Source: Hyphomonadaceae bacterium
GTDB lineage: Bacteria; Pseudomonadota; Alphaproteobacteria; Caulobacterales; Hyphomonadaceae
Length of the DNA: 64,000 nucleotides
Assembly (NCBI GenBank): GCA_030697555.1
Contig: JAUYPV010000161.1
Span: 1 to 64,000, forward strand
Reading direction: 5' to 3'
Shown: piece after piece, positions 1 through 64,000 of the stretch
Layout: the number at the start of each line of letters is the position of its first letter
Position numbering within the stretch: position 1 is the stretch's first letter
Notes under the pieces: generated by a model
What the model was told of the DNA's origin: nothing
Databases searched by the model: none
Seen by the model: only the letters and a program-made list of their open reading frames with translations
Position numbers and translations under genes: made by a program

Positions 1-438
1 GGAGATCTTCAGGTAGGCGTAGTGGCGCGGGGTGAGGCGGTAGCCGCTCTCCGGCACCAGCGACACGAAGGGATGGTCCGGCGCGGGCAGGTGCGTGTGC
101 ACCGCGTCCATCACCTGTTCGTACTGGTGCGGGCCGGTGACGGCGAGGACGCCGGGGTGTCGATCGGTGATCACGCTGGCTTCGGCGCCGAGGCAGCCGG
201 TGACGATGACTTTGCCATTTTCGTTGAGCGCTTCGCCGATGGCCTGCAGGCTTTCATCGCGGGCGCTATCGAGGAAGCCGCACGTATTAACCAGGACGAG
301 GTCCGCGCCCTTGTAGTCGGGGGCAATCTGATAGCCCTCGGCGCGCAGGCGCGTGATGATGCGCTCGCTGTCGACCAGCGCCTTGGGGCAGCCGAGGGAG
401 ACGATCCCGACCTTGGGTTGGGTGAGGCTTGTGGACAT
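1..438 (-). CDS. rimO: Ribosomal protein S12 methylthiotransferase RimO, N-terminal part (runs off the left edge)
   Basis: Reverse strand reads [71 protein letters not shown]...VIVTGCLGA; typical RimO/MiaB N-terminus with three Fe-S Cys. Missing from the ORF track because it has no stop in the window. Confidence 0.92.
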
Positions 439-590
439 GTCGCGGCCCTATAGCGCCGAAGGGGCGGGAAGGCCAGCGGGGCGGACAGGGCTTGCCGGAG
501 AGGGGCGATTTGGCGCGGGTGTTCGACTTGATGGCCTGTGACCGTTAGCCTGCGACCGCCACTACAGCCGCGAAAAGGATCCGGACATCC

Positions 591-965
591 ATGCTCTACG
601 CCGTACTCGCCTACCACGTAGAACAGATCATCACTGAACTGAGCCAGACGCAGGACGAGGCCCTGATGACGGACCTCCATACCGTCCACGATCGGCTGAC
701 GGCGGAGCGCAAGCTCGGCCCGGCGGCGCGGCTCGGGGCGACGGCCAAGGCGGTCACGATACGGAGCGGCATGGTGATCGATGGGCCGTTCGCCGAGACC
801 AAGGAAGCGCTGCTCGGTTTCTACGTGCTCGATTGCGCGACGCAGGAGGAAGCGATCGCCGCGGCGAAGGATCTGCAGAGGGTAAACCTTTCGGCCGTCT
901 ACGAAGTGAGGCCGATCCCGCTCTACCTGCCGGGTGTAGCGTTTCCGGTAATGGCGGCCGATTGA
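591..965 (+). CDS. YCII-related (DGPF domain) protein
   Basis: DGPFAETKEALLGFYVLDCATQEEAIAAAKDL is typical of YCII/DGPF proteins. Confidence 0.75.
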   Translation: MLYAVLAYHVEQIITELSQTQDEALMTDLHTVHDRLTAERKLGPAARLGATAKAVTIRSGMVIDGPFAETKEALLGFYVLDCATQEEAIAAAKDLQRVNLSAVYEVRPIPLYLPGVAFPVMAAD

Positions 966-1021
966 GAAAAGGGCGACGGATCCCTGATCCGCCGCCCTTT
1001 CTTATTCAGTAGAAGCTGGCG

Positions 1022-2233
1022 CTAGGCCGTCAGCACTTTCTTGAGGGCGGCCTCGCAACGATCGAGCTCCCAGTCCTCACCGACGCAGATGCGCGTCCAG
1101 TTGTCGTAGCCCTTCCAGGAGCGGCCGACGACGCGGACGCCTTCGGCCATCATCTTCTCGGCGAACACTTTGTTCGGCATGCCGACGTCGAAGAAGACGA
1201 AGCTGGCTTGCGGGTTCGCGGCGATCGGGCGGTTGAGGGCCTTCGCCATGGCGAAGAGGCGCTCGCGGCCGGCCTTGAACTTCGGGCGCATCGTCGGCAC
1301 GAAATCCGTGTCGGCGAGGCTGGCCATCGCCGCGACGATGCCGGCGTGGTTGACGCCGCCGCCACGGGTGACCTGACCCAGCTTGCCGGCGAGTTCGGCG
1401 GAGGCGATGCCGTAGCCGAGGCGCTGGCCGGCCATGCCGTAGATCTTCGAGAAGGTGCGGCAGACGATGACGTTGTGGCCTTCGCGCACGAGGCTTGTCA
1501 TGACGTTGCCGTCATAGTCGTCGCAGAGATGGAGATAGGCCTCGTCGATGAAGCACGGCGCCGTCTTCGACGCCTCGATGGCGAAGGCTTTGAGCTTCAC
1601 CGGATCGACCATGTTGCCGGTCGGGTTGTTCGGGTTGCAGATATAGGTCGCGGTCGTCTTCTTGGAGATCTTGGCGGCCATGGCGTCGAGATCGACGCTC
1701 AGGTCGGCGGTCAACGGCGTCATGATGACTTCCGCGCCATAGCCGGCGACCGTACGCGGGACGCCCTCATAGGTGGCGATGGAGGTGACGAGCTGGCCCT
1801 TGCCCTTGGCGGCGACCATCTCGCCGAAGGCGGCGAGGATCGGTCCCGAACCGTTCGACAGGAAGATCTGGTCGGGCGAGACGCCCTCGATGGTTGCGAT
1901 CTGCTTTTTCAGCTCTTCGCCTTCGCCGTCGGCGTAGCGGGCCGTGAGGGCAGCCTTCGCGATCATGGCCTCGACCGCCTTCTTCGAGGGGCCGAAGGGG
2001 CTTTCGTTGGCGCCGAGGATGGCAGGGCCGGATGTGTCCGGCGCCGGGGTGGCGGGGGCTGGCGCGGCGGAGGCTTCCGTTCCGACTTTCGAGCAGCCGG
2101 CGGCGAGGGCGGCGGCGCCGACGCTGGCGAGGCCCAACCCGCGTAGCAGCGAGCGGCGGGATGTCTCGATCTTTTCAATCGGCGTCGCCGTCGCCGGCGG
2201 GTTGGTTTCGGGAATGGTGTCGGGGTGTCTCAT
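1022..2233 (-). CDS. PLP-dependent class I/II aminotransferase (histidinol-phosphate aminotransferase-like) with Tat-type signal
   Basis: SRRSLLRGLGLASVGAAALAAGC signal; NPNNPTGN, CRTFSKIYGMAGQRLGYG PLP-site motifs. Start moved to MRHPDT. Confidence 0.85.
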   Translation of the reverse strand: MRHPDTIPETNPPATATPIEKIETSRRSLLRGLGLASVGAAALAAGCSKVGTEASAAPAPATPAPDTSGPAILGANESPFGPSKKAVEAMIAKAALTARYADGEGEELKKQIATIEGVSPDQIFLSNGSGPILAAFGEMVAAKGKGQLVTSIATYEGVPRTVAGYGAEVIMTPLTADLSVDLDAMAAKISKKTTATYICNPNNPTGNMVDPVKLKAFAIEASKTAPCFIDEAYLHLCDDYDGNVMTSLVREGHNVIVCRTFSKIYGMAGQRLGYGIASAELAGKLGQVTRGGGVNHAGIVAAMASLADTDFVPTMRPKFKAGRERLFAMAKALNRPIAANPQASFVFFDVGMPNKVFAEKMMAEGVRVVGRSWKGYDNWTRICVGEDWELDRCEAALKKVLTA

Positions 2234-2495
2234 GCTGTCATCCTCCAGGGGCGCCGTCCGAGCGCCGGGCCAAGTCTTGGTAGAGCTTCGGGGAGTGCAG
2301 GGCGGGGCATGCCGGGGAGCCCGCACTCACGTCGCGGACATCGGCGGATATTCGGCGCAGAGTCGCAATCGGGAACCGCGTCGAAGGCCCGAAATCAGGT
2401 TCTGGAGAGCGCCGTTGCATGAGTGGAGGGCGCCAACGCCGAACTTGCGGGCGCTGCGGATTTGGGCGCCCAAACCGTAAGCGCTGAAAGCGGGT

Positions 2496-2876
2496 CTAGC
2501 GCGTGGCGAGCAGGTAGGCGGCGAACAGCGCGACCATCAGGCTGTCCAGAACCACGGCAAGGCCGGCCTGTTTCCTCAGGAAAGCCTGCCCCTTCGACAG
2601 CACTAGAGCGATGAATACGAGCTTTCCCGCGCCGACAAAGACGAGGGCGACGGAACGGGCCTCGGGATAGAAAGCCACATAGATCAGCAGCAGGCCGCCG
2701 GCGGCGATGAGAGCGCCCCAGTTGCGCGTGATCAGGACGCTCGCCGGGCTCTCGACGGTCTCACCGAAATAGGCGCGCATCGTCGCGCGAGGGGCAAACA
2801 CCGCCTGGATCATGCTGAAGGTAAGCAGGCCGGAGCCGAGCAGAATCCACTGCATATTGTCGACAAGCCAGGCCAT
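2496..2876 (-). CDS. Small multi-pass membrane protein, unknown function
   Basis: 126 aa ORF with several hydrophobic segments; RBS-like context. Confidence 0.6.
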   Translation of the reverse strand: MAWLVDNMQWILLGSGLLTFSMIQAVFAPRATMRAYFGETVESPASVLITRNWGALIAAGGLLLIYVAFYPEARSVALVFVGAGKLVFIALVLSKGQAFLRKQAGLAVVLDSLMVALFAAYLLATR

Positions 2877-2959
2877 GATGAAATCCCCCGAGGTTCAAGC
2901 TTGTCGTAGCATCAGCCTCGGCGGGCCGCCTATAGGCCCCAACCCGCCTCGCCGCTGCG

Positions 2960-4372
<1,413 letters not shown>

Positions 4373-4394
4373 GGGGTTGGCCTTGCTCGTCGCA

Positions 4395-5135
4395 TCAGGG
4401 CTGAAGGTGATTGGCGGGATCGTAGAGGTTGAGGCCGCGATTCTCGGCTGCGCGCTCGAAAGACAGAGTGACGGCGCCCTTGGGCTCGGCTGCGGCGCCG
4501 AAGGCTAGCCTTACGCCCAGCGCTTCACACACGCCGGGCTGCACGATCTTGCAGTCGATCGGCTTGTCCGACTTGTCCCGCTCGATGAATATGTTGAAGC
4601 GCGGTGCGCCGTTCTTCATGCCTGAAAACACCAGCCGGGCCGACGCAGGCGGCAGGTCGGCGCTGGTCGCCGGCTCGTAGCGGGTCTTGGGAATAGCGAC
4701 GAGGCTCTTCAAGAAACTAGAGAAGTAGCGGCTGTCCGCCCCCCGGTCGCTAGTGATGTAACTGCCATCGAATGTGCCGTCACCATCGAGATCGCGAAGA
4801 CACTGGACGTCGGTGTTCACCCTAGCCGTGTCGATCGGCGCGCAATAGGCGACACCGGTCGAGAGCTGATAGCCGAACATGACTGTTCCGGCGGGCACAC
4901 CGGCGACCTTGGGCCGGCTGCGCTCCACTGCGGCTTCGACCAGGCGCACGGCCTTGGCCGCGCGGACAGTCTCGGTCCAGGCCGTTTCCCCCGGCTTCAC
5001 CGTGACGGTCTGGTGAGCATGGGTGAAGGCATCGAAGCTGAGGGCGACGGAGCCCTGCTCGGCCCGTGCGATCTTCTGCGCGGCGGCGGCCGGTGCGAGA
5101 GCAACGAGCAGCGCGATGGCGATAGCGGTCTTCAT
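4395..5135 (-). CDS. Secreted protein of unknown function, inside the pnt operon
   Basis: 246 aa, signal peptide MKTAIAIALLVALAPAAAAQ; short gaps (about 22 and 11 bp) to pnt genes on both sides. Confidence 0.75.
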   Translation of the reverse strand: MKTAIAIALLVALAPAAAAQKIARAEQGSVALSFDAFTHAHQTVTVKPGETAWTETVRAAKAVRLVEAAVERSRPKVAGVPAGTVMFGYQLSTGVAYCAPIDTARVNTDVQCLRDLDGDGTFDGSYITSDRGADSRYFSSFLKSLVAIPKTRYEPATSADLPPASARLVFSGMKNGAPRFNIFIERDKSDKPIDCKIVQPGVCEALGVRLAFGAAAEPKGAVTLSFERAAENRGLNLYDPANHLQP

Positions 5136-5146
5136 GGTCGTCCCCC

Positions 5147-5566
5147 TTATTGCGCGTTCGGCTTGGCGGCTGGTTTTTCTTTCTTCTTGTACATGGCGAG
5201 CATGCGGCGTGTGACGAGGAAGCCGCCGAAGATGTTGACGGAGGCAAGCGCCACGGCGACGCCGCCCATGCCTTTCGAGATCCAGAGGTCGGAGGTCATC
5301 TCCTGGCCAGAGCCGGCGACGGAGGCGATCAGCGCGCCGACGATGATGACGGAGGAGATGGCGTTGGTGACGGCCATCAGCGGCGTATGCAGCGCGGGCG
5401 TCACCGACCAGACGACATAGTAGCCGACGAAGATCGCCAGCACGAAGATGCCGAGGCGGAAGATGATCGGATCGGCGCCGCCGCTTTCCGTGGCGGCGAA
5501 GGCGGGCATGGCCAGCGCGAGTGCGAGGCCGGCGAGAAGAGCGAGGCGTTTCATGATGTCCTTCAT
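5147..5566 (-). CDS. pntAB: NAD(P) transhydrogenase subunit alpha, membrane part
   Basis: [20 protein letters not shown]...[31 protein letters not shown]. Start at MKDIMKR. Confidence 0.9.
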
Positions 5567-5772
5567 CGCTCTTTTTGGCCTTCTTTCTTCTTCGGCTTCT
5601 TCTTGCTGCCCTTGATGATGTAGCGGATGCCCACCGAGACCATGGCCAGCGAGATCGCGGCGACGACGAAGTTCGGCAGCGGCGCGGGTCCCGGAACGGC
5701 GAGCATCTGCGCGAACCATACGCCCAGAACTGCGCCCGTGATCGTCAGGATGAACCCGATCGCTTTGGACAC
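5563..5772 (-). CDS. 69-aa membrane protein with Lys-rich tail, between pntAA and pntAB
   Basis: Two hydrophobic segments then [20 protein letters not shown] overlap with pntAB start. Confidence 0.7.
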
Positions 5773-5774
5773 GG

Positions 5775-6902
5775 TCAGCCATCTTTCAGCGCCGGGTGAA
5801 CCACCTGTCCGTCGCGGGTAAGGACCGACGCCTTCACGATCTCATCGTCCCACTTCGGCGCGAAGGCGGCGTTCTCGCCGGTCAGCAGCGGCAGGAGGGC
5901 GAGCAGGTTGCGGGCGTAGAGGGCGGAGGCGTCGGCGGCGACATGCGCGGGAAGGTTGGAGAAGCCGATGACCTTCACGCCATTGACGTCGACGACTTCG
6001 TCGGCTTTCGACAGCGGGCAGTTGCCGCCCTGGGTCACGGCGAGATCCACGACCACGGAGCCGGGGCGCATGGATTTGACCATGGCCTCGGTGACCAGCA
6101 CGGGCGCGGGCCGGCCGGGGATCAGGGCGGTGGTGATCACCATGTCCTGCTTGGCGATATGGGCGGCGACCAGTTCGGCCTGCTTCTTCTGGTAGTCGGG
6201 CGACATCGGCTTGGCGTAGCCGGCGGTGGTCTCGGCGGTCTTGAACTCCTCGTCCTCAACCGCGATGAACTTGGCGCCGAGCGAGGCGACCTGCTCTTTC
6301 GCGGCGGGGCGCACGTCGGTGGCGGAGACGATGCCGCCGAGGCGGCGGGCGGTGGCGATGGCCTGGAGGCCGGCGACGCCGGCGCCCATCACGAAGATCT
6401 TCGCGGCGGCGACGGTGCCGGCGGCGGTCATCATCATCGGCACGGCGCGGCCGTAGAGCTGCGAGCCTTCGATCACGGCGCGGTAGCCGGCGAGGTTCGC
6501 TTGGCTCGACAGCACGTCCATGGATTGCGCCCGCGTGATGCGAGGCACGAACTCCATCGCGACGGCGGTGAGGCCGTGCGCGGCCCAGGCGGCGGCTTCC
6601 TTCTTCGCGGCGTAGGGTTCTAGCAGGGCGACGAGGCCGGCTGTCTTCGGATAGGTCGCGAGTTCGGCCGTGTCTGGCGCGCGTACCTTGAAGACGATGT
6701 CGGCGCCGGAAAGAACTGAGGAGGCAGGGCCGACGGTGGCGCCGGCGGCGGTGAAGTCCTCGTCGCGGATGCCAGCTGTGATCCCCGCGCCGGCTTCCAC
6801 GGCGACGGTGTGCTTCAGGGCGATGAGCTTCTTGATTGTATCAGGAGTTGCCGAGACGCGCGTTTCGCCAGCGCGCCGTTCCTTGAGGACTGCAATCCGC
6901 AT
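5775..6902 (-). CDS. pntAA: NAD(P) transhydrogenase subunit alpha, NAD-binding part
   Basis: [26 protein letters not shown]...[40 protein letters not shown]. Confidence 0.95.
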
Positions 6903-6930
6903 CGGCTCTCCGGCTCAGTGATGGGTAACC

Positions 6931-7269
6931 CTAGAGCAGTGCACCGCCGAGCCAAATAAGAATCTCGATGAAGACCCCCAGCACACACAGGCCGACCACC
7001 GTGGCGATCCAGGCGCCGCCGAGGTTCATCAGCAGGCCGGCAAGGATGCCGAACACCGCAAAGCCGATCATGGCGCCGATCCACGGAACGCCCATGGTGA
7101 TGGTGAAGACCGAGTAGCCGACCACGAGCAGGATCAGCATCGACGACCAGGCCGTCAGCGTGCCGAAGCCTCTCCAGTTGGCGCGGCGCGCGGACATGTC
7201 CATATAGGCGTCGGTATGCGCCGGGGGAGTGACGATCGGGCCCTTCGGTGCAGTTTCGGCATGCGCCAT
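6931..7269 (-). CDS. Small membrane protein, possibly aa3-type cytochrome oxidase subunit IV-like
   Basis: YMDMSARRANWRGFGTLTAWSSMLILLVVGYSVFTI resembles short bacterial subunit IV; start at MAHAETAPKG. Confidence 0.55.
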   Translation of the reverse strand: MAHAETAPKGPIVTPPAHTDAYMDMSARRANWRGFGTLTAWSSMLILLVVGYSVFTITMGVPWIGAMIGFAVFGILAGLLMNLGGAWIATVVGLCVLGVFIEILIWLGGALL

Positions 7270-7498
7270 GGCGAGTGGTCTCCGCTGAATTCGGTTCGCA
7301 TGTAACCGTATCGTGAGACGATGAAAAGCGCCCAGAAAGCCGCAGAACCGGAAAATGACGTAACGATTTCGGGCAATTCGCGCATGCCGGCCCGAATCGA
7401 GCGTCGTGTTTAAGGGTTCGCGAACCACGCGCGGCCCGTTGGCGGCCCATTCGGCGGCTGACATAGTCGCGTGTGACAACGTCTAGCGGGAGTGTCGG

Positions 7499-9523
7499 AT
7501 GAAGGTTCGTCTGTGGGCATCGAGCGCCGTGGCGCTGGCATTGGCGGCGGCAATTTCCGGATCGGCTATCGCCGACAAGGAAAGCGATGTGGTCGCCGCG
7601 CCGGCAGCGGCCGACAATTTCCGCCTGGTCGACAATACGGGTTTTGCGCAGGAGCTGCGCCGCCTGGTCGACGTCAAGGCGATTGTGGTGGTCAGCCAGG
7701 CCAATGGCGACAAGCGCTCGCGGGCGGCGGCCAAGGCGCTAGAGGCGATCAAGGCGGCGAACCCCGACGTCGAATTCCTGATGCTGAATTCCAGCCTCAA
7801 TGACGGCCGCAACGAGATCGTGGCCGAGGCCAGGTCGCAGGGTTACTCGATCCCGGTGATGGACGACGACAACCAGCTCGTCGGCGAACAGCTCGGTGTC
7901 TCCTATGTGGGCGAAGCGTTCGTCATCCAGCCGAAGACGCTGAAGGTTCTCTATCACGGGCCGGTCGATCAGGCCGGGGCCAAGAAGAAGACCAAGGGCT
8001 ATCTCGCGGCGGCGCTTGCCGAGATGAAGGCCGGCGCGCCTGTCTCCGTTTCGTACGTCACGGGCAAGGGCACGGCGGTTGCGTTCCCGGAACGCAAGCG
8101 CATCGCCCAGCATCAGGCGATATCGTATTCGAAAGACGTTGCTCCGATCCTCGAAGCCAAGTGCGTCACATGCCACCAGACCGGCGGCATCGGCCCGTTC
8201 GCCATGTCGGACTACACAATGGTGAAGGGCTTTGCGCCGATGATCCGCGAAGCGATCCGCACCGACACGATGCCGCCCTGGCATCCCGATCCGACGGTCG
8301 GCAAGTTCGCGCATGACCAAAGCCTGACGCAGGACCAGATCAAGACGATCGTCCACTGGGTGGAAGCCGGCGCGCCGCGCGGCGAAGGCCCCGATCCGCT
8401 CGCCGCTGTCCAGCGCACCGCGCCGGAATGGCCGCTCGGCAAGCCGGACCTCGTGCTCGATATTCCGACCTACGCGATCCCGGCTTCGGGCGTGGTGCAG
8501 TACCAGTATCCGACCACCGCCAACCCGCTGACCGAAGGGCGCTGGGTGAAAGCGGCGACCTTGATGCCGGGCGACCGGCGCGGCGTGCACCACATCCTTG
8601 CGGGCTTCATCTCCGGTACGCCGCGGACCGGCCCGGGATCGGCGGGCCAGTGGGAAGCCAGCTACGGCGAGTACGCTGTCGGCGGCGAGAGCTTCAACGT
8701 GCCGGAAAAGATGGGCATCTACCTGCCCCCTGGCGGGTCGATGGGCTTCCAGATGCACTACACGCCCTACGGCAAGGACGCGGCCGACACCTCGAAGATG
8801 GGTCTCTACTTCTATCCGAAGGACAAGACGCCCGAGCTGGTGCTGCGCCACATGGTGACGACGGACAACACGATCGAGCTGCCGCCGAACACGGACCGCC
8901 ACACGGAGATCGCATACTCGAAATTCACCAAGGACGCGGTGCTCTATTCGGCCTTCCTGCACACGCACTATCGCGGCATCGCGGGAAGCCTCGAACTGGT
9001 AAAGCCGGACGGCTCGCGCCAGATGCTGATCAACCTGCCGCGCTATGACTTCAACTGGCAGCGCACCTATGACTTCGTCGAGCCGGTGAAGATCCCGGCG
9101 GGATCGAAACTGGTGTCGACCTATGTCTACGACAACTCGGTGCGCAATGCGGCCAACCCCGATCCGGACGCCATCGTGTTCTGGGGCGACCAGTCGTGGG
9201 AGGAGATGCACTACACCTCCTTCTATTATCAGTGGGCCGACGAGACCGTCGCCAACATGCCTGCAGGCAAGCAGAGCGACGCCAACGCGCCGTTCCGCCC
9301 CTACCGGATCATGGGCATGCTCGACGATAACCTTGACGAGAAGGTCCAGCTCGCGGAGACCAAAGGCACGGTTAGGGAAGTGCTGGCGCCGAAATTCGCC
9401 GAGTTCGACAAGAACAAGGATGGCGGGCTGGACAATACCGAACTCATGGCTGCGGGCAGCCTGCTCATGTCGATCCAGCGGCCGGACGCGCCCGAACCGA
9501 AGCCGCGGGCCAACAAGTCCTAG
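7499..9523 (+). CDS. Multidomain protein: thioredoxin-like region, cytochrome c (CVTCH), copper type II (PHM/DBM-like) monooxygenase fold, EF-hand
   Basis: CVTCHQTGGIGPFAMSDY; copper ligand-like GVHHILAG, QMHYTPYG, HTHYRG, WEEMHYTSF; DKNKDGGLDNTEL EF-hand. Confidence 0.8.
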   Translation: MKVRLWASSAVALALAAAISGSAIADKESDVVAAPAAADNFRLVDNTGFAQELRRLVDVKAIVVVSQANGDKRSRAAAKALEAIKAANPDVEFLMLNSSLNDGRNEIVAEARSQGYSIPVMDDDNQLVGEQLGVSYVGEAFVIQPKTLKVLYHGPVDQAGAKKKTKGYLAAALAEMKAGAPVSVSYVTGKGTAVAFPERKRIAQHQAISYSKDVAPILEAKCVTCHQTGGIGPFAMSDYTMVKGFAPMIREAIRTDTMPPWHPDPTVGKFAHDQSLTQDQIKTIVHWVEAGAPRGEGPDPLAAVQRTAPEWPLGKPDLVLDIPTYAIPASGVVQYQYPTTANPLTEGRWVKAATLMPGDRRGVHHILAGFISGTPRTGPGSAGQWEASYGEYAVGGESFNVPEKMGIYLPPGGSMGFQMHYTPYGKDAADTSKMGLYFYPKDKTPELVLRHMVTTDNTIELPPNTDRHTEIAYSKFTKDAVLYSAFLHTHYRGIAGSLELVKPDGSRQMLINLPRYDFNWQRTYDFVEPVKIPAGSKLVSTYVYDNSVRNAANPDPDAIVFWGDQSWEEMHYTSFYYQWADETVANMPAGKQSDANAPFRPYRIMGMLDDNLDEKVQLAETKGTVREVLAPKFAEFDKNKDGGLDNTELMAAGSLLMSIQRPDAPEPKPRANKS

Positions 9524-10539
9524 CGGATCGTAACTATCCGATCACTCGTCGAGTGACGCCACTCCTGCAGGAGTGTGCGCAGCGCGGCTACGACGGCGAG
9601 CGGCTGGTCCAGCATCACATGGTGGCGGGCTTCGGGGATGACGATGAACGGCACCTGCCGGTTCAGCAGGTCGCGCATGTATTCCTCGACGTCTTCTTCC
9701 CAGAGCGCCGACTTGTCGCCTTTCATCAGGGCGATGCGGCAGCGTGTGGCCTTGAGAAGCTCCTGCGGCGGGCGCGAGACGACGAAGCGCTGCCAGATCG
9801 AGGGATCAAACTTCCACACCCAGCCATCTCCCATCTTTTCTCCATTTGGGCCATCCGGCAACGGCGCCTTCTTGAGGCTCCAGCGGGCGATGTAGTCCAT
9901 GGCGTAGTGGTTCTCGCAAGGCTGCGGCGGCGCCAGGCGGAAGCGGGCAAGCGCGGCCTCCAGCGTCGGATAGACCTTGCCGCCGCGCACGGTTGGCGGA
10001 CCGTGGCGCGGACGATCGGGCGGGTTCACGGGTGAGTCGACGATGACGATGCCGGCAAAACGCTCGCCATGTTCGGCGCCGGTCAGGATCGTCACGAAGC
10101 CGCCGAAGGAGTGCGCGACGATGATCGGCTTCTCGTGATGGCGGAACAGGCCGGTCGCCTCGCACACGGCAAGCTGCTCGCGGGCGAAGACGTCCATGGT
10201 GTAGGTCTCGCGCCAGCTCGAATCGCCCATGCCCGAGAACGTCATGGCGACGACGCGATAGTCGGATGTCAGGTAGGGCGCGACGAAGTCCCACCAGTGG
10301 GCATGCGCGCCATTGCCGTGGACCAGCAGCAGGCCGGGTTTCGATTTGTCGCCCCAGCTCTGGTAGTGGATGCGTGCGCCCTCGCAGTCGACGAAGCCGG
10401 TATCGTAGTGGGCCGCGACCGCATCCTCGAACCATTTGGGCGCCGGCGGCTGCGCGCCATGATAGACGGCAAGCGGGCCCTGCTCGGCGGGCATTTCCAT
10501 CGGCTGGTCGCGGACCAGCTTGTCTTTCCCGTTGGACAT
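9520..10539 (-). CDS. Alpha/beta hydrolase
   Basis: LLLVHGNGAHAHWWDFVAPYL...IIVAHSFGGFVTIL nucleophile elbow; stop overlaps the convergent gene (ctag). Confidence 0.85.
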   Translation of the reverse strand: MSNGKDKLVRDQPMEMPAEQGPLAVYHGAQPPAPKWFEDAVAAHYDTGFVDCEGARIHYQSWGDKSKPGLLLVHGNGAHAHWWDFVAPYLTSDYRVVAMTFSGMGDSSWRETYTMDVFAREQLAVCEATGLFRHHEKPIIVAHSFGGFVTILTGAEHGERFAGIVIVDSPVNPPDRPRHGPPTVRGGKVYPTLEAALARFRLAPPQPCENHYAMDYIARWSLKKAPLPDGPNGEKMGDGWVWKFDPSIWQRFVVSRPPQELLKATRCRIALMKGDKSALWEEDVEEYMRDLLNRQVPFIVIPEARHHVMLDQPLAVVAALRTLLQEWRHSTSDRIVTIR

Positions 10540-10685
10540 GGTTCGCCTCCGCTTGCGTCAACGTCTCTAAGGGCGGCTGGCGGGCGGTGGCAAGCGGGAT
10601 CAAAAAAAGGATGCGGACGGACGCGGCATGCGTCCGTCCGCCAGGCATGCGCGGCTGAAGAGGGGTCAACAGCCGCGCTTGCCGT

Positions 10686-11006
10686 TCATCGCGACGCGAG
10701 CCGATTGATCGCCGGTCCGCTGTCCTTCCAGGCGGTGGTGAGCGTCGGGATGGCGAGGCTCCGCACCGTGTCATCGACCAGCTTGCGGGTGCATCCGGCC
10801 GTGGTGGTGCGCATGACGTGGTCAGGCGCGACACACACGGAGCGGGCGGCTGCGCGGATGCGCTGGAGCAGGACGCCGCCGCTGGCCGGCGCCGACATAT
10901 CGAGGTCGGCGGTTGGGACAATGGCCCTCGCCGGGTCGGCGTGCGCTGCGGGAACAAGAGCCGTGGCGGCGAGTGCGAGGGCAAGCGTTGCGAGGAGGGA
11001 TTTCAT
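10686..11006 (-). CDS. UrcA family protein
   Basis: Signal peptide then DLDMSAPASGGVLLQRIRAAARSVC; UrcA pattern. Confidence 0.75.
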   Translation of the reverse strand: MKSLLATLALALAATALVPAAHADPARAIVPTADLDMSAPASGGVLLQRIRAAARSVCVAPDHVMRTTTAGCTRKLVDDTVRSLAIPTLTTAWKDSGPAINRLASR

Positions 11007-11046
11007 GTCGGTCTCCGAAGGTTGATGTCTGGGAAGGTGAGGGCAA

Positions 11047-11403
11047 TCAGTGCGAAGCGAGCTGCATCGTTTCGTACTTGCGGACGAACAGCGCGGTCAC
11101 CAGCGGCGAGTCGAGTTCGCTGATCGCCCGGCCGAGCGCCTGCTCGCGGCAGGCGTCGAAGCGGGCGGCGAAGGACTGCGGCCTGCCGTGGATACGACCG
11201 CCGCAGGCTCTGTCCGCGGCGCGGTCGAGGCGATGCAGCAGCGTCTGGGCGCCGGCGGCGCGGGTGATGTCGAGGTCGCTGTATTCGACACTGATGCGGA
11301 CGGTGACCGGCTTGCCCGCAAGCGCCGCTGGCGCAAGCGCCGCTGGCGCAAGCGCCAGGCTGGCGGCGAGGGCGATGAGGGCGGATTTGATGAAACGAGA
11401 CAT
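11047..11403 (-). CDS. UrcA family protein
   Basis: MSRFIKSALIALAASLALAPA..., YSDLDITRAAGAQTLLHRLDRAADRACGG. Confidence 0.75.
   Translation of the reverse strand: MSRFIKSALIALAASLALAPAALAPAALAGKPVTVRISVEYSDLDITRAAGAQTLLHRLDRAADRACGGRIHGRPQSFAARFDACREQALGRAISELDSPLVTALFVRKYETMQLASH
11321..11350. repeat. Two perfect 15-bp tandem repeats (agcgccgctggcgca) in a signal peptide region
   Basis: Read directly; encodes LAPAALAPAALA on the minus strand. Confidence 0.9.
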
Positions 11404-11620
11404 TGGGCTTCTCCGTGGGTTAGGTTCGGGGGTCTTGGACAGGATCCGGTCCGCTTCGCCCTGGGATGTCTGGCCAGTGTTCCCGTGGAGGGTGTCGTTT
11501 GGGGGAATGGTCATGGCGGTCGTCCTTCAGAGCGACCCGGTCCGGATCGCCAGGACAGACCGCTCCTTTTCGCCCCGATGAGACAGGACGAGCGCCTGAT
11601 CAGGCTCCGATGGATCGCCG

Positions 11621-13447
11621 ATGAACCCCGATTTTGAACCGATTTCAGTCGATCTGGCCCGGGAGGCCGACTTTTCGGTCGGGCGGCTGACGATTCGTCC
11701 ATCGCTCCGGCAGGTGGAGGCGGGGGCTGATTCCGAGACGCTGGAGCCCCGCGTAATGCAGGTTCTGGTCGCGCTGTTTCAGCGCCGGAACGAGGTGGTG
11801 TCGCGGGATGAGCTGATTGCCCGGTGCTGGAGCGGCCGGGTGGTCGGCGAGGACGCCATCAGCCGCTGTATCGCACGGGTGCGGAAGCTGGGGGACGCGC
11901 ATGGCGCCTTCGGTCTCGAGACGATCGCACGGGTGGGATATCGGCTGACGCCGGTGGGCGATGTTGCCGCTGTGGCGCCGCAAGCCACGCTGGCGGCGAC
12001 CGCCCCTGCGCCGACCGGAACGGCAGGTTTTCAGAAAGCCTGGTCGAAGCACGGGATGTGGATCGCTCTCGCCGTTGTGGCGTTGGCGGTTGCGACGGTC
12101 TTCCTGGTCAGGGGGCCGGCGTCCGGCTCTCCTGATGTCGATGCGGTGGTTGCGCGCCTGACTGAAAAGGTGGGCCAGACGGCCAGCAAGCGCGACATCG
12201 ACCAGATAGGGGCGGCAACGAAGGAGCTGGGCGCATCAACGCGGCCCGAAGAGCGGTCAGCGTTCGCTGCGCTGGCGTCCGGCAATGCCTTGCAGGCGAT
12301 CGAAGGGTTGGAAGCGCTGGCCCAGGAGATCGAGACGTCGGGCGATGCGAAGTCTGCTGCGGCGGTCTATACGCGTATTGGCGCCCTTGCGCTGGTGATC
12401 GACCAGGGACGCGGACTGGCGGCGCGCCGCAAGGCGATTCTGCTCGCGCCGGATTCACTTAACGCTTTCCAGGGCCTGGTCCTCGACACGGCTCTCCTGC
12501 GCGGCGCGCCCGAGGCGCTGCAGCTTGCCAAGGATACGCTCGCCCGGCCAGGTCTCAGCGACAGGATGCGCGGATGGGTGCTGGCGCATCGCGGGCTGGC
12601 GGAAGGCGATATGCTGCAGCAGGACGCCGCTGCGCAGGCGACGCTTGACGAGATGCGGGAGCTCCATCGCCGCACGGGGAACGATATCGTCGAATACTCG
12701 ATCGAGTGGCTCAATTCGGTGCTCACCCTGAACCGCGATGACCTGCGCCAGACGCCGGTGTTGGCGCAGCGCGCCATGGACGTGCGCTCTCGCCTTACCG
12801 GGACCGAGCGTGTGTCCAGCATGACCGAGGTGACGGCCGTGCGTGCGATGGCCGCTTCAGGCGACTGGTCGAAAGCCTTTTCGGAGGGAGTCGCCAATCT
12901 GGACGAGCGGGGACGGAGCGGCGACTTCCTTCCCACGCCGATGATCGAATCGGTCTGCACGTCAGGCATTTTCAGCGGGCAGGCCGCCGCTGCAGAGCCT
13001 TACTGCCGGTCGCTTGCGCGGCGGCTGGACAGTAGCGGCGGCGTGATGCCCAAGGCCTATGCCGGATTGCTTGCCGCCGGCTTGGGCGACGATCGGACGG
13101 CGTCTGCGGAGTTCGCCGCCGCCGAAGCGATGCTGGCGGCCGGGTCGCGCGGGCAGACCGAGATATGGCTCTTCGAGGCGTACGCGGCGCTGAAGCGCAA
13201 GGACACTGACGAGGCAGAGCAGCTTGTGAAGCAGGTGGTGGAAGCGTCGAGCGCTTCGGGCTTGCGGAGCTATCGCAGCTACAACGCCAACGCCTTGCGC
13301 GTGCTGGGCGAAGGCTTCATCGCCAACGGTCAGCCCGCGCGCGCCTGCGCGCCGCTGGCCGAGGCGGGGCGACTCTATGCGGAGGTCGGCGGAGACGCCG
13401 GCCGCGCGGCGGTGGACGTGCTGCGTGGCGCTGCGTCGTGCCGTTAG
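11621..13447 (+). CDS. CadC-like membrane transcriptional regulator (winged helix + TM + TPR-like region)
   Basis: EPRVMQVLVALFQRRNEVVSRDELIARCWSGRVVGEDAISRCIARVRKLG; TM near HGMWIALAVVALAVATVFLV. Confidence 0.85.
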   Translation: MNPDFEPISVDLAREADFSVGRLTIRPSLRQVEAGADSETLEPRVMQVLVALFQRRNEVVSRDELIARCWSGRVVGEDAISRCIARVRKLGDAHGAFGLETIARVGYRLTPVGDVAAVAPQATLAATAPAPTGTAGFQKAWSKHGMWIALAVVALAVATVFLVRGPASGSPDVDAVVARLTEKVGQTASKRDIDQIGAATKELGASTRPEERSAFAALASGNALQAIEGLEALAQEIETSGDAKSAAAVYTRIGALALVIDQGRGLAARRKAILLAPDSLNAFQGLVLDTALLRGAPEALQLAKDTLARPGLSDRMRGWVLAHRGLAEGDMLQQDAAAQATLDEMRELHRRTGNDIVEYSIEWLNSVLTLNRDDLRQTPVLAQRAMDVRSRLTGTERVSSMTEVTAVRAMAASGDWSKAFSEGVANLDERGRSGDFLPTPMIESVCTSGIFSGQAAAAEPYCRSLARRLDSSGGVMPKAYAGLLAAGLGDDRTASAEFAAAEAMLAAGSRGQTEIWLFEAYAALKRKDTDEAEQLVKQVVEASSASGLRSYRSYNANALRVLGEGFIANGQPARACAPLAEAGRLYAEVGGDAGRAAVDVLRGAASCR

Positions 13448-13450
13448 CGG

Positions 13451-15364
13451 CTACTTCTTCGGCTTGAACGCGATCATCACGTTGCCCGCGCCCTGGCCGA
13501 ACAGGCCGTAGCCCGAGTTCATGATCAGCAGGCCGTTGACCGCGATGATCGATGCGTTGTCGATCGAGGCGCCGTTGGCCGTGACGCCGTTCACCGTCGT
13601 GTAGTCCTGCGCCGTGTCGTATTGCCAGACCAGTTTGCCGGTCTTGCGCTCGACTACGTACAGGCGCCCGTCGAGGCCGCCGGTAATGATGTGGTCGCCA
13701 ACGACGGTCGGGGCGCCCGAGAGGCCAAACAAGGCGTTGCAGCGCGGCACGAACTTCTTGCGAGCATCAGTGCAGTCCGGCTTCACCTCGAACTTCCAGT
13801 CGATCGAGCCGTCGGCCAGGTTCACGGCGTAGAGGCCGGGCTTGAGGGCGGGGTCGACGTCCTGTCCGGGGATGGAGCGGCCGGGATAAGAGATCGGCGC
13901 GTAGACGTGCGTGTCGTCGACCGCGATGCCCCAATGGATGCCGCCGTTCGGGCCGCCGGTGCCGATGTGGGTCTTCCACACGACCGCGCCGGTGTCCGGG
14001 TTCATCGCCCAGACCGTGCCCGACTTCTGGCCCGCGACGACGATCTCGTTGCCGTTGGGCTGCGTGGCGAGGATGGTGGAGGCGCCGAAGTCGACATCGC
14101 GGAAGACCGTGTTCTTCGAGCAGTTGAGGCCGCCGCCGGTGGGGCCGCAGCCGACGTTGAAGACGTCGTTCTCCGTGGCCTGGTGCGCCCACTTGATCGA
14201 GCCATCCGCCAGGTCGAACGCCATCAGCGCGTCGGTGTTCTTGTGTGCGGTTTCGGAGTTGGCCTCGCCCGTGCCGACATAGAGACGGTTGCGCTTGAGG
14301 TCGATCGAGGGCGAGTTCCAGACCGGCGCGCCGGCGGGGCCCCACAGCATCTTGCCGTCGCCGCGGTCGCGGATCGGTTTGGCGTTCTCCATGGTGTGGC
14401 CTTCCCACACGCGCTTGCCGGTCATCGCATCGAGCGCGACGACGCCGCCATGGGTCTTGCAACATTCATAGTTGGGCTGCGCCGCCATCATGATTTCGTA
14501 CTGCGAGGACGGTGCGATCACCTTGTCGCCGACCAGCACCGGCGTCGCCGTCGAGATGGAGCCGGGGAACAGGCCCATGTGCGAGGCCCAGAGTTCCTTG
14601 CCGTTCGTCGCGTCGATCATGTGGATGTAGGCGCCCATGTCACCGACCATGACCACCTTCTTGCCGTCCTTGCGGACGCCATAGCCGGCGCTGGTGCGGA
14701 TGGTGCGCTCGCCTTCCCAGACCCACTGGATGCAAGGCTTGGCCTTGTCGGATATATCGAACGCGAAGACGCGGTTCTTGCTCTCGCCGACCGGCAGGAA
14801 GATCGAATTGCCGACGACCGCGGCCTGGCTGCGCATCGTCACCGCGTCCGGAAAACCGACCACCCAGGCGACTTCGAGATTGGAGAAGTCGGCCGCCGTG
14901 AGTCCGGCCTGCGCGTAGGAAAGATTCCGCCGGTTGCGGATGTCGAAGCCGAAGGTCGAGACCGTTGGCTGGGCGTTGAGTTTCGGCGTGCGGCGGTTGG
15001 CCGGGCAGCGCATGGCGGCGAGCCATGTATCGTCGACGGCCGCGGCGTCCGAAAGATAGTCGGACACATAGGAAACCTGCTGCGAGGACAGCGGCCCGGC
15101 CTGCGCGATCATCTTGCCGGTGATCAGCGCATTGATGATCTGGCCGGATGTCATACGCGCCAGCGTCTCGCGTGTCGGCGACTTCGTCGCCTCGGGAATA
15201 TCGTGGCAGGAAGCGCAGTATTGCTTGTAGACCGCCTCGCCTGGGTGCGGGCCTGCTGGCGTTGCGGCGGCGGTCGGCGTTGTCTCCTCGCTCGCCGTCG
15301 AGCACGAGCTGAGCAGGGCGGCGCTCAGTGCGAGCGCCGACGCAAGAATGCGAAGTCTGGACAT
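13451..15364 (-). CDS. PQQ-binding beta-propeller dehydrogenase with N-terminal cytochrome c (polyvinyl alcohol dehydrogenase-like)
   Basis: CASCHDIPEATKSP; vicinal CC in NYECCKTHGG; repeated W-motif blades; lipoprotein-type signal. Confidence 0.85.
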   Translation of the reverse strand: MSRLRILASALALSAALLSSCSTASEETTPTAAATPAGPHPGEAVYKQYCASCHDIPEATKSPTRETLARMTSGQIINALITGKMIAQAGPLSSQQVSYVSDYLSDAAAVDDTWLAAMRCPANRRTPKLNAQPTVSTFGFDIRNRRNLSYAQAGLTAADFSNLEVAWVVGFPDAVTMRSQAAVVGNSIFLPVGESKNRVFAFDISDKAKPCIQWVWEGERTIRTSAGYGVRKDGKKVVMVGDMGAYIHMIDATNGKELWASHMGLFPGSISTATPVLVGDKVIAPSSQYEIMMAAQPNYECCKTHGGVVALDAMTGKRVWEGHTMENAKPIRDRGDGKMLWGPAGAPVWNSPSIDLKRNRLYVGTGEANSETAHKNTDALMAFDLADGSIKWAHQATENDVFNVGCGPTGGGLNCSKNTVFRDVDFGASTILATQPNGNEIVVAGQKSGTVWAMNPDTGAVVWKTHIGTGGPNGGIHWGIAVDDTHVYAPISYPGRSIPGQDVDPALKPGLYAVNLADGSIDWKFEVKPDCTDARKKFVPRCNALFGLSGAPTVVGDHIITGGLDGRLYVVERKTGKLVWQYDTAQDYTTVNGVTANGASIDNASIIAVNGLLIMNSGYGLFGQGAGNVMIAFKPKK

Positions 15365-15501
15365 TGGCAATCCTCCCGCGAAGCGCCGCGTTCGTGCGCG
15401 GCGCATTATCGCTACGACAGGAGCATCCTCCCGCCCTGACGCTCGGGTCAACTAGTGACGTAGCGGCAGGGCGGTGGGTGAGGTGTCCTTGCCGAAGAAG
15501 A

Positions 15502-16104
15502 TCAGGAACGGGCGAAGGCGAGAAGGGGTCCTATGTCATGCTGATCCGCCAGCCGAAGGGCAGCGACATACTGTTTTCGAGCTTCGCCGGCACTCGCCAG
15601 ATTCGAGCGCCCCCAGGTGAAGCGTTCGTTTCCTAGCAACGTGACGAGAAGATCGGCTGCAAGACGTGCATGCCGGCCGTTTCCGTTCGGAAATGGGTGG
15701 ATCAGGACAAGCCGGTGATGAAACCTGATTGCGATCTCGTCCGGTGGATAGACATTGTCGGCGATCCAGGCGCGAACGTCGTCGAGGAGCTGTCGCAATT
15801 CTATGGAGATGGTCCAGTAGTCGACTCCGATATTGCGAGGGGACTGGCGAAATTTTCCTGCCCAGCGCCACACGGCGCCGAACATCCGGCGATGCAAGTC
15901 CAGCAGCAGTGATTCCGAAAGTACATCGCGCCTGCGCTGGAAGGCCCAGCGATCGGCATCCGCGATTCCGATCTGCTCAGCTTCGTTCAGCTCCTGCTTC
16001 AGTGTGATGTAGGCAGGGATGAGGTCCGCACGTTCCTCTCGTGTGAGCAGGGTTGCGGCATCATCGGGTTGATCGCTGTCAGGCGCCGTCACTGCTTTTC
16101 CCAA
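15502..16104 (-). CDS. Mobile mystery protein B (Fic domain)
   Basis: Fic motif HPFPNGNGRHAR; overlaps the HTH gene. Confidence 0.9.
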   Translation of the reverse strand: MGKAVTAPDSDQPDDAATLLTREERADLIPAYITLKQELNEAEQIGIADADRWAFQRRRDVLSESLLLDLHRRMFGAVWRWAGKFRQSPRNIGVDYWTISIELRQLLDDVRAWIADNVYPPDEIAIRFHHRLVLIHPFPNGNGRHARLAADLLVTLLGNERFTWGRSNLASAGEARKQYVAALRLADQHDIGPLLAFARS

Positions 16105-16550
16105 AGTTGTTTCGGAGGGCCTGCCAGCAAGCTTTCGATCAGGCGCTGACGTTCGGCGGTGAGGCGGTCGGCGGTGAGTGACTGGTTTTCCAGCGCCATC
16201 GTGTGATCGACGCGAACGAGCGCCTTTTCGGCAATCTCTCGGGCGCGCTTTAGCAGCACCTCGTCCAGTGGCCTGTTGGGTATGAGTGCGTATACCAGCG
16301 TGCAGTCGAGCGCCTCGGCTACGTCGCGCAATTTGTGAAGCGTGATGGCTTCCGCCGCTTCATCTCTCTGGATCCTCGAGGCGCGGGACTGGGAGATACC
16401 CAGACGGACAGCGAGTTGCGAGGTCGTCATGCCCAGCGCTTCGCGAATGGCCTTGATCCAACCTTGAGGAGGACGGGCGAGGTTCGGGTTATGGCGCAGA
16501 GCGCCGAGGCGCTGCTCAAGGCTTCGACGGGCAAGGCTGGATGTGGGCAT
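16089..16550 (-). CDS. Mobile mystery protein A (XRE-type HTH)
   Basis: ALGMTTSQLAVRLGISQSRASRIQRDEAAEAITLHKLRDVAEALDCTLVYALIPN. Confidence 0.9.
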   Translation of the reverse strand: MPTSSLARRSLEQRLGALRHNPNLARPPQGWIKAIREALGMTTSQLAVRLGISQSRASRIQRDEAAEAITLHKLRDVAEALDCTLVYALIPNRPLDEVLLKRAREIAEKALVRVDHTMALENQSLTADRLTAERQRLIESLLAGPPKQLWEKQ

Positions 16551-16588
16551 GTTGATCTGGGCCGGATTACTCAGCCCAATCTATGCCG

Positions 16589-16660
16589 TATATAGCATGA
16601 AAAGTCCATTAAAAATGCTATATAGGTTCATAAATATAGATGTGATCAGAACCTATATAG
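16589..16660. promoter_or_regulatory. AT-rich inverted-repeat operator cluster upstream of mobile mystery protein A
   Basis: TATATAGCAT (16589-16598) pairs with ATGCTATATA (16615-16624); CTATATAGGTT (16618-16628) pairs with AACCTATATAG (16650-16660). Confidence 0.7.
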
Positions 16661-16694
16661 TCCAATTTCCTCAAACCCCGAGGCTTTTCGATAG

Positions 16695-18722
16695 TCAGGT
16701 TTTCGGCTTGAACGCCAGCAGCATGTTGCCGCCGGCCTGGCCGAACATGCCGTAGCCGGAGTTGACCAGCAGCAGGCCGTTTGCGGCGGTGATCGAGTTG
16801 GAATCGATCGCGCCGCCCTTGCCCTTCACGCCGTTGACGCCGTCGTACTCCTTGGCGGTCTGGTAGGACCACAGCAGCTTGCCGGTCTTCGAATCAACGA
16901 CGTAGATCGTGCCGTCGAGGGCGGCGGCGACTACCGCACCGTCAATGACAGCGGGCGCGGTCGAGAAGACATTGCCGCGCCAGCCACCGCGCGTACCCGG
17001 GGCCGGCGCAGGCGTTCCGGCGGGCGGCTCAGGATTGAACTGCCACTTGATCGCGCCGGTCTTGGCGCTGAGCGCGTACAGCCCCGGCTTGATCGAGGGG
17101 TCGCCGTCCCACTCGCCCGGGATCGCGCGGCCGACATTGGTGATCGGTGCGTAGACGGTGTCGTTGTCGAAGGCGATGCCCCAGTGGATGCCGCCGAGCG
17201 CGCCGCCCGTGCCGAGCGCCTTGCGCCAGACGACCTTGCCGGTATCGGGTTCGAACGCCCAGACCGAGCCGGACTTCTGGCCGGCATAGAGCAGTTCCTT
17301 GCCGCCGCTCTGCTTGCCCAGGATGACCGAGGCGCCGAAGTCGACATCGCGATAGACCGTCTCGGGCGCCTTCACGCAGTTGAGCCGCGTCGGTTGCGGG
17401 TTGAGACCGCAGCCCGAGTTGAAGATGTCGTCCTTCGTGGCGTGGAAGCTCCACTTTTCCTTGCCGGTCTTGAGGTCGATGGCGACCACCGCGTTGGTGT
17501 TCTTGTGCGCTGGCGGCGAATTGCTCTCGCCCGTCGCGAAGAAGACAAGGCCGCGCTTCTCGTCGACGAGGGGCGAATTCCACACCGGCGCGCCCGACGG
17601 GCCCTTAAGTTGCTTGCCATCGCCGCGGTCGCGCAACGGCTTGGCGTCTTCCATCGTGTCATAGCGCCATTGTTGCGCACCGGTCTTTGGATCGAGCGAC
17701 AGGACATAACCGTGATTGGTGCAGCAATCATGGTTGTTGTCGGCGGCGACGGAGATCTCGAACTGCGCGACGGGAACGATAACGCGGTCCTTTAGGACGC
17801 TCGGCGTGCCCGTGGTCATGGAGTGGGAGTAGGTGCCGACTGGCTTGGTCCACAGCGCCTTGCCGGTGCGCGGATCGACGGCGTGAACGGTCGAGTCGAG
17901 GCCGGAGAAGACCAGCAGTGGTGTGCCGTCGCCGAGGACGCCGTAGGCAATGCTGGTGCGCAGCGGCGCGCCTCCCGGTGCGGTGTAGACCCACTGCACG
18001 CAAGGCTTCGACTTATCTTCCAGATCGAAGGCGTAGAGCTTGCCGGCGTCGGTGACCGGGTAGAACAGGTTCTTGCCGACGATCGCGCCCTGCGAGCGCA
18101 TGATGGTCGCGTCTGGGAAGGCGATCGACCAGCTCAGCTCCATATTGGACATCTGCGCGGTGGTGAGGCCGGCCTGCTTGGCGCTCAGCCTGCGTGTGTT
18201 GCTGGAGTCGAATCCGAAATGCGTCGAGGTGGCGGCGTCGGGACCCTCAAGGTCGACGGCGGCGCGGGCGCCCGTACACATCATACCGGGCGCCCAGTCG
18301 ACCGTCTTGGATGTGTCGCGGCCGGTGACATAGCTCACCACGTCGGCGCGCTGCACGGCCGTAAGCCCGGCGGCCATGTCCTTCATCTTGCCCTGGGTGA
18401 GGGAGTAGTTGACGAACTGGAAGCTCATGCCCTTGAGGTTGTCGCGGGAGGGCGAGCGCGTGGCTTCCGGGTTGTCGTGGCAGGTGGCGCAGCTGGCCTT
18501 GTAGACCGCCTCGCCCGGATGCGGGCCGGTGGCGGAGGCGACCGGTTGCGGGGTCGGCGTGTTGGGAGAGGTTGACGGCGAGACGGGCGGGGCGGCCGGC
18601 GCGGCAAGTGCGGACGTCGCGGCGGCGACGGGCGTTGCTGGTTCGGTGCTCTCGGGCGTCTGGCAGGAGGCCAGAACCAGCAGTGACACGCAGCCCAGGG
18701 CCGCAGCCTGTAATCTCGTCAT
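16695..18722 (-). CDS. PQQ-binding beta-propeller dehydrogenase with N-terminal cytochrome c, paralog of 13451-15364
   Basis: CATCHDNPEATRSP; vicinal CC in NHDCCTNHGY; lipoprotein signal MTRLQAAALGCVSLLVLASCQ. Track ORF is over-extended. Confidence 0.85.
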   Translation of the reverse strand: MTRLQAAALGCVSLLVLASCQTPESTEPATPVAAATSALAAPAAPPVSPSTSPNTPTPQPVASATGPHPGEAVYKASCATCHDNPEATRSPSRDNLKGMSFQFVNYSLTQGKMKDMAAGLTAVQRADVVSYVTGRDTSKTVDWAPGMMCTGARAAVDLEGPDAATSTHFGFDSSNTRRLSAKQAGLTTAQMSNMELSWSIAFPDATIMRSQGAIVGKNLFYPVTDAGKLYAFDLEDKSKPCVQWVYTAPGGAPLRTSIAYGVLGDGTPLLVFSGLDSTVHAVDPRTGKALWTKPVGTYSHSMTTGTPSVLKDRVIVPVAQFEISVAADNNHDCCTNHGYVLSLDPKTGAQQWRYDTMEDAKPLRDRGDGKQLKGPSGAPVWNSPLVDEKRGLVFFATGESNSPPAHKNTNAVVAIDLKTGKEKWSFHATKDDIFNSGCGLNPQPTRLNCVKAPETVYRDVDFGASVILGKQSGGKELLYAGQKSGSVWAFEPDTGKVVWRKALGTGGALGGIHWGIAFDNDTVYAPITNVGRAIPGEWDGDPSIKPGLYALSAKTGAIKWQFNPEPPAGTPAPAPGTRGGWRGNVFSTAPAVIDGAVVAAALDGTIYVVDSKTGKLLWSYQTAKEYDGVNGVKGKGGAIDSNSITAANGLLLVNSGYGMFGQAGGNMLLAFKPKT

Positions 18723-18956
18723 GTCTTCCTCCCGGCGGCGCGCTGCGTGGTTCGCAACTGCACCCGATTTGCGGCGCAACCTGCCCCAGCGGCGGCGGCT
18801 TGCAAAGCTGGCCAGTCGGGCAGATCGCGCGCTTGTGTTTGCGCTGTTAAACGCGTGCGGATGCCCGCCCCGTCGAGAAAATTTGACCGGGATGGCTCCG
18901 GCGCCACATTCTTGGAGAACGGCGGCAATGAACCGCGCCCATGGGGAGTGACGCCG

Positions 18957-20213
18957 ATGAGATGGACGCCCGCGATTGTGGCGCTCGCCTTGCTCGCCGC
19001 CTGTGGCGGAGAGAAGCCGCAGGACTCCGCCGCTGCTCCACCCCAATCCACACTGTCCACCGACGAAAATGCACCGGCCGTCGAACCAGTTACGCCGGTT
19101 GACTATGCATTGGCCGACGCTTGGCTGTGCCGCCCCGACAAGAAGGATGCCTGCGAGCAGGATCTTAGTGTGACCGCCGTCACACCAGACGGCAAGCTGG
19201 TGAAGTCGGTCATCGCAAGCGTTGCCGATCCCAACGCTCCGATCGACTGCTTCTACGTCTATCCGACCGTCTCGCTGGATACGACGCCGAACTCCGACCT
19301 GGTGGCCGGACCGGAGGAGATGGAAGTCGTGCGCCAGCAGTTCGCGTCGTTCGGCACAGCCTGCAAGCTCTATGCGCCGATGTACCGGCAGGTCACTCTG
19401 CCGGCGTTGCGCCAGTTGCTGGCCGGCGAGGCTCCGGCCACGAATCGGGAAATGGCCTATGCCGACGTGAAGGCGGCGTGGGACCGCTATCTCGCCAATG
19501 ACAACAATGGCCGCGGCGTCGTGCTGATCGGGCACAGCCAGGGCGCGGGGCTTCTCACGCGCCTCATCGCCGGCGAGATCGACGGCAAGCCGGTGCAGGA
19601 CCGGATCGTCTCGGCGCTGCTGATCGGAACCAATCTCTCGATGGGCACGGCGCACGATGGCGGCGGTTCGTTCAAGGAGATCGGGCTCTGCGTCTCCAAC
19701 GAGGACATCAACTGCGCCATCTCCTATGTCTCGTTCCGCGCCGATGCGCCGCCGTCGGAAGACTCCCTGTTCGGTACGGCGCCAGAGCAGGGCATGCATG
19801 CGGCCTGCGTGAATCCCGCCGACCTCGATGGCTCGGCCGGCGCCCTCAAGGCGATGCTGCCGACAAGCAAAGTGGTCGAGTCGATGGCGCCTCCGGGGCC
19901 GTGGACGACAGACAATCCCACTATCAACACGCCCTTCGTGTCCTTGCCCGGCCTGCTGTCGGCGAAGTGCGTCAGCAAGGGGCCGTTCAGCTATCTCGCC
20001 ATAACGATCAATGCCGATACCGCCGACAAGCGGACGGATACGATCCCGGGCGATGTCGTCGTCGACGGCAAGGTACAGCCCGCCTGGGGCCTTCATCTCG
20101 TCGACATGAACCTCGCCCTCGGCAACCTGGTCGACATCGTGAAGAGCCAGGCCAAGGCCTATCGCTCGCGCGAGACATCCCGCATCCAGCACCCACAGGA
20201 CGATCCGACCTAG
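18957..20213 (+). CDS. DUF3089-type lipoprotein, alpha/beta hydrolase-like
   Basis: CFYVYPTVSLDT...KLYAPMYRQVTL...VVLIGHSQGAGLLTRLIA. Confidence 0.8.
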   Translation: MRWTPAIVALALLAACGGEKPQDSAAAPPQSTLSTDENAPAVEPVTPVDYALADAWLCRPDKKDACEQDLSVTAVTPDGKLVKSVIASVADPNAPIDCFYVYPTVSLDTTPNSDLVAGPEEMEVVRQQFASFGTACKLYAPMYRQVTLPALRQLLAGEAPATNREMAYADVKAAWDRYLANDNNGRGVVLIGHSQGAGLLTRLIAGEIDGKPVQDRIVSALLIGTNLSMGTAHDGGGSFKEIGLCVSNEDINCAISYVSFRADAPPSEDSLFGTAPEQGMHAACVNPADLDGSAGALKAMLPTSKVVESMAPPGPWTTDNPTINTPFVSLPGLLSAKCVSKGPFSYLAITINADTADKRTDTIPGDVVVDGKVQPAWGLHLVDMNLALGNLVDIVKSQAKAYRSRETSRIQHPQDDPT

Positions 20214-20263
20214 AAGACAGCGTCCCTCTTTCTTCCGGTGCCCGGCCGGACCATGTTTGCTCC

Positions 20264-20917
20264 ATGACTGGATGGATCATCGCTGCAGGGGAACTGCGCA
20301 TCCCGTGGGGATCGAACCTCGCGGCGCACCGCATGATCGTGGTCGCTGATCCAAAGGGACAAGCCATTCGCCAGATCAACGGCCTCGCATCCTGGTACGA
20401 CAAGGCGAACCAGCGCTGGCGACACAAGCCGATCGGCTATCTGCGCACCGACCGCCTGCGCGGCTACGACACGCTCACCCATCCGCGCACCTTCATGCCG
20501 ATGCATGGAACGGCGCCGGGTTCGCGCGCGGTCGCCGCCGCCATCGCGCAAGGCGCGATGCGTGTCCTCGCTGACAGACTGTCCGAGGCCGACGTGACCG
20601 CGCTGCTGGCGCCAGCGCTTGAAGCTCTGAGGCGGATCAACGCGCTGAGCGAAGGCCCCGAAGGCGGCGCGGGCCTGCCTTATCCCTTCCTCGGCTTCGG
20701 CAGAAACAGCAATTCCTTCTTCGCGACCATGCTGGCGGCGATGGAGCTGGCGCCGCCGAGCTTCCCGCGTCCCGCGCGTCTCGTTCCGGGCGCGCGCGGA
20801 CTGCTGCTGCCGAACGACGTGCTCGCCGAAATCCTTCAGCTCAGGTCTTTGGCCAGCGGCGCGAGGAAATCGGTGATATCCGCCGCCATCGCCTCGACGC
20901 CTTCCGAGGTCGGATGA
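20264..20917 (+). CDS. Protein of unknown function
   Basis: Coding-like ORF; overlaps the convergent esterase gene by about 82 bp. Confidence 0.55.
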   Translation: MTGWIIAAGELRIPWGSNLAAHRMIVVADPKGQAIRQINGLASWYDKANQRWRHKPIGYLRTDRLRGYDTLTHPRTFMPMHGTAPGSRAVAAAIAQGAMRVLADRLSEADVTALLAPALEALRRINALSEGPEGGAGLPYPFLGFGRNSNSFFATMLAAMELAPPSFPRPARLVPGARGLLLPNDVLAEILQLRSLASGARKSVISAAIASTPSEVG

Positions 20918-21534
20918 AGGCCGTCCTGCTGCAGCAGGCTCGGCTGTCCGGCGATGGCGCCCAGCATGTTGGGATAGTAGGGCACGCCGAATTCGGCGGC
21001 GAGATCCGGATAGATTGCGACGTAGGCCTTCTCGCGCTCGTCCTGGCTGTCGCCGGGCAGGGCGACGCCGATCAGCACCGCCGGCAGGTCCTCGGACTTC
21101 GCCCGCGTCAGGATCGCCGCGAGGTTCTTCCTTGGCGTTTCCGGCGGAAGGTTCTGCAGGAAGTCGTTCGCGCCCAGCGCCACCACCAGCATGTTCGCGC
21201 CTGTGCCTTTGACGCTCCAGTCATATCGATTGAGACCATCCGCCGTGGTGTCGCCCGAGACGCCCGCGTTGACGAACCGCGCCTTGACCCCACGCGCATC
21301 GAAATCGCGCTGCAGGGCGGCGGGCAGAGCGCTGCCCGCGGGCAGCTCAAAGCCGGCGGTCAGGCTGTCGCCGAGCATCACGATGACGGGAGCATCCTGG
21401 GTCATGCCGGCCGATGGATCGCCTTCCACGGTCTCCATGGCAACGGGTCCGCCGATGGTTTCAGGCGTCTTCTCTCCGCATGCGGAAAGGATGATGAAAA
21501 CCATGCCAGCGATGGGGAGGACTAGTCTGCGCAT
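20836..21534 (-). CDS. tesA: Arylesterase / SGNH hydrolase (TesA-like)
   Basis: VIMLGDSLTAGFELPAGSALPAALQRDF...VVALGANDFL...DGLHPTSEG. Confidence 0.88.
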   Translation of the reverse strand: MRRLVLPIAGMVFIILSACGEKTPETIGGPVAMETVEGDPSAGMTQDAPVIVMLGDSLTAGFELPAGSALPAALQRDFDARGVKARFVNAGVSGDTTADGLNRYDWSVKGTGANMLVVALGANDFLQNLPPETPRKNLAAILTRAKSEDLPAVLIGVALPGDSQDEREKAYVAIYPDLAAEFGVPYYPNMLGAIAGQPSLLQQDGLHPTSEGVEAMAADITDFLAPLAKDLS

Positions 21535-21639
21535 CCGGTCTCCTGTCTTGCCGTTTGAGGCGCTAGGCCGCTATCCAAGCTCGCTTGCGCGGTATAGCGC
21601 AAGACATGCGGCGACAGTTCCGCGAGAAGAGGTCAATTC

Positions 21640-22308
21640 TTGGACGCCGCACTCACGCTTGATGACGTTTTTCTCACGCTGCCTGCCGCCTCCGGCCCGG
21701 TCGAGATCCTGAAAGGGGTCTCCTTCAGGGCGATGCCGGGTGAGAGTGTTGCAGTCGTCGGCCCGTCGGGTTCCGGCAAGTCGTCGCTCATCGCGGTTTC
21801 GACCGGTATCGAGCGCGCCTCGCAAGGCGAAGTGAAACTTCTGGGCGAGAGCCTGATCGGCAAGAGCGAGGATGCGCTGGCGCGATTGAGGCGTGGGCGG
21901 GTGAGCCTCGTCTTCCAGTCCTTCCACCTGCTCGGCACGATGACGGCATACGACAATGTCCGCGCGCCGCTCGAAATCGCTGGCGTCGCCGATGTCGACC
22001 GGCTTGCGAAGGCCGGCCTCGAGGCGGTTGGCCTTGGTCCCCGCCTCGATCACTTCCCCGGGCAGCTTTCCGGTGGCGAACGCCAGCGCGTCGCCGTCGC
22101 CCGCGCGCTGGCCAGCAATCCGGCCATCGTCTTTGCCGACGAACCGACCGGCAATCTCGACCGCGCCTCCGGCAACATGGTCGCCGACATGCTGTTCGCC
22201 ATTGCCCGCGAGCGCAATGCGACGCTGGTCGTCGTCACGCACGATGCCGAGATCGCCAAGCGCGCCGACCGTATCGTCGAGATGAGCGACGGGAAGATCG
22301 TGAAATGA
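21640..22308 (+). CDS. ABC transporter ATP-binding protein (YbbA-like)
   Basis: [39 protein letters not shown]. Confidence 0.93.
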   Translation: MDAALTLDDVFLTLPAASGPVEILKGVSFRAMPGESVAVVGPSGSGKSSLIAVSTGIERASQGEVKLLGESLIGKSEDALARLRRGRVSLVFQSFHLLGTMTAYDNVRAPLEIAGVADVDRLAKAGLEAVGLGPRLDHFPGQLSGGERQRVAVARALASNPAIVFADEPTGNLDRASGNMVADMLFAIARERNATLVVVTHDAEIAKRADRIVEMSDGKIVK

Positions 22309-24833
22309 GCGCGAACCGCGCCTGGCTGCGTATTGCGAGGCGTGAATTGGCGGGCGGACTTGCCGGTTTCTGGATCTACATGGCCTGCTTGACGCTCGGC
22401 GCATGGGCGATCGCAGCGGCGGGATCGATCACCGCCTCGTTCGGGCGCGGCTTAGACATCCAGTCGCAGCAACTGCTCGGCGGCGACGCGGCGATTTCGA
22501 TCTCCCAGCGTGAAGCCACCGCAGAAGAACGCGTCTGGATGGCCGATCGCGGGACGATGACCGAGGCGGCGCAGGTCGACCTGATGGCGCGCAATGGCGA
22601 CGCCGTCCGCCAGATCGACGTGCGCGGCATCGACGAGAAATTTCCGCTGATCGGCAAGTTCGAATTCAATCCCGATGCGCCGCCTCAAGCCGATATTCTT
22701 GCCAGGAAGGATGGCGTCTGGGGAATCGCCGCCAGCGAAAGCCTGCTCACCAACCTCAATGTTAAACTCGGCGACCGCCTGACGCTCGGTGATTTCGAGG
22801 TCGAGCTGCGCGCCCTTCTGCTGCGCGAGCCGGACCGCATCGGCGTGCCCGGCGCATTCGAGCCGCGCGTCGTCATCTCCATCGAAGCCCTGCGCGAAAC
22901 CGGCCAACTCGCTCCCGGCCGTCTGTTCCGCACCGCCTATCGCATCCTGCTCAAGCCCGAATACCGCGAGACGTTCGAGAAGGACGTCACGGATACCTGG
23001 GGGGAATCGGGCCTCCGCTATCGCTCGCCGGACGATGCGGTCGACGGCCTGCGCATGCTGCTCGACATGCTCAACACCTTCATGTCGGTCATCGGCATCG
23101 CTGCGCTGGTGGCGGGTGGCGTTGGCGTATCACAGGCGACATCGTCCTTCCTCGAATCCCGCATCGACTCCATTGCGGTGCTGAAGGCGCTGGGCGCCGA
23201 CGCCGGCACGATCCGCGCCGCCTACGCCGCGCAGCTCGGCGTCCTTGCGGGCCTCGGAGCGTTTGTCGGCGTGGTGCTCGGCGCGGCCTCGCCCTGGCTG
23301 CTCAAGACGCTTACCGGCAACATCATCCCGCTGCCGACCGACTTGTCGCTCTATCCCTGGCCGCTGCTGAAAGCGTTCGTACTGGCGATGCTGGCCGCCG
23401 TGATGTTCGCCGCCATCCCGCTCGGCCGCGCCCGTGCAACACCGCCCGCCGCTCTGTTCCGCCGCGAGGGCGGGGAGGCGCTCGGCAAGTCGCCCGCGCT
23501 GGAACGCGGGATCGCCGCGGCCGCGGGCCTCGCGCTAGTCATCGTCTCGACTACCGGCTCCGTCGAGCCGCTGATGACCCTCGGCCTTCTCGCCGGCGCC
23601 GGCGTCGCCTACCTCATCCTCGTCGGCGCGGCCTTCGTGGTGAAGCTTCTCGCGCGAATGGCCTCCAAACGCGCGCGCGGCTATCTGCGCCTTGCCCTCG
23701 CCAATCTCGGCGGGCCTGGATCGCTCGCGCCGGTCGTAGCCCCCGCGCTCGGCCTTGGCCTTGCGCTCATGACGCTGGTCGCCGTCGTCCAGACCAACCT
23801 GCTGAGCCAGCTCCGCGACACCGCGCCGGCCAACGCGCCTTCGATCATCTTCCGCCAAATCCCGCACGAGGATATCGCGCAGTTCGATGCGCTGATGAGC
23901 CAGTACGGCGTCGACCTCAAGCAATCCAAGACCTACCAGCGCGCGCCCCTGATCCTCGGCCGCGTCACCACGCTCAAGGGCGAGCCGCTGGACGAGAACA
24001 AGGTCTCGCCGGAAGAGCGCTGGGTGACGCGCGGCGAGACGGCGATGACGGTGCTCGGCGCCAAGCCGCCCGAAGTGAATGTCCGCCAGGGCAAATGGTG
24101 GCCGGCGGATTATTCCGGCCCGCTGCTCGTCTCGGTGGAAGAGGGCGCGGCGACCGGCCTGAAGCTGCGCATCGGCGACAAGGTCGGCTTCCTTGTGTTC
24201 GGCCGCGAGATCGAGGGTGAGGTCGCCTCCATCCGCAAAGTCGACTGGGGCGGCTTCGGCCCCAACATGGCGTTCATCCTCTCTCCGGGCACGCTCGAAG
24301 CGGCGCGTCCGTTCCACACCGCCATCGTCATCGTGCCACCGGACAAGGAGCCTGAAGTCATCCGCGCCGTCGCCGACCGCTGGCCTGGCGTGCTCGCCTT
24401 CCAGCTTCGCGCCACGCTGGAGACAGCCGCCGATCTCTTCGCGCAGGTATCCCTCGCCGTCAGCGCGCTCGCAGGCGTCGTCACCACCGCTGGCGTGCTC
24501 GTCCTGTTCGGCGCGTTCGCCGCCGCTGCGCGCCGTCGCAGGCGCGAGTCCGCTCTCCTGAAAGTGTTCGGCGGATCGCGCCCGGCCATTCTCGGTCTCT
24601 ATGCGTTCGAGTTCGCACTCGCGGCATTCGCTGCGTCAACGCTCGGCGCCATTATGGGTATCGCGGCGGCTCACCCGATCGTGATTCTGGTGTTCGAAGC
24701 CCAGTGGCGCTTTGATTTTTTGCCTGTTCTCATGGTGGCGGGAATTGCCATTGTTGCGGCTGCAACCGGTGGCGCTTTGGTCGGTTGGGCGACTCTGTCC
24801 CATCGTCCCGCACTAGTATTGCGCTCGGCATGA
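22305..24833 (+). CDS. ABC transporter permease (YbbP-like)
   Basis: FtsX-type permease with two TM blocks; 4-bp overlap with the ATPase gene. Confidence 0.9.
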   Translation: MSANRAWLRIARRELAGGLAGFWIYMACLTLGAWAIAAAGSITASFGRGLDIQSQQLLGGDAAISISQREATAEERVWMADRGTMTEAAQVDLMARNGDAVRQIDVRGIDEKFPLIGKFEFNPDAPPQADILARKDGVWGIAASESLLTNLNVKLGDRLTLGDFEVELRALLLREPDRIGVPGAFEPRVVISIEALRETGQLAPGRLFRTAYRILLKPEYRETFEKDVTDTWGESGLRYRSPDDAVDGLRMLLDMLNTFMSVIGIAALVAGGVGVSQATSSFLESRIDSIAVLKALGADAGTIRAAYAAQLGVLAGLGAFVGVVLGAASPWLLKTLTGNIIPLPTDLSLYPWPLLKAFVLAMLAAVMFAAIPLGRARATPPAALFRREGGEALGKSPALERGIAAAAGLALVIVSTTGSVEPLMTLGLLAGAGVAYLILVGAAFVVKLLARMASKRARGYLRLALANLGGPGSLAPVVAPALGLGLALMTLVAVVQTNLLSQLRDTAPANAPSIIFRQIPHEDIAQFDALMSQYGVDLKQSKTYQRAPLILGRVTTLKGEPLDENKVSPEERWVTRGETAMTVLGAKPPEVNVRQGKWWPADYSGPLLVSVEEGAATGLKLRIGDKVGFLVFGREIEGEVASIRKVDWGGFGPNMAFILSPGTLEAARPFHTAIVIVPPDKEPEVIRAVADRWPGVLAFQLRATLETAADLFAQVSLAVSALAGVVTTAGVLVLFGAFAAAARRRRRESALLKVFGGSRPAILGLYAFEFALAAFAASTLGAIMGIAAAHPIVILVFEAQWRFDFLPVLMVAGIAIVAAATGGALVGWATLSHRPALVLRSA

Positions 24834-24971
24834 AGGTGGGTATGTTGCCCGCAGCGTTAGCCCGACGCACTAAAACCTCGCAAAGCCACCCACAGCAGTT
24901 TGTGGAGATGGAGATGGACAGTCGTCCGCGAGGCCGTTGGATCAAGGTGGTTGGGCGTACGGGGAGGAGTC

Positions 24972-25916
24972 ATGAAGAAGCTCGTATCGACTATTGCGAT
25001 GGCTGCAGCTTTGGCTGCGTGTCAGTCGCCGACAGGACCGGCTGCGGGCGATCAGACCGCTGCGGCCACGCCAGGCGCTGCTGCGCCGTACAAGGCGCCG
25101 CGCGGACCGGATGGCGCACATCCGGATCTGAACGGCGTGTGGCAGGTTCTGAACACCGCCAACTACAACATCGAGGCGCATCCGGCCCAGGCCGCGCTGC
25201 AGCTTCGTCCTGGCCCGTACGTTCCGGTTCCCGCCGCTGAAGTCGTGGCGCTGGGCGCCGTCGGCGCCGTGCCGGCCGGCATCGGCATCGTCCAGGGCGA
25301 CGGCAAGATCCCCTACAATGCGGACACGGTTGCGATCCGCGACGAGAACCGCGCCAAGGCCGTGGAAAACGACCCGGAAGTGAAGTGCTACCTGCCGGGC
25401 ATTCCGCGCGCCAACTACATGGACAAGCCGTTCCAGATCTTCCACTCGGACAAGGCGGTGTTCTTCGCCTACGAATACGCCGGCGCTGTCCGCAACGTGT
25501 TCCTGGCCGACCCGGGCGAAGCTCCGGTCGATTCGTGGATGGGCCAGTCCTTCGGCAAGTGGGATGGCGACACGTTCGTGATCGAAGTGACGGGCCTTCT
25601 GCCCGACGCCTGGCTCGACCGCTCGGGCAACGTCCACGGCTCCACGACGAAAGTCGTCGAGCGCTGGACGCCGACCTCCGACTACACGATGCGCTACGAA
25701 GCGACGATCACGGACGAAGAGACCTACACCAAGCCGTGGACGATCGCGTTCAACCTCTACAAGCGCACCGGCGAAGACGCGCAGCTGCAGCAGTTCAAGT
25801 GCGTCGAGTTCGTCGAGGAGCTGATGTACGGCCACCTGCGCAAGACCCCGCTGCCGGGGCCTGCAGCCGAGCGCGCCAAACGCGAAGCCGCTGAACGCGC
25901 CAAGGAAGGCAACTAA
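24972..25916 (+). CDS. Secreted protein, divergent member of the 'PDL.GVW' family
   Basis: MKKLVSTIAMAAALAACQ signal; YKAPRGPDGAHPDLNGVW, GKWDGDTFVIEVTG, VVERWTPTSDYTMRYEATITDEETYTKPWT. Confidence 0.8.
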   Translation: MKKLVSTIAMAAALAACQSPTGPAAGDQTAAATPGAAAPYKAPRGPDGAHPDLNGVWQVLNTANYNIEAHPAQAALQLRPGPYVPVPAAEVVALGAVGAVPAGIGIVQGDGKIPYNADTVAIRDENRAKAVENDPEVKCYLPGIPRANYMDKPFQIFHSDKAVFFAYEYAGAVRNVFLADPGEAPVDSWMGQSFGKWDGDTFVIEVTGLLPDAWLDRSGNVHGSTTKVVERWTPTSDYTMRYEATITDEETYTKPWTIAFNLYKRTGEDAQLQQFKCVEFVEELMYGHLRKTPLPGPAAERAKREAAERAKEGN

Positions 25917-25930
25917 CACCGCTAGGCCGC

Positions 25931-25966
25931 TCGGCGCTGACCTGCAGAAATTCCGGTCAGCGCCGA
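25931..25966. terminator. Perfect 12-bp stem hairpin downstream of 24972-25916
   Basis: tcggcgctgacc / ggtcagcgccga, 12-nt loop; no clear T-run. Confidence 0.45.
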
Positions 25967-26244
25967 CGGTCTCGCATGACGCGCTCGTTGAACTAGTTGT
26001 GACTTCGGACCACACGCGCGGTTCCCCGGGTTGGGCGCGCGACCAAAACACGGGCTGAATCTGGGTTCTTGGCGCTGTTAACGGCTTGAACCTGAACAGA
26101 TAAAGACTCAGCCGGTGTGGCAGTTCATCCCTTGAGGCCGGGGAACCCCCGGTTTAAAAGGGTTCAAGTTTCGAAGGGCCGTTCACCGGACCCGCAGCAA
26201 TAAAATCCTGGCGGTTAGCGCCGCCGGCTCAGGAGAGGAAGTAG

Positions 26245-26772
26245 ATGAACAAGACCCGTCTCGTGGTTGCTGGGGTGGCTCTGGCTGCTCTCACGACCCT
26301 CGGCGCCGGAACGGCGGCCTACGCCCACCACGCCTTCGCCGCGGAATTCGACGCTGACGCGCCGGTCCTGCTGAAGGGCAAGGTCGTGACGGTCGAGTGG
26401 GTGAACCCGCACACCTGGATCCACATCAACGTTCCGGACACGGACGGCAAGGGCAAAGAGAAGAAGGGCACGATCTTCAACTGGGCGATCGAGGGCGGCA
26501 CGCCGAACACGCTGCTGCGCACCGGCATCACCCGCAACTCGCTGAAGATCAACACCGAGGTCGTGGTCCGCGGCTACCAGTCGAAAGACGCGTTGTGCGA
26601 CACGCACCCGAAGACCAAGAAGAAAACCTGCAAGGCCAACGGCCGTGATGTGACCTTCCCGAACGGCTGCAAGCTGTTCGTCGGTTCGTCGGGGACCGGC
26701 GCTCCGCGCGACGGTTCGGACGGGTCCGAAGGCGGCAAGGCAGACGCCTGCGCAACCGCCGCTCCGACCTGA
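26245..26772 (+). CDS. DUF6152-like secreted protein
   Basis: YAHHAFAAEFDADAPVLLKGKVVTVEWVNPHTWIHINV. Confidence 0.8.
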   Translation: MNKTRLVVAGVALAALTTLGAGTAAYAHHAFAAEFDADAPVLLKGKVVTVEWVNPHTWIHINVPDTDGKGKEKKGTIFNWAIEGGTPNTLLRTGITRNSLKINTEVVVRGYQSKDALCDTHPKTKKKTCKANGRDVTFPNGCKLFVGSSGTGAPRDGSDGSEGGKADACATAAPT

Positions 26773-26801
26773 TCGGACGGACTGCATACGCAAGATAACG
26801 C

Positions 26802-26829
26802 AACCGCCGCTCGAAAGAGCGGCGGTTTT
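26802..26829 (+). terminator. Rho-independent terminator
   Basis: aaccgccgctc gaaa gagcggcggtt tt. Confidence 0.85.
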
Positions 26830-26942
26830 CGTTTGGGCGCTCCTCGACCCGCTGCGTATCGCCCGATCATCCGCTACCGCCGTCCGCGGGAGGGTGGTAA
26901 CTTTCCCGCGCCCGCCTTGCGGCGCGCGTTGGGGACTTCGCC

Positions 26943-27878
26943 ATGTTTGCGCACTGGACCATCGCTCTGGTTTTCTGCAGCCTGCTTGCGCAGGTCGCGA
27001 CCGCCCAGCAGCAGGTCGTCGATCCGGACTTCAAACCTGCGGTGGCAAGTCCCGCCTATGCCTCCGGCGGACCGGTGGTCGCGATCGACGAGGCGCACCA
27101 GAACTTCCACACCGCGACCGGCAACTACCGCCCGTTTGCCGAGCTCCTGCGCGCCGACGGGTATCGCGTCCGCGCTTCCACGTCGAAACTCTCCGCCGAG
27201 ACCTTCAAGGGCGTCGACATCTTCGTCGTCGTCAACGCGGAAGGGACATTCGCTGGCGCCGAAGCCGACGCGCTACGCGACTGGGTGAAAGCCGGCGGGT
27301 CTCTTCTTCTCACCGCCGACCATGAGCCCTTCGGCGCTGCGATGGAATCGCTTGGCCTCCGTTTCGGCGTCTCGATGGGGAAGGGCCGGGCGTATGACAG
27401 CGAGGTTCCCGGCAGAATCACCACCCAGCTCACCTATTCGCGGGCCAACGGCCTGCTCGGCGAACATCCGATCCTCGAAGGCCGCAATGCCTCGGAGAGA
27501 GTGAACCTCGTCAAGACCTTCACTGGCCAGTCGCTCGGCCTGCCGCAGGGCGCAAGCCCGCTGCTGCGCTTCGGCGCCACGGCGCGCGAGGCTGTGACCG
27601 TCGCCCAGCTCAACCAGGTCGGCGAAGCGATCGCCAGGAACGAGGTCATCGCTGGCGGACCGCCCTCTGTCGCTGGCCGCGTGCAGGGCCTGGCCATGCC
27701 GTTCGGCAAGGGACGCATCGTCGTGCTCGGCGAGGCCGGGATGTTCTCCGCCCAGGCGGTCAAGTTTCCACCCGGCTCGGGCCAGCAGGACTTCAAGTTC
27801 GGAATGAACCTGCCCGGCACGGACGATCGGCAATTCGCCCTCAATGTGCTGCACTGGCTGTCGCGGGTGATAGGCTGA
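26943..27878 (+). CDS. Secreted protein with DUF4350/GATase-like region
   Basis: VVAIDEAHQNFHT...FVVVNAEGTF...WVKAGGSLLLTADHEPFG; overlaps next start (tgatg). Confidence 0.65.
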   Translation: MFAHWTIALVFCSLLAQVATAQQQVVDPDFKPAVASPAYASGGPVVAIDEAHQNFHTATGNYRPFAELLRADGYRVRASTSKLSAETFKGVDIFVVVNAEGTFAGAEADALRDWVKAGGSLLLTADHEPFGAAMESLGLRFGVSMGKGRAYDSEVPGRITTQLTYSRANGLLGEHPILEGRNASERVNLVKTFTGQSLGLPQGASPLLRFGATAREAVTVAQLNQVGEAIARNEVIAGGPPSVAGRVQGLAMPFGKGRIVVLGEAGMFSAQAVKFPPGSGQQDFKFGMNLPGTDDRQFALNVLHWLSRVIG

Positions 27879-28816
27879 TGCCCATGCGAGGCCTCGCTCT
27901 GGCAGCCTGCCTCGCTCTCGCTCAAGCCGCCTATGCGCAGGCGCCCTACCAGCCGCCGCGTGACACTTACGGCCATCCCGACTTTCAGGGCGTGTGGGCC
28001 ACCCGCTGGACCACACCGCTCGAGCGCTCTGCCGAATGGAAGACGCTCGTGCTTACGAAGGAGGAGGGGGCGAAGCTTCACGCCTCGGTGCTGGCGCGCC
28101 TCAGATCCACCGATCCCCTGGGACCAGACTATGCGTGGGACCTTGCCGGTCCGCTGGTGATAGACGGGGAGGCGCGCTCGTCCCTCGTGGTCGATCCCGC
28201 CGATGGCAAGCTGCCGCTCACCGAAGACGGCCGCGCCCGCCGCGCGGTGTTCCGGCCGGTTGCCGGAGACGAAGGACCCGAACAGCGCGGTCTCAACGAA
28301 CGTTGCCTGATGGCAGGCAGCGGCTATGCGCCCTTCCTTTCCATTCCCGCCAGCAATGTGCGCCGGATCGTGCAGACACGCGACACCGCGCTGTTCCACA
28401 CCGAATCATTCAACCAGCTGCGCATCATCCCGCTCGATGGCCGCACCGGCCCTCTGATTCCCCGCGGCGGCTCCTCGTCGGGCCGCTGGGAAGGCGACAC
28501 TCTGGTCGTCGAAACCACCGGCTTCCTCGCTACGGATGGCTTTCGCATTGCGCCGATGCAGGCCTTTCCCATTTCGCCGGCGACGCGGATCACCGAGCGT
28601 TTCACGCGCATCAGCGCCGACGAGATTTCCTATCGCTACACGGTGGAGGACGCCTCCCTCTACACGCGCGCCTGGACGGGCGAGTCCCTGCTCAAGCGCA
28701 CGGACGATCAAATGTTCGAATGGGCCTGCCACGAAGCCAACTACGGCCTCGCCGGCATCCTGCGCGGCGCACGCGTGGTCGAGGCGCGCGCGACAAAAGG
28801 GAAGGGCAAGCCGTGA
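27878..28816 (+). CDS. Secreted 'PDxQGVW' family protein
   Basis: YQPPRDTYGHPDFQGVWATRWTTPLER; GRWEGDTLVVETTGF; FEWACHEANYGLAGILRGAR. Confidence 0.8.
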   Translation: MPMRGLALAACLALAQAAYAQAPYQPPRDTYGHPDFQGVWATRWTTPLERSAEWKTLVLTKEEGAKLHASVLARLRSTDPLGPDYAWDLAGPLVIDGEARSSLVVDPADGKLPLTEDGRARRAVFRPVAGDEGPEQRGLNERCLMAGSGYAPFLSIPASNVRRIVQTRDTALFHTESFNQLRIIPLDGRTGPLIPRGGSSSGRWEGDTLVVETTGFLATDGFRIAPMQAFPISPATRITERFTRISADEISYRYTVEDASLYTRAWTGESLLKRTDDQMFEWACHEANYGLAGILRGARVVEARATKGKGKP

Positions 28817-29742
28817 AGCTGTTCGCCGCTCTCATCGCTCTGGCGCTCAACGCGACGCCTGCACACGCGCAGTCCTATCAGCCACCGCGTACGCCAGATG
28901 GAAGACCCGACCTGCAGGGCGTGTGGATCAGCCGCTGGCTAACGCCGCTGGAACGGCCCGCAAGCGCCAAGGCCCTGCCGATAGCTCCACAGGATATCGA
29001 GGCGCTCGCCAAGGCCGAATGGGCGCGGCACGACGCTATCGATCCGATCGAAGGCACTGACTCGTTCGAGTTTTCGACCTTCGTCGTGATCCGCGGCGAA
29101 ATGCGGTCGTCCGTCATCGTAAATCCGCCGGACGGACGCCTGCCGCTCGTGGCTGGACCCGGCGGGAGGCCGGGTTCGCGTATGCACACTGGCCTCGACG
29201 GTCCGGAGGCGCGGGCGCTCAACGAGCGCTGCCTGTCGCCGGGGAATGGAGCGGCGCCTCACCTCACTGCCCCTTCGGGCAATATCCGGCGCATCGTCCA
29301 GACGCGCGACAATGTCGTTATTCACACCGAACTGCTGAGTCATCTCAGGATCATTCCCGTCGATGGCCGGACGAATTTCGGCGCGCGGCATGAGAGGGAG
29401 TCGGGCCATTGGGAGGGCGATACGCTCGTCGTCGAGACCACCGGCTTTGTCGACCCCATGCGCGGTGTGCGCGGATCGCTCGTCCCGGTTACGCCGAAGA
29501 CGAAGATCATCGAACACTTTACCCGCACAGCGCCGGACGAAATTCTCTACGTCTTCACGGTGGAGGATCCGAAGATCTATACGCAAATCTGGACCGGCGA
29601 GACGATCATGCGCCGTACCGGCGAGCCGATGTTCGAGTTCGCCTGCCATGAAGGCAATTACGGCCTCGCCAACATCCTCTCCGGCGCCCGCGCCGTGGAG
29701 CAGCGCACCGCAAAAGCCTCATCCAAATCAAAGCCAAAATGA
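28813..29742 (+). CDS. Secreted 'PDLQGVW' family protein (GTG start)
   Basis: YQPPRTPDGRPDLQGVWISRWLTPLERP; GHWEGDTLVVETTGF; FEFACHEGNYGLANILSGAR; GTGA overlap. Confidence 0.82.
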   Translation: MKLFAALIALALNATPAHAQSYQPPRTPDGRPDLQGVWISRWLTPLERPASAKALPIAPQDIEALAKAEWARHDAIDPIEGTDSFEFSTFVVIRGEMRSSVIVNPPDGRLPLVAGPGGRPGSRMHTGLDGPEARALNERCLSPGNGAAPHLTAPSGNIRRIVQTRDNVVIHTELLSHLRIIPVDGRTNFGARHERESGHWEGDTLVVETTGFVDPMRGVRGSLVPVTPKTKIIEHFTRTAPDEILYVFTVEDPKIYTQIWTGETIMRRTGEPMFEFACHEGNYGLANILSGARAVEQRTAKASSKSKPK

Positions 29743-29820
29743 GCCCGCCATACGGCCAAGCTGACGCCGCCCGGCGTACATGCTAAGCCCTTGCCATTCC
29801 CCGAAACGGAGGACGCAAAC

Positions 29821-30801
29821 ATGCGCCTTGCTATCGCTGCCCTCGCTCTTCTCCTCGCCGCTCCCGCCTTCGCCCAGGCTCCTGCGCAGCCGCCGTATTC
29901 GCCGCCTCGCCTCGGCGATGGCCGTCCGGACCTCCAGGGCGTCTGGGAAAACCGCTGGCTGACGCCGCTGGAAAAGACCGGCCCGATGTCGGCGCTCACC
30001 GTCACACCCGAACAGGCCGCCGCCATCGTCGGCGTCGCGCGCAGGATGGCCAAGACGATCGGCGACCTCGCCAACGACCCCGAAGCGGGCGATCCCGACG
30101 CGCACGCGCTCACCGTTGTTCGCGGCGAACACCGCACGCGCATGATCGTCACGCCGCCCGAAGGCACGCTGCCCTATACGCCCGAAGGCCTGAAAGCCTT
30201 GCAGGACCACCAGAGGTGGTTCAGCCAGCGCGTCATGGCCGCCAAGGGCGATGGCCCGGAAGACCGCCTCACCTGGGAGCGCTGCCTCGCCGGCATGGGC
30301 CAGGCGCCGCTGCTCTATGGCTGGGGCATTTCCGGGCTGCGCCGCGTCGTGCAGACGAAGGACATGCTGGTCATCCATTCCGAAGCCGGCGGCGAGACTC
30401 GCGTCATCCGCATCGGCGGCAAGCCGCTTCCCGCCGGCATGACGTCATTCATCGGCGACAGCGTCGGCCGTTGGGAGGGCGATACACTGGTCGTCGAGAC
30501 CACCGGCTTCCGTTCGGACGACCAGTTCCGCATGTCGGTCATCGGCCGCTCCATCATGGTCGGCACGAAGTCGAAAGTGGTCGAGCGCTTCACCCGCGCT
30601 GGCGAGAAAGAGCTGAACTACCAGTTCACCGTCGAGGACAAGGCGATCTACGCCAAGCCGTGGCTCGCCGAATACTCGATGGCCGCCACTTCCGCCCCGA
30701 TGTTCGAATTCGCCTGCCACGAGGGGAATTACGGCCTCGCCAACATCCTCTCCGGCCAACGCCAGATCGAACAGCGCGCCGCCGCGAAGGCTGCTCCCTG
30801 A
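29821..30801 (+). CDS. Secreted 'PDLQGVW' family protein
   Basis: YSPPRLGDGRPDLQGVWENRWLTPLEKTG; GRWEGDTLVVETTGF; FEFACHEGNYGLANILSGQR. Confidence 0.82.
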   Translation: MRLAIAALALLLAAPAFAQAPAQPPYSPPRLGDGRPDLQGVWENRWLTPLEKTGPMSALTVTPEQAAAIVGVARRMAKTIGDLANDPEAGDPDAHALTVVRGEHRTRMIVTPPEGTLPYTPEGLKALQDHQRWFSQRVMAAKGDGPEDRLTWERCLAGMGQAPLLYGWGISGLRRVVQTKDMLVIHSEAGGETRVIRIGGKPLPAGMTSFIGDSVGRWEGDTLVVETTGFRSDDQFRMSVIGRSIMVGTKSKVVERFTRAGEKELNYQFTVEDKAIYAKPWLAEYSMAATSAPMFEFACHEGNYGLANILSGQRQIEQRAAAKAAP

Positions 30802-30817
30802 TCTTTCGAGGCACACC

Positions 30818-31555
30818 TCAGCAGGTATAGCCGCCGTCGATAGTGAGCATCGCGCCGGTGATCATCGCCGCCGATGGTCCCGCCAGATAGGCCGCGAGGT
30901 CCGCGATCTCGTCCGTCGTCGCGTGCCGCGGGATGCACATGCCGGCGTGGAGCGGGGCGGCGAACGGGCCGTCCTTGGGGTTCATGTCGGTGTCGACCGG
31001 ACCCGGCTGGATGCAGTTCACGGTGATGCGCCTGCCTCCGAAGTCGCGCGCCAGGCCGCGCGTGAGGCCCTGCATCGCCGCCTTGGTCATGCCGTAGGGC
31101 GTGGCGCCGGGCGCACGGGCCGCGTTCCCAAGGCCGGAGCCGAGAATGATGATCCGCCCGTCCTCGTTCATGCGCCGACCAGCTTCGACGGCTGCGAAAT
31201 AAGCGCCGCGAATGTTGACGTCGATCAGGCGATCAACGGCATCCGCATCGAGCGTCAGCGGATCGCCGATAAGGCCGAGGCCGGCATTGATCACCGCGAC
31301 GTCGAGGGCGCCAAGGCTTGCTATGGCCTGTACCAGTGCCTTGCGGTTGCCGCTGTCCGCATGCACCCCGCGTGCGCCGGTTTCCGCGGCGAGGCGATGA
31401 GCCGGATCGGGCGAGTTTGCGTAGGTGAAGACGACGCTGGCGCCATCTTCGGCGAAGCGGCGAACGATCCCTGCGCCGATGCCACGGCTGCCTCCGACGA
31501 CGAGGGCGGTTCTTGCATGCGGTTGGGCGGGCGATTGGGTCATCTCTATCTCCAT
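30818..31555 (-). CDS. SDR family oxidoreductase
   Basis: ALVVGGSRGIGAGIVRRFAEDG; YGMTKAAMQGLTRGLARD. Confidence 0.9.
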   Translation of the reverse strand: MEIEMTQSPAQPHARTALVVGGSRGIGAGIVRRFAEDGASVVFTYANSPDPAHRLAAETGARGVHADSGNRKALVQAIASLGALDVAVINAGLGLIGDPLTLDADAVDRLIDVNIRGAYFAAVEAGRRMNEDGRIIILGSGLGNAARAPGATPYGMTKAAMQGLTRGLARDFGGRRITVNCIQPGPVDTDMNPKDGPFAAPLHAGMCIPRHATTDEIADLAAYLAGPSAAMITGAMLTIDGGYTC

Positions 31556-31765
31556 CTTGCTGGGATAGACGTAAGGACCCGCCGGTGGCGCAGCGCCGGA
31601 AAACAGTGCGCTGTCTGGAAATCGGCGCTCGCGGCTTCTCTGGAACTTGAACCTCCTTCCGCCGGGGCAGGCGATCCTCGCCCATTGACGCGAAAGACCG
31701 ACAGGCGCCTCATTGCTTGAAACGCCGCGTCAGACGGCGCCCACAGGAAGAGGAACCATCGGGCC

Positions 31766-32788
31766 ATGAAACTCGCTCGCATCGCCGTGTCCGCCGCAGT
31801 GCTGGCCTTTGCCTGCGGCCTCGCCTCCGCGCAGGAAGCCTGGAAGGCCCCGCGCACGTCCGACGGCAGGCCGGATCTCCAGGGCGTCTGGACCAACGCC
31901 AGCCTCACCACGCTGGAGCGTTCGCCGCAGTTCAAGACGCAGGCGATCCCAGCCGACCGCGCCGCCCAGATGGAAACGCAACGGGCCCGGATGATGGTCG
32001 CCTCCAACGCCCGCACCAATCCCAGCGACGGCGCGCCGACCGACGGCAACGCGAATGCCGGCTACAACACGTTCTGGATCGACCCCGGCACACACTATGG
32101 CGTTGTGAAGGGCGAGGTGCGCTCGTCCTGGATCGTCGATCCACCGGATGGCCGCATCCCGTATACAGCGTCGGCCAAGAAGCACTTCGACAATTTCCTC
32201 GCCAAGGTGCGCGGCACGTGGGACGGGCCGGAGATCAGGCCGCAGGGCGAGCGCTGCATCGTCGGCTTCGGATCGACGGGCGGGCCGCCCATGGTCAACG
32301 TGCTCTACAACAACAACTCCCAGTTCGTGCAGACGCCGGGCCATGTCGTCATCACGGCGGAGATGATCCACGACAGCCGCGTCATCCCGATCGGCGAGAA
32401 GCGGCCGGCCAAGGGCTTCGACCAATGGCTCGGCAATTCCGTCGGCTGGTGGGAAGGCGACACGCTCGTCGTCGAGACGCGCAACTTCCACAAGGATATC
32501 CGCGTGCGCCCCAACATGGGCGACAGCTACTACGTTGGCGAGAATGCGACGGTGACCGAACGCTTCACGCGCATCGCCGCTGACGCCATCCACTACGAAT
32601 TCACCGTGGCCGACAAGGACGCGTTCACCCGGCCCTGGCGCGCGGAGATGACCTTCCGCGCCAGCAAGCAGCCGATGTACGAATACGCCTGCCACGAAGG
32701 AAACTACGCACTCCCCGGCATCCTCGCCGGCGCCCGCCGCGACGACAGGGAAGGGCGCAAGACGGCGGCCGTGGGGGACGCGGAGTAA
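31766..32788 (+). CDS. Secreted 'PDLQGVW' family protein
   Basis: WKAPRTSDGRPDLQGVWTNASLTTLERSP; GWWEGDTLVVETRNF; YEYACHEGNYALPGILAGARRDDREGR. Confidence 0.82.
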   Translation: MKLARIAVSAAVLAFACGLASAQEAWKAPRTSDGRPDLQGVWTNASLTTLERSPQFKTQAIPADRAAQMETQRARMMVASNARTNPSDGAPTDGNANAGYNTFWIDPGTHYGVVKGEVRSSWIVDPPDGRIPYTASAKKHFDNFLAKVRGTWDGPEIRPQGERCIVGFGSTGGPPMVNVLYNNNSQFVQTPGHVVITAEMIHDSRVIPIGEKRPAKGFDQWLGNSVGWWEGDTLVVETRNFHKDIRVRPNMGDSYYVGENATVTERFTRIAADAIHYEFTVADKDAFTRPWRAEMTFRASKQPMYEYACHEGNYALPGILAGARRDDREGRKTAAVGDAE

Positions 32789-32858
32789 TGGGACCGCCAG
32801 GCGCCTGCCTGGCAGTGCCGGCATAGCCGGCAATCTTGAGCGGGCGGTGAGCCCCGCC

Positions 32859-32912
32859 CTCATGGTGGTGAGCAGCCGCCGCAGGCGGCGCCTGTCGAAC
32901 CACGAGGGCGAC
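32859..32912 (+). repeat. REP-like palindromic repeat
   Basis: ccctcatggtggtgagcagccgccgcaggcggcgcctgtcgaaccacgagggcg; similar to 55987-56034. Confidence 0.75.
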
Positions 32913-32927
32913 GCCCACAAACCCACC

Positions 32928-33003
32928 TACGAAGCGAACCCGACCCAGCGGCCGCTGGCGGCGACCGTGACCCAGGTGAAGATCGAGAACAGGCCGATCA
33001 TGA
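32928..33003 (-). pseudogene. Truncated 3' remnant of the membrane protein gene at 35547-36377
   Basis: Minus strand reads LIMIGLFSIFTWVTVAASGRWVGFAS, matching LIMIGLF(22 aa absent)SILTWVTVAAGGRWIGFAS. Confidence 0.8.
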
Positions 33004-35103
33004 TCAGTGTCGCCGCGCCTCGTGCGCCGGGTCAACGCCTGTGTCGTTGTCCGGAGATTTCATTGCGAGAAGGACGAGTCGCTGGCGTTCGATCGCTGTG
33101 ATCATGTCCTTGATGTGGATTGGTTTTGATAGGTAGTCGGTCATTCCACCGGCAAGGAATTTCTCGCGGTCGCCCTTCATGGCATTGGCGGTCAGGGCAA
33201 TGATCGGAATCCGGCTCTCCGGGCCGTCCAGTCCGCGTATTCGCCGCGTCGCCTCGACGCCGTCCATTTCCGGCATGCTGACGTCCATCAGGACGACGTC
33301 ATAGGAGTTCTTTCGAACAGCAAAGAGCGCGTGCACGCCGTTGTCGACAACGTCCACCACGTGCCCAGCCGCTTCCAGCATGATCCGGATCATCATCTGA
33401 TTCAGCACATGATCCTCGGCAAGCAGGATGCGCATCGGGCTAAAGGGTCCCGTGGGTTCTCCAGGGACGTTCTTGAGATCGATCATTGTCGGCTTCGCCT
33501 CCCGGCACGCGACCGTGAACCAGAAGGTGGAGCCTTCGCCCGGCTTGCTCTCCACGCCCATACTCCCACCCATCATGTCGACGAGGCGCTTACTGATGCT
33601 CAGACCAAGGCCCGTGCCGCCGAAGCGACGATTGGTGGATGAATCCGCCTGGGTGAATGCCTCAAATATGATGGCCTGCTTGTCCTCGGGAATGCCGATG
33701 CCGGTGTCGGAAACTTCAAACAGAAGTTCGGCTACCTCTTCGTCTCGCCTGATCGAACTCACGCTCACGGTCACCCCGCCATGCGACGTGAACTTGATCG
33801 CATTGCTGACCAGATTGAACAGCACCTGGCGAACTCGCATTGGATCGCCGATGACGGCCGCCGGAACGCCCTCGGCGGTTGCAGTTCGAATGTAGAGATC
33901 CTTCTGCTGCGCCGCGGCCAGCCATAGCTCTTCCACGTGCTTCAGCTTGTTTGCGATCTGGAATGGAACGTCTTCCAGATCAATGCGCCCGGCCTCGATC
34001 TTGGCGAGGTCGAGGATGTCATTGAGGATAAGCATCAGCGCATCGCCGGCGCGGAGAATCATGCTGGCATAGTCGGCGTGCGGCTTTGTCAGGTTTGCGT
34101 CGTCGAGCATTTTGGCGAAGCCGAGGATTGCGTTCATCGGTGTGCGGATTTCGTGGCTGACGATTGCCAGGAATTCCGATTTGGCCTGGCTCGCGCTGTC
34201 TGCGGCCTGCCGCGCGGCGCTTGTCTGCTCCGCTAGAGCGGCCATTTTGGTCCGGGCGTCCTCGAGTTCGACGACCCGCTCCTGCAGGTGTCCTTCGCTG
34301 CGACGCAGCGCCTCCTCCGACGTCTTGTTCAGGGTGATGTCGCGCAGCACGCCCACAAAAAGCGGATTGCCGCCGATCATGGTCTCGCCGACGGACAGCT
34401 CCATCGGAAAGGTGGTGCCATTCTTTCGCCTGCCAATGACCTCGCGTCCGATGCCGATGATCTTGCGATCGCGAGTCTCGGTGTAGTTCTGCAGGTACCG
34501 GTCGTGCTCGTCGAAATAGGGCGACGGCATCAACATCTTGACGTTGCGGCCGACAACCTCGTCGAGCGAGAATCCGAACATCTTCTCGCACGCCGGATTG
34601 TACATGCGCACCGTGCCGAGCTTGTCGATGATGATAATGCCATCGACGGCGGTCTCGATCACGGCCCGATGCTGGGCCTCGCTGTCGCGCAGGCCCTGTT
34701 CGAGCCGCGCTCGCGCCGTGAGATCGCGGATGACGCCGACATAGGTACGGTCCTCGCCCTGGTCGATTTCTCCAACGGACAGCTCCATCGGGAAAGTCGT
34801 GCCGTCCTTCCGCTGGCCTACGACCTCGCGGCCGATGCCGATGATCTTGCGCTCGCCTGTGGTCCGATAGTTATGGAGGTAGCCATCATGCTCTTTCTGA
34901 TACGGCTCGGGCATCAGCATCTTCACGTTCTGGCCACTGACCTCCGCAGAGGAGAAGCCGAACAGGGTTTCGCAGGCGGGATTGAAGTCAACGATCCGCC
35001 CGCGAGAGTCGATGGTGATCACGCCATCGACGATCGTATGCATGAGTCCCGTCAGCGCATCCGATTCGTCATCGGAGCGCCGGTCGCGCGACATGCCAGA
35101 CAT
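33004..35103 (-). CDS. Hybrid sensor histidine kinase: two FixL-like PAS domains, HisKA, HATPase, REC
   Basis: PAS1 EHDGYLHNYRTTGERKIIGIGR, PAS2 EHDRYLQNYTETRDRKIIGIGR; VSHEIRTPMNAILGF; GTGLGLSISKRLVDMMGG; VLMDVSMPEMDG. Confidence 0.92.
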   Translation of the reverse strand: MSGMSRDRRSDDESDALTGLMHTIVDGVITIDSRGRIVDFNPACETLFGFSSAEVSGQNVKMLMPEPYQKEHDGYLHNYRTTGERKIIGIGREVVGQRKDGTTFPMELSVGEIDQGEDRTYVGVIRDLTARARLEQGLRDSEAQHRAVIETAVDGIIIIDKLGTVRMYNPACEKMFGFSLDEVVGRNVKMLMPSPYFDEHDRYLQNYTETRDRKIIGIGREVIGRRKNGTTFPMELSVGETMIGGNPLFVGVLRDITLNKTSEEALRRSEGHLQERVVELEDARTKMAALAEQTSAARQAADSASQAKSEFLAIVSHEIRTPMNAILGFAKMLDDANLTKPHADYASMILRAGDALMLILNDILDLAKIEAGRIDLEDVPFQIANKLKHVEELWLAAAQQKDLYIRTATAEGVPAAVIGDPMRVRQVLFNLVSNAIKFTSHGGVTVSVSSIRRDEEVAELLFEVSDTGIGIPEDKQAIIFEAFTQADSSTNRRFGGTGLGLSISKRLVDMMGGSMGVESKPGEGSTFWFTVACREAKPTMIDLKNVPGEPTGPFSPMRILLAEDHVLNQMMIRIMLEAAGHVVDVVDNGVHALFAVRKNSYDVVLMDVSMPEMDGVEATRRIRGLDGPESRIPIIALTANAMKGDREKFLAGGMTDYLSKPIHIKDMITAIERQRLVLLAMKSPDNDTGVDPAHEARRH

Positions 35104-35277
35104 GGGTGGCGCCCCCCGGCGCCAATGACAGCGAATCGCCCTGAAATCAGTTCGATTTTCTGGTCGTCGTTATCTGCTAGCAGCAAACGAGCCGGAAGTC
35201 GAGGAAGGTGTGCGGTACCGTACAAACTGGCATCATCCGGCTGACATCGTTGCGCTTTTCAGCAGGCCAGACGCGAC

Positions 35278-35370
35278 ATACGCCTGTCACGAAGGCAACT
35301 ACACACTCCCCGGCATCCTCGCCGGCGCCCGCCGCGACGACCGCGAAGGCCGCACCACACAGGCGGTGGG
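35278..35370 (+). pseudogene. Remnant of the C-terminus of a 'PDLQGVW' family gene
   Basis: YACHEGNYTLPGILAGARRDDREGRTTQAV with unrelated sequence upstream. Confidence 0.8.
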
Positions 35371-35500
35371 ATGCGGAAATAATGGGACCGCCAGGCGCCT
35401 GCCTGGCAGAGGCCGCATGGCGGCCTGTCCATCTACGTTGATGTTGCCGGCTGCGCCGACACTGCCGGGCAGGCGCCCGGCAATCCCAAAATCAAGAAGC

Positions 35501-35520
35501 CCCGGAGATCGCTCTCCGGG
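35501..35520 (-). terminator. Hairpin, probable terminator of 35547-36377
   Basis: cccggaga tcgc tctccggg; minus strand continues gcttcttgatttt. Confidence 0.55.
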
Positions 35521-35546
35521 ACTCCCGTTTTCATCTCGAACTCAGT

Positions 35547-36377
35547 CTACGAAGCGAACCCGATCCAGCGGCCGCCGGCGGCGACCGTGACCCAGGTGAG
35601 GATCGAGAACAGGGCGATCATCCTTGCCAGCGGCGTCGCCGCATCGGCCTTGCCCTTGTACAGCTCGTACCCGAACAGGCCGATCATGATCAGCGTCGCC
35701 GCGACCATGACGTAGCGCGAGACCTCGTCGAACACCGGCTCGTAGGTGTTGAACCCCACGATCCAGTACATGATGAACTGTCCGCCGAAGAGCAGCGTGA
35801 ACGCTGCCGCCGCAATCCAGCGTGTGCGAACGCCGAAGATCACAAGAATCGCGTAGGCCGCTGCGAGCGGGTGGAACAAGCCAGGCGCCGAGATCTGGTC
35901 CATCGAGAAAGTCCCCAGCGCGAAGGCCCAGACCAGGAACGCTATGCTGCCGGTGATGATGATCGGCATCGACACCTTGCCCTCTGCCTTCGCCACGGCG
36001 TTGGTGACGCCGAAGGAGAAGATGCAGGCCGCGATCAGCGACATGATCTTCACGAAGAACGGCACGGACTTGTAGAGCTTGTCCGAGTTCAGCATGCCGA
36101 TGATGATGCCGGTGCCGAGAACGATGCAAAGGCCGATGATGAACCAGGGCCGCAGGTTTCGCTCCAGCGTCGAGGGTTGTTCCTCCGTCAGGCCCGCGCC
36201 CATCAGGCGAAGGTTGAGCAGGATCACCGCGCCGCCCATGAGTGCGAGGCCGACAAGGTGCAGCGCGCCGAATGGCGCATAGACGTCCTGCAGCAGGGAG
36301 ATCGGCCAGACCTTTGGCATGTTGGTGACGAAGTCGGCCGCGCCGGGGATGCCTTTGAAAAGATCTTCGAAGGTCAT
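35547..36377 (-). CDS. Multi-pass membrane protein, DUF6644-like
   Basis: HLVGLALMGGAVILLNLRLMGAGL; related in layout to 36381-37331. Confidence 0.7.
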   Translation of the reverse strand: MTFEDLFKGIPGAADFVTNMPKVWPISLLQDVYAPFGALHLVGLALMGGAVILLNLRLMGAGLTEEQPSTLERNLRPWFIIGLCIVLGTGIIIGMLNSDKLYKSVPFFVKIMSLIAACIFSFGVTNAVAKAEGKVSMPIIITGSIAFLVWAFALGTFSMDQISAPGLFHPLAAAYAILVIFGVRTRWIAAAAFTLLFGGQFIMYWIVGFNTYEPVFDEVSRYVMVAATLIMIGLFGYELYKGKADAATPLARMIALFSILTWVTVAAGGRWIGFAS

Positions 36378-36380
36378 GGC

Positions 36381-37331
36381 TTAATTCCCCTGACCAGGAG
36401 CGGGTTGCACAGGTGCGGGTTCGGCGGGCGCTTCGCCCTCCGGCGCCGCGGGATCGGTCGTACTCTCCTCCTCGGAAGGCGCAGCATCTTCCGCCGGCGG
36501 CGCCTCCTCGCTGGTCCCTGTTCCGCCATCGCTGACGTCGACGTCTTCGAGATAGGACATGGCCTGCTTGCACTCCTCCAGGACGTACATGAGGGAGCCC
36601 TTCTCGACCTTCTCGCAGAAGAACCAGTCGTAGGCGATGAAGCGGCCGAAGACGATGACCAGGAACCAGCAGGTCATCGAGATAGCGCCGGACAGTTTCA
36701 CCTTCAGCGGCGGGTAGGGCGCCCGGACGTGAAGCAGCCAGACCAGGGCGGACACCAGCGCCAGAGTCGAGAGCGTCAGCAGGAGCACGAGCACGGCGTC
36801 GAATACCGGATGCAGGGCGATAGAGGCCACTGGCAGGGCGAGCGCCAGCACAAGGGCGGCGAACGGCCCGGCCGCTTTCGACCAGGGCGACTTTTCCGGC
36901 GCCGCGTCAGGCGCAGCGTCCCATTCCGCCTGGCTCTTCTGCACCGTGTAGTGGAACCAGAAGATGTTGATTGCGGCGAGGATCAGGAACACCATTTTCA
37001 GGCGGAACCAGATGTTGTGGTAGTACAGCATCGGGTCGCGGCCGACGAAGGTGATGAGGCCCGTTAGCACCATTGCGCCGAAGGCGATCATGGTGATCGG
37101 CAGCACGCGGTCGTTCAGCTTCGAGAACGGCATGTTCTTGAAGGCCATGCCCATCATACGCAGGTCGATCAGCCAGATCGTCCCGGCGAAGAACATGATC
37201 GTCAGCACGTGCGTGCCTTCGACGACGTTCCACATGAAGAGCGACTCGTGCATCTGGTGCGACCAGGACTGACCTTCCGGGCCGAACCGGCCGAGGTCCT
37301 CTTGCAGCCAGTTTATGAAATCGTGAAACAA
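36381..37331 (-). CDS. Multi-pass membrane protein, DUF6644-like, acidic Pro-rich C-terminus
   Basis: GTHVLTIMFFAGTIWLIDLRMMGMAF; hydrophobic segments; tail with repeated EAP/PAP. Confidence 0.7.
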   Translation of the reverse strand: MFHDFINWLQEDLGRFGPEGQSWSHQMHESLFMWNVVEGTHVLTIMFFAGTIWLIDLRMMGMAFKNMPFSKLNDRVLPITMIAFGAMVLTGLITFVGRDPMLYYHNIWFRLKMVFLILAAINIFWFHYTVQKSQAEWDAAPDAAPEKSPWSKAAGPFAALVLALALPVASIALHPVFDAVLVLLLTLSTLALVSALVWLLHVRAPYPPLKVKLSGAISMTCWFLVIVFGRFIAYDWFFCEKVEKGSLMYVLEECKQAMSYLEDVDVSDGGTGTSEEAPPAEDAAPSEEESTTDPAAPEGEAPAEPAPVQPAPGQGN

Positions 37332-37426
37332 CTCGCCTATCTCCCCGTCCGTCCGCCGCTGACCGGCGAAAACTCTGGCCCCTCTGGCAGCGCCTGCCAG
37401 ATTTTACTGCAGCCTGCATCCGCGTT

Positions 37427-37440
37427 CTGATCTGGATCAA
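37427..37440. promoter_or_regulatory. FNR/FixK-like box upstream of 36381-37331
   Basis: CTGATctggATCAA, 9/10 match to TTGATnnnnATCAA. Confidence 0.5.
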
Positions 37441-37466
37441 ACGCAGGGCAAGGCGCGCCTACAGTT

Positions 37467-37955
37467 CTAGTCGTTGCCGATCACGTAGTGGCTATGGCAC
37501 TTCGTGCACGCCTCGTAGATTTTTCCGCCGGCGTCAAAAAACCTTTCCTTGTCGCGCGCTTCGGCCGCCGCAAACGCCTCCATGCCGGCGTCGTACATCA
37601 TATGCGCGGCTTCGACCCAGCGCGGATCGTCGTCGACAGGCCGTCCGGGCAGCAGCAGCAGGTTGGCGGCTTCCGCGATCGTGATCCCGGCATTGGTGGC
37701 GTAGCGCCAGCCGGCGTCGTCGGTCGGGAACAGTTCGTGGGTGCCTTCGGCGTCGATCAGCCAGCCCTGCGCCAGCCAGACGCCGTCGGCGGCGTTGTCG
37801 ATGACGTGCCCCATGAGCTCCTTCATGGCGACGTCGGTCTTGTACTGGCCCTTGTCTGCGGCGGCGGGGTTCGTGGAGGCGGGCGCGTCAGCTTTCTGGC
37901 CGCAGCCGGCCACAAGCAGAGCCACGGCGGCAAGGCCCGCGGAAATGCGGATCAT
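37467..37955 (-). CDS. Lipoprotein with C-terminal heme c motif (cytochrome c'-like)
   Basis: Signal MIRISAGLAAVALLVAGC; C-terminal YEACTKCHSHYV. Confidence 0.75.
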   Translation of the reverse strand: MIRISAGLAAVALLVAGCGQKADAPASTNPAAADKGQYKTDVAMKELMGHVIDNAADGVWLAQGWLIDAEGTHELFPTDDAGWRYATNAGITIAEAANLLLLPGRPVDDDPRWVEAAHMMYDAGMEAFAAAEARDKERFFDAGGKIYEACTKCHSHYVIGND

Positions 37956-38008
37956 GGTTCTTCCCTCGGTTGGTGCGCCGGTTCTCTTTGGGGAACCTGA
38001 CGCGTGGA

Positions 38009-38020
38009 ATTGTATACAAT
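38009..38020. promoter_or_regulatory. Perfect palindrome ATTGTATACAAT, GntR-like operator
   Basis: About 54 bp upstream of the cytochrome gene start. Confidence 0.45.
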
Positions 38021-38210
38021 CCTCCACCTCACCAAAGGGTAACCCGCTATCCGCCCCATAGCGATGGCCTAGGTGTCGCACTCCTTACAATCTAACGGAG
38101 ATTTCCATTCCCTCCGTCGAGCCACACCGCTCTTTCCATCGGGCGCTGAAACGATCTAGACAGTGGCAGGAACCGCGCCGTCTTCACGAAGCGCGCCAGG
38201 GAGGGACTTC

Positions 38211-39476
38211 ATGAACTTCGTAATGCGCTCCATGCGTGGAGCAGGGGCTGCTCTTGCGCTCGCCCTTCTCGCGGCCGCCTGCGCCACCGGACCGAAGATC
38301 GCCGATCCGGCGAAGTCTTCGCTCGAGCGCGGCGACCTGGCGTCGCTCGGCTTCGATCCAACCAAGCTTGCCGACATCCGCACCGCCCTCAACGCCGACG
38401 TGCTGAGCGGCAAGATTCCCGGCGCGTATCTCCTCATCGGCCGCAACGACAAGATCGTCTTCGCCCAAGGCTTCGGCGTCCAGGGCCCCGGCCAGGCGAC
38501 GCCCGCCAGCGAAGAGACGATCTATCGCGTCTTCTCGATGACCAAGCCGGTCGTCGCCGTCACGGCGATGACGCTGGTCGAGGAAGGCAAGCTAGACCTC
38601 GATGCGCCGGTTTCGAAATACCTGCCGGCCTTCGCCAACGTGAAGATCTGGCAGAAGGAAGGCGATCCGGTTCCCTCGACCAAGCCGATGCTGATCCGTC
38701 ACCTGATGAGCCACACGTCCGGCGTCATCTATTCCTTCATCCAGCCGCAACTGCCGATCTCGAAGGCATGGGTTGCGGGCGGCGAGCAGCGCCAGGATCT
38801 GTCGGCCAAGGACTGGTCCGAGCAGGTTGTCGCCAAGCTGCCGATGGTCGCCGAGCCGGCAACGGCGTGGAACTACAGCCAAGGCCTCGATGTGCTGGGC
38901 GGCGTGATCGAAGCGATCACCGGCCAGTCGCTGGGCGATGCGATCAAGGCGCGCGTGACCGGCCCGCTGGGCATGACCGATACGGCCTTCTTCCAGCCCC
39001 CCGCGAAGTCGCCACGCTTCGCCCAGTCGAAGAACCCGGATCCGCTCTACTACGACTACACGCTCGTCAAGCCGTTCATGTCCGGCGGCGGCGGCCTGTC
39101 GTCGACGGCGGAAGACTATCTGCGCTTCGTGCTGATGCTCGCCAACCACGGCGAATACCGCGGCGTGCGCGTGCTGAAGCCCGAGACGGTCGATCTGATG
39201 ATGATCGACCAGACGACCGCCGAGATCCGTGGCAAGGGCCTGTTCTTCCCCGGCGCGGGCATGGGCTTCGGCCTCGGCATGTCGCTGGTGATCGACGACA
39301 CCAAGCAGCGCCCCGGCAACGGCACCTTCTCGTGGAACGGCATCGCCGGGACCGAGTGGTGGTATGATCCGAAGAACGACGTGTTCATGGTCTTCATGCA
39401 GCAGGACCGCGCGCTGCTCGCCGAATACCAGCGCAAGAACCGCAACTGGATCTACGATTCCATCGTGAAGAAGTGA
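38211..39476 (+). CDS. Serine hydrolase / class C beta-lactamase-like
   Basis: VFSMTKPVVAVTAM (SxxK), WNYSQGLDVLG (YxN-like), lipoprotein signal. Confidence 0.88.
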   Translation: MNFVMRSMRGAGAALALALLAAACATGPKIADPAKSSLERGDLASLGFDPTKLADIRTALNADVLSGKIPGAYLLIGRNDKIVFAQGFGVQGPGQATPASEETIYRVFSMTKPVVAVTAMTLVEEGKLDLDAPVSKYLPAFANVKIWQKEGDPVPSTKPMLIRHLMSHTSGVIYSFIQPQLPISKAWVAGGEQRQDLSAKDWSEQVVAKLPMVAEPATAWNYSQGLDVLGGVIEAITGQSLGDAIKARVTGPLGMTDTAFFQPPAKSPRFAQSKNPDPLYYDYTLVKPFMSGGGGLSSTAEDYLRFVLMLANHGEYRGVRVLKPETVDLMMIDQTTAEIRGKGLFFPGAGMGFGLGMSLVIDDTKQRPGNGTFSWNGIAGTEWWYDPKNDVFMVFMQQDRALLAEYQRKNRNWIYDSIVKK

Positions 39477-39497
39477 TCTGTCGCCAAACACAAACAG

Positions 39498-39527
39498 AAA
39501 GGGCGGCTCTCCCGAGCCGCCCTTTTT
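39498..39527 (+). terminator. Rho-independent terminator
   Basis: aaagggcggctc tccc gagccgcccttt tt. Confidence 0.85.
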
Positions 39528-39600
39528 CGTTCGTGAGCCCGCCTGCATGGTTCGACAGGCGACCGCCATGCGGCCTGCCCACCGTGTTGTCGTGTTCGCT

Positions 39601-39614
39601 TTGATCTGCGTCAA
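39601..39614. promoter_or_regulatory. FNR/FixK-like box
   Basis: TTGATCTGCGTCAA, 9/10 match to TTGATnnnnATCAA. Confidence 0.6.
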
Positions 39615-39677
39615 ATCGGAGCGTCGGACAGGAGGCACGGTTCCACCAGGCTGAGCACCGCGGACCCGGGTCGCCTC

Positions 39678-40001
39678 ATGCAACACGACTGGATCTGTTA
39701 CACGACGCATTGCCACTCCTGTGGACATGATGGACTGTTGCAGCTGTGGTCGGACCGCCACGGCTGGGGCTATACGACGAGGGCGCTTGTCGTGGCCGCA
39801 GTAAATCGAATCCATCCGGAAAACTCCGTGATGCGGTGCGCAGCCTGCCTGTCCTCCGTTGTCACGTTGGAGCGGCGGCCAAATTCGCCTAGTTGCGTGA
39901 GCGCCGCTTGCCGGTTCAATCGCCTCCCCAACCGTTTGAAGCGCTCCGGCGCCGAAATCTCCTGCCCTCTGCACCATGCAACAGAGCGGGCCAAGCTCTG
40001 A
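39678..40001 (+). CDS. Small protein with two CxxC pairs (possible zinc ribbon)
   Basis: CHSCGHDGLLQLWSDRHGWGY...NSVMRCAACLSSVVTLE; about 63 bp downstream of the box; C-terminal part looks less coding-like. Confidence 0.4.
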   Translation: MQHDWICYTTHCHSCGHDGLLQLWSDRHGWGYTTRALVVAAVNRIHPENSVMRCAACLSSVVTLERRPNSPSCVSAACRFNRLPNRLKRSGAEISCPLHHATERAKL

Positions 40002-40294
40002 AAGTCAGAGCGCCCACGCGCGTCGACCGGTTGAGGCCGCCGCCGAAATCGGTCATTAGGCACTTTCTTCCTGATCAACTGCAGGAGGGCGAAAACGGCG
40101 CCGACGCCTTCCCCACCAATGCCGAGATCACAGGATGCGTCCCGGCATTTCATCATCCATCCGTCCCTTCCTTTTTCGCTCTATCGATCTCCACTTGCTT
40201 TCGCACCCCTTGCCCGGATAACCCATAAGCTCGCCCGGGGTCCAACGCGCGAGGCCTACCCTCACGCGTCAGGTTACTACGCGGAGTGAAATCG

Positions 40295-42340
40295 ATGAGC
40301 GGACAGACAACGCGCAGATCGCTGCTGGCGCAAGCAGCGAGCCTCGGCGCGGCCCTCGCCTTCGGTCAGAGTTGCGCGCACGCGCCCACGGCCACGCGCA
40401 CGGAAAGGCGTGACCTCTACCCGCAGGGCGTGGCGTCCGGCGATCCCATGCCGGACAGCGTGATCCTGTGGACGCGCCGCGCGCCGGATGCCGGCGCAGC
40501 CAAGCACCGGTTGATGGTGGAGGTCGCCGGCGACGAGGCCTTCGCGCACATCGTCGCACGCGGCGATGTGGAGGTGAGCGCGGCCACCGACTGGACGTGT
40601 CGCTTTCTTGCGGCAGGCCTCAGGCCTGCGCGGGAATATTGGTACCGCTTTGTCGATGAAGCGGGAAGCATGAGCCGTGCTGGCCGCACGCTGACCGCGC
40701 CCGCTTCAAGCGATGATCGCGCCGTGCGTTTCGCTTTCGTCAGCTGCCAGGATGTCACCAACGGCGCGCTCAATGCCTACCGGCGCATGATCTACGAAGA
40801 CGCGCGCCGCCCGCGTGCGGAGCAGCTCAGCTTCGTGCTGCACCTCGGCGATTTCGTCTACGAGGTCGTCCGCTATCCAGAGGACATGCCGGACGGCATG
40901 GATCGCGGGCGCAAGCTGACCGGCGCTGTGCGCTATCCGAAGGGCGAGAAGGTGAAGAACTTCCACTTCCCTGTCGATCTCGAAGACTATCGCACGCTGT
41001 ACCGCAGCTTTCTTCTCGACCCCGACCTGCAGGATGCGCGTGCGCGTTGGCCGTTCGTGCCCGTGTGGGACAATCACGAATTCTCGTGGAACGGCTATCA
41101 GAGCCAGCAGGTCATCTCCAGCGATCCGCCGCGGCCGGCGCAAACCCTGAAGGTCGCCGCGAGCCAGGCGTGGTACGAATACCAGCCCGCGCGCGTCATC
41201 AAGAAGGGCGCCGGCGACGCATTCGAGCCACCCCACGTCGAAAACAAGCCGCTCTCGAACATCGACGCACGTGGGCTCGGCCAGGAGCCGAACAATCTCG
41301 CCGCCATCAATGCGCTGCGCATCGAGCGCGCGTTCCGGTTCGGCAAGAACGTCGACTTGATCCTGACCGACAATCGTTCGTTTCAGTCAGCCCCCATCAA
41401 TGGCGCAAATCTGCCAGGGCTCGATTTCGGCGCGTTCCCGGAGATCGCCAACGACATCCTCGAAGCAGGGCGCGAGTACGCGGGCGGCGCGCCCGCCACG
41501 CTGCGCATCGGCACGACCGAAATCCCCAACCCGCAACTCCATGAGCCGCCGCAAGCCTATCTGGGCGTCGAGCAAATGAAGTGGTTCAAGGAACGCCTGC
41601 GCGCGGCGAAAGCGCCGTGGAAGATATGGGGCCATTCGTTCGGCACGCTCACCTGGCGCACCGATCCGCAGAATCTTCCGCCCGAATTCGCGGCCACGTG
41701 GCCAAGCACCGAGTACGGCGTTTTCAACCGCTCCTGGGTGGTCGAGCACGCCGAGATCTTCGGCATGGTGCGCGATGAAGGCATCACGGGCCTCACCATC
41801 GTCGCCGGCGACAAGCATTCCTTCTGGGCGGGCTATCCGAGCGAGACGCTGCCGCCGCGTCCATTCGAACCTGTGGCCGTCGAATTCGTCACCGGCTCAA
41901 TCTCGCAGCAGGGATCGGGTGAGGTTCAAACACTGACCTACCCGCGCGACAATCCGCTACGACCGTTCTACGTGCATGACCGGCCCGACGGCTCCAAACA
42001 ACACGCGTTCAGCACGACCATACTTCACGGCGTCCGCGCCGCGCTGGCGCTTCGCGACACCGACGATCCGGCGAAAGCGCGCGCCGCGCGCAACCCGGAC
42101 AATGCACCGCACCTCACTTTCACGGACTTCTGGGGATACGGATACACCACCGTGCGCGCCTCTCCGGACGAGCTGGAAACCGAGTTCGTATGCATTCCGC
42201 CGCCGGCCACGCGCAGCGAACGCGAAGACGGCGGACCGCTGCGTTACCGCGTCGTCCATCGCGTCGCACGCTGGGCGCCAGGAGAGCGGCCGCAGATGCG
42301 ACCCGAGACCGTCGAGGGCGACCCCGGGCTTTCCATCTGA
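40295..42340 (+). CDS. phoD: Alkaline phosphatase D, Tat signal
   Basis: TTRRSLLAQAASLGAALAFGQ; YPQGVASGDPMPDSVILWTRRAP; WDNHEFSWNGY; GDKHSFWAG. Confidence 0.93.
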   Translation: MSGQTTRRSLLAQAASLGAALAFGQSCAHAPTATRTERRDLYPQGVASGDPMPDSVILWTRRAPDAGAAKHRLMVEVAGDEAFAHIVARGDVEVSAATDWTCRFLAAGLRPAREYWYRFVDEAGSMSRAGRTLTAPASSDDRAVRFAFVSCQDVTNGALNAYRRMIYEDARRPRAEQLSFVLHLGDFVYEVVRYPEDMPDGMDRGRKLTGAVRYPKGEKVKNFHFPVDLEDYRTLYRSFLLDPDLQDARARWPFVPVWDNHEFSWNGYQSQQVISSDPPRPAQTLKVAASQAWYEYQPARVIKKGAGDAFEPPHVENKPLSNIDARGLGQEPNNLAAINALRIERAFRFGKNVDLILTDNRSFQSAPINGANLPGLDFGAFPEIANDILEAGREYAGGAPATLRIGTTEIPNPQLHEPPQAYLGVEQMKWFKERLRAAKAPWKIWGHSFGTLTWRTDPQNLPPEFAATWPSTEYGVFNRSWVVEHAEIFGMVRDEGITGLTIVAGDKHSFWAGYPSETLPPRPFEPVAVEFVTGSISQQGSGEVQTLTYPRDNPLRPFYVHDRPDGSKQHAFSTTILHGVRAALALRDTDDPAKARAARNPDNAPHLTFTDFWGYGYTTVRASPDELETEFVCIPPPATRSEREDGGPLRYRVVHRVARWAPGERPQMRPETVEGDPGLSI

Positions 42341-42405
42341 TCTGAACTGTGGCCGTCGCATCGCGAAAAAATGCGTCGACCGGGCGAAAGCGGCCAACGT
42401 CGCTT

Positions 42406-42457
42406 TTGGGCCAGTTCGCGCCCTTCGCCGCAGCTTCGGCCAACGGCTGCATTTCGC
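42406..42457. repeat. 52-bp dispersed repeat, copy 1
   Basis: 47/52 identical by eye to 44030-44081. Confidence 0.75.
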
Positions 42458-42576
42458 GGCGGCCTCAACCGGTCATTCCCTGCCACTGCCCCGGTGCTGG
42501 AGTTCGCCCAGCACTGCCTTGTCCCATAGCAAGAAACGTCAAGACAGATGCGCCGCAGCTAGGCAATCTGGCCGGC

Positions 42577-43479
42577 ATGGGGTCGAGCAAGTCTTCGGGG
42601 AAATCGGTCGGCGCAGGCGCAATCACGCCCCTGCTGATCGGCGTTCAGACCCATCCCGAGCGCGATGTGAGCCTGGAATCGCTGGCGCGAGAGGCAGGTT
42701 ATTCGCCATCGCACTTCCATCGGCTGTTCACGGAGACGATCGGAGAAACGCCGAAGGAGCACGTCGAGCGCGTCCGCCTCGAGCGCGCCGCCCTCAAGAT
42801 CGCTGTGACGCGCGACACAATCCTCGACATCAGCCTATCGGTCGGGTTTCGCAACCACGAAACTTTCACCCGCGCCTTCAAGCGGGCCTTCGGGATGACT
42901 CCCAGCGCTTGTCGCCGCGGCGCACTGGCTGCTCAGCATGATCGCATGAACCGCATGCGCGCCTTTCGCGGAGACGGGTGCACGCTGTCCGAAGTCACTT
43001 TTCTCACACTGAAGCCGATGACGCTTCTTGCAATGCGTCGCGTCGGACCCTACGCGACCGTCGACCTGCCGCCCTTCTCGCCCGCCGATCAATTGTGGAG
43101 CGCGCTTGTCGCCTTCGCAGAGAGCCGGAAGTTGGCCTATCGGCGCCTTCCGATGTCCATATGCCCCGACGATCCGAACATGACAGCGCCCGATCGCCAG
43201 AATCTGGACGCCTGCATTCCGCTGGTCGGTGAGGGCAAAGGCCGGGGCAATATCCGCCGCCTGGATTTTCCCGGAGGCCTGTTTGGCGCAATCGAGCATC
43301 GCGGGCCGTATGCGACAATCGACCAAGCTTACCGCACGCTCGCCGACGGCATCCGCCGTTCGGGCCGCTTCGCTTTCCGCGACGGTCCGCCGCTGCAGAT
43401 TTTCCGCGAACTCAGCCCGGACGGAGATCCTGCGAAGAATCTCACCGAAGTCTATTTTCCCGTCGAGAAAGTTTCATGA
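42577..43479 (+). CDS. AraC-type regulator with GyrI-like C-terminal domain
   Basis: LAREAGYSPSHFHRLFTETIGETPKEHVERVRLERAA...GFRNHETFTRAFKRAFGMTPS. Confidence 0.9.
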   Translation: MGSSKSSGKSVGAGAITPLLIGVQTHPERDVSLESLAREAGYSPSHFHRLFTETIGETPKEHVERVRLERAALKIAVTRDTILDISLSVGFRNHETFTRAFKRAFGMTPSACRRGALAAQHDRMNRMRAFRGDGCTLSEVTFLTLKPMTLLAMRRVGPYATVDLPPFSPADQLWSALVAFAESRKLAYRRLPMSICPDDPNMTAPDRQNLDACIPLVGEGKGRGNIRRLDFPGGLFGAIEHRGPYATIDQAYRTLADGIRRSGRFAFRDGPPLQIFRELSPDGDPAKNLTEVYFPVEKVS

Positions 43480-43997
43480 CGCTACGCCTTGTTTGTTTCG
43501 CCGCCCTGGCCGCCGCTCTCTTCGCGTCGCCCGTCCACGCCCAGCAATCAACCTCGCAAGGAGCCAAAATGTCTGTTTCGCCGAAACCCGCCCCGGTCAT
43601 GTTCTTCGATCTTGCGGGGGGAGAATCGACAAAGTTGTCCGGCTTCTATTCGAGCATTTTCGGCTGGGCGGTCGCGCCGGACGGCCGCTTTACGGCGCAT
43701 GTCGTCTCTCCGCCGCTGGTCGCGCGGTCGGACTATCAACTCGCCTACGGGACCTACACCGCGACAATATCGGCGCCGCTCGGCGGACAGATTCGTCCGG
43801 ATCCTTCCGAGAAGCGCGTCTACCTCGGCGTGCCGAACGTCGCGGCGACGCTTGACGCAATCAAGGCGCAGGGCGGAACGATTGAAGCCCCTCGCTTCGA
43901 GGTTCCCGGCGTCGTCGTTCTCGGCTTGTTCAAAGACCCCGGGGGCAACGCCATGGGCCTGATCGAGCTTGATGGTGATCGCGTGAAAATTCCCTGA
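43476..43997 (+). CDS. VOC/glyoxalase family protein with signal peptide
   Basis: FFDLAGGESTKLSGFYSSIFGWAV...GGTIEAPRFEVPGVVVLGLFKDPGGNAMGLIE; ATGA overlap. Confidence 0.85.
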   Translation: MTLRLVCFAALAAALFASPVHAQQSTSQGAKMSVSPKPAPVMFFDLAGGESTKLSGFYSSIFGWAVAPDGRFTAHVVSPPLVARSDYQLAYGTYTATISAPLGGQIRPDPSEKRVYLGVPNVAATLDAIKAQGGTIEAPRFEVPGVVVLGLFKDPGGNAMGLIELDGDRVKIP

Positions 43998-44029
43998 GCC
44001 GGGGATCCAACGAAGACCTGGTGGCTGGA

Positions 44030-44081
44030 TTGGGCCAACTCGCGCCGTTCGCCGCGGCTTCGGCCAACGTCTGCATTTCGC
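44030..44081. repeat. 52-bp dispersed repeat, copy 2
   Basis: See 42406-42457. Confidence 0.75.
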
Positions 44082-44132
44082 CGGAATGGCCCTAACACGA
44101 CCTTCGCTCAGGCAGAGGAGAGCGTCAGCGCG

Positions 44133-47100
44133 CTACTCGGCCGGCGCGAGCCCCGTAAGCGGCTTCTCAAGCTCTTCCTTCTCGAGCCGGCGCTCGACGT
44201 CACGCGGAGAGCCGGTGCGGCGGGCGAGCAGGGCGTAAGCCGCGGGCACAAGCACCAGCGTCACCACCAGCGCCGCGAGCACGCCCGACAGGATCACCAC
44301 GCCGATGGCCGAGCGCGTTTCCGCGCCTGCGCCATGGCTGAAGATCAGCGGAATGGCGCCGGCGACAGCGGTCAGCGACGTCATCAGGATCGGACGGAAG
44401 CGCGTCAGCGCTGCTTCTTTCAGCGCAGCGTTGAACTCCATGCCCTTGTCGCGCAACTGGTTGGCGAACTCGACGATCAGAATCCCGTTCTTGGCCGCCA
44501 ATCCCACGAGCATGATCAAACCGATCTGCGTGTAGATGTTGAGCGTGTTGCCCGTCAGCCAGATGCCTAGCAGGCCCCCGCCCACGGTCGCCGGCACGCA
44601 CAGCATGATGACCAGCGGGTGGATCCAGCTCTCGAACTGCGCCGCGAGCACCAGGAACACAACGAGGATGCCGAACCCGAACACGAACATGATCGACGAG
44701 CCGGCGCGCTTGTAGTCGAGCGACTGGCCCTTGTAGTCGAACGCCGCTTCTTCGGGCAGCACCTGGCGGGCCATCGCCTCCATCTTGTCGAGCGCCACGC
44801 CCAGCGAAACGCCGGGGTTCAGCGTCGCGTCGACAGTGATCGAACGCACGCGGTTATAGCGGTTGAGGCGGCGCGAGTCGGCCGTCGGCAGCACATCAAC
44901 GAGGTTGGACAGCGGGATCAGCTCCTGCGTCCGCGCCGAGCGGACATAGATGTTCTGCAGGTCCTGCGGCGTCGCCTGTTCGCTGCGCTCGCCTTCGAAG
45001 ATCACGTAGCGCTCTTCGCCGTTCTGGACAAAAGTCCCGACGCGCTTGGAGCCCAGCATGGTCTGCAGGGTCGAGCCGATCTCCTGCACGGTGACGCCAA
45101 GATCGGAAGCGCGGTTGTAGTCGACGTTCACGCGGAACTGCTGCTGCGTTTCCTTGTAGTCCCAGTCGATCTGGCTGATGCCCGGATTGTCCTTGTTGAG
45201 CGCGTCGACGAACGTGTTCCGCCACTCCACCAGCGTCTCGTAGGACGGTCCCTTGATGACGAACTGGATCGGCTTGTTGCCCCCGCCGCCGCGGCCGAAG
45301 GCCGACTGCATGTTGGCGAAGGCGCGCACGCCCGGAATGTCCGAAAGCTGGCGGTTGATGTCGTTGATGATGTCGAAGCCGTTGCGGCGATGACCCCATT
45401 CGGTCAGCACCACCTGGATCGAGCCGGAGTTGAAGGAGCCGCCTCCCGGGCCGAAGCCGCCCGGCGCCCGGACGGAGATGCCTTCGATCTCGCCTGCCTG
45501 CACCATCGGCAGCAGGCGCTGCTCGATCTGCTCGATATAGGGAAGCATGTATTCGAACGAGGCGCCTTCCGGCCCGGTGATCATCACCTGGAACGAGCCG
45601 CGGTCTTCCTGCGGCGTGTATTCGCCGGGGATGATCGTGAACAGCGCGTAGCTGCCGGCGAGGATGGCGAGGAAGGCGATGGCGATCGCTATCGGCCGCT
45701 TCACGGTGTGGTCGTAGATCCAGCTATAGCCCTTGCGCATGCCGGCGAACGCACGGTCGACGCGATACGCGAAGCCTTTTTGTTTGCCTTCCTTGTGGTC
45801 CTCGTGGGGCTTCAAGAGCTTGGAGGCCATCATCGGCGAGATGGTCAGCGCCACCAGCATCGAGAACGCGATGGCCGCGGCGATGGCGATGGCGAATTCC
45901 GAGAACAGCCGGCCCATCTGGCCCTGCATGAAGGTGATGGGAACGAAGACGGCGATCAGAACCATTGTGGTCGCAAGAACCGCAAAGCCCACCTGGCGCG
46001 TGCCGCGGAAGGCCGCCACGAGCGGCGTCTCGCCTTCTTCCTCGATGCGCCGGTGGATGTTCTCCAGCACGACGATGGCGTCGTCGACCACGAGGCCGAT
46101 GGCCATCACGAGAGCCAGCAGCGTCAGCATGTTGATGGACAGGCCCATCGCCCAGATCACGGTAAAGGCCGCGATCAGCGAGATCGGAACTGTAATCGCG
46201 GGCACAAGGGTGGCGCGGAACGTGCCGAGGAACACGTAGATCACGCCCACGACCAGCGCGACGGCGATGGCCAGCGTGATGAACACCTCCTTGATGGCGG
46301 CGTTCACGAACACCGACCCGTCGAAGTTGATGCTGATGTTCATGTCGTCGGGAAGGGTCGTGGCGATCTCGGCGGCGCGCTCGCGCGCTACCTTCGCCAC
46401 TTCGACCACGTTGGCCGTCGACTGCTTCACGATGCCGATGCCGATCGTATCGAGACCGTTGGCGCGGAAGACCGAACGGTCTTCCTCGGCGCCGAATTCG
46501 ACGCGGGCGACATCGCCCAGCCGGACGGCCACGCCGTCAGGGGCCTTGGCGATGACAAGCTGCTGGAACTCGTCCGGCGTCCGGAAGGGGCGGTCGATCC
46601 GCGCCGAGTAGATCAGGTCGCGCGAGGTGAGGGAGCCTGCCGGCGTCTCGACGTTCTCGGTTCGCACCGCACGTTCGATGTCGCCGACGGTGAGGCCGCG
46701 CGCGGCGATGGCGCGCCGGTCCAGCCACACGCGCATGGCGGGCGTACGCTGGCCGCCGATCTGGACGCGGGCGACGCCGTCGATGGAGGAGAAACGGTCG
46801 ACAAGATAGCGCTCGGCATAGTCGGTCAGCTCAAGCGGCGTGCGCTTGTCGCTCGCCACGCGCAGCCACAGCACGGTCTCTTCCGAAGCATCGGCCTTCT
46901 GCACGTCGGGCGGATCGGCTTCCTGCGGAAGCTGTCTCAGGATGCCGGAAACCCGGTCGCGCACGTCATTGGCCGCCGAGTCCATGTCGCGGGAAATGTC
47001 GAACTCGATTGTGATGTTCGACTGGCCGTCCTGGCTCGACGAGTTGATGAAGCGGATGCCCTCGACGCCCGAAATCCGGTCTTCGATCACTTCGGTGATG

Positions 47101-47285
47101 CGCGTCTCGACCACGTTGGCGGATGCGCCGGTGTAGTTGGTGCGGACCGAAACGATAGGCGGGTCGATGTCGGGATACTCGCGCAGGGCCAAGCGCGTGA
47201 ACGAGACGATGCCCACCGCCACGAGCAGCAGGCCGATGACCGATGCGAACACCGGCCGCTTGATGGAGACGTCTGAAAGAAGCAT
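44133..47285 (-). CDS. RND efflux transporter permease (HAE1/AcrB-like)
   Basis: SIKRPVFASVIGLLLVAVGIVSFTRLALREYPDIDPPIVSV; 1050 aa. Confidence 0.95.
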   Translation of the reverse strand: MLLSDVSIKRPVFASVIGLLLVAVGIVSFTRLALREYPDIDPPIVSVRTNYTGASANVVETRITEVIEDRISGVEGIRFINSSSQDGQSNITIEFDISRDMDSAANDVRDRVSGILRQLPQEADPPDVQKADASEETVLWLRVASDKRTPLELTDYAERYLVDRFSSIDGVARVQIGGQRTPAMRVWLDRRAIAARGLTVGDIERAVRTENVETPAGSLTSRDLIYSARIDRPFRTPDEFQQLVIAKAPDGVAVRLGDVARVEFGAEEDRSVFRANGLDTIGIGIVKQSTANVVEVAKVARERAAEIATTLPDDMNISINFDGSVFVNAAIKEVFITLAIAVALVVGVIYVFLGTFRATLVPAITVPISLIAAFTVIWAMGLSINMLTLLALVMAIGLVVDDAIVVLENIHRRIEEEGETPLVAAFRGTRQVGFAVLATTMVLIAVFVPITFMQGQMGRLFSEFAIAIAAAIAFSMLVALTISPMMASKLLKPHEDHKEGKQKGFAYRVDRAFAGMRKGYSWIYDHTVKRPIAIAIAFLAILAGSYALFTIIPGEYTPQEDRGSFQVMITGPEGASFEYMLPYIEQIEQRLLPMVQAGEIEGISVRAPGGFGPGGGSFNSGSIQVVLTEWGHRRNGFDIINDINRQLSDIPGVRAFANMQSAFGRGGGGNKPIQFVIKGPSYETLVEWRNTFVDALNKDNPGISQIDWDYKETQQQFRVNVDYNRASDLGVTVQEIGSTLQTMLGSKRVGTFVQNGEERYVIFEGERSEQATPQDLQNIYVRSARTQELIPLSNLVDVLPTADSRRLNRYNRVRSITVDATLNPGVSLGVALDKMEAMARQVLPEEAAFDYKGQSLDYKRAGSSIMFVFGFGILVVFLVLAAQFESWIHPLVIMLCVPATVGGGLLGIWLTGNTLNIYTQIGLIMLVGLAAKNGILIVEFANQLRDKGMEFNAALKEAALTRFRPILMTSLTAVAGAIPLIFSHGAGAETRSAIGVVILSGVLAALVVTLVLVPAAYALLARRTGSPRDVERRLEKEELEKPLTGLAPAE

Positions 47286-47305
47286 GGCGCTGTTGCCTTC
47301 GGGGG

Positions 47306-48517
47306 CTATTGCCTGAGTCCGGCCTTGTCGGACGGTCCCTCGCCCCCAGCGAGCTTCGGCTCGCCACCGCCTCCAGAAGATCCGCCGGCAATGTTGGTGG
47401 TCATCCGCACCGGCGCGTTGGGCCGCAGCTTCAGCACGCCGTCGGTGGCGATGAGGTCGCCCGACTGCAGGCCGGAGATGACTTCGACGAAGCCGCGTTC
47501 GCGGTTGCCCAGCATCACCTCGGTCTTGGCGACTGTGGCGGGCTGTTTCGACTGGTCGACGACGTAGACGAACGTCTTCGAGCCTTCCGCGATGATCGCG
47601 ATCTCGGGAACCGACAGCGACGTGCGCGGCGTCGAGGTCAGGGTTGCGTTCATCGACATGCCGGCCTTCAGCGTGCCGTCACGGTTGGGCAGGGTGGCGC
47701 GCACCTTGACCGAGAGGGTCACGGGGTCGATCGCGTTGTCGATCGAGGTCAGCGTGCCGGTGAAGTTGCGGCCGGGAATGTCCTTGGTCGTCGCCTCGAC
47801 CGGCAGGCCGACGCGCAGCGTGCTTGCGGCGGTCGAGGGCACGCCGAACTCGAGACGCATCTGGCTGTCATCGATCAGGGTCGCGACGGGCTGGCCCGGC
47901 GAGACATAGGCGCCGGTCGAAACCTGCCGGAAGCCGAGCACGCCGGAGAACGGCGCCACGATCACGCGGTCACGCAGACGGGCCTGGATCGCCGCGACGT
48001 TGGCTTGCGCCGCCTCGGCGGCGGACTTCGAACGTTCGAGTTCGAGCTGGGCGATGGCGTCGTTGGTGGCGAGGCGCTGGTTGCGCTCGAAGACGAGCTG
48101 GGTGTTGTCGAAGGTCGCCTGCGAGCTGGCGAGCTGGGCGAGTTCTTCCTCGTTCACCAGGGTCACCAGCGTCTTGCCTTTGGCGACGCGCTGGCCGTCC
48201 TCGAAATAGACGCCGGTCACGCGGTCGGCAGCGTTGGCGGTCAGGACCACCCGTTCGCGGGGTTCCAGCGTGCCGAGATCCTCGATCCGGGCGGAGAACT
48301 CGTAAGGGGTGGCCGGAACGGCCGAAATCTGGGTCGGGGGGCCGCCGCCGCCCTGGCGTCCGCCTGGGCCGCCGCCAGGACCGCGATCGGGACCGCCGCC
48401 GCCCGCGGCCTCGACCGTGCTGGAAGGCTTGTTGAACGCGATAAACGCCAGCCCGCCGGCAGCAAGAACTGCAACCGCGGCTGCGGCGGCAACCAGCTTA
48501 GGCTTCGCGATCACCAT
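47306..48517 (-). CDS. RND efflux periplasmic adaptor
   Basis: MVIAKPKLVAAAAAVAVLAAGGLAF; VIVAPFSGVLGFRQVSTGAYVSPGQPVATLID. Start moved downstream of the track start. Confidence 0.9.
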   Translation of the reverse strand: MVIAKPKLVAAAAAVAVLAAGGLAFIAFNKPSSTVEAAGGGGPDRGPGGGPGGRQGGGGPPTQISAVPATPYEFSARIEDLGTLEPRERVVLTANAADRVTGVYFEDGQRVAKGKTLVTLVNEEELAQLASSQATFDNTQLVFERNQRLATNDAIAQLELERSKSAAEAAQANVAAIQARLRDRVIVAPFSGVLGFRQVSTGAYVSPGQPVATLIDDSQMRLEFGVPSTAASTLRVGLPVEATTKDIPGRNFTGTLTSIDNAIDPVTLSVKVRATLPNRDGTLKAGMSMNATLTSTPRTSLSVPEIAIIAEGSKTFVYVVDQSKQPATVAKTEVMLGNRERGFVEVISGLQSGDLIATDGVLKLRPNAPVRMTTNIAGGSSGGGGEPKLAGGEGPSDKAGLRQ

Positions 48518-48917
48518 CGTAAGAAACTCCACCGCCATCACTACCACGACCGCCGCTGCGACGGCCATCGCTGCTGCCGTGCGCGTGACCCTAATACGCG
48601 CCACTGCCGCCAAAACCGTCGCTGCCGCCGCTGCGACAACCGCGCGCGCTAATACGCTTGCTACGGGAACAACTGGAGCCGCTACGGAAACCATAGACAC
48701 CACCGCTTGAAAAACGGTCAACGCAACAGGGCCAACCTCCGGAAAACAAAGGTTCAATTAGCTGTGAAGCGGGATCGGAATGACGACCGGGACAACAACC
48801 GGAACAGCAACCGGGGCGAAACCGGTTGACAGAAGAACCCCCACAAGAAATGTCGCCACTGCTGCCGGGAGGGGGACAAGGCCGCCCGGCGCCCCCACAA
48901 CTACTGGAGGAATCGCA

Positions 48918-51900
48918 ATGGCGACCGCCCGAACCATCACAACAATCCGAACCGTACTGATGGCGTCGACCGCTCTCATGATCGGAGCCGGAACAGCGAC
49001 CGCCCAACAAACAACCACCCCCGCAGAAGAGACAGGCGACGTCGTCGTAATCGTCGGAACACAGATCGCCGGCGCCAAACCAACCGAAGCCCTGCCAGTA
49101 ACAGTAATCGGCGCCGAAGAAATCGCCTCAATCGCCGCCGCCTCCGGCGACGACCTATTCCGCTCCATCCCCCAGCTCGGCGACGTTTCGTTCAACACCA
49201 CCCGCACCATCGGCAGCCTGAACGACGCACGGGGCGATACGGCCTCGATCAACCTTCGTGCTCTCGGCACGGGCAACACGCTCGCCCTGCTCAATGGCCG
49301 ACGCATGGTGAACCACCCGGGCACGCAGGCGGAGAACCTTGTCCCGGTCGTCACCGTCAACACCAATTCGATCCCGGTCACCGGCATCCAGCGGATCGAG
49401 GTGCTGCTCGACGGCGCATCCGCCATCTATGGCGCCGACGCTGTCGCGGGTGTCGTCAACACCGTTCTCAAGAAGGATTTCGAAGGGCTTACCGCCGAGC
49501 TCACTTATGGTGGCGAGGACGGCGTTGAGGCGACGGAGTTTTCCGGCAATGTCCAGTTTGGCGTCAATTCCGGCGACGGTCGCACCAATCTTTCCGTTCT
49601 TGCTTCCTATTTCGGTCGCGATCCCATTTATGCTTCCGATCGTCCTTCCACCGCCAATTCCGATCTTCGTTCCCGTCTGCCGGCCAGCTGGGCGGCGGAT
49701 GCGACGGCGGCGGCCCAGTTCAACAACACGTCGATTACCTCGGCTTGGGGTATTTTCGATCGCTTCACAGCGGGCAACATCACGGTCAACGGTGCGGCGG
49801 TCACCAACGCCGCCGGCCAGTTCCACCTGCAACCCAGCACGCTGACTGGATGCGCCGCCGCGCTTCCGAACGGAATCTGCATCGGCAGCACGTCCACGCG
49901 CCCCGCGGAGCTGCGCTACAACGTCAATGACGTGACGACCGTCCAGAACGGCGTCGACCGCTACAACGCCTTCGCCTTCCTCAACCACGAGTTCGATGGC
50001 GGGCTGGAGCTGTTCGCCGAGGCAGGTGTCTATCTTGCCGACTCTGTCGGCTACCGCGAATCCGCGCCCATGCTCGGCGCCGTGCCGGTCGTCATTCCGG
50101 CCAGCAACTACTACAACCCGTTCGGTCCCGTCGGATCGCCCAACCGCCTTGCAGGCTATACCGGCTCTGGGCTCGATCTCGTGCTCGGTTCGTTGACCGG
50201 CACCGCCGCCTATCGTCCGATCGATGCCGGACCGCGCAAGACAGAAGTCGAGAACCTCTCGTCCCGCGCGCTCATCGGCCTGCGCGGCGTGGTCGCCGAC
50301 TGGAACTGGGAATCGGCCATTCTCTACAGCCAGGCAAATTCCGAAGACAGAGAGAACCGCGTCTCCAACACGCTGTTCCAGCAGGCGCTCGCACGCAACA
50401 CGCCGGACGCCTACAACCCGTTCAACGGCGGCTGCGTCACGGACTTCGATGCGGGCGACTGCACGCCCAGCCAGCAGGCAGCTATCGACTTCATCACGGT
50501 CGACGTGTTTCGCCGCAACCAGACCTCGATCGCATCGTGGGATTTCAAGCTGTCGCGGCCTGATGCGTTCCGCATCTGGGCCGGCGATGTCGGCGCCGCT
50601 GTCGGCGTCGAAGTGCGCCGCGAGACGTTCAAAGACGATCGCGATCCGCGCCAGGACGGCACGGTCAATTTCGACGACATCATAAGCACTGCAGCGATCA
50701 CCAACGACCTTCAGGGCAACAACCCGTCGCTTGACACGACCGGCGAGCGCGACGTGCAATCGGCATACGTTGAATTCGCCGTTCCGGTGGTCTCGGACGA
50801 TATGAACATCCCGTTCGTCCAGAACGTCGATATGCAGATCGCTGCGCGTTACGAGAATTTCGATACGTTCGGCTCGGTCACCAAACCGAAAGTCGCGCTC
50901 TCGTGGCGGCCGTTCGATTTCCTGCTGTTCCGCTCGGCGTGGTCGGAAGGCTTTCGCGCGCCGAACCTGCAGCAGCAGTATGAGACGGGGCTGCAGCGCT
51001 CGAACAATCGCACCGACTTCATCCGTTGCGAAGCAGCTCAACGCAAGGACCCGTCTGTGGTGTTCACCACCAACTGCCCCAGCGTTGCGGGGTCCGTGCA
51101 GTCGGTGATCTCCAACCGTCAGGGTAGTACCGCCCTCGAGCCCGAGGAATCGACCAACCTCACCTACGGTCTGGTGTTCGAAAGCACTTTCCTGCCGCCG
51201 GAATGGGGCGAGATCAGCTTCACTGCCGACTGGTGGCGCATCGAACAGAGCAACGTCGTCGGCATTTTCGGCGACAACAACCACATCCTGCTCGACTACG
51301 TCCTGCGCAGCGCGCCGGGCTGCAATGCTACGCCCCTGCCTGCGAGCTGCTTCAATCCCGCCGTTGTGCGTAGCACAACCATCGACCCGGACGATCAAAT
51401 ACTCTTTGATGGCTCGGGCATTGCGGCCCCGGGCGACATCCTGTTCGTCGAGGACAACTATCTCAACCTCGACGAACGCGCCGTCCAGGGCTGGGACTTT
51501 GGCCTCTACTACAATCTCGACGACACGCCGGTCGGCGACTTCTCGTTCCGCATCAACGCCGCCTTCCTCGACAAGTTCTTCCAGGGCGTCTCGCCCAACG
51601 GCGCAATCATCAATGCGGCCGCCGCCAGCGGACAGATTCCCGCCGTGCTGACGGTCAACGGGCAGGGCAACCTGGTGCGCAATTTCGGCAGGCCGGAGTG
51701 GCGCTACACATCCTCGCTCACCTGGCGCAAGGACGCGTGGGGCGCGGGCTGGTTCACGTCATACGTGGGCGACGTGCAGGATACGGGCATCGTGCTGACC
51801 GCGACGAGCCAGCCCTGGATCATCGAGGAGTTCCAGACGCACAATCTCTATGTGCAGTACGAACTCGGCTACGACAGCGACTCGCCCACCCGTATCCGCG

Positions 51901-52022
51901 TTGGCATGCGCAACATCTTCAACGAGGAACCGCCGCTGGCGGACACCAATTTCGGTTATCTGGGCGACCTGCATAACCCGTCGGGACGTTACCTGTACGG
52001 AAGCATCCGCAAGGAGTTCTAG
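48918..52022 (+). CDS. TonB-dependent receptor
   Basis: Signal ...TALMIGAGTATAQ; plug NLRALGTGNTLALLNGRRMV...IPVTGIQRIEVLLDGASAIYGADAVAGVVN; C-terminal YLYGSIRKEF. Confidence 0.95.
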   Translation: MATARTITTIRTVLMASTALMIGAGTATAQQTTTPAEETGDVVVIVGTQIAGAKPTEALPVTVIGAEEIASIAAASGDDLFRSIPQLGDVSFNTTRTIGSLNDARGDTASINLRALGTGNTLALLNGRRMVNHPGTQAENLVPVVTVNTNSIPVTGIQRIEVLLDGASAIYGADAVAGVVNTVLKKDFEGLTAELTYGGEDGVEATEFSGNVQFGVNSGDGRTNLSVLASYFGRDPIYASDRPSTANSDLRSRLPASWAADATAAAQFNNTSITSAWGIFDRFTAGNITVNGAAVTNAAGQFHLQPSTLTGCAAALPNGICIGSTSTRPAELRYNVNDVTTVQNGVDRYNAFAFLNHEFDGGLELFAEAGVYLADSVGYRESAPMLGAVPVVIPASNYYNPFGPVGSPNRLAGYTGSGLDLVLGSLTGTAAYRPIDAGPRKTEVENLSSRALIGLRGVVADWNWESAILYSQANSEDRENRVSNTLFQQALARNTPDAYNPFNGGCVTDFDAGDCTPSQQAAIDFITVDVFRRNQTSIASWDFKLSRPDAFRIWAGDVGAAVGVEVRRETFKDDRDPRQDGTVNFDDIISTAAITNDLQGNNPSLDTTGERDVQSAYVEFAVPVVSDDMNIPFVQNVDMQIAARYENFDTFGSVTKPKVALSWRPFDFLLFRSAWSEGFRAPNLQQQYETGLQRSNNRTDFIRCEAAQRKDPSVVFTTNCPSVAGSVQSVISNRQGSTALEPEESTNLTYGLVFESTFLPPEWGEISFTADWWRIEQSNVVGIFGDNNHILLDYVLRSAPGCNATPLPASCFNPAVVRSTTIDPDDQILFDGSGIAAPGDILFVEDNYLNLDERAVQGWDFGLYYNLDDTPVGDFSFRINAAFLDKFFQGVSPNGAIINAAAASGQIPAVLTVNGQGNLVRNFGRPEWRYTSSLTWRKDAWGAGWFTSYVGDVQDTGIVLTATSQPWIIEEFQTHNLYVQYELGYDSDSPTRIRVGMRNIFNEEPPLADTNFGYLGDLHNPSGRYLYGSIRKEF

Positions 52023-52187
52023 GCGCGGGTTCCGCCTGGTTCCAATGTCCGGTGCGGGCTGATCGGTCGCAGTTTTGGCTGCACGCAAGCTCTTCACCGC
52101 GACTCAGTGCAGGGCTAGACGGATGCCGGGTCTGGACGCGCTGTTTCGCGTTTTCGGGGGACTCGTGCGCAGGCCTGGAGGCTGAGC

Positions 52188-53372
52188 TTGAGAACCCTTG
52201 CGGCTGAACGCGTCGCTATTGCGCTCGCCGCCGCCGGCCTTGCCGGTTGCTCCACCTTTGGCGCTTCGAAATTCACTCCGCCGAAGAATGCGATCTGCGC
52301 CGGCCAGGGCTTTGCGATCGACGCTTCGTTCGCGTCCGCGGGGCTGCATGACTGCGTTATCGCGCCGGACGGATCGGTGGTGGTGTCGGTCGACCACGAG
52401 CCGGCCGTCGCCGAAGGCATCAACCCCAGTCCGTGGTTTGCGTTCCGCCTGAAGTCAGATGCGCCGCGCAGTATAACGGTGACGCTGGACTACACGGACT
52501 ACACTCACCGCTATGCGCCTTACGTCAGCGCCGACGGAAAGACGTGGATGGCGTTGGGCGCGGACAAGCTTGCGCTCAATGAACGCAAGACGCGTGCGAC
52601 CCTGAAGCTCGACGTACCTAAGGGGACGCTGTGGGTTGCAGGTCAGCCATTGTCGCCTTCGCACGACAATCTTGAGTGGACGCGGCGAGAGTTGATCTCG
52701 AAAGGATTCGAGGAAGAGCGTTACGGTACCTCACTCGAGGGCCAACCGTTGATCGGTTTCGTGGGCGGCGGCGGGGTCGACGCCATTGTCATGCTGACGC
52801 GCCAGCATCCACCGGAGACCTCGGGGCAGGAGGCCTATCGTAGTTTCCTGGAGCGGCTCACCGATCGCGCTGACGACAAGGCGAACCTGTTCCGCGCCCG
52901 CCATCGCATCATCCTTGCGCCCATGCCGAACCCGGATGGCGTTGACGCTGGCCACTGGCGGCTGAATGCCGGCGGCATCGACCTCAACCGCGACTGGGGA
53001 GTCTTCAGCCAGCCGGAAACGAAGGCGCTGTCGGCTTGGATCAAGCTGCAGGCGGGAAATCGCCGTGTCGTCTCGATGATGGATTTCCATTCGACCGACC
53101 GGACGGTGATCTATGCCCCGCCGCTGGATGCGGCTTCGCCGACGATCGGTTTCCTTCCCGCGTTGAAGCAGAAATTCGACTCGACCCTCAGCGCGCCGCC
53201 GGCGTGGAGCTACAGCCACAATGCGGACGGCGGGACCGCCAAGGGCTGGGCGCTCGAACAGCTCAAGGCGCCAGGCATCACGGTCGAGCTGTGGGACCAG
53301 ATACCTGCACAGGATGCGCGCGCACTAGGCGCTGCGGCGGCGGATGCGCTGATCGAATATTTCGCGAGGTAA
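52188..53372 (+). CDS. M14-type zinc carboxypeptidase (TTG start)
   Basis: PMPNPDGVDAGHWRLNAGGIDLNRDWGVFSQPETKA; lipoprotein-like LAGCS. Confidence 0.85.
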   Translation: MRTLAAERVAIALAAAGLAGCSTFGASKFTPPKNAICAGQGFAIDASFASAGLHDCVIAPDGSVVVSVDHEPAVAEGINPSPWFAFRLKSDAPRSITVTLDYTDYTHRYAPYVSADGKTWMALGADKLALNERKTRATLKLDVPKGTLWVAGQPLSPSHDNLEWTRRELISKGFEEERYGTSLEGQPLIGFVGGGGVDAIVMLTRQHPPETSGQEAYRSFLERLTDRADDKANLFRARHRIILAPMPNPDGVDAGHWRLNAGGIDLNRDWGVFSQPETKALSAWIKLQAGNRRVVSMMDFHSTDRTVIYAPPLDAASPTIGFLPALKQKFDSTLSAPPAWSYSHNADGGTAKGWALEQLKAPGITVELWDQIPAQDARALGAAAADALIEYFAR

Positions 53373-53656
53373 ACGGGGCGGATCGGCGTCGCGGCAAAGT
53401 GGCTTGCGATGTCATCCGTAAGGCCGAAGGGGGCGGGTTGCGACAGAAGCTTGCAATCCGCCCCCGGATGGCCGGACGCCCGAACCGAAATCGGAGCCGC
53501 CTGCGATTCGGGACGTGGCTGGGCTCCTGACGAGCGTGTTATTTGTACTCGCGCGGCGATGTTTTATACCCGCGGAGTGGAACAACCAATCCTTCTGGAC
53601 TGGCCAATTTCGGCTAGTCTCGCGGGCAGAAAACAAAACTACGGGGAGTGAGTTTC

Positions 53657-54475
53657 ATGGGATTTTCGATTGACCGCCGGCTGGTGCTTCTGGCGCTGCC
53701 AGTCCTGGCGGCCTGTTCGTCCGTGGAGGGCACGTCCGCGCCTGTTGCAACGGATGCCTATGCCGGCAAGGGCGTGCTGGATGCAGCGATCAACGCTGCC
53801 GGCGGCGAAGCGGCCCTGAGCAGGGTAAAAGAACTCAACTGGACCGCTGCCGGCACTGTCAACGCTGGCGGCAAGACGACCGAAGTCGAAATGCAAACGA
53901 TCGTTCGCCCCTTCAACTATGCGCGCACGACGAGCTGGCCCAAGGCCGACGCCAAGGCCGTGCGGATGATCCAGATCGAATACGGCAAGGCGTGGTCGGT
54001 CGCCCGCCAGTCATGGGACCCGATGCCCGAAGCGCAGTCGGAGCATGAAGTCCAACAGTACGCCCTGTACGGCGTCATGCTGCTGACGAGCCTCAAGGAT
54101 CCTGCCGCGAAGGTGCAGGAAACGGCGCCGGGCAAGGATGGCACGCGCAATCTTCATGTCGAGCGCCCCGGCGCGCCGCCGATGGACCTGCGCTTCGATG
54201 CGTCGGGCAAGCTGATCCGCGCCGCCAACAATGTGCGCGATCCCGCGGGCGGCGCCGCCCCGATCGCACAGGTGGCGGAGTTCTCGGGCGAGATCGAAAG
54301 CAACGGCGTCAAATGGCCGAAACGCATCTCGATCACGCAGAACGACCAGCCCTATTTCGACATGGATATTTCGAAATTCGAGGCGCGGGCGTCGAACTCG
54401 ATCACCGCCATGCCGCAGTCGCTGGCCCAGCAGGGCGCCAAGCCACCAGCCGATGACGAGGATGAGCCGCAATAG
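53657..54475 (+). CDS. Lipoprotein of unknown function
   Basis: LVLLALPVLAACSS; INAAGGEAALSRVKELNWTAAGTV. Confidence 0.7.
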   Translation: MGFSIDRRLVLLALPVLAACSSVEGTSAPVATDAYAGKGVLDAAINAAGGEAALSRVKELNWTAAGTVNAGGKTTEVEMQTIVRPFNYARTTSWPKADAKAVRMIQIEYGKAWSVARQSWDPMPEAQSEHEVQQYALYGVMLLTSLKDPAAKVQETAPGKDGTRNLHVERPGAPPMDLRFDASGKLIRAANNVRDPAGGAAPIAQVAEFSGEIESNGVKWPKRISITQNDQPYFDMDISKFEARASNSITAMPQSLAQQGAKPPADDEDEPQ

Positions 54476-54496
54476 CGGCTCATCGCTCGCGTCGTC

Positions 54497-55204
54497 TTAC
54501 TTGCCGCCGAGCTGGGCGACGATGAAGTCTTCCGCCTTCTTGAGGCCGTCCGGCGCAGGCCAGTGGGTCGTGCCCGCGACGGTCTCGAGTTTCGAGTCGT
54601 AGCCGTTCGTCTTCAGTTGTGCCTGGACTGCATCGATGCGGTCCTGCTTTACGGTCGGGTCCTGGTCGTTGTGAACGATCAGCACTGACGCTGGCGCGCC
54701 GGCCTCTTCCTTCTTGCAGTCTCCGTTGGCGAGGATGCCAGCGAGCGAGACGACAGCCTTCACGTCCGGCGTCGAGCACGAGCCGGCGTCGAACGCCACG
54801 CCGCCGCCCTGCGAAAAGCCGACGACGACGATGTTCTGCGGCGGCACTTTCAGGCCTTCGGCGGCTTTCTTCACGGTGTCGACGGCGATGGCTTTCACCG
54901 CGCCCTTGGTGTTCTCCGGATCTTCGCCGCGCAGCACGTACCAGGATTTACCGTTGCCCTGGGTGAGGGGGCCGTCGTTGTAGACGAAGGCGGCGTCGGG
55001 CAGGCGCTTCGCCAGAGCTTCAGCCAGCGGTTTCATCGCCGCGCCGGTCTGCGTGTAGCCGTGGAAGAACACGACCAGTTGCTTCGCCGCCTTGCCGGAA
55101 GCGGGGTCCATGCCCTGCATGCCGAGGCTGGAGACGGTCTGCGCCGAAGCGGCGCCTGCGCCAAGGCCGATGGCCAGCGCGGTAAGGATGGCAAGGCGTT
55201 TCAT
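54497..55204 (-). CDS. Secreted alpha/beta hydrolase (phospholipase/carboxylesterase-like)
   Basis: LVVFFHGYTQTG; IVVVGFSQGGGVAFDAG. Confidence 0.85.
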   Translation of the reverse strand: MKRLAILTALAIGLGAGAASAQTVSSLGMQGMDPASGKAAKQLVVFFHGYTQTGAAMKPLAEALAKRLPDAAFVYNDGPLTQGNGKSWYVLRGEDPENTKGAVKAIAVDTVKKAAEGLKVPPQNIVVVGFSQGGGVAFDAGSCSTPDVKAVVSLAGILANGDCKKEEAGAPASVLIVHNDQDPTVKQDRIDAVQAQLKTNGYDSKLETVAGTTHWPAPDGLKKAEDFIVAQLGGK

Positions 55205-55292
55205 CAGAACTCTCCCTCGTGATTGCGTATCGTTGACGCACCGGGAACCTACGCCCGGTTGTTATCGAGGCAAGGCACGACTCGCACACCTT

Positions 55293-55334
55293 GCTGTCAT
55301 TTCAGGGCTGTCATTTCAGGGCTGTCATTTCAGG
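55293..55334. repeat. Three perfect 14-bp tandem repeats (gctgtcatttcagg)
   Basis: Read directly. Confidence 0.95.
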
Positions 55335-55355
55335 AACTGCGGTTGGGCGGATTCT

Positions 55356-55754
55356 CTATGCGCCAAGTGCTTCGCGCACCACCGCTTCGATCTTGAAGCC
55401 GTCGAGATCGAAGATGAAGCAGCCATAGAAGCCGGCGGTGTATTGTGGACGAACGCCCGGCGCGCCCGCGTCCCTGCCGCCGAGTTTCATGGCAGTTTCG
55501 TGAAAGGCGTGGACTTCGGCGCGATCCTTCGCGCGGAAGCTGATGTGCAGGCCGACGCCAGACGTTGCAGCGCCCGGCTCCTTGGCGTGGATCCAGAAAA
55601 TCGGCGGCAGCACATCGTCAGGGCCCCAGCCGATCGCGCCGTCACGTTGTTTGCGGCGGCGGAGGCCCAGCGTTGCGAGCACAGCGTCATAGAACTTCGC
55701 GGAGTTCTCGAAGTCGGCGACGGGAATCGAGACGTGGTCGATGAAAGCGGGCAT
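55356..55754 (-). CDS. VOC family protein
   Basis: IDHVSIPVADFENSAKFYDAVLATLGL...FYGCFIFDLDGFKIEAVVRE. Confidence 0.88.
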   Translation of the reverse strand: MPAFIDHVSIPVADFENSAKFYDAVLATLGLRRRKQRDGAIGWGPDDVLPPIFWIHAKEPGAATSGVGLHISFRAKDRAEVHAFHETAMKLGGRDAGAPGVRPQYTAGFYGCFIFDLDGFKIEAVVREALGA

Positions 55755-55784
55755 GCGATCAACCTTCCTTGGCGCCGGTGAGCC

Positions 55785-56034
55785 CGCCCTCGTGGTTCGA
55801 CGGGCGCGATCCAGGACTTCGTCCAGGAACGCTGCTCACCATGAGGGCTCTTTCAATATCACCGATGCCTCGCAGCCCTCATGGTGGAGTCCGTTGCACG
55901 GGTTCATGTGTTGCTCGGAAGTTCCGAGTCGTTCGGTGAACATTTGGGAATCGAGTGGGGAACTCCGCGAACCCGTGCAAAGAACTCCATGGTGAGCAGC
56001 CGCCGCAGGCGGCGACCGTCGAACCACGAGGGCG
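55785..56034. repeat. Composite palindromic repeat: two REP-like arms around a long inverted repeat
   Basis: 55785-55848 inverted copy and 55987-56034 direct copy; ggagtccgttgcacgggttc (55886-55905) pairs 18/20 with gaacccgtgcaaagaactcc (55969-55988). Confidence 0.75.
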
Positions 56035-56057
56035 ATACGCGCTGAATTTGCCGCAGC

Positions 56058-57914
56058 CTACCACCCGCAGCTCTGGCCCTTGTTCTGTTCCTTCAGCCAG
56101 GTCTGCAGCGGGGCGAAGTATTCGACCAGCGCCGTGCCGTCAATTTCGCGCGTGCCGGTGAAGGCTTCGAGCGCATCGGGCCAGGGCTTGCTGGCGCCCA
56201 TCTCCATCATCGCGTTGAACTTCGCACCGACATCCTTATTGCCGTAGATCGAGCAGCGATGCAGTGGGCCTGTCCAACCGGCCTGTTCGCACGCGGCCTT
56301 CTGGAACTGGAACTGCAGGATGAAGGAGAGGAAGTAGCGCAGGTAAGGCGTGTTCGCCGGGATATGGTATTTCGCGCCCGGATCGAATGCATCGGCAGGG
56401 CGCTGACTCGGCGGGGCGATGCCCTGATATTTCAGCGCGAGATCCCACCATGCCTTGTTGTAGTCGGCGGGCGTGGTTTCGCCGCGGAACACCTGCCAGC
56501 GCCATTTGTCGACCATCAGGCCGAAGGGCAGGAAGGACACCTTCTCCAGCGCGCGGTTCATCAGGAGACCTGTGTCGGCCGAGGCCGGCGGAACCTTGCT
56601 GATGAGGTCGAGCTGCTTGAGATATTCAGGCGTCACCGAAAGCGCGATGAAGTCGCCGATCGCTTCGTGGAAGCCATCGTTCGCGCCGTTCCGGAACAGG
56701 AAATCCTGCTTGTTGTAGGCGCGCTGGTAGAAATTGTGGCCCAGCTCGTGGTGGACGGTCTGGAAGTCCTCCTGGTTGATCTGCGTGCACATCTTGATGC
56801 GCAGGTCGTCGAGGTTGTCGATGTCCCACGCCGAAGCGTGGCACTGCACTTCGCGATCGCGCGGGCGCGTGATCAGCGAGCGCTCCCAGAACGTTGCGGG
56901 CAGGGGCTGCAGGCCGAGCGAGGTGTAGAAGCCTTCGCCCGTTTTCACCATCTTCACCGCATCGAACTTGCGGGCGACCAGAACCTTGGTGAGGTCATAG
57001 CCTGGATCGGAAGCGGGCGGGGCGGCCAACGGATAGATGTTGGTCCAGTCCTGCGCCCACATGTTGCCGAGCAGGTCGGCGCGGATCGGGCCGGTCTTGG
57101 CTTGAACAGCGTCGCCATACTTGGTGTTGAGCCGGCCGCGGACGTAGCAGTGCAGCTCCTTGTAGAGCGGGTCGACCTGAGTCCAGAGCTTCTCGACGGT
57201 GGCTTCCATGTCGGCCGATGGCATATCGTAGTTCGACAGCCACATGTCGGCGATGTCCTTGAAGCCAAGCTCCTTGGCGCCGGCATTGCCGATATCGACC
57301 ATGCGGGCGTAGTCCTCGGCCATGGTCGGGCTGGGCTTGCCCTCGGCCGGGTCCTGCGGCCCGATGGAGACGGTGCGCCAGCCTTCCCAGGCCTGCTGCA
57401 GCTTCTTCGGATCGCGCACGTCGCCGATGATGTTGGAGAGTTCCTCGAGGTTGAGCTCCTTGCCGTCGACCGTGTACTTACCCTTGCCATAGGTCGACGC
57501 CATCCGCGTGGTGACGTCGGCAAGCTCGTCCGCGATCTGCTTCTGTTCTTCCGGCGTGCCTGTGGAAGGCGCAGGCATCACGATGCCTGCGCGCAGGAAC
57601 AGCATCTTACGTTCCTGGTCTGGCGTTAGCTTCGCGCCTTCGAACGCCTTGGTTTCGTTGGCGAGGCGCACGGTGAGCTGTGTACCTTCCGATCCCGCCC
57701 TCGAGTTTAGCCAGTCGGTATCGTCGGTAATGAAGTTGGCGTTCACCCAGGCGGTGCGGGCGGCGTAGTCGGAATAATCGCTCAGCTCTTTCTCGGCGCG
57801 AGCAAGGAACGCAGCCGGATCGCTTTCAGTCTTCGAAGCGGTTGTCGTTGCATTGTTGCAGCCGGCAAGTAGCGCCATGCCGATTGCTGCGCTGCTAAGC
57901 AGAAACTGTCTCAT
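56058..57914 (-). CDS. M2 family peptidyl-dipeptidase (ACE-like), lipoprotein
   Basis: QTVHHELGHNFYQRAYNKQDFLFRNGANDGFHEAIGDFIALS; signal MALLAGCNN. Confidence 0.92.
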   Translation of the reverse strand: MRQFLLSSAAIGMALLAGCNNATTTASKTESDPAAFLARAEKELSDYSDYAARTAWVNANFITDDTDWLNSRAGSEGTQLTVRLANETKAFEGAKLTPDQERKMLFLRAGIVMPAPSTGTPEEQKQIADELADVTTRMASTYGKGKYTVDGKELNLEELSNIIGDVRDPKKLQQAWEGWRTVSIGPQDPAEGKPSPTMAEDYARMVDIGNAGAKELGFKDIADMWLSNYDMPSADMEATVEKLWTQVDPLYKELHCYVRGRLNTKYGDAVQAKTGPIRADLLGNMWAQDWTNIYPLAAPPASDPGYDLTKVLVARKFDAVKMVKTGEGFYTSLGLQPLPATFWERSLITRPRDREVQCHASAWDIDNLDDLRIKMCTQINQEDFQTVHHELGHNFYQRAYNKQDFLFRNGANDGFHEAIGDFIALSVTPEYLKQLDLISKVPPASADTGLLMNRALEKVSFLPFGLMVDKWRWQVFRGETTPADYNKAWWDLALKYQGIAPPSQRPADAFDPGAKYHIPANTPYLRYFLSFILQFQFQKAACEQAGWTGPLHRCSIYGNKDVGAKFNAMMEMGASKPWPDALEAFTGTREIDGTALVEYFAPLQTWLKEQNKGQSCGW

Positions 57915-58010
57915 CTCACCCGTCCTGTTGGAATGTTGGACCCTCTCGGGGAACGGCGGGAGACTAGTCCTGGCTTGCACAGGGTCAACAGGGATGGCTT
58001 TGCCCAAAAC

Positions 58011-58042
58011 GAAAACCGCCCCGGAGTTTCCTCCGGGGCGGT
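58011..58042 (-). terminator. Rho-independent terminator of the export operon
   Basis: Minus strand: accgccccggag gaaa ctccggggcggt ttt. Confidence 0.8.
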
Positions 58043-58065
58043 GCTTGTTCAGCTATGAGTAGCCG

Positions 58066-59532
58066 TTACTTCGGCTCGTGCTTGCCGTCGTCGGCAACCG
58101 TGGTCTTGCTCGCAAGCGGCTGCGCCTTGGTCGGATTGCCGCCCAGCGCCGTGTGCAGCGTGATCCACTGGTCGATCCGTGCGCGGTTGTTGGCGATCAG
58201 GTTGGCCTCGGCGACCTCGGCGCTGTCACGGACCTGGAACAGGTCGAGCAGGCTCTGGCTGCCTTCGTTGTAGCGCAGTTCGCCGAGACGGAGGGATTCG
58301 TTCGCCGCGTCAGACGCCGTCTGCAGCGCGGTATTACGCGACTGCAGCGTATTGAACTGGTCGATCGCGTTCACGATCTGGCCGTAGGCGTCGATGATCG
58401 TCTGGCCATATTGTTCCAGGGCTTGGCGTTTGCCGGCATCGGAAGCCTCGATCGCGCCGGAAATCGCGCCGCCGTCGAAGATCGTCTGCGCCAGCGACAG
58501 GCCGATGGTGAGGGCGAGGCCGTCGAAATCGAACAGGTCGTCGGTCGTGTTGATCGTCGTGTTCTGCAGCCCGAGAGTGAGATCGCCGTTGAGCTGCGGC
58601 CATGGACGCAGGCGCGCCACCTGGTTGTTGGCGAACACCTGGATCATGTTCAGCTCGGCCGCGACGACGTCGGGGCGCGAGCGGATGGTCAGCTCCGGCA
58701 GGCCGAGCGGCGGGGTCGCTGGCGGTTGGGGCAGGGCGCCTGAGATCGCCAGCTTGTTCTGCGGGAACCTGCCGAGCGCGGTTTCAAGCGCGCGGACCGC
58801 CGAACGCACGGACGCTTGGGAAGCGAGGATCGAGTCCTCGGCCGTGGCGAGGCGGGACTGGCCGATCACGAGTTCGTCGCGGGCCACGGAGCCGGCGTCG
58901 TAACGCGTCTGCGTGATGCGGAACGTATCGCGCTGGCGCTCGAGCGAGCGGCGGTCGAGGTCGAGCTGGAGCTGCTGCTCGATCACCGCGAAGTAGGAGC
59001 GTGCAACGGTCGCGGCGATCTGGCGGCGGGTCTGCTCGTAGGTGGCCTGCGTCGAACGGAGGCCGGCGGACGACGCTTGGATGGAGGAGTTGAGATCCCC
59101 CATGATGTCGATGTTGTACGCGCCGGTGACGTTGAACCCGTAGTTCTCGTTCTCGAACTCGAGGTCTTCGACAAGCGAGGTCGAGCTGCCGCTGACGGAG
59201 GTCCTGAGGCTGGGCCACAGGCCCGAGCGTGTCTGCTTCAGCAGCGCTTGCGAGCGATAGACGTTCTCGATGGCCGCGCGGAGGTTGCGGTTGTTCTCGA
59301 GCGCTTCCTGCACGAAGGCGATGAGCTGCGCGTCGTTGAACACACTGTAGTCGGAGATGATCGCCGCCGTGTCACCCGTCATCGGGGCGACGGTCCAGTC
59401 GGTGGGAACGCCAGCGCGTTTCTCCGACATGGCGTCGAAGGCGGGGCCGGCTGCAGGCAGGTGTCCGCACGCGGAGAGGAGGGCCGCGAGCGCGCCCACG
59501 GACACGCCGCGGGCAATGTTTTTCTTAATCAT
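58066..59532 (-). CDS. Outer membrane efflux protein (NodT/TolC-like)
   Basis: ALLKQTRSGLWPSLRTSVSGSS; YNEGSQSLLDLFQVRDSAEVAEANLIANNRARI; lipoprotein LLSACG. Confidence 0.92.
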   Translation of the reverse strand: MIKKNIARGVSVGALAALLSACGHLPAAGPAFDAMSEKRAGVPTDWTVAPMTGDTAAIISDYSVFNDAQLIAFVQEALENNRNLRAAIENVYRSQALLKQTRSGLWPSLRTSVSGSSTSLVEDLEFENENYGFNVTGAYNIDIMGDLNSSIQASSAGLRSTQATYEQTRRQIAATVARSYFAVIEQQLQLDLDRRSLERQRDTFRITQTRYDAGSVARDELVIGQSRLATAEDSILASQASVRSAVRALETALGRFPQNKLAISGALPQPPATPPLGLPELTIRSRPDVVAAELNMIQVFANNQVARLRPWPQLNGDLTLGLQNTTINTTDDLFDFDGLALTIGLSLAQTIFDGGAISGAIEASDAGKRQALEQYGQTIIDAYGQIVNAIDQFNTLQSRNTALQTASDAANESLRLGELRYNEGSQSLLDLFQVRDSAEVAEANLIANNRARIDQWITLHTALGGNPTKAQPLASKTTVADDGKHEPK

Positions 59533-60763
59533 ATCTGAGCGCCTGAATTGGATCGAGTTGGGCCGCGCGGCGGGCGGGGAAGAAGCCGAAGATGAGACCC
59601 ACGGAGGCCGCCGCCCCCAAGGCCGTGGCTATGATGACCGGGCTCACCACCATTGGCGCCTTGGCTACTTGTGCGTAGCCGAAGATGCCGATCCACCCGA
59701 TCGCCATGCCGATTAGTCCACCGAGCGTGCAAAGCGCCACGGCTTCTACCAGGAACTGGATGAGGATATCGCCGCCGCGTGCGCCGACGGCCATGCGCAG
59801 GCCGATCTCGCGCGTGCGCTCGGTGACGGACACCAGCATGATGTTCATCACGCCGACGCCGCCGACGATAAGCGAAACGGCTGCTGTGAAGGCAAGAAGA
59901 GTGCTCATTGTCTCTGTTGCGGCCTGACGCTGCTTTATCATGTCGGCAAAGTTAAAAATCATGAAATTGTCGGCCTGGCCGGGCTCGATCCGCCGTCTTT
60001 CCCGCATCATTTGCGAGGCTTCGTCTTGAGCCTGCATCACGTCATAGCCGTCCTGGACGAGGAACTGAATGCGAGACACGTGGCGGGCGACCCAGCGGTT
60101 ACCGCCGGTAACCCGGTTACGGACCATGCTGAGCGGCGCGATCATGGTGTCGTCGCGGTCCTGACCCATGCCGCCCCCGCCAGCGGCGCCCTTGGATTCC
60201 AGCAGGCCGATAATCTCGACCGGGATGCTGTTGACGCGGATGCGCTGGCCGAGCGCGCTGCCGTTCGGAAACAGGTTCTTGGCTGTCGTCAGCCCGATCA
60301 CCACCACAGCGGAGCCGGACTGGGCCTCCTGCGCAGTGAACTCGCGGCCTTCGGTAACCTTCCAGTTGTTGACCTTGAAGAAATCGGCGCTGCCGCCCTG
60401 GATGTTGGTCAGCCAGTTGGCGTCTTCCGACACCGCCGTCACCTGGCCGTTGAGCACGCCGGTCGCCGCCTCGACGAAGGGCAGATCGGCCACAGCCGCC
60501 ACGTCGGTCTCGCTGAACGGCCGGCCCGAACCGCCGCCCTGGTTGCGGCCGCCACGCTGCATGCCGCCAGGGTTGAAAGTGAGCATGTTGGTGCCGACCG
60601 AGGAGATCTGAGCTTCGATCTGGGCGCGCGCGCCTTCGCCGATCGACATCATGATCATCACCGACCCGACGCCGATGATGATGCCCAGCATCGTCAGCAG
60701 CGACCGCATCGGGTTGGAGAACAACGCCTCCATGGCGGAAGACGTGGCAACGCCGAATTTCAT
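59525..60763 (-). CDS. ABC permease (MacB C-terminal type)
   Basis: NPMRSLLTMLGIIIGVGSVMIMMSIGEGAR...GGVGVMNIMLVSVTERTREIGLRMAVGAR. Confidence 0.93.
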   Translation of the reverse strand: MKFGVATSSAMEALFSNPMRSLLTMLGIIIGVGSVMIMMSIGEGARAQIEAQISSVGTNMLTFNPGGMQRGGRNQGGGSGRPFSETDVAAVADLPFVEAATGVLNGQVTAVSEDANWLTNIQGGSADFFKVNNWKVTEGREFTAQEAQSGSAVVVIGLTTAKNLFPNGSALGQRIRVNSIPVEIIGLLESKGAAGGGGMGQDRDDTMIAPLSMVRNRVTGGNRWVARHVSRIQFLVQDGYDVMQAQDEASQMMRERRRIEPGQADNFMIFNFADMIKQRQAATETMSTLLAFTAAVSLIVGGVGVMNIMLVSVTERTREIGLRMAVGARGGDILIQFLVEAVALCTLGGLIGMAIGWIGIFGYAQVAKAPMVVSPVIIATALGAAASVGLIFGFFPARRAAQLDPIQALRYD

Positions 60764-60765
60764 GG

Positions 60766-61494
60766 TCAGCCTCCGTGGGCGCGCTTGCCCTCAAGCGTCG
60801 CTGGATTGGCGGTATCGGTTTCGATCTTGCCGTCCCGGAAATGGATCTGGCGCGAGGCGTAGTGCGCAACCTCGGGCTCGTGCGTAATCACCACGACGGT
60901 GATGCCCTGTTTGTTGAGATCCTGCATCAGATGCATGATCTCGCCGGTGGTCTTGGTGTCGAGCGCTCCCGTGGGCTCGTCGGCAAGAAGAATGCGCGGA
61001 TGGTTGGACAAGGCGCGCGCGATGGCGACGCGCTGCTGCTGGCCACCGGAAAGCTGCATGGGCCGGTGGTCCATGCGCGTGCCGAGGCCGACCAGTTCGA
61101 GCACTTCCTTGGCGCGCGCGTCTATGTCGCCGACGTCCTTGCGGGCATAGCGAAGGGGAAGGCGCACGTTCTGGAACGCATCCTGGCGCGCCAGCAGGTT
61201 GAACTGCTGGAACACGAAACCGATCGTTTCGTTGCGCAGGTCCGCGAGGTCGTCACGAGACATTTGTGACAAAGCGCTGCCGTTGATCCACATCTCCCCG
61301 GAGGTGGGGCGGTCGAGGGCGCCGATCAAGTTCATCAGCGACGATTTCCCTGAACCGGACGGGCCCATGATTGCGACAAACTCGCCCTCGCGGATATCGA
61401 GGCTCACGCCGTCCAGGGCGCGCACCTCCTGGTCTCCCATCACGTAGATCTTGGTCAGATCCCGGCAGGAGATGATTGCTTTTTCATTCGCCAT
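60766..61494 (-). CDS. ABC ATP-binding protein (MacB N-terminal type)
   Basis: [52 protein letters not shown]. Confidence 0.95.
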
Positions 61495-61505
61495 GTCGGT
61501 CAGGC

Positions 61506-63206
61506 TTACTTCTTCTCGCCCTTGCCGGGGGCGGCGGACCGGACGACGAACTTGTCGCCCTCCTGTGCGCCGCGCACGATCTGGGCGTAGTTGCCGTCGC
61601 TGAGGCCGATCATGAGCATGTGGCGCTCAAGCTCGCCCTTGTCGTTGAGCTTGTAGACTGTCACGCGCTTCTGCGACTGCATCTCCAGCCGGTGCTTCTC
61701 GACCACGGCAAACTCTTCCGGGCTGAGGTTGGAGCGCAGGACTTTGTCGCGGGTCTGCTCCATCTTGGCGCGCATTTCCTGCATCTGCTGCTGCTGGACA
61801 ATGCTCTGGGGCGGACCGCCGAAGCCGCCGCCGCCAATGATCACTGCGCCGCCGCCGGCGCCCTGCTGCGGCATCGGCATGGAGGCGCGAGCGCGCTCCA
61901 TCTCGGCCTGCATCTCGGCCATGATCTTCTGCGAGCGCGCTTCGTCGATGCCGGCTTCCTTAAGCCAGTCGCCCATCGGGTTATTGTTGCCGCCGAAGCC
62001 GCCACCGGGGCCGCGTCCGCCGCCGCGCTGTCCGCCACCCGCGCCGCCGCGTTCACCGCCACCACCGCCGCCGAGCGCGATGGTCTGCTGACCGCCCTGG
62101 CCGCCGCCTTGTGCGCCGCCGGGACCGCCGGGGCCGCCCTGTCCACGCTGACCCTCGGCGCCGCCCATTGCCTCGAGCACATCTTTCGGCGGCTGGAAGC
62201 GGGTGGCGTCGTAGGCGATGCGCAGCACGTTCTCGGCTCGGTCGGCCGTGATCTCGACGTTGGCCGTCATGCCGGGGAACAATTTCGAATTCGGATTACG
62301 CGCCTGCACGACGACCGTATAGGTGACGACGTTGGCCTGCTCGGCGCCGAGCTTGCGCACCTGCGTGACGATGCCGTTGAAGCGTTCGCCGGGGAAAGCA
62401 TCGACCGTGAAGGTCACCGGGTCGCCATCGTCGATGCCGCCGATGTCGGATTCGACGACCGCAGCCTCAATCTGGATCTGGGAAAGGTCTTCCGCGACGG
62501 TGAAGAACTGTGCGACGTTCATCGAGGACTGGACGGTCTGGCCGACGTCCACCTTTCGCGAGATGATCACGCCGTCGATTGGCGAGCGGATCTTCGTTTT
62601 CTCGAGACGGGCCAGCGCATCCTGAAGGGTGGCTTGCGAGCGCGCGAGGCCGGCTTCAGCGGACTGCAGGGACGCCTTCTCGGTGTCGAGCGCGATCTTG
62701 GCGAGGATGAAGGTCTGATCTGCCTGCTCCCAAGCGGACTGCGAGATGGCGCCTTCGGCGAACAGCGACTTCTGGCGATTGTAGTCCTGCGTCGCCTTGT
62801 TGAGATTGGCCTCGGCGCGCGCGATCGAGGACTTGCCATTGGCGACCGACGCCTGCGACTGAAGTACGGCGGCGCGGTTCGAATTGACTGTCGTGATGAA
62901 CGTCTCGGGGTCGATCTGGGCGAGGACCATGTCCTTCTTTACGGGCGAGTTGAAGTCGACCATGAGTTCAACAATCTTGCCCGACACTTCGGAGCCGACA
63001 TCGACCTTCTTCAGAGGCTGCACGGCGCCGGAGGCGGAGACCACGCGCGCGACGTTGCCCTTCTCGACCGCAACGGTCTCGTAGTCATATTTGCCCTGCT
63101 TGGCGGCGCCATTGCCGCGCGCGACCATGGCCGCTCCGCCGACGAGAACGATGACGGCGCCGGCGATCCCGACCAGCACCTTCTTGTTCATCTGAAGCTT
63201 TATCAT
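61506..63206 (-). CDS. Periplasmic adaptor (MacA-like) with a large Gly-rich insertion
   Basis: VVSASGAVQPLKKVDVGSEVSGKIVELMVDFNSPVKKDMVLAQID; IRSPIDGVIISRKVDVGQTVQ; Gly-rich region about 61690-62170. Confidence 0.9.
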   Translation of the reverse strand: MIKLQMNKKVLVGIAGAVIVLVGGAAMVARGNGAAKQGKYDYETVAVEKGNVARVVSASGAVQPLKKVDVGSEVSGKIVELMVDFNSPVKKDMVLAQIDPETFITTVNSNRAAVLQSQASVANGKSSIARAEANLNKATQDYNRQKSLFAEGAISQSAWEQADQTFILAKIALDTEKASLQSAEAGLARSQATLQDALARLEKTKIRSPIDGVIISRKVDVGQTVQSSMNVAQFFTVAEDLSQIQIEAAVVESDIGGIDDGDPVTFTVDAFPGERFNGIVTQVRKLGAEQANVVTYTVVVQARNPNSKLFPGMTANVEITADRAENVLRIAYDATRFQPPKDVLEAMGGAEGQRGQGGPGGPGGAQGGGQGGQQTIALGGGGGGERGGAGGGQRGGGRGPGGGFGGNNNPMGDWLKEAGIDEARSQKIMAEMQAEMERARASMPMPQQGAGGGAVIIGGGGFGGPPQSIVQQQQMQEMRAKMEQTRDKVLRSNLSPEEFAVVEKHRLEMQSQKRVTVYKLNDKGELERHMLMIGLSDGNYAQIVRGAQEGDKFVVRSAAPGKGEKK

Positions 63207-63465
63207 TTCAGGCTTTCCATCAGTCGGCCGAGCGGGCAGCAGGCATCGTCCGCCCCTTCATACGTGATTTTAAATGAACGGCGCTTGTATTTCCGTCTCG
63301 GGCTCACGGAAAATTCAATGCTGTAACAGGGTGTCGCAAGCTCTGTGAACACTGGATTTTCCTACCCTCGCGCCGTGCGGGAAAGCGGGTTTGACGCCGG
63401 GGGGCGCCCGACCATAATGCCGCCGGCCGGGCGAGCTGGCTCACTCATGAGTTACGGGCGTCACC

Positions 63466-64000
63466 ATGCTGGAACTCAGGGACGTGACCCGGTCTCTTGG
63501 CAGGGACCCGATTCTGGCCGGGACAAGCATCGATTTCCCCTCCGACACCCCCACCGCTGTACTGGGTCTCGCCGCGTCCCAACGCGATCTGTTCCTGAAG
63601 CTGCTAGCTGGCGCCGAGAAGCCACAGGCAGGATCCGTGCGGCTGGCGGGCGCCAACATCGCCCAGGCCCGGCGCGAGAGAGGCAGCATCGTGAGGATCG
63701 CGGCCTCCGGTGAAAAACCTTCCGGCCAACGTGTGGGCAAGCTGATCGGACAGGATACCGCATCGCGCGTGCGCCTCGCCGGCAAGCTCGATGCAAGGGT
63801 CAGCGACCTTGATCTGGATCAGCGCCTGCGCCTCTCGATCGCGATCGCAAGGTCGGCAAAGCCCGCGCTCATCCTGCTGGACGCCCCTGGCGTGGAACTC
63901 AGCCGCGAAATACGAGCCCGCTTCGTCGCGGACCTGAAACCGATGCTGGCTGAATCGAAAGCAGTGGTGGTGCTGGCGGCCGGGTCCGTCGACGAGGCTC
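63466..64000 (+). CDS. ABC ATPase-like protein with degenerate motifs (runs off the right edge)
   Basis: MLELRDVTRSLGRDPILAGTSIDFPSDTPTAVLGLAASQRDLFLKLLAGAEKPQAGSVRLAGANI...DQRLRLSIAIARSAKPALILLDAPGVELS; ABC layout but no Walker A Lys. Confidence 0.75.
   Translation, partial: MLELRDVTRSLGRDPILAGTSIDFPSDTPTAVLGLAASQRDLFLKLLAGAEKPQAGSVRLAGANIAQARRERGSIVRIAASGEKPSGQRVGKLIGQDTASRVRLAGKLDARVSDLDLDQRLRLSIAIARSAKPALILLDAPGVELSREIRARFVADLKPMLAESKAVVVLAAGSVDEA

Follow-up and report, generated by a model that had tools for sequence, protein, structure and literature searches.

The genes at the locus

In the stretch of DNA analysed here (the window, 64,000 nucleotides of a Hyphomonadaceae bacterium, contig JAUYPV010000161.1 of assembly GCA_030697555.1), five homologous genes for secreted proteins lie on the forward strand between positions 24972 and 32788. 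They had been picked out as a related set in a preliminary description of this DNA, and all five are indeed present, with 36 invariant columns in a five-way alignment. The family in the window falls into two subtypes. Subtype A comprises the genes at 27878..28816, 28813..29742, 29821..30801 and 31766..32788, each recognised by a profile match, and subtype “o” is represented by the gene at 24972..25916. All the window members carry predicted secretion or lipoprotein signals.

The ACHEGNY motif, earlier ascribed to four of the genes, occurs exactly in three of them (those at 28813 and 29821 included); the protein from 27878 reads ACHEANY. The protein from 31766 has VETRNF and the YNNN motif of the majority type, and the one from 29821 is the source of the structure model described below. 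The o protein is a short family member and a predicted lipoprotein, its signal being a lipobox (LAAC) and not a type-I signal. It has two invariant cysteines, a spacer that is longer by one residue, APRGPDGAHPDLNGVW, and the segment WDGDTFVIEVTG; in place of ACHEGNY, it carries KCVEFVEELMYG. A profile–profile comparison finds o and A to be homologous with a probability of 100% (E 3.9e-49). The treatment of the five genes as one set is thus correct as regards homology, but the 24972 gene, with its lipobox and no ACHEGNY, forms a separate subtype.

Two pairs of neighbouring genes overlap, as had been noticed before. The 27878 and 28813 genes share 4 nt, whereas in the other pair (1 nt, with the 27878 gene) the upstream partner at 26943..27878 (+) lies outside the family. 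This partner encodes a secreted DUF4350-like protein (PF14258, E=1.4e-11), and its place in the conserved module described below is not established. The conserved set also runs past 24972–32788. DUF6152 is encoded at 26245, and downstream there are two DUF6644-type genes, a gene for a CxxCH lipoprotein and an A-type remnant, YACHEGNYTLPGILAGARRDDREGR (35189..35368, +), which resembles the C-terminus of the 31766 protein and is no intact gene.

Copy number, distribution and age of the family

When a profile built from the four A proteins was run against the window’s genome, it matched 50 places with E-values of 4.3e-5 or lower (7e-165 for the best), which excludes chance as an explanation for the family. 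By our own count, made after merging split matches and omitting remnants, these correspond to about 45 genes, both subtypes included, in a 5 Mb alphaproteobacterium; about 40 of the copies are of the A type. Across all 15 genomes of the window’s genus, there are 19–49 family matches per genome. The family was found in 4 of 26 further genomes from the remainder of the family and order, and in 4 of the 219 genera of a class-wide sample. A scan of the collection returned at least 571 relatives, distributed among the Acidobacteriota, the Alpha- and Gammaproteobacteria and the Gemmatimonadota. One acidobacterial genome of 6.8 Mb has at least 156 family matches, the majority short-type or partial, as judged from the 150 of 297 candidates that were scored.

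Recent tandem duplication was considered as the source of this expansion and rejected, as the copies of the window’s genome are intermixed with copies from other genera. On a quick tree, at least nine label changes are forced for the window-genome copies among those of other genera, and the paralogues are therefore old. Of the 17 relatives with an o gene, 16 have a single copy, and the o orthologues are 57–89% identical. It was also considered that all A copies might stand in operons with their partners. This was rejected too; most A copies in the window’s genome are lone, dispersed genes and adjoin unrelated housekeeping genes. Hydrolase, tannase, PQQ and TonB genes are among the 84 genes adjacent to family members. 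PQQ dehydrogenases, which had been named earlier as something to look for in the neighbourhood, are only occasional neighbours (2 of the 84).

The family has no counterpart in the libraries searched. A Pfam and NCBIfam scan of 138 relatives (102 A-type and 36 short-type) gave no credible match, a PDB sequence search gave no protein related to the family, and a Pfam search of the A members gave no match to any solute-binding family. The plasmid records searched with the family contained no match. In the literature search, the names DUF6152 and DUF6644 were not found in any of the 5.39 million papers covered, and the motif was not found either. The earlier statement that no known enzyme family explains these proteins agrees with the empty Pfam, NCBIfam and PDB sequence searches. 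This secreted-protein family is large and is unnamed in current libraries.

Conserved residues and the cysteine pair

The A paralogues are only ~35% identical to one another; even so, a set of polar residues (R85, E168, R174, D201, E235, D253, E276 and E281) is near-invariant in all of them. Two cysteines, C135 of an ERC motif and C279 of ACHEGNY, are invariant in 102 of 102 A members. When cysteines are counted from the PPR motif onward, 99 of the 102 have no other. In the short subtype, both cysteines are kept in 36 of 36 members, and the histidine of ACHEGNY is absent.

The conserved Cys-His of ACHEGNY, together with the acidic and aromatic motifs, was initially read as a metal or cofactor site. 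The motif itself is certainly well kept in A, with C in 102, H280 in 100 and E281 in 102 of the 102 members. However, the two-cysteine pattern and the retention of both cysteines without the histidine in the short subtype favour a disulfide, which is also the simpler proposal for a periplasmic protein. A metal site at the Cys-His is, therefore, very improbable. From the sequences, one structural disulfide, C135–C279, joining the ERC motif to ACHEGNY, appears likelier, because the pair is invariant, nearly all members lack further cysteines and the short subtype keeps the cysteines without the histidine. H280 is nearly invariant, and there may be some role for it and for E281.

Predicted fold

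The mature 29821 protein was modelled by AlphaFold on an alignment of 102 sequences (pLDDT 88.1, pTM 0.86). The model has about ten main beta-strands, a helix-containing insertion in its N-terminal part and a helix at the C-terminus. In the ACHEGNY segment, one of the least certain parts, the pLDDT is about 58–76. In a Foldseek search against the PDB, every one of the best 32 matches was an FABP, a CRABP or myelin P2, most of them with a probability of 0.96–1.00. The matches are partial, the best E being 2.7e-3, with a TM of about 0.5 to the target and ~125 of 306 residues aligned. A G-x-W on the first strand is a calycin signature. In the A proteins, G-x-W lies at residues 20–22 of the first predicted strand, with G in 102 and W in 98 of the 102.

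The model and its matches are suggestive, though not decisive: an FABP/lipocalin-like (calycin) barrel with an N-terminal inserted segment is likely. The likeness to the FABPs and lipocalins lies in the predicted antiparallel beta-barrel, the G-x-W of the first strand and the best PDB fold matches. The A proteins differ from these calycins in being about twice as long, in their long N-terminal insertion, their invariant cysteine pair, the ACHEGNY tail and the C-terminal helix, and there is no detected sequence relationship; the Pfam, NCBIfam and PDB sequence searches gave no profile relationship to a known calycin family.

Such a barrel could belong to an enzyme. According to this alternative, A and o would be periplasmic enzymes with an acidic/Arg/His active site on a calycin-like barrel, with one substrate per copy, and a core of DUF6152, DUF6644 and cytochrome would give the redox power or the metal. 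Near-invariant charged residues in paralogues that have otherwise diverged so far could mean an enzyme and speak against a variable binder; H280, kept in 100 of 102, and the hydrolase, tannase, PQQ and TonB genes among the neighbours fit as well. However, there is no sequence-level likeness to a known enzyme family, H280 is absent from the short subtype, and the closest folds are those of binding proteins. An enzymatic role is rather unlikely, although it is the chief competitor of the reading preferred below.

A conserved module with DUF6152 and DUF6644

A recurring single-strand cassette consists of o, one or more A genes and DUF6152, in that order. It is seen in seven acidobacterial loci (L032, L033, L034, L045, L050, L057, L084), as well as in the Gammaproteobacteria (L041), in the Gemmatimonadota (L096) and in the Alphaproteobacteria, where the Ponticaulis locus (L077) has five A genes. 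Facing the cassette, at L057, L077, L084, L096 and in the window, are two DUF6644-type membrane genes and the gene for a protein, lipidated or secreted, that has a CxxCH at its C-terminal end. L036, L041, L053 and L077 contain a membrane gene of the HupE/UreJ type as well. Such partners accompany 9 of 18 loci with o, against 4 of 73 loci with A but without o (Fisher p 3e-5). When loci are centred on DUF6152, a same-strand family gene lies within 400 bp in 26 of 30, and of the four exceptions, three have a low-scoring DUF6152 variant; these 30 loci were taken from genomes in which the family was already known, and the count tests linkage and not occurrence.

Among 41 relatives, A, DUF6152 and DUF6644 are all found in the same 19 and are all missing from the other 22; counted by genus, all three occur in the same 5 of 20. 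Of the 19 A-positive relatives, 17 have o, and the two misses are genomes that are 73% and 77% complete. The o and A genes are genetically tied to a module of DUF6152, DUF6644 and the CxxCH lipoprotein. The neighbourhood with DUF6152, already remarked upon in the preliminary description, extends to an A–DUF6152–DUF6644 linkage that is conserved across phyla (Acidobacteriota, Gemmatimonadota and Pseudomonadota).

This linkage bears upon a further alternative, in which the family would be a structural or stress-related component of the envelope (lipid-binding, for example), with conditionally expressed copies and no nutrient or substrate system. Such a role agrees with the secretion or lipoprotein signals on every window member and with the scattered copies beside unrelated housekeeping genes. 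The perfect co-occurrence with DUF6152 and DUF6644 in the relatives and the linkage to the CxxCH lipoprotein point instead to a module dedicated to redox or metal functions, and a structural or stress-related role is judged distinctly unlikely.

That A and DUF6152 always go together was considered and rejected as a general rule. It holds in the 41 relatives, but in the class-wide set of 289 alphaproteobacterial genomes, DUF6152 occurs without A in ~40, beside DUF6644 about half the time. In these 289 genomes, DUF6152 is present in 44 (mostly as a low-scoring variant), DUF6644 in 24, and both in 23. Where DUF6644 occurs in A-free genomes, DUF6152 lies 97–353 bp away in 19 of 20. Because the two genes adjoin each other in the absence of A, A would be an addition: DUF6152–DUF6644 looks like the older pair, which the barrel family joined in some lineages and then multiplied.

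The partner proteins

DUF6152 and DUF6644 are families of unknown function. In the window, the DUF6152 protein is encoded at 26245..26772 (+; PF19649, E=1.2e-28), with a signal ending in ...AYA|HHAF. On the reverse strand, a membrane protein with two DUF6644 matches (35547..36377; PF20349, E=4.2e-18) is paired with another membrane protein at 36381..37253, whose DUF6644/DUF2214 match is weak and below the curated cut-offs. Apart from this one of the window’s two DUF6644-type genes, the DUF6152 (PF19649) and DUF6644 (PF20349) partners pass the curated cut-offs. The product of a third reverse-strand gene (37467..37955) is a predicted lipoprotein whose C-terminal part has the haem-binding motif CTKCH, of the CxxCH type. 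Its likeness to cytochrome c' (PF01322) is weak, at E=0.0041, under the curated cut-off.

In nearly all members, the mature DUF6152 protein is predicted to start with His-His, directly past an AxA-type signal-peptidase site. H1, H2 and H29 (of an NPH motif) are invariant in 60 of 60 aligned sequences, HH having been a selection criterion; among 77 matches, two are without HH: one is a truncated sequence and the other seems to be out of frame. A model of the protein (pLDDT 82.6) gives an OB fold, with matches to PriB, SSB and potempin A. A CopC fold was considered for DUF6152 and given up in favour of this predicted fold. Membership of DUF6644 in CopD/HemJ was likewise rejected: there was no CopD match, UPF0093 gave E=0.19, and the best DUF2214 match, E=3.7e-4, is under the cut-off.

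The copper histidine brace is built from an N-terminal histidine and another histidine (PMC10952591). In the CopC/CopD-type copper uptake of the Bacillus ycn operon, a protein of this kind is paired with a membrane protein (PMC12362106). DUF6152 is similarly small and secreted, with a predicted N-terminal histidine and a further invariant one, and its gene adjoins that of a multi-pass membrane protein with a conserved histidine. The likeness of DUF6152/DUF6644 to CopC/CopD is one of layout only, as an OB fold is predicted and no CopD model matched. Judged by its residues, DUF6152 would be a better candidate for a metal site than the Cys-His of ACHEGNY.

A tentative model

The reading we prefer, at somewhat less than an even chance, takes A and o for ligand-binding barrels of the periplasm that serve a metal or redox core of DUF6152, DUF6644 and cytochrome. 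In this model, each A copy would have a small compound of its own as ligand, probably a hydrophobic one, and the conserved parts of the A proteins may dock on common partners. DUF6152, with its predicted OB fold, predicted His-His N-terminus and NPH histidine, would bind a metal, for which copper is the likeliest candidate. This protein, the two DUF6644 membrane proteins and the CxxCH lipoprotein could together form a core for the transfer of electrons or metal. The barrels would multiply, and the core would remain at one to a few copies, in the manner of orphan solute-binding proteins. Counted against the ligand-barrel reading were the partial fold match, the poorly modelled ACHEGNY, the position of most A copies far from the module and the many polar residues that are near-invariant in all paralogues.

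Expanded orphan periplasmic solute-binding proteins are exemplified by the Bugs of Bordetella (PMC11452294), and in the TTT/Bug family, 434 TTT-type genes were counted in Rhodoplanes (PMC5994714). The Rhodoplanes expansion illustrates how a binder family may multiply without its membrane partners. In the TTT/Bug proteins as in the A family, secreted paralogues are scattered over the genome in tens to hundreds, beside a few copies of the membrane partners. The A family differs in its predicted fold and in its partners, and there is no known transporter in the module.

A more far-reaching proposal would be an undescribed envelope system of the Acidobacteriota, Gemmatimonadota and several Pseudomonadota, in which a redox core of a DUF6152 copper protein, the DUF6644 pair and a c-type cytochrome would be served by tens to more than 100 interchangeable secreted calycin subunits, each with its own substrate. 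In this complete form, the proposal is speculative and, on present evidence, unlikely.

Significance

A large paralogous family, with ~45 genes in a 5 Mb alphaproteobacterium and at least 156 matches in a 6.8 Mb acidobacterium, has had no name in the libraries. Acidobacteriota are dominant soil bacteria, and big uncharacterised gene families restrict the knowledge of their physiology. The family’s link to DUF6152, DUF6644 and the CxxCH lipoprotein makes a single testable module out of separate families of unknown function. For DUF6152, the predicted His-His N-terminus offers a concrete entry point on metal binding. The family and its module may point to an undescribed system of the cell envelope.

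Local gene arrangement and further cassettes

In the window, the run of genes for the multi-copy ACHEGNY-type secreted proteins (A), which are predicted calycin-like barrels, is broken by a short-chain dehydrogenase gene (30818-31555, minus strand) lying on the opposite strand. Further downstream, a PAS-PAS hybrid histidine kinase gene (33004-35103, minus strand) separates the intact A gene at 31766 from a remnant of an A-type gene (35189-35368, plus strand). The C-terminal residues of this remnant and of the 31766 protein are almost identical, and the arrangement looks as though duplication of the gene was followed by splitting or loss in the region of the kinase.

The same genome carries a second, variant cassette (locus L112, contig C47, 2318-8279), in which a DUF6152 gene plus a short-type gene (a family member lacking ACHEGNY) occurs twice, together with one CxxCH-type gene and two DUF6644 genes. 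At another locus of this genome, L111 on contig C6, two divergent short-type genes flank two DUF6152 genes.

Distribution in other genomes

The barrel family is also present in the L056 record, titled as a Klebsiella pneumoniae metagenome-assembled genome (MAG). In the quick tree, L056 clusters with environmental relatives; the title is probably wrong.

A low-scoring DUF6152 variant adjoins a DUF6644 gene in many Alphaproteobacteria without the barrel family: genomes G177, G188, G193 and 16 more. The Bryobacterales MAG G327 (6.5 Mb), which holds locus L032, has 57 DUF6152 matches, and by this count the DUF6152 partner family is expanded in Acidobacteriota, too.
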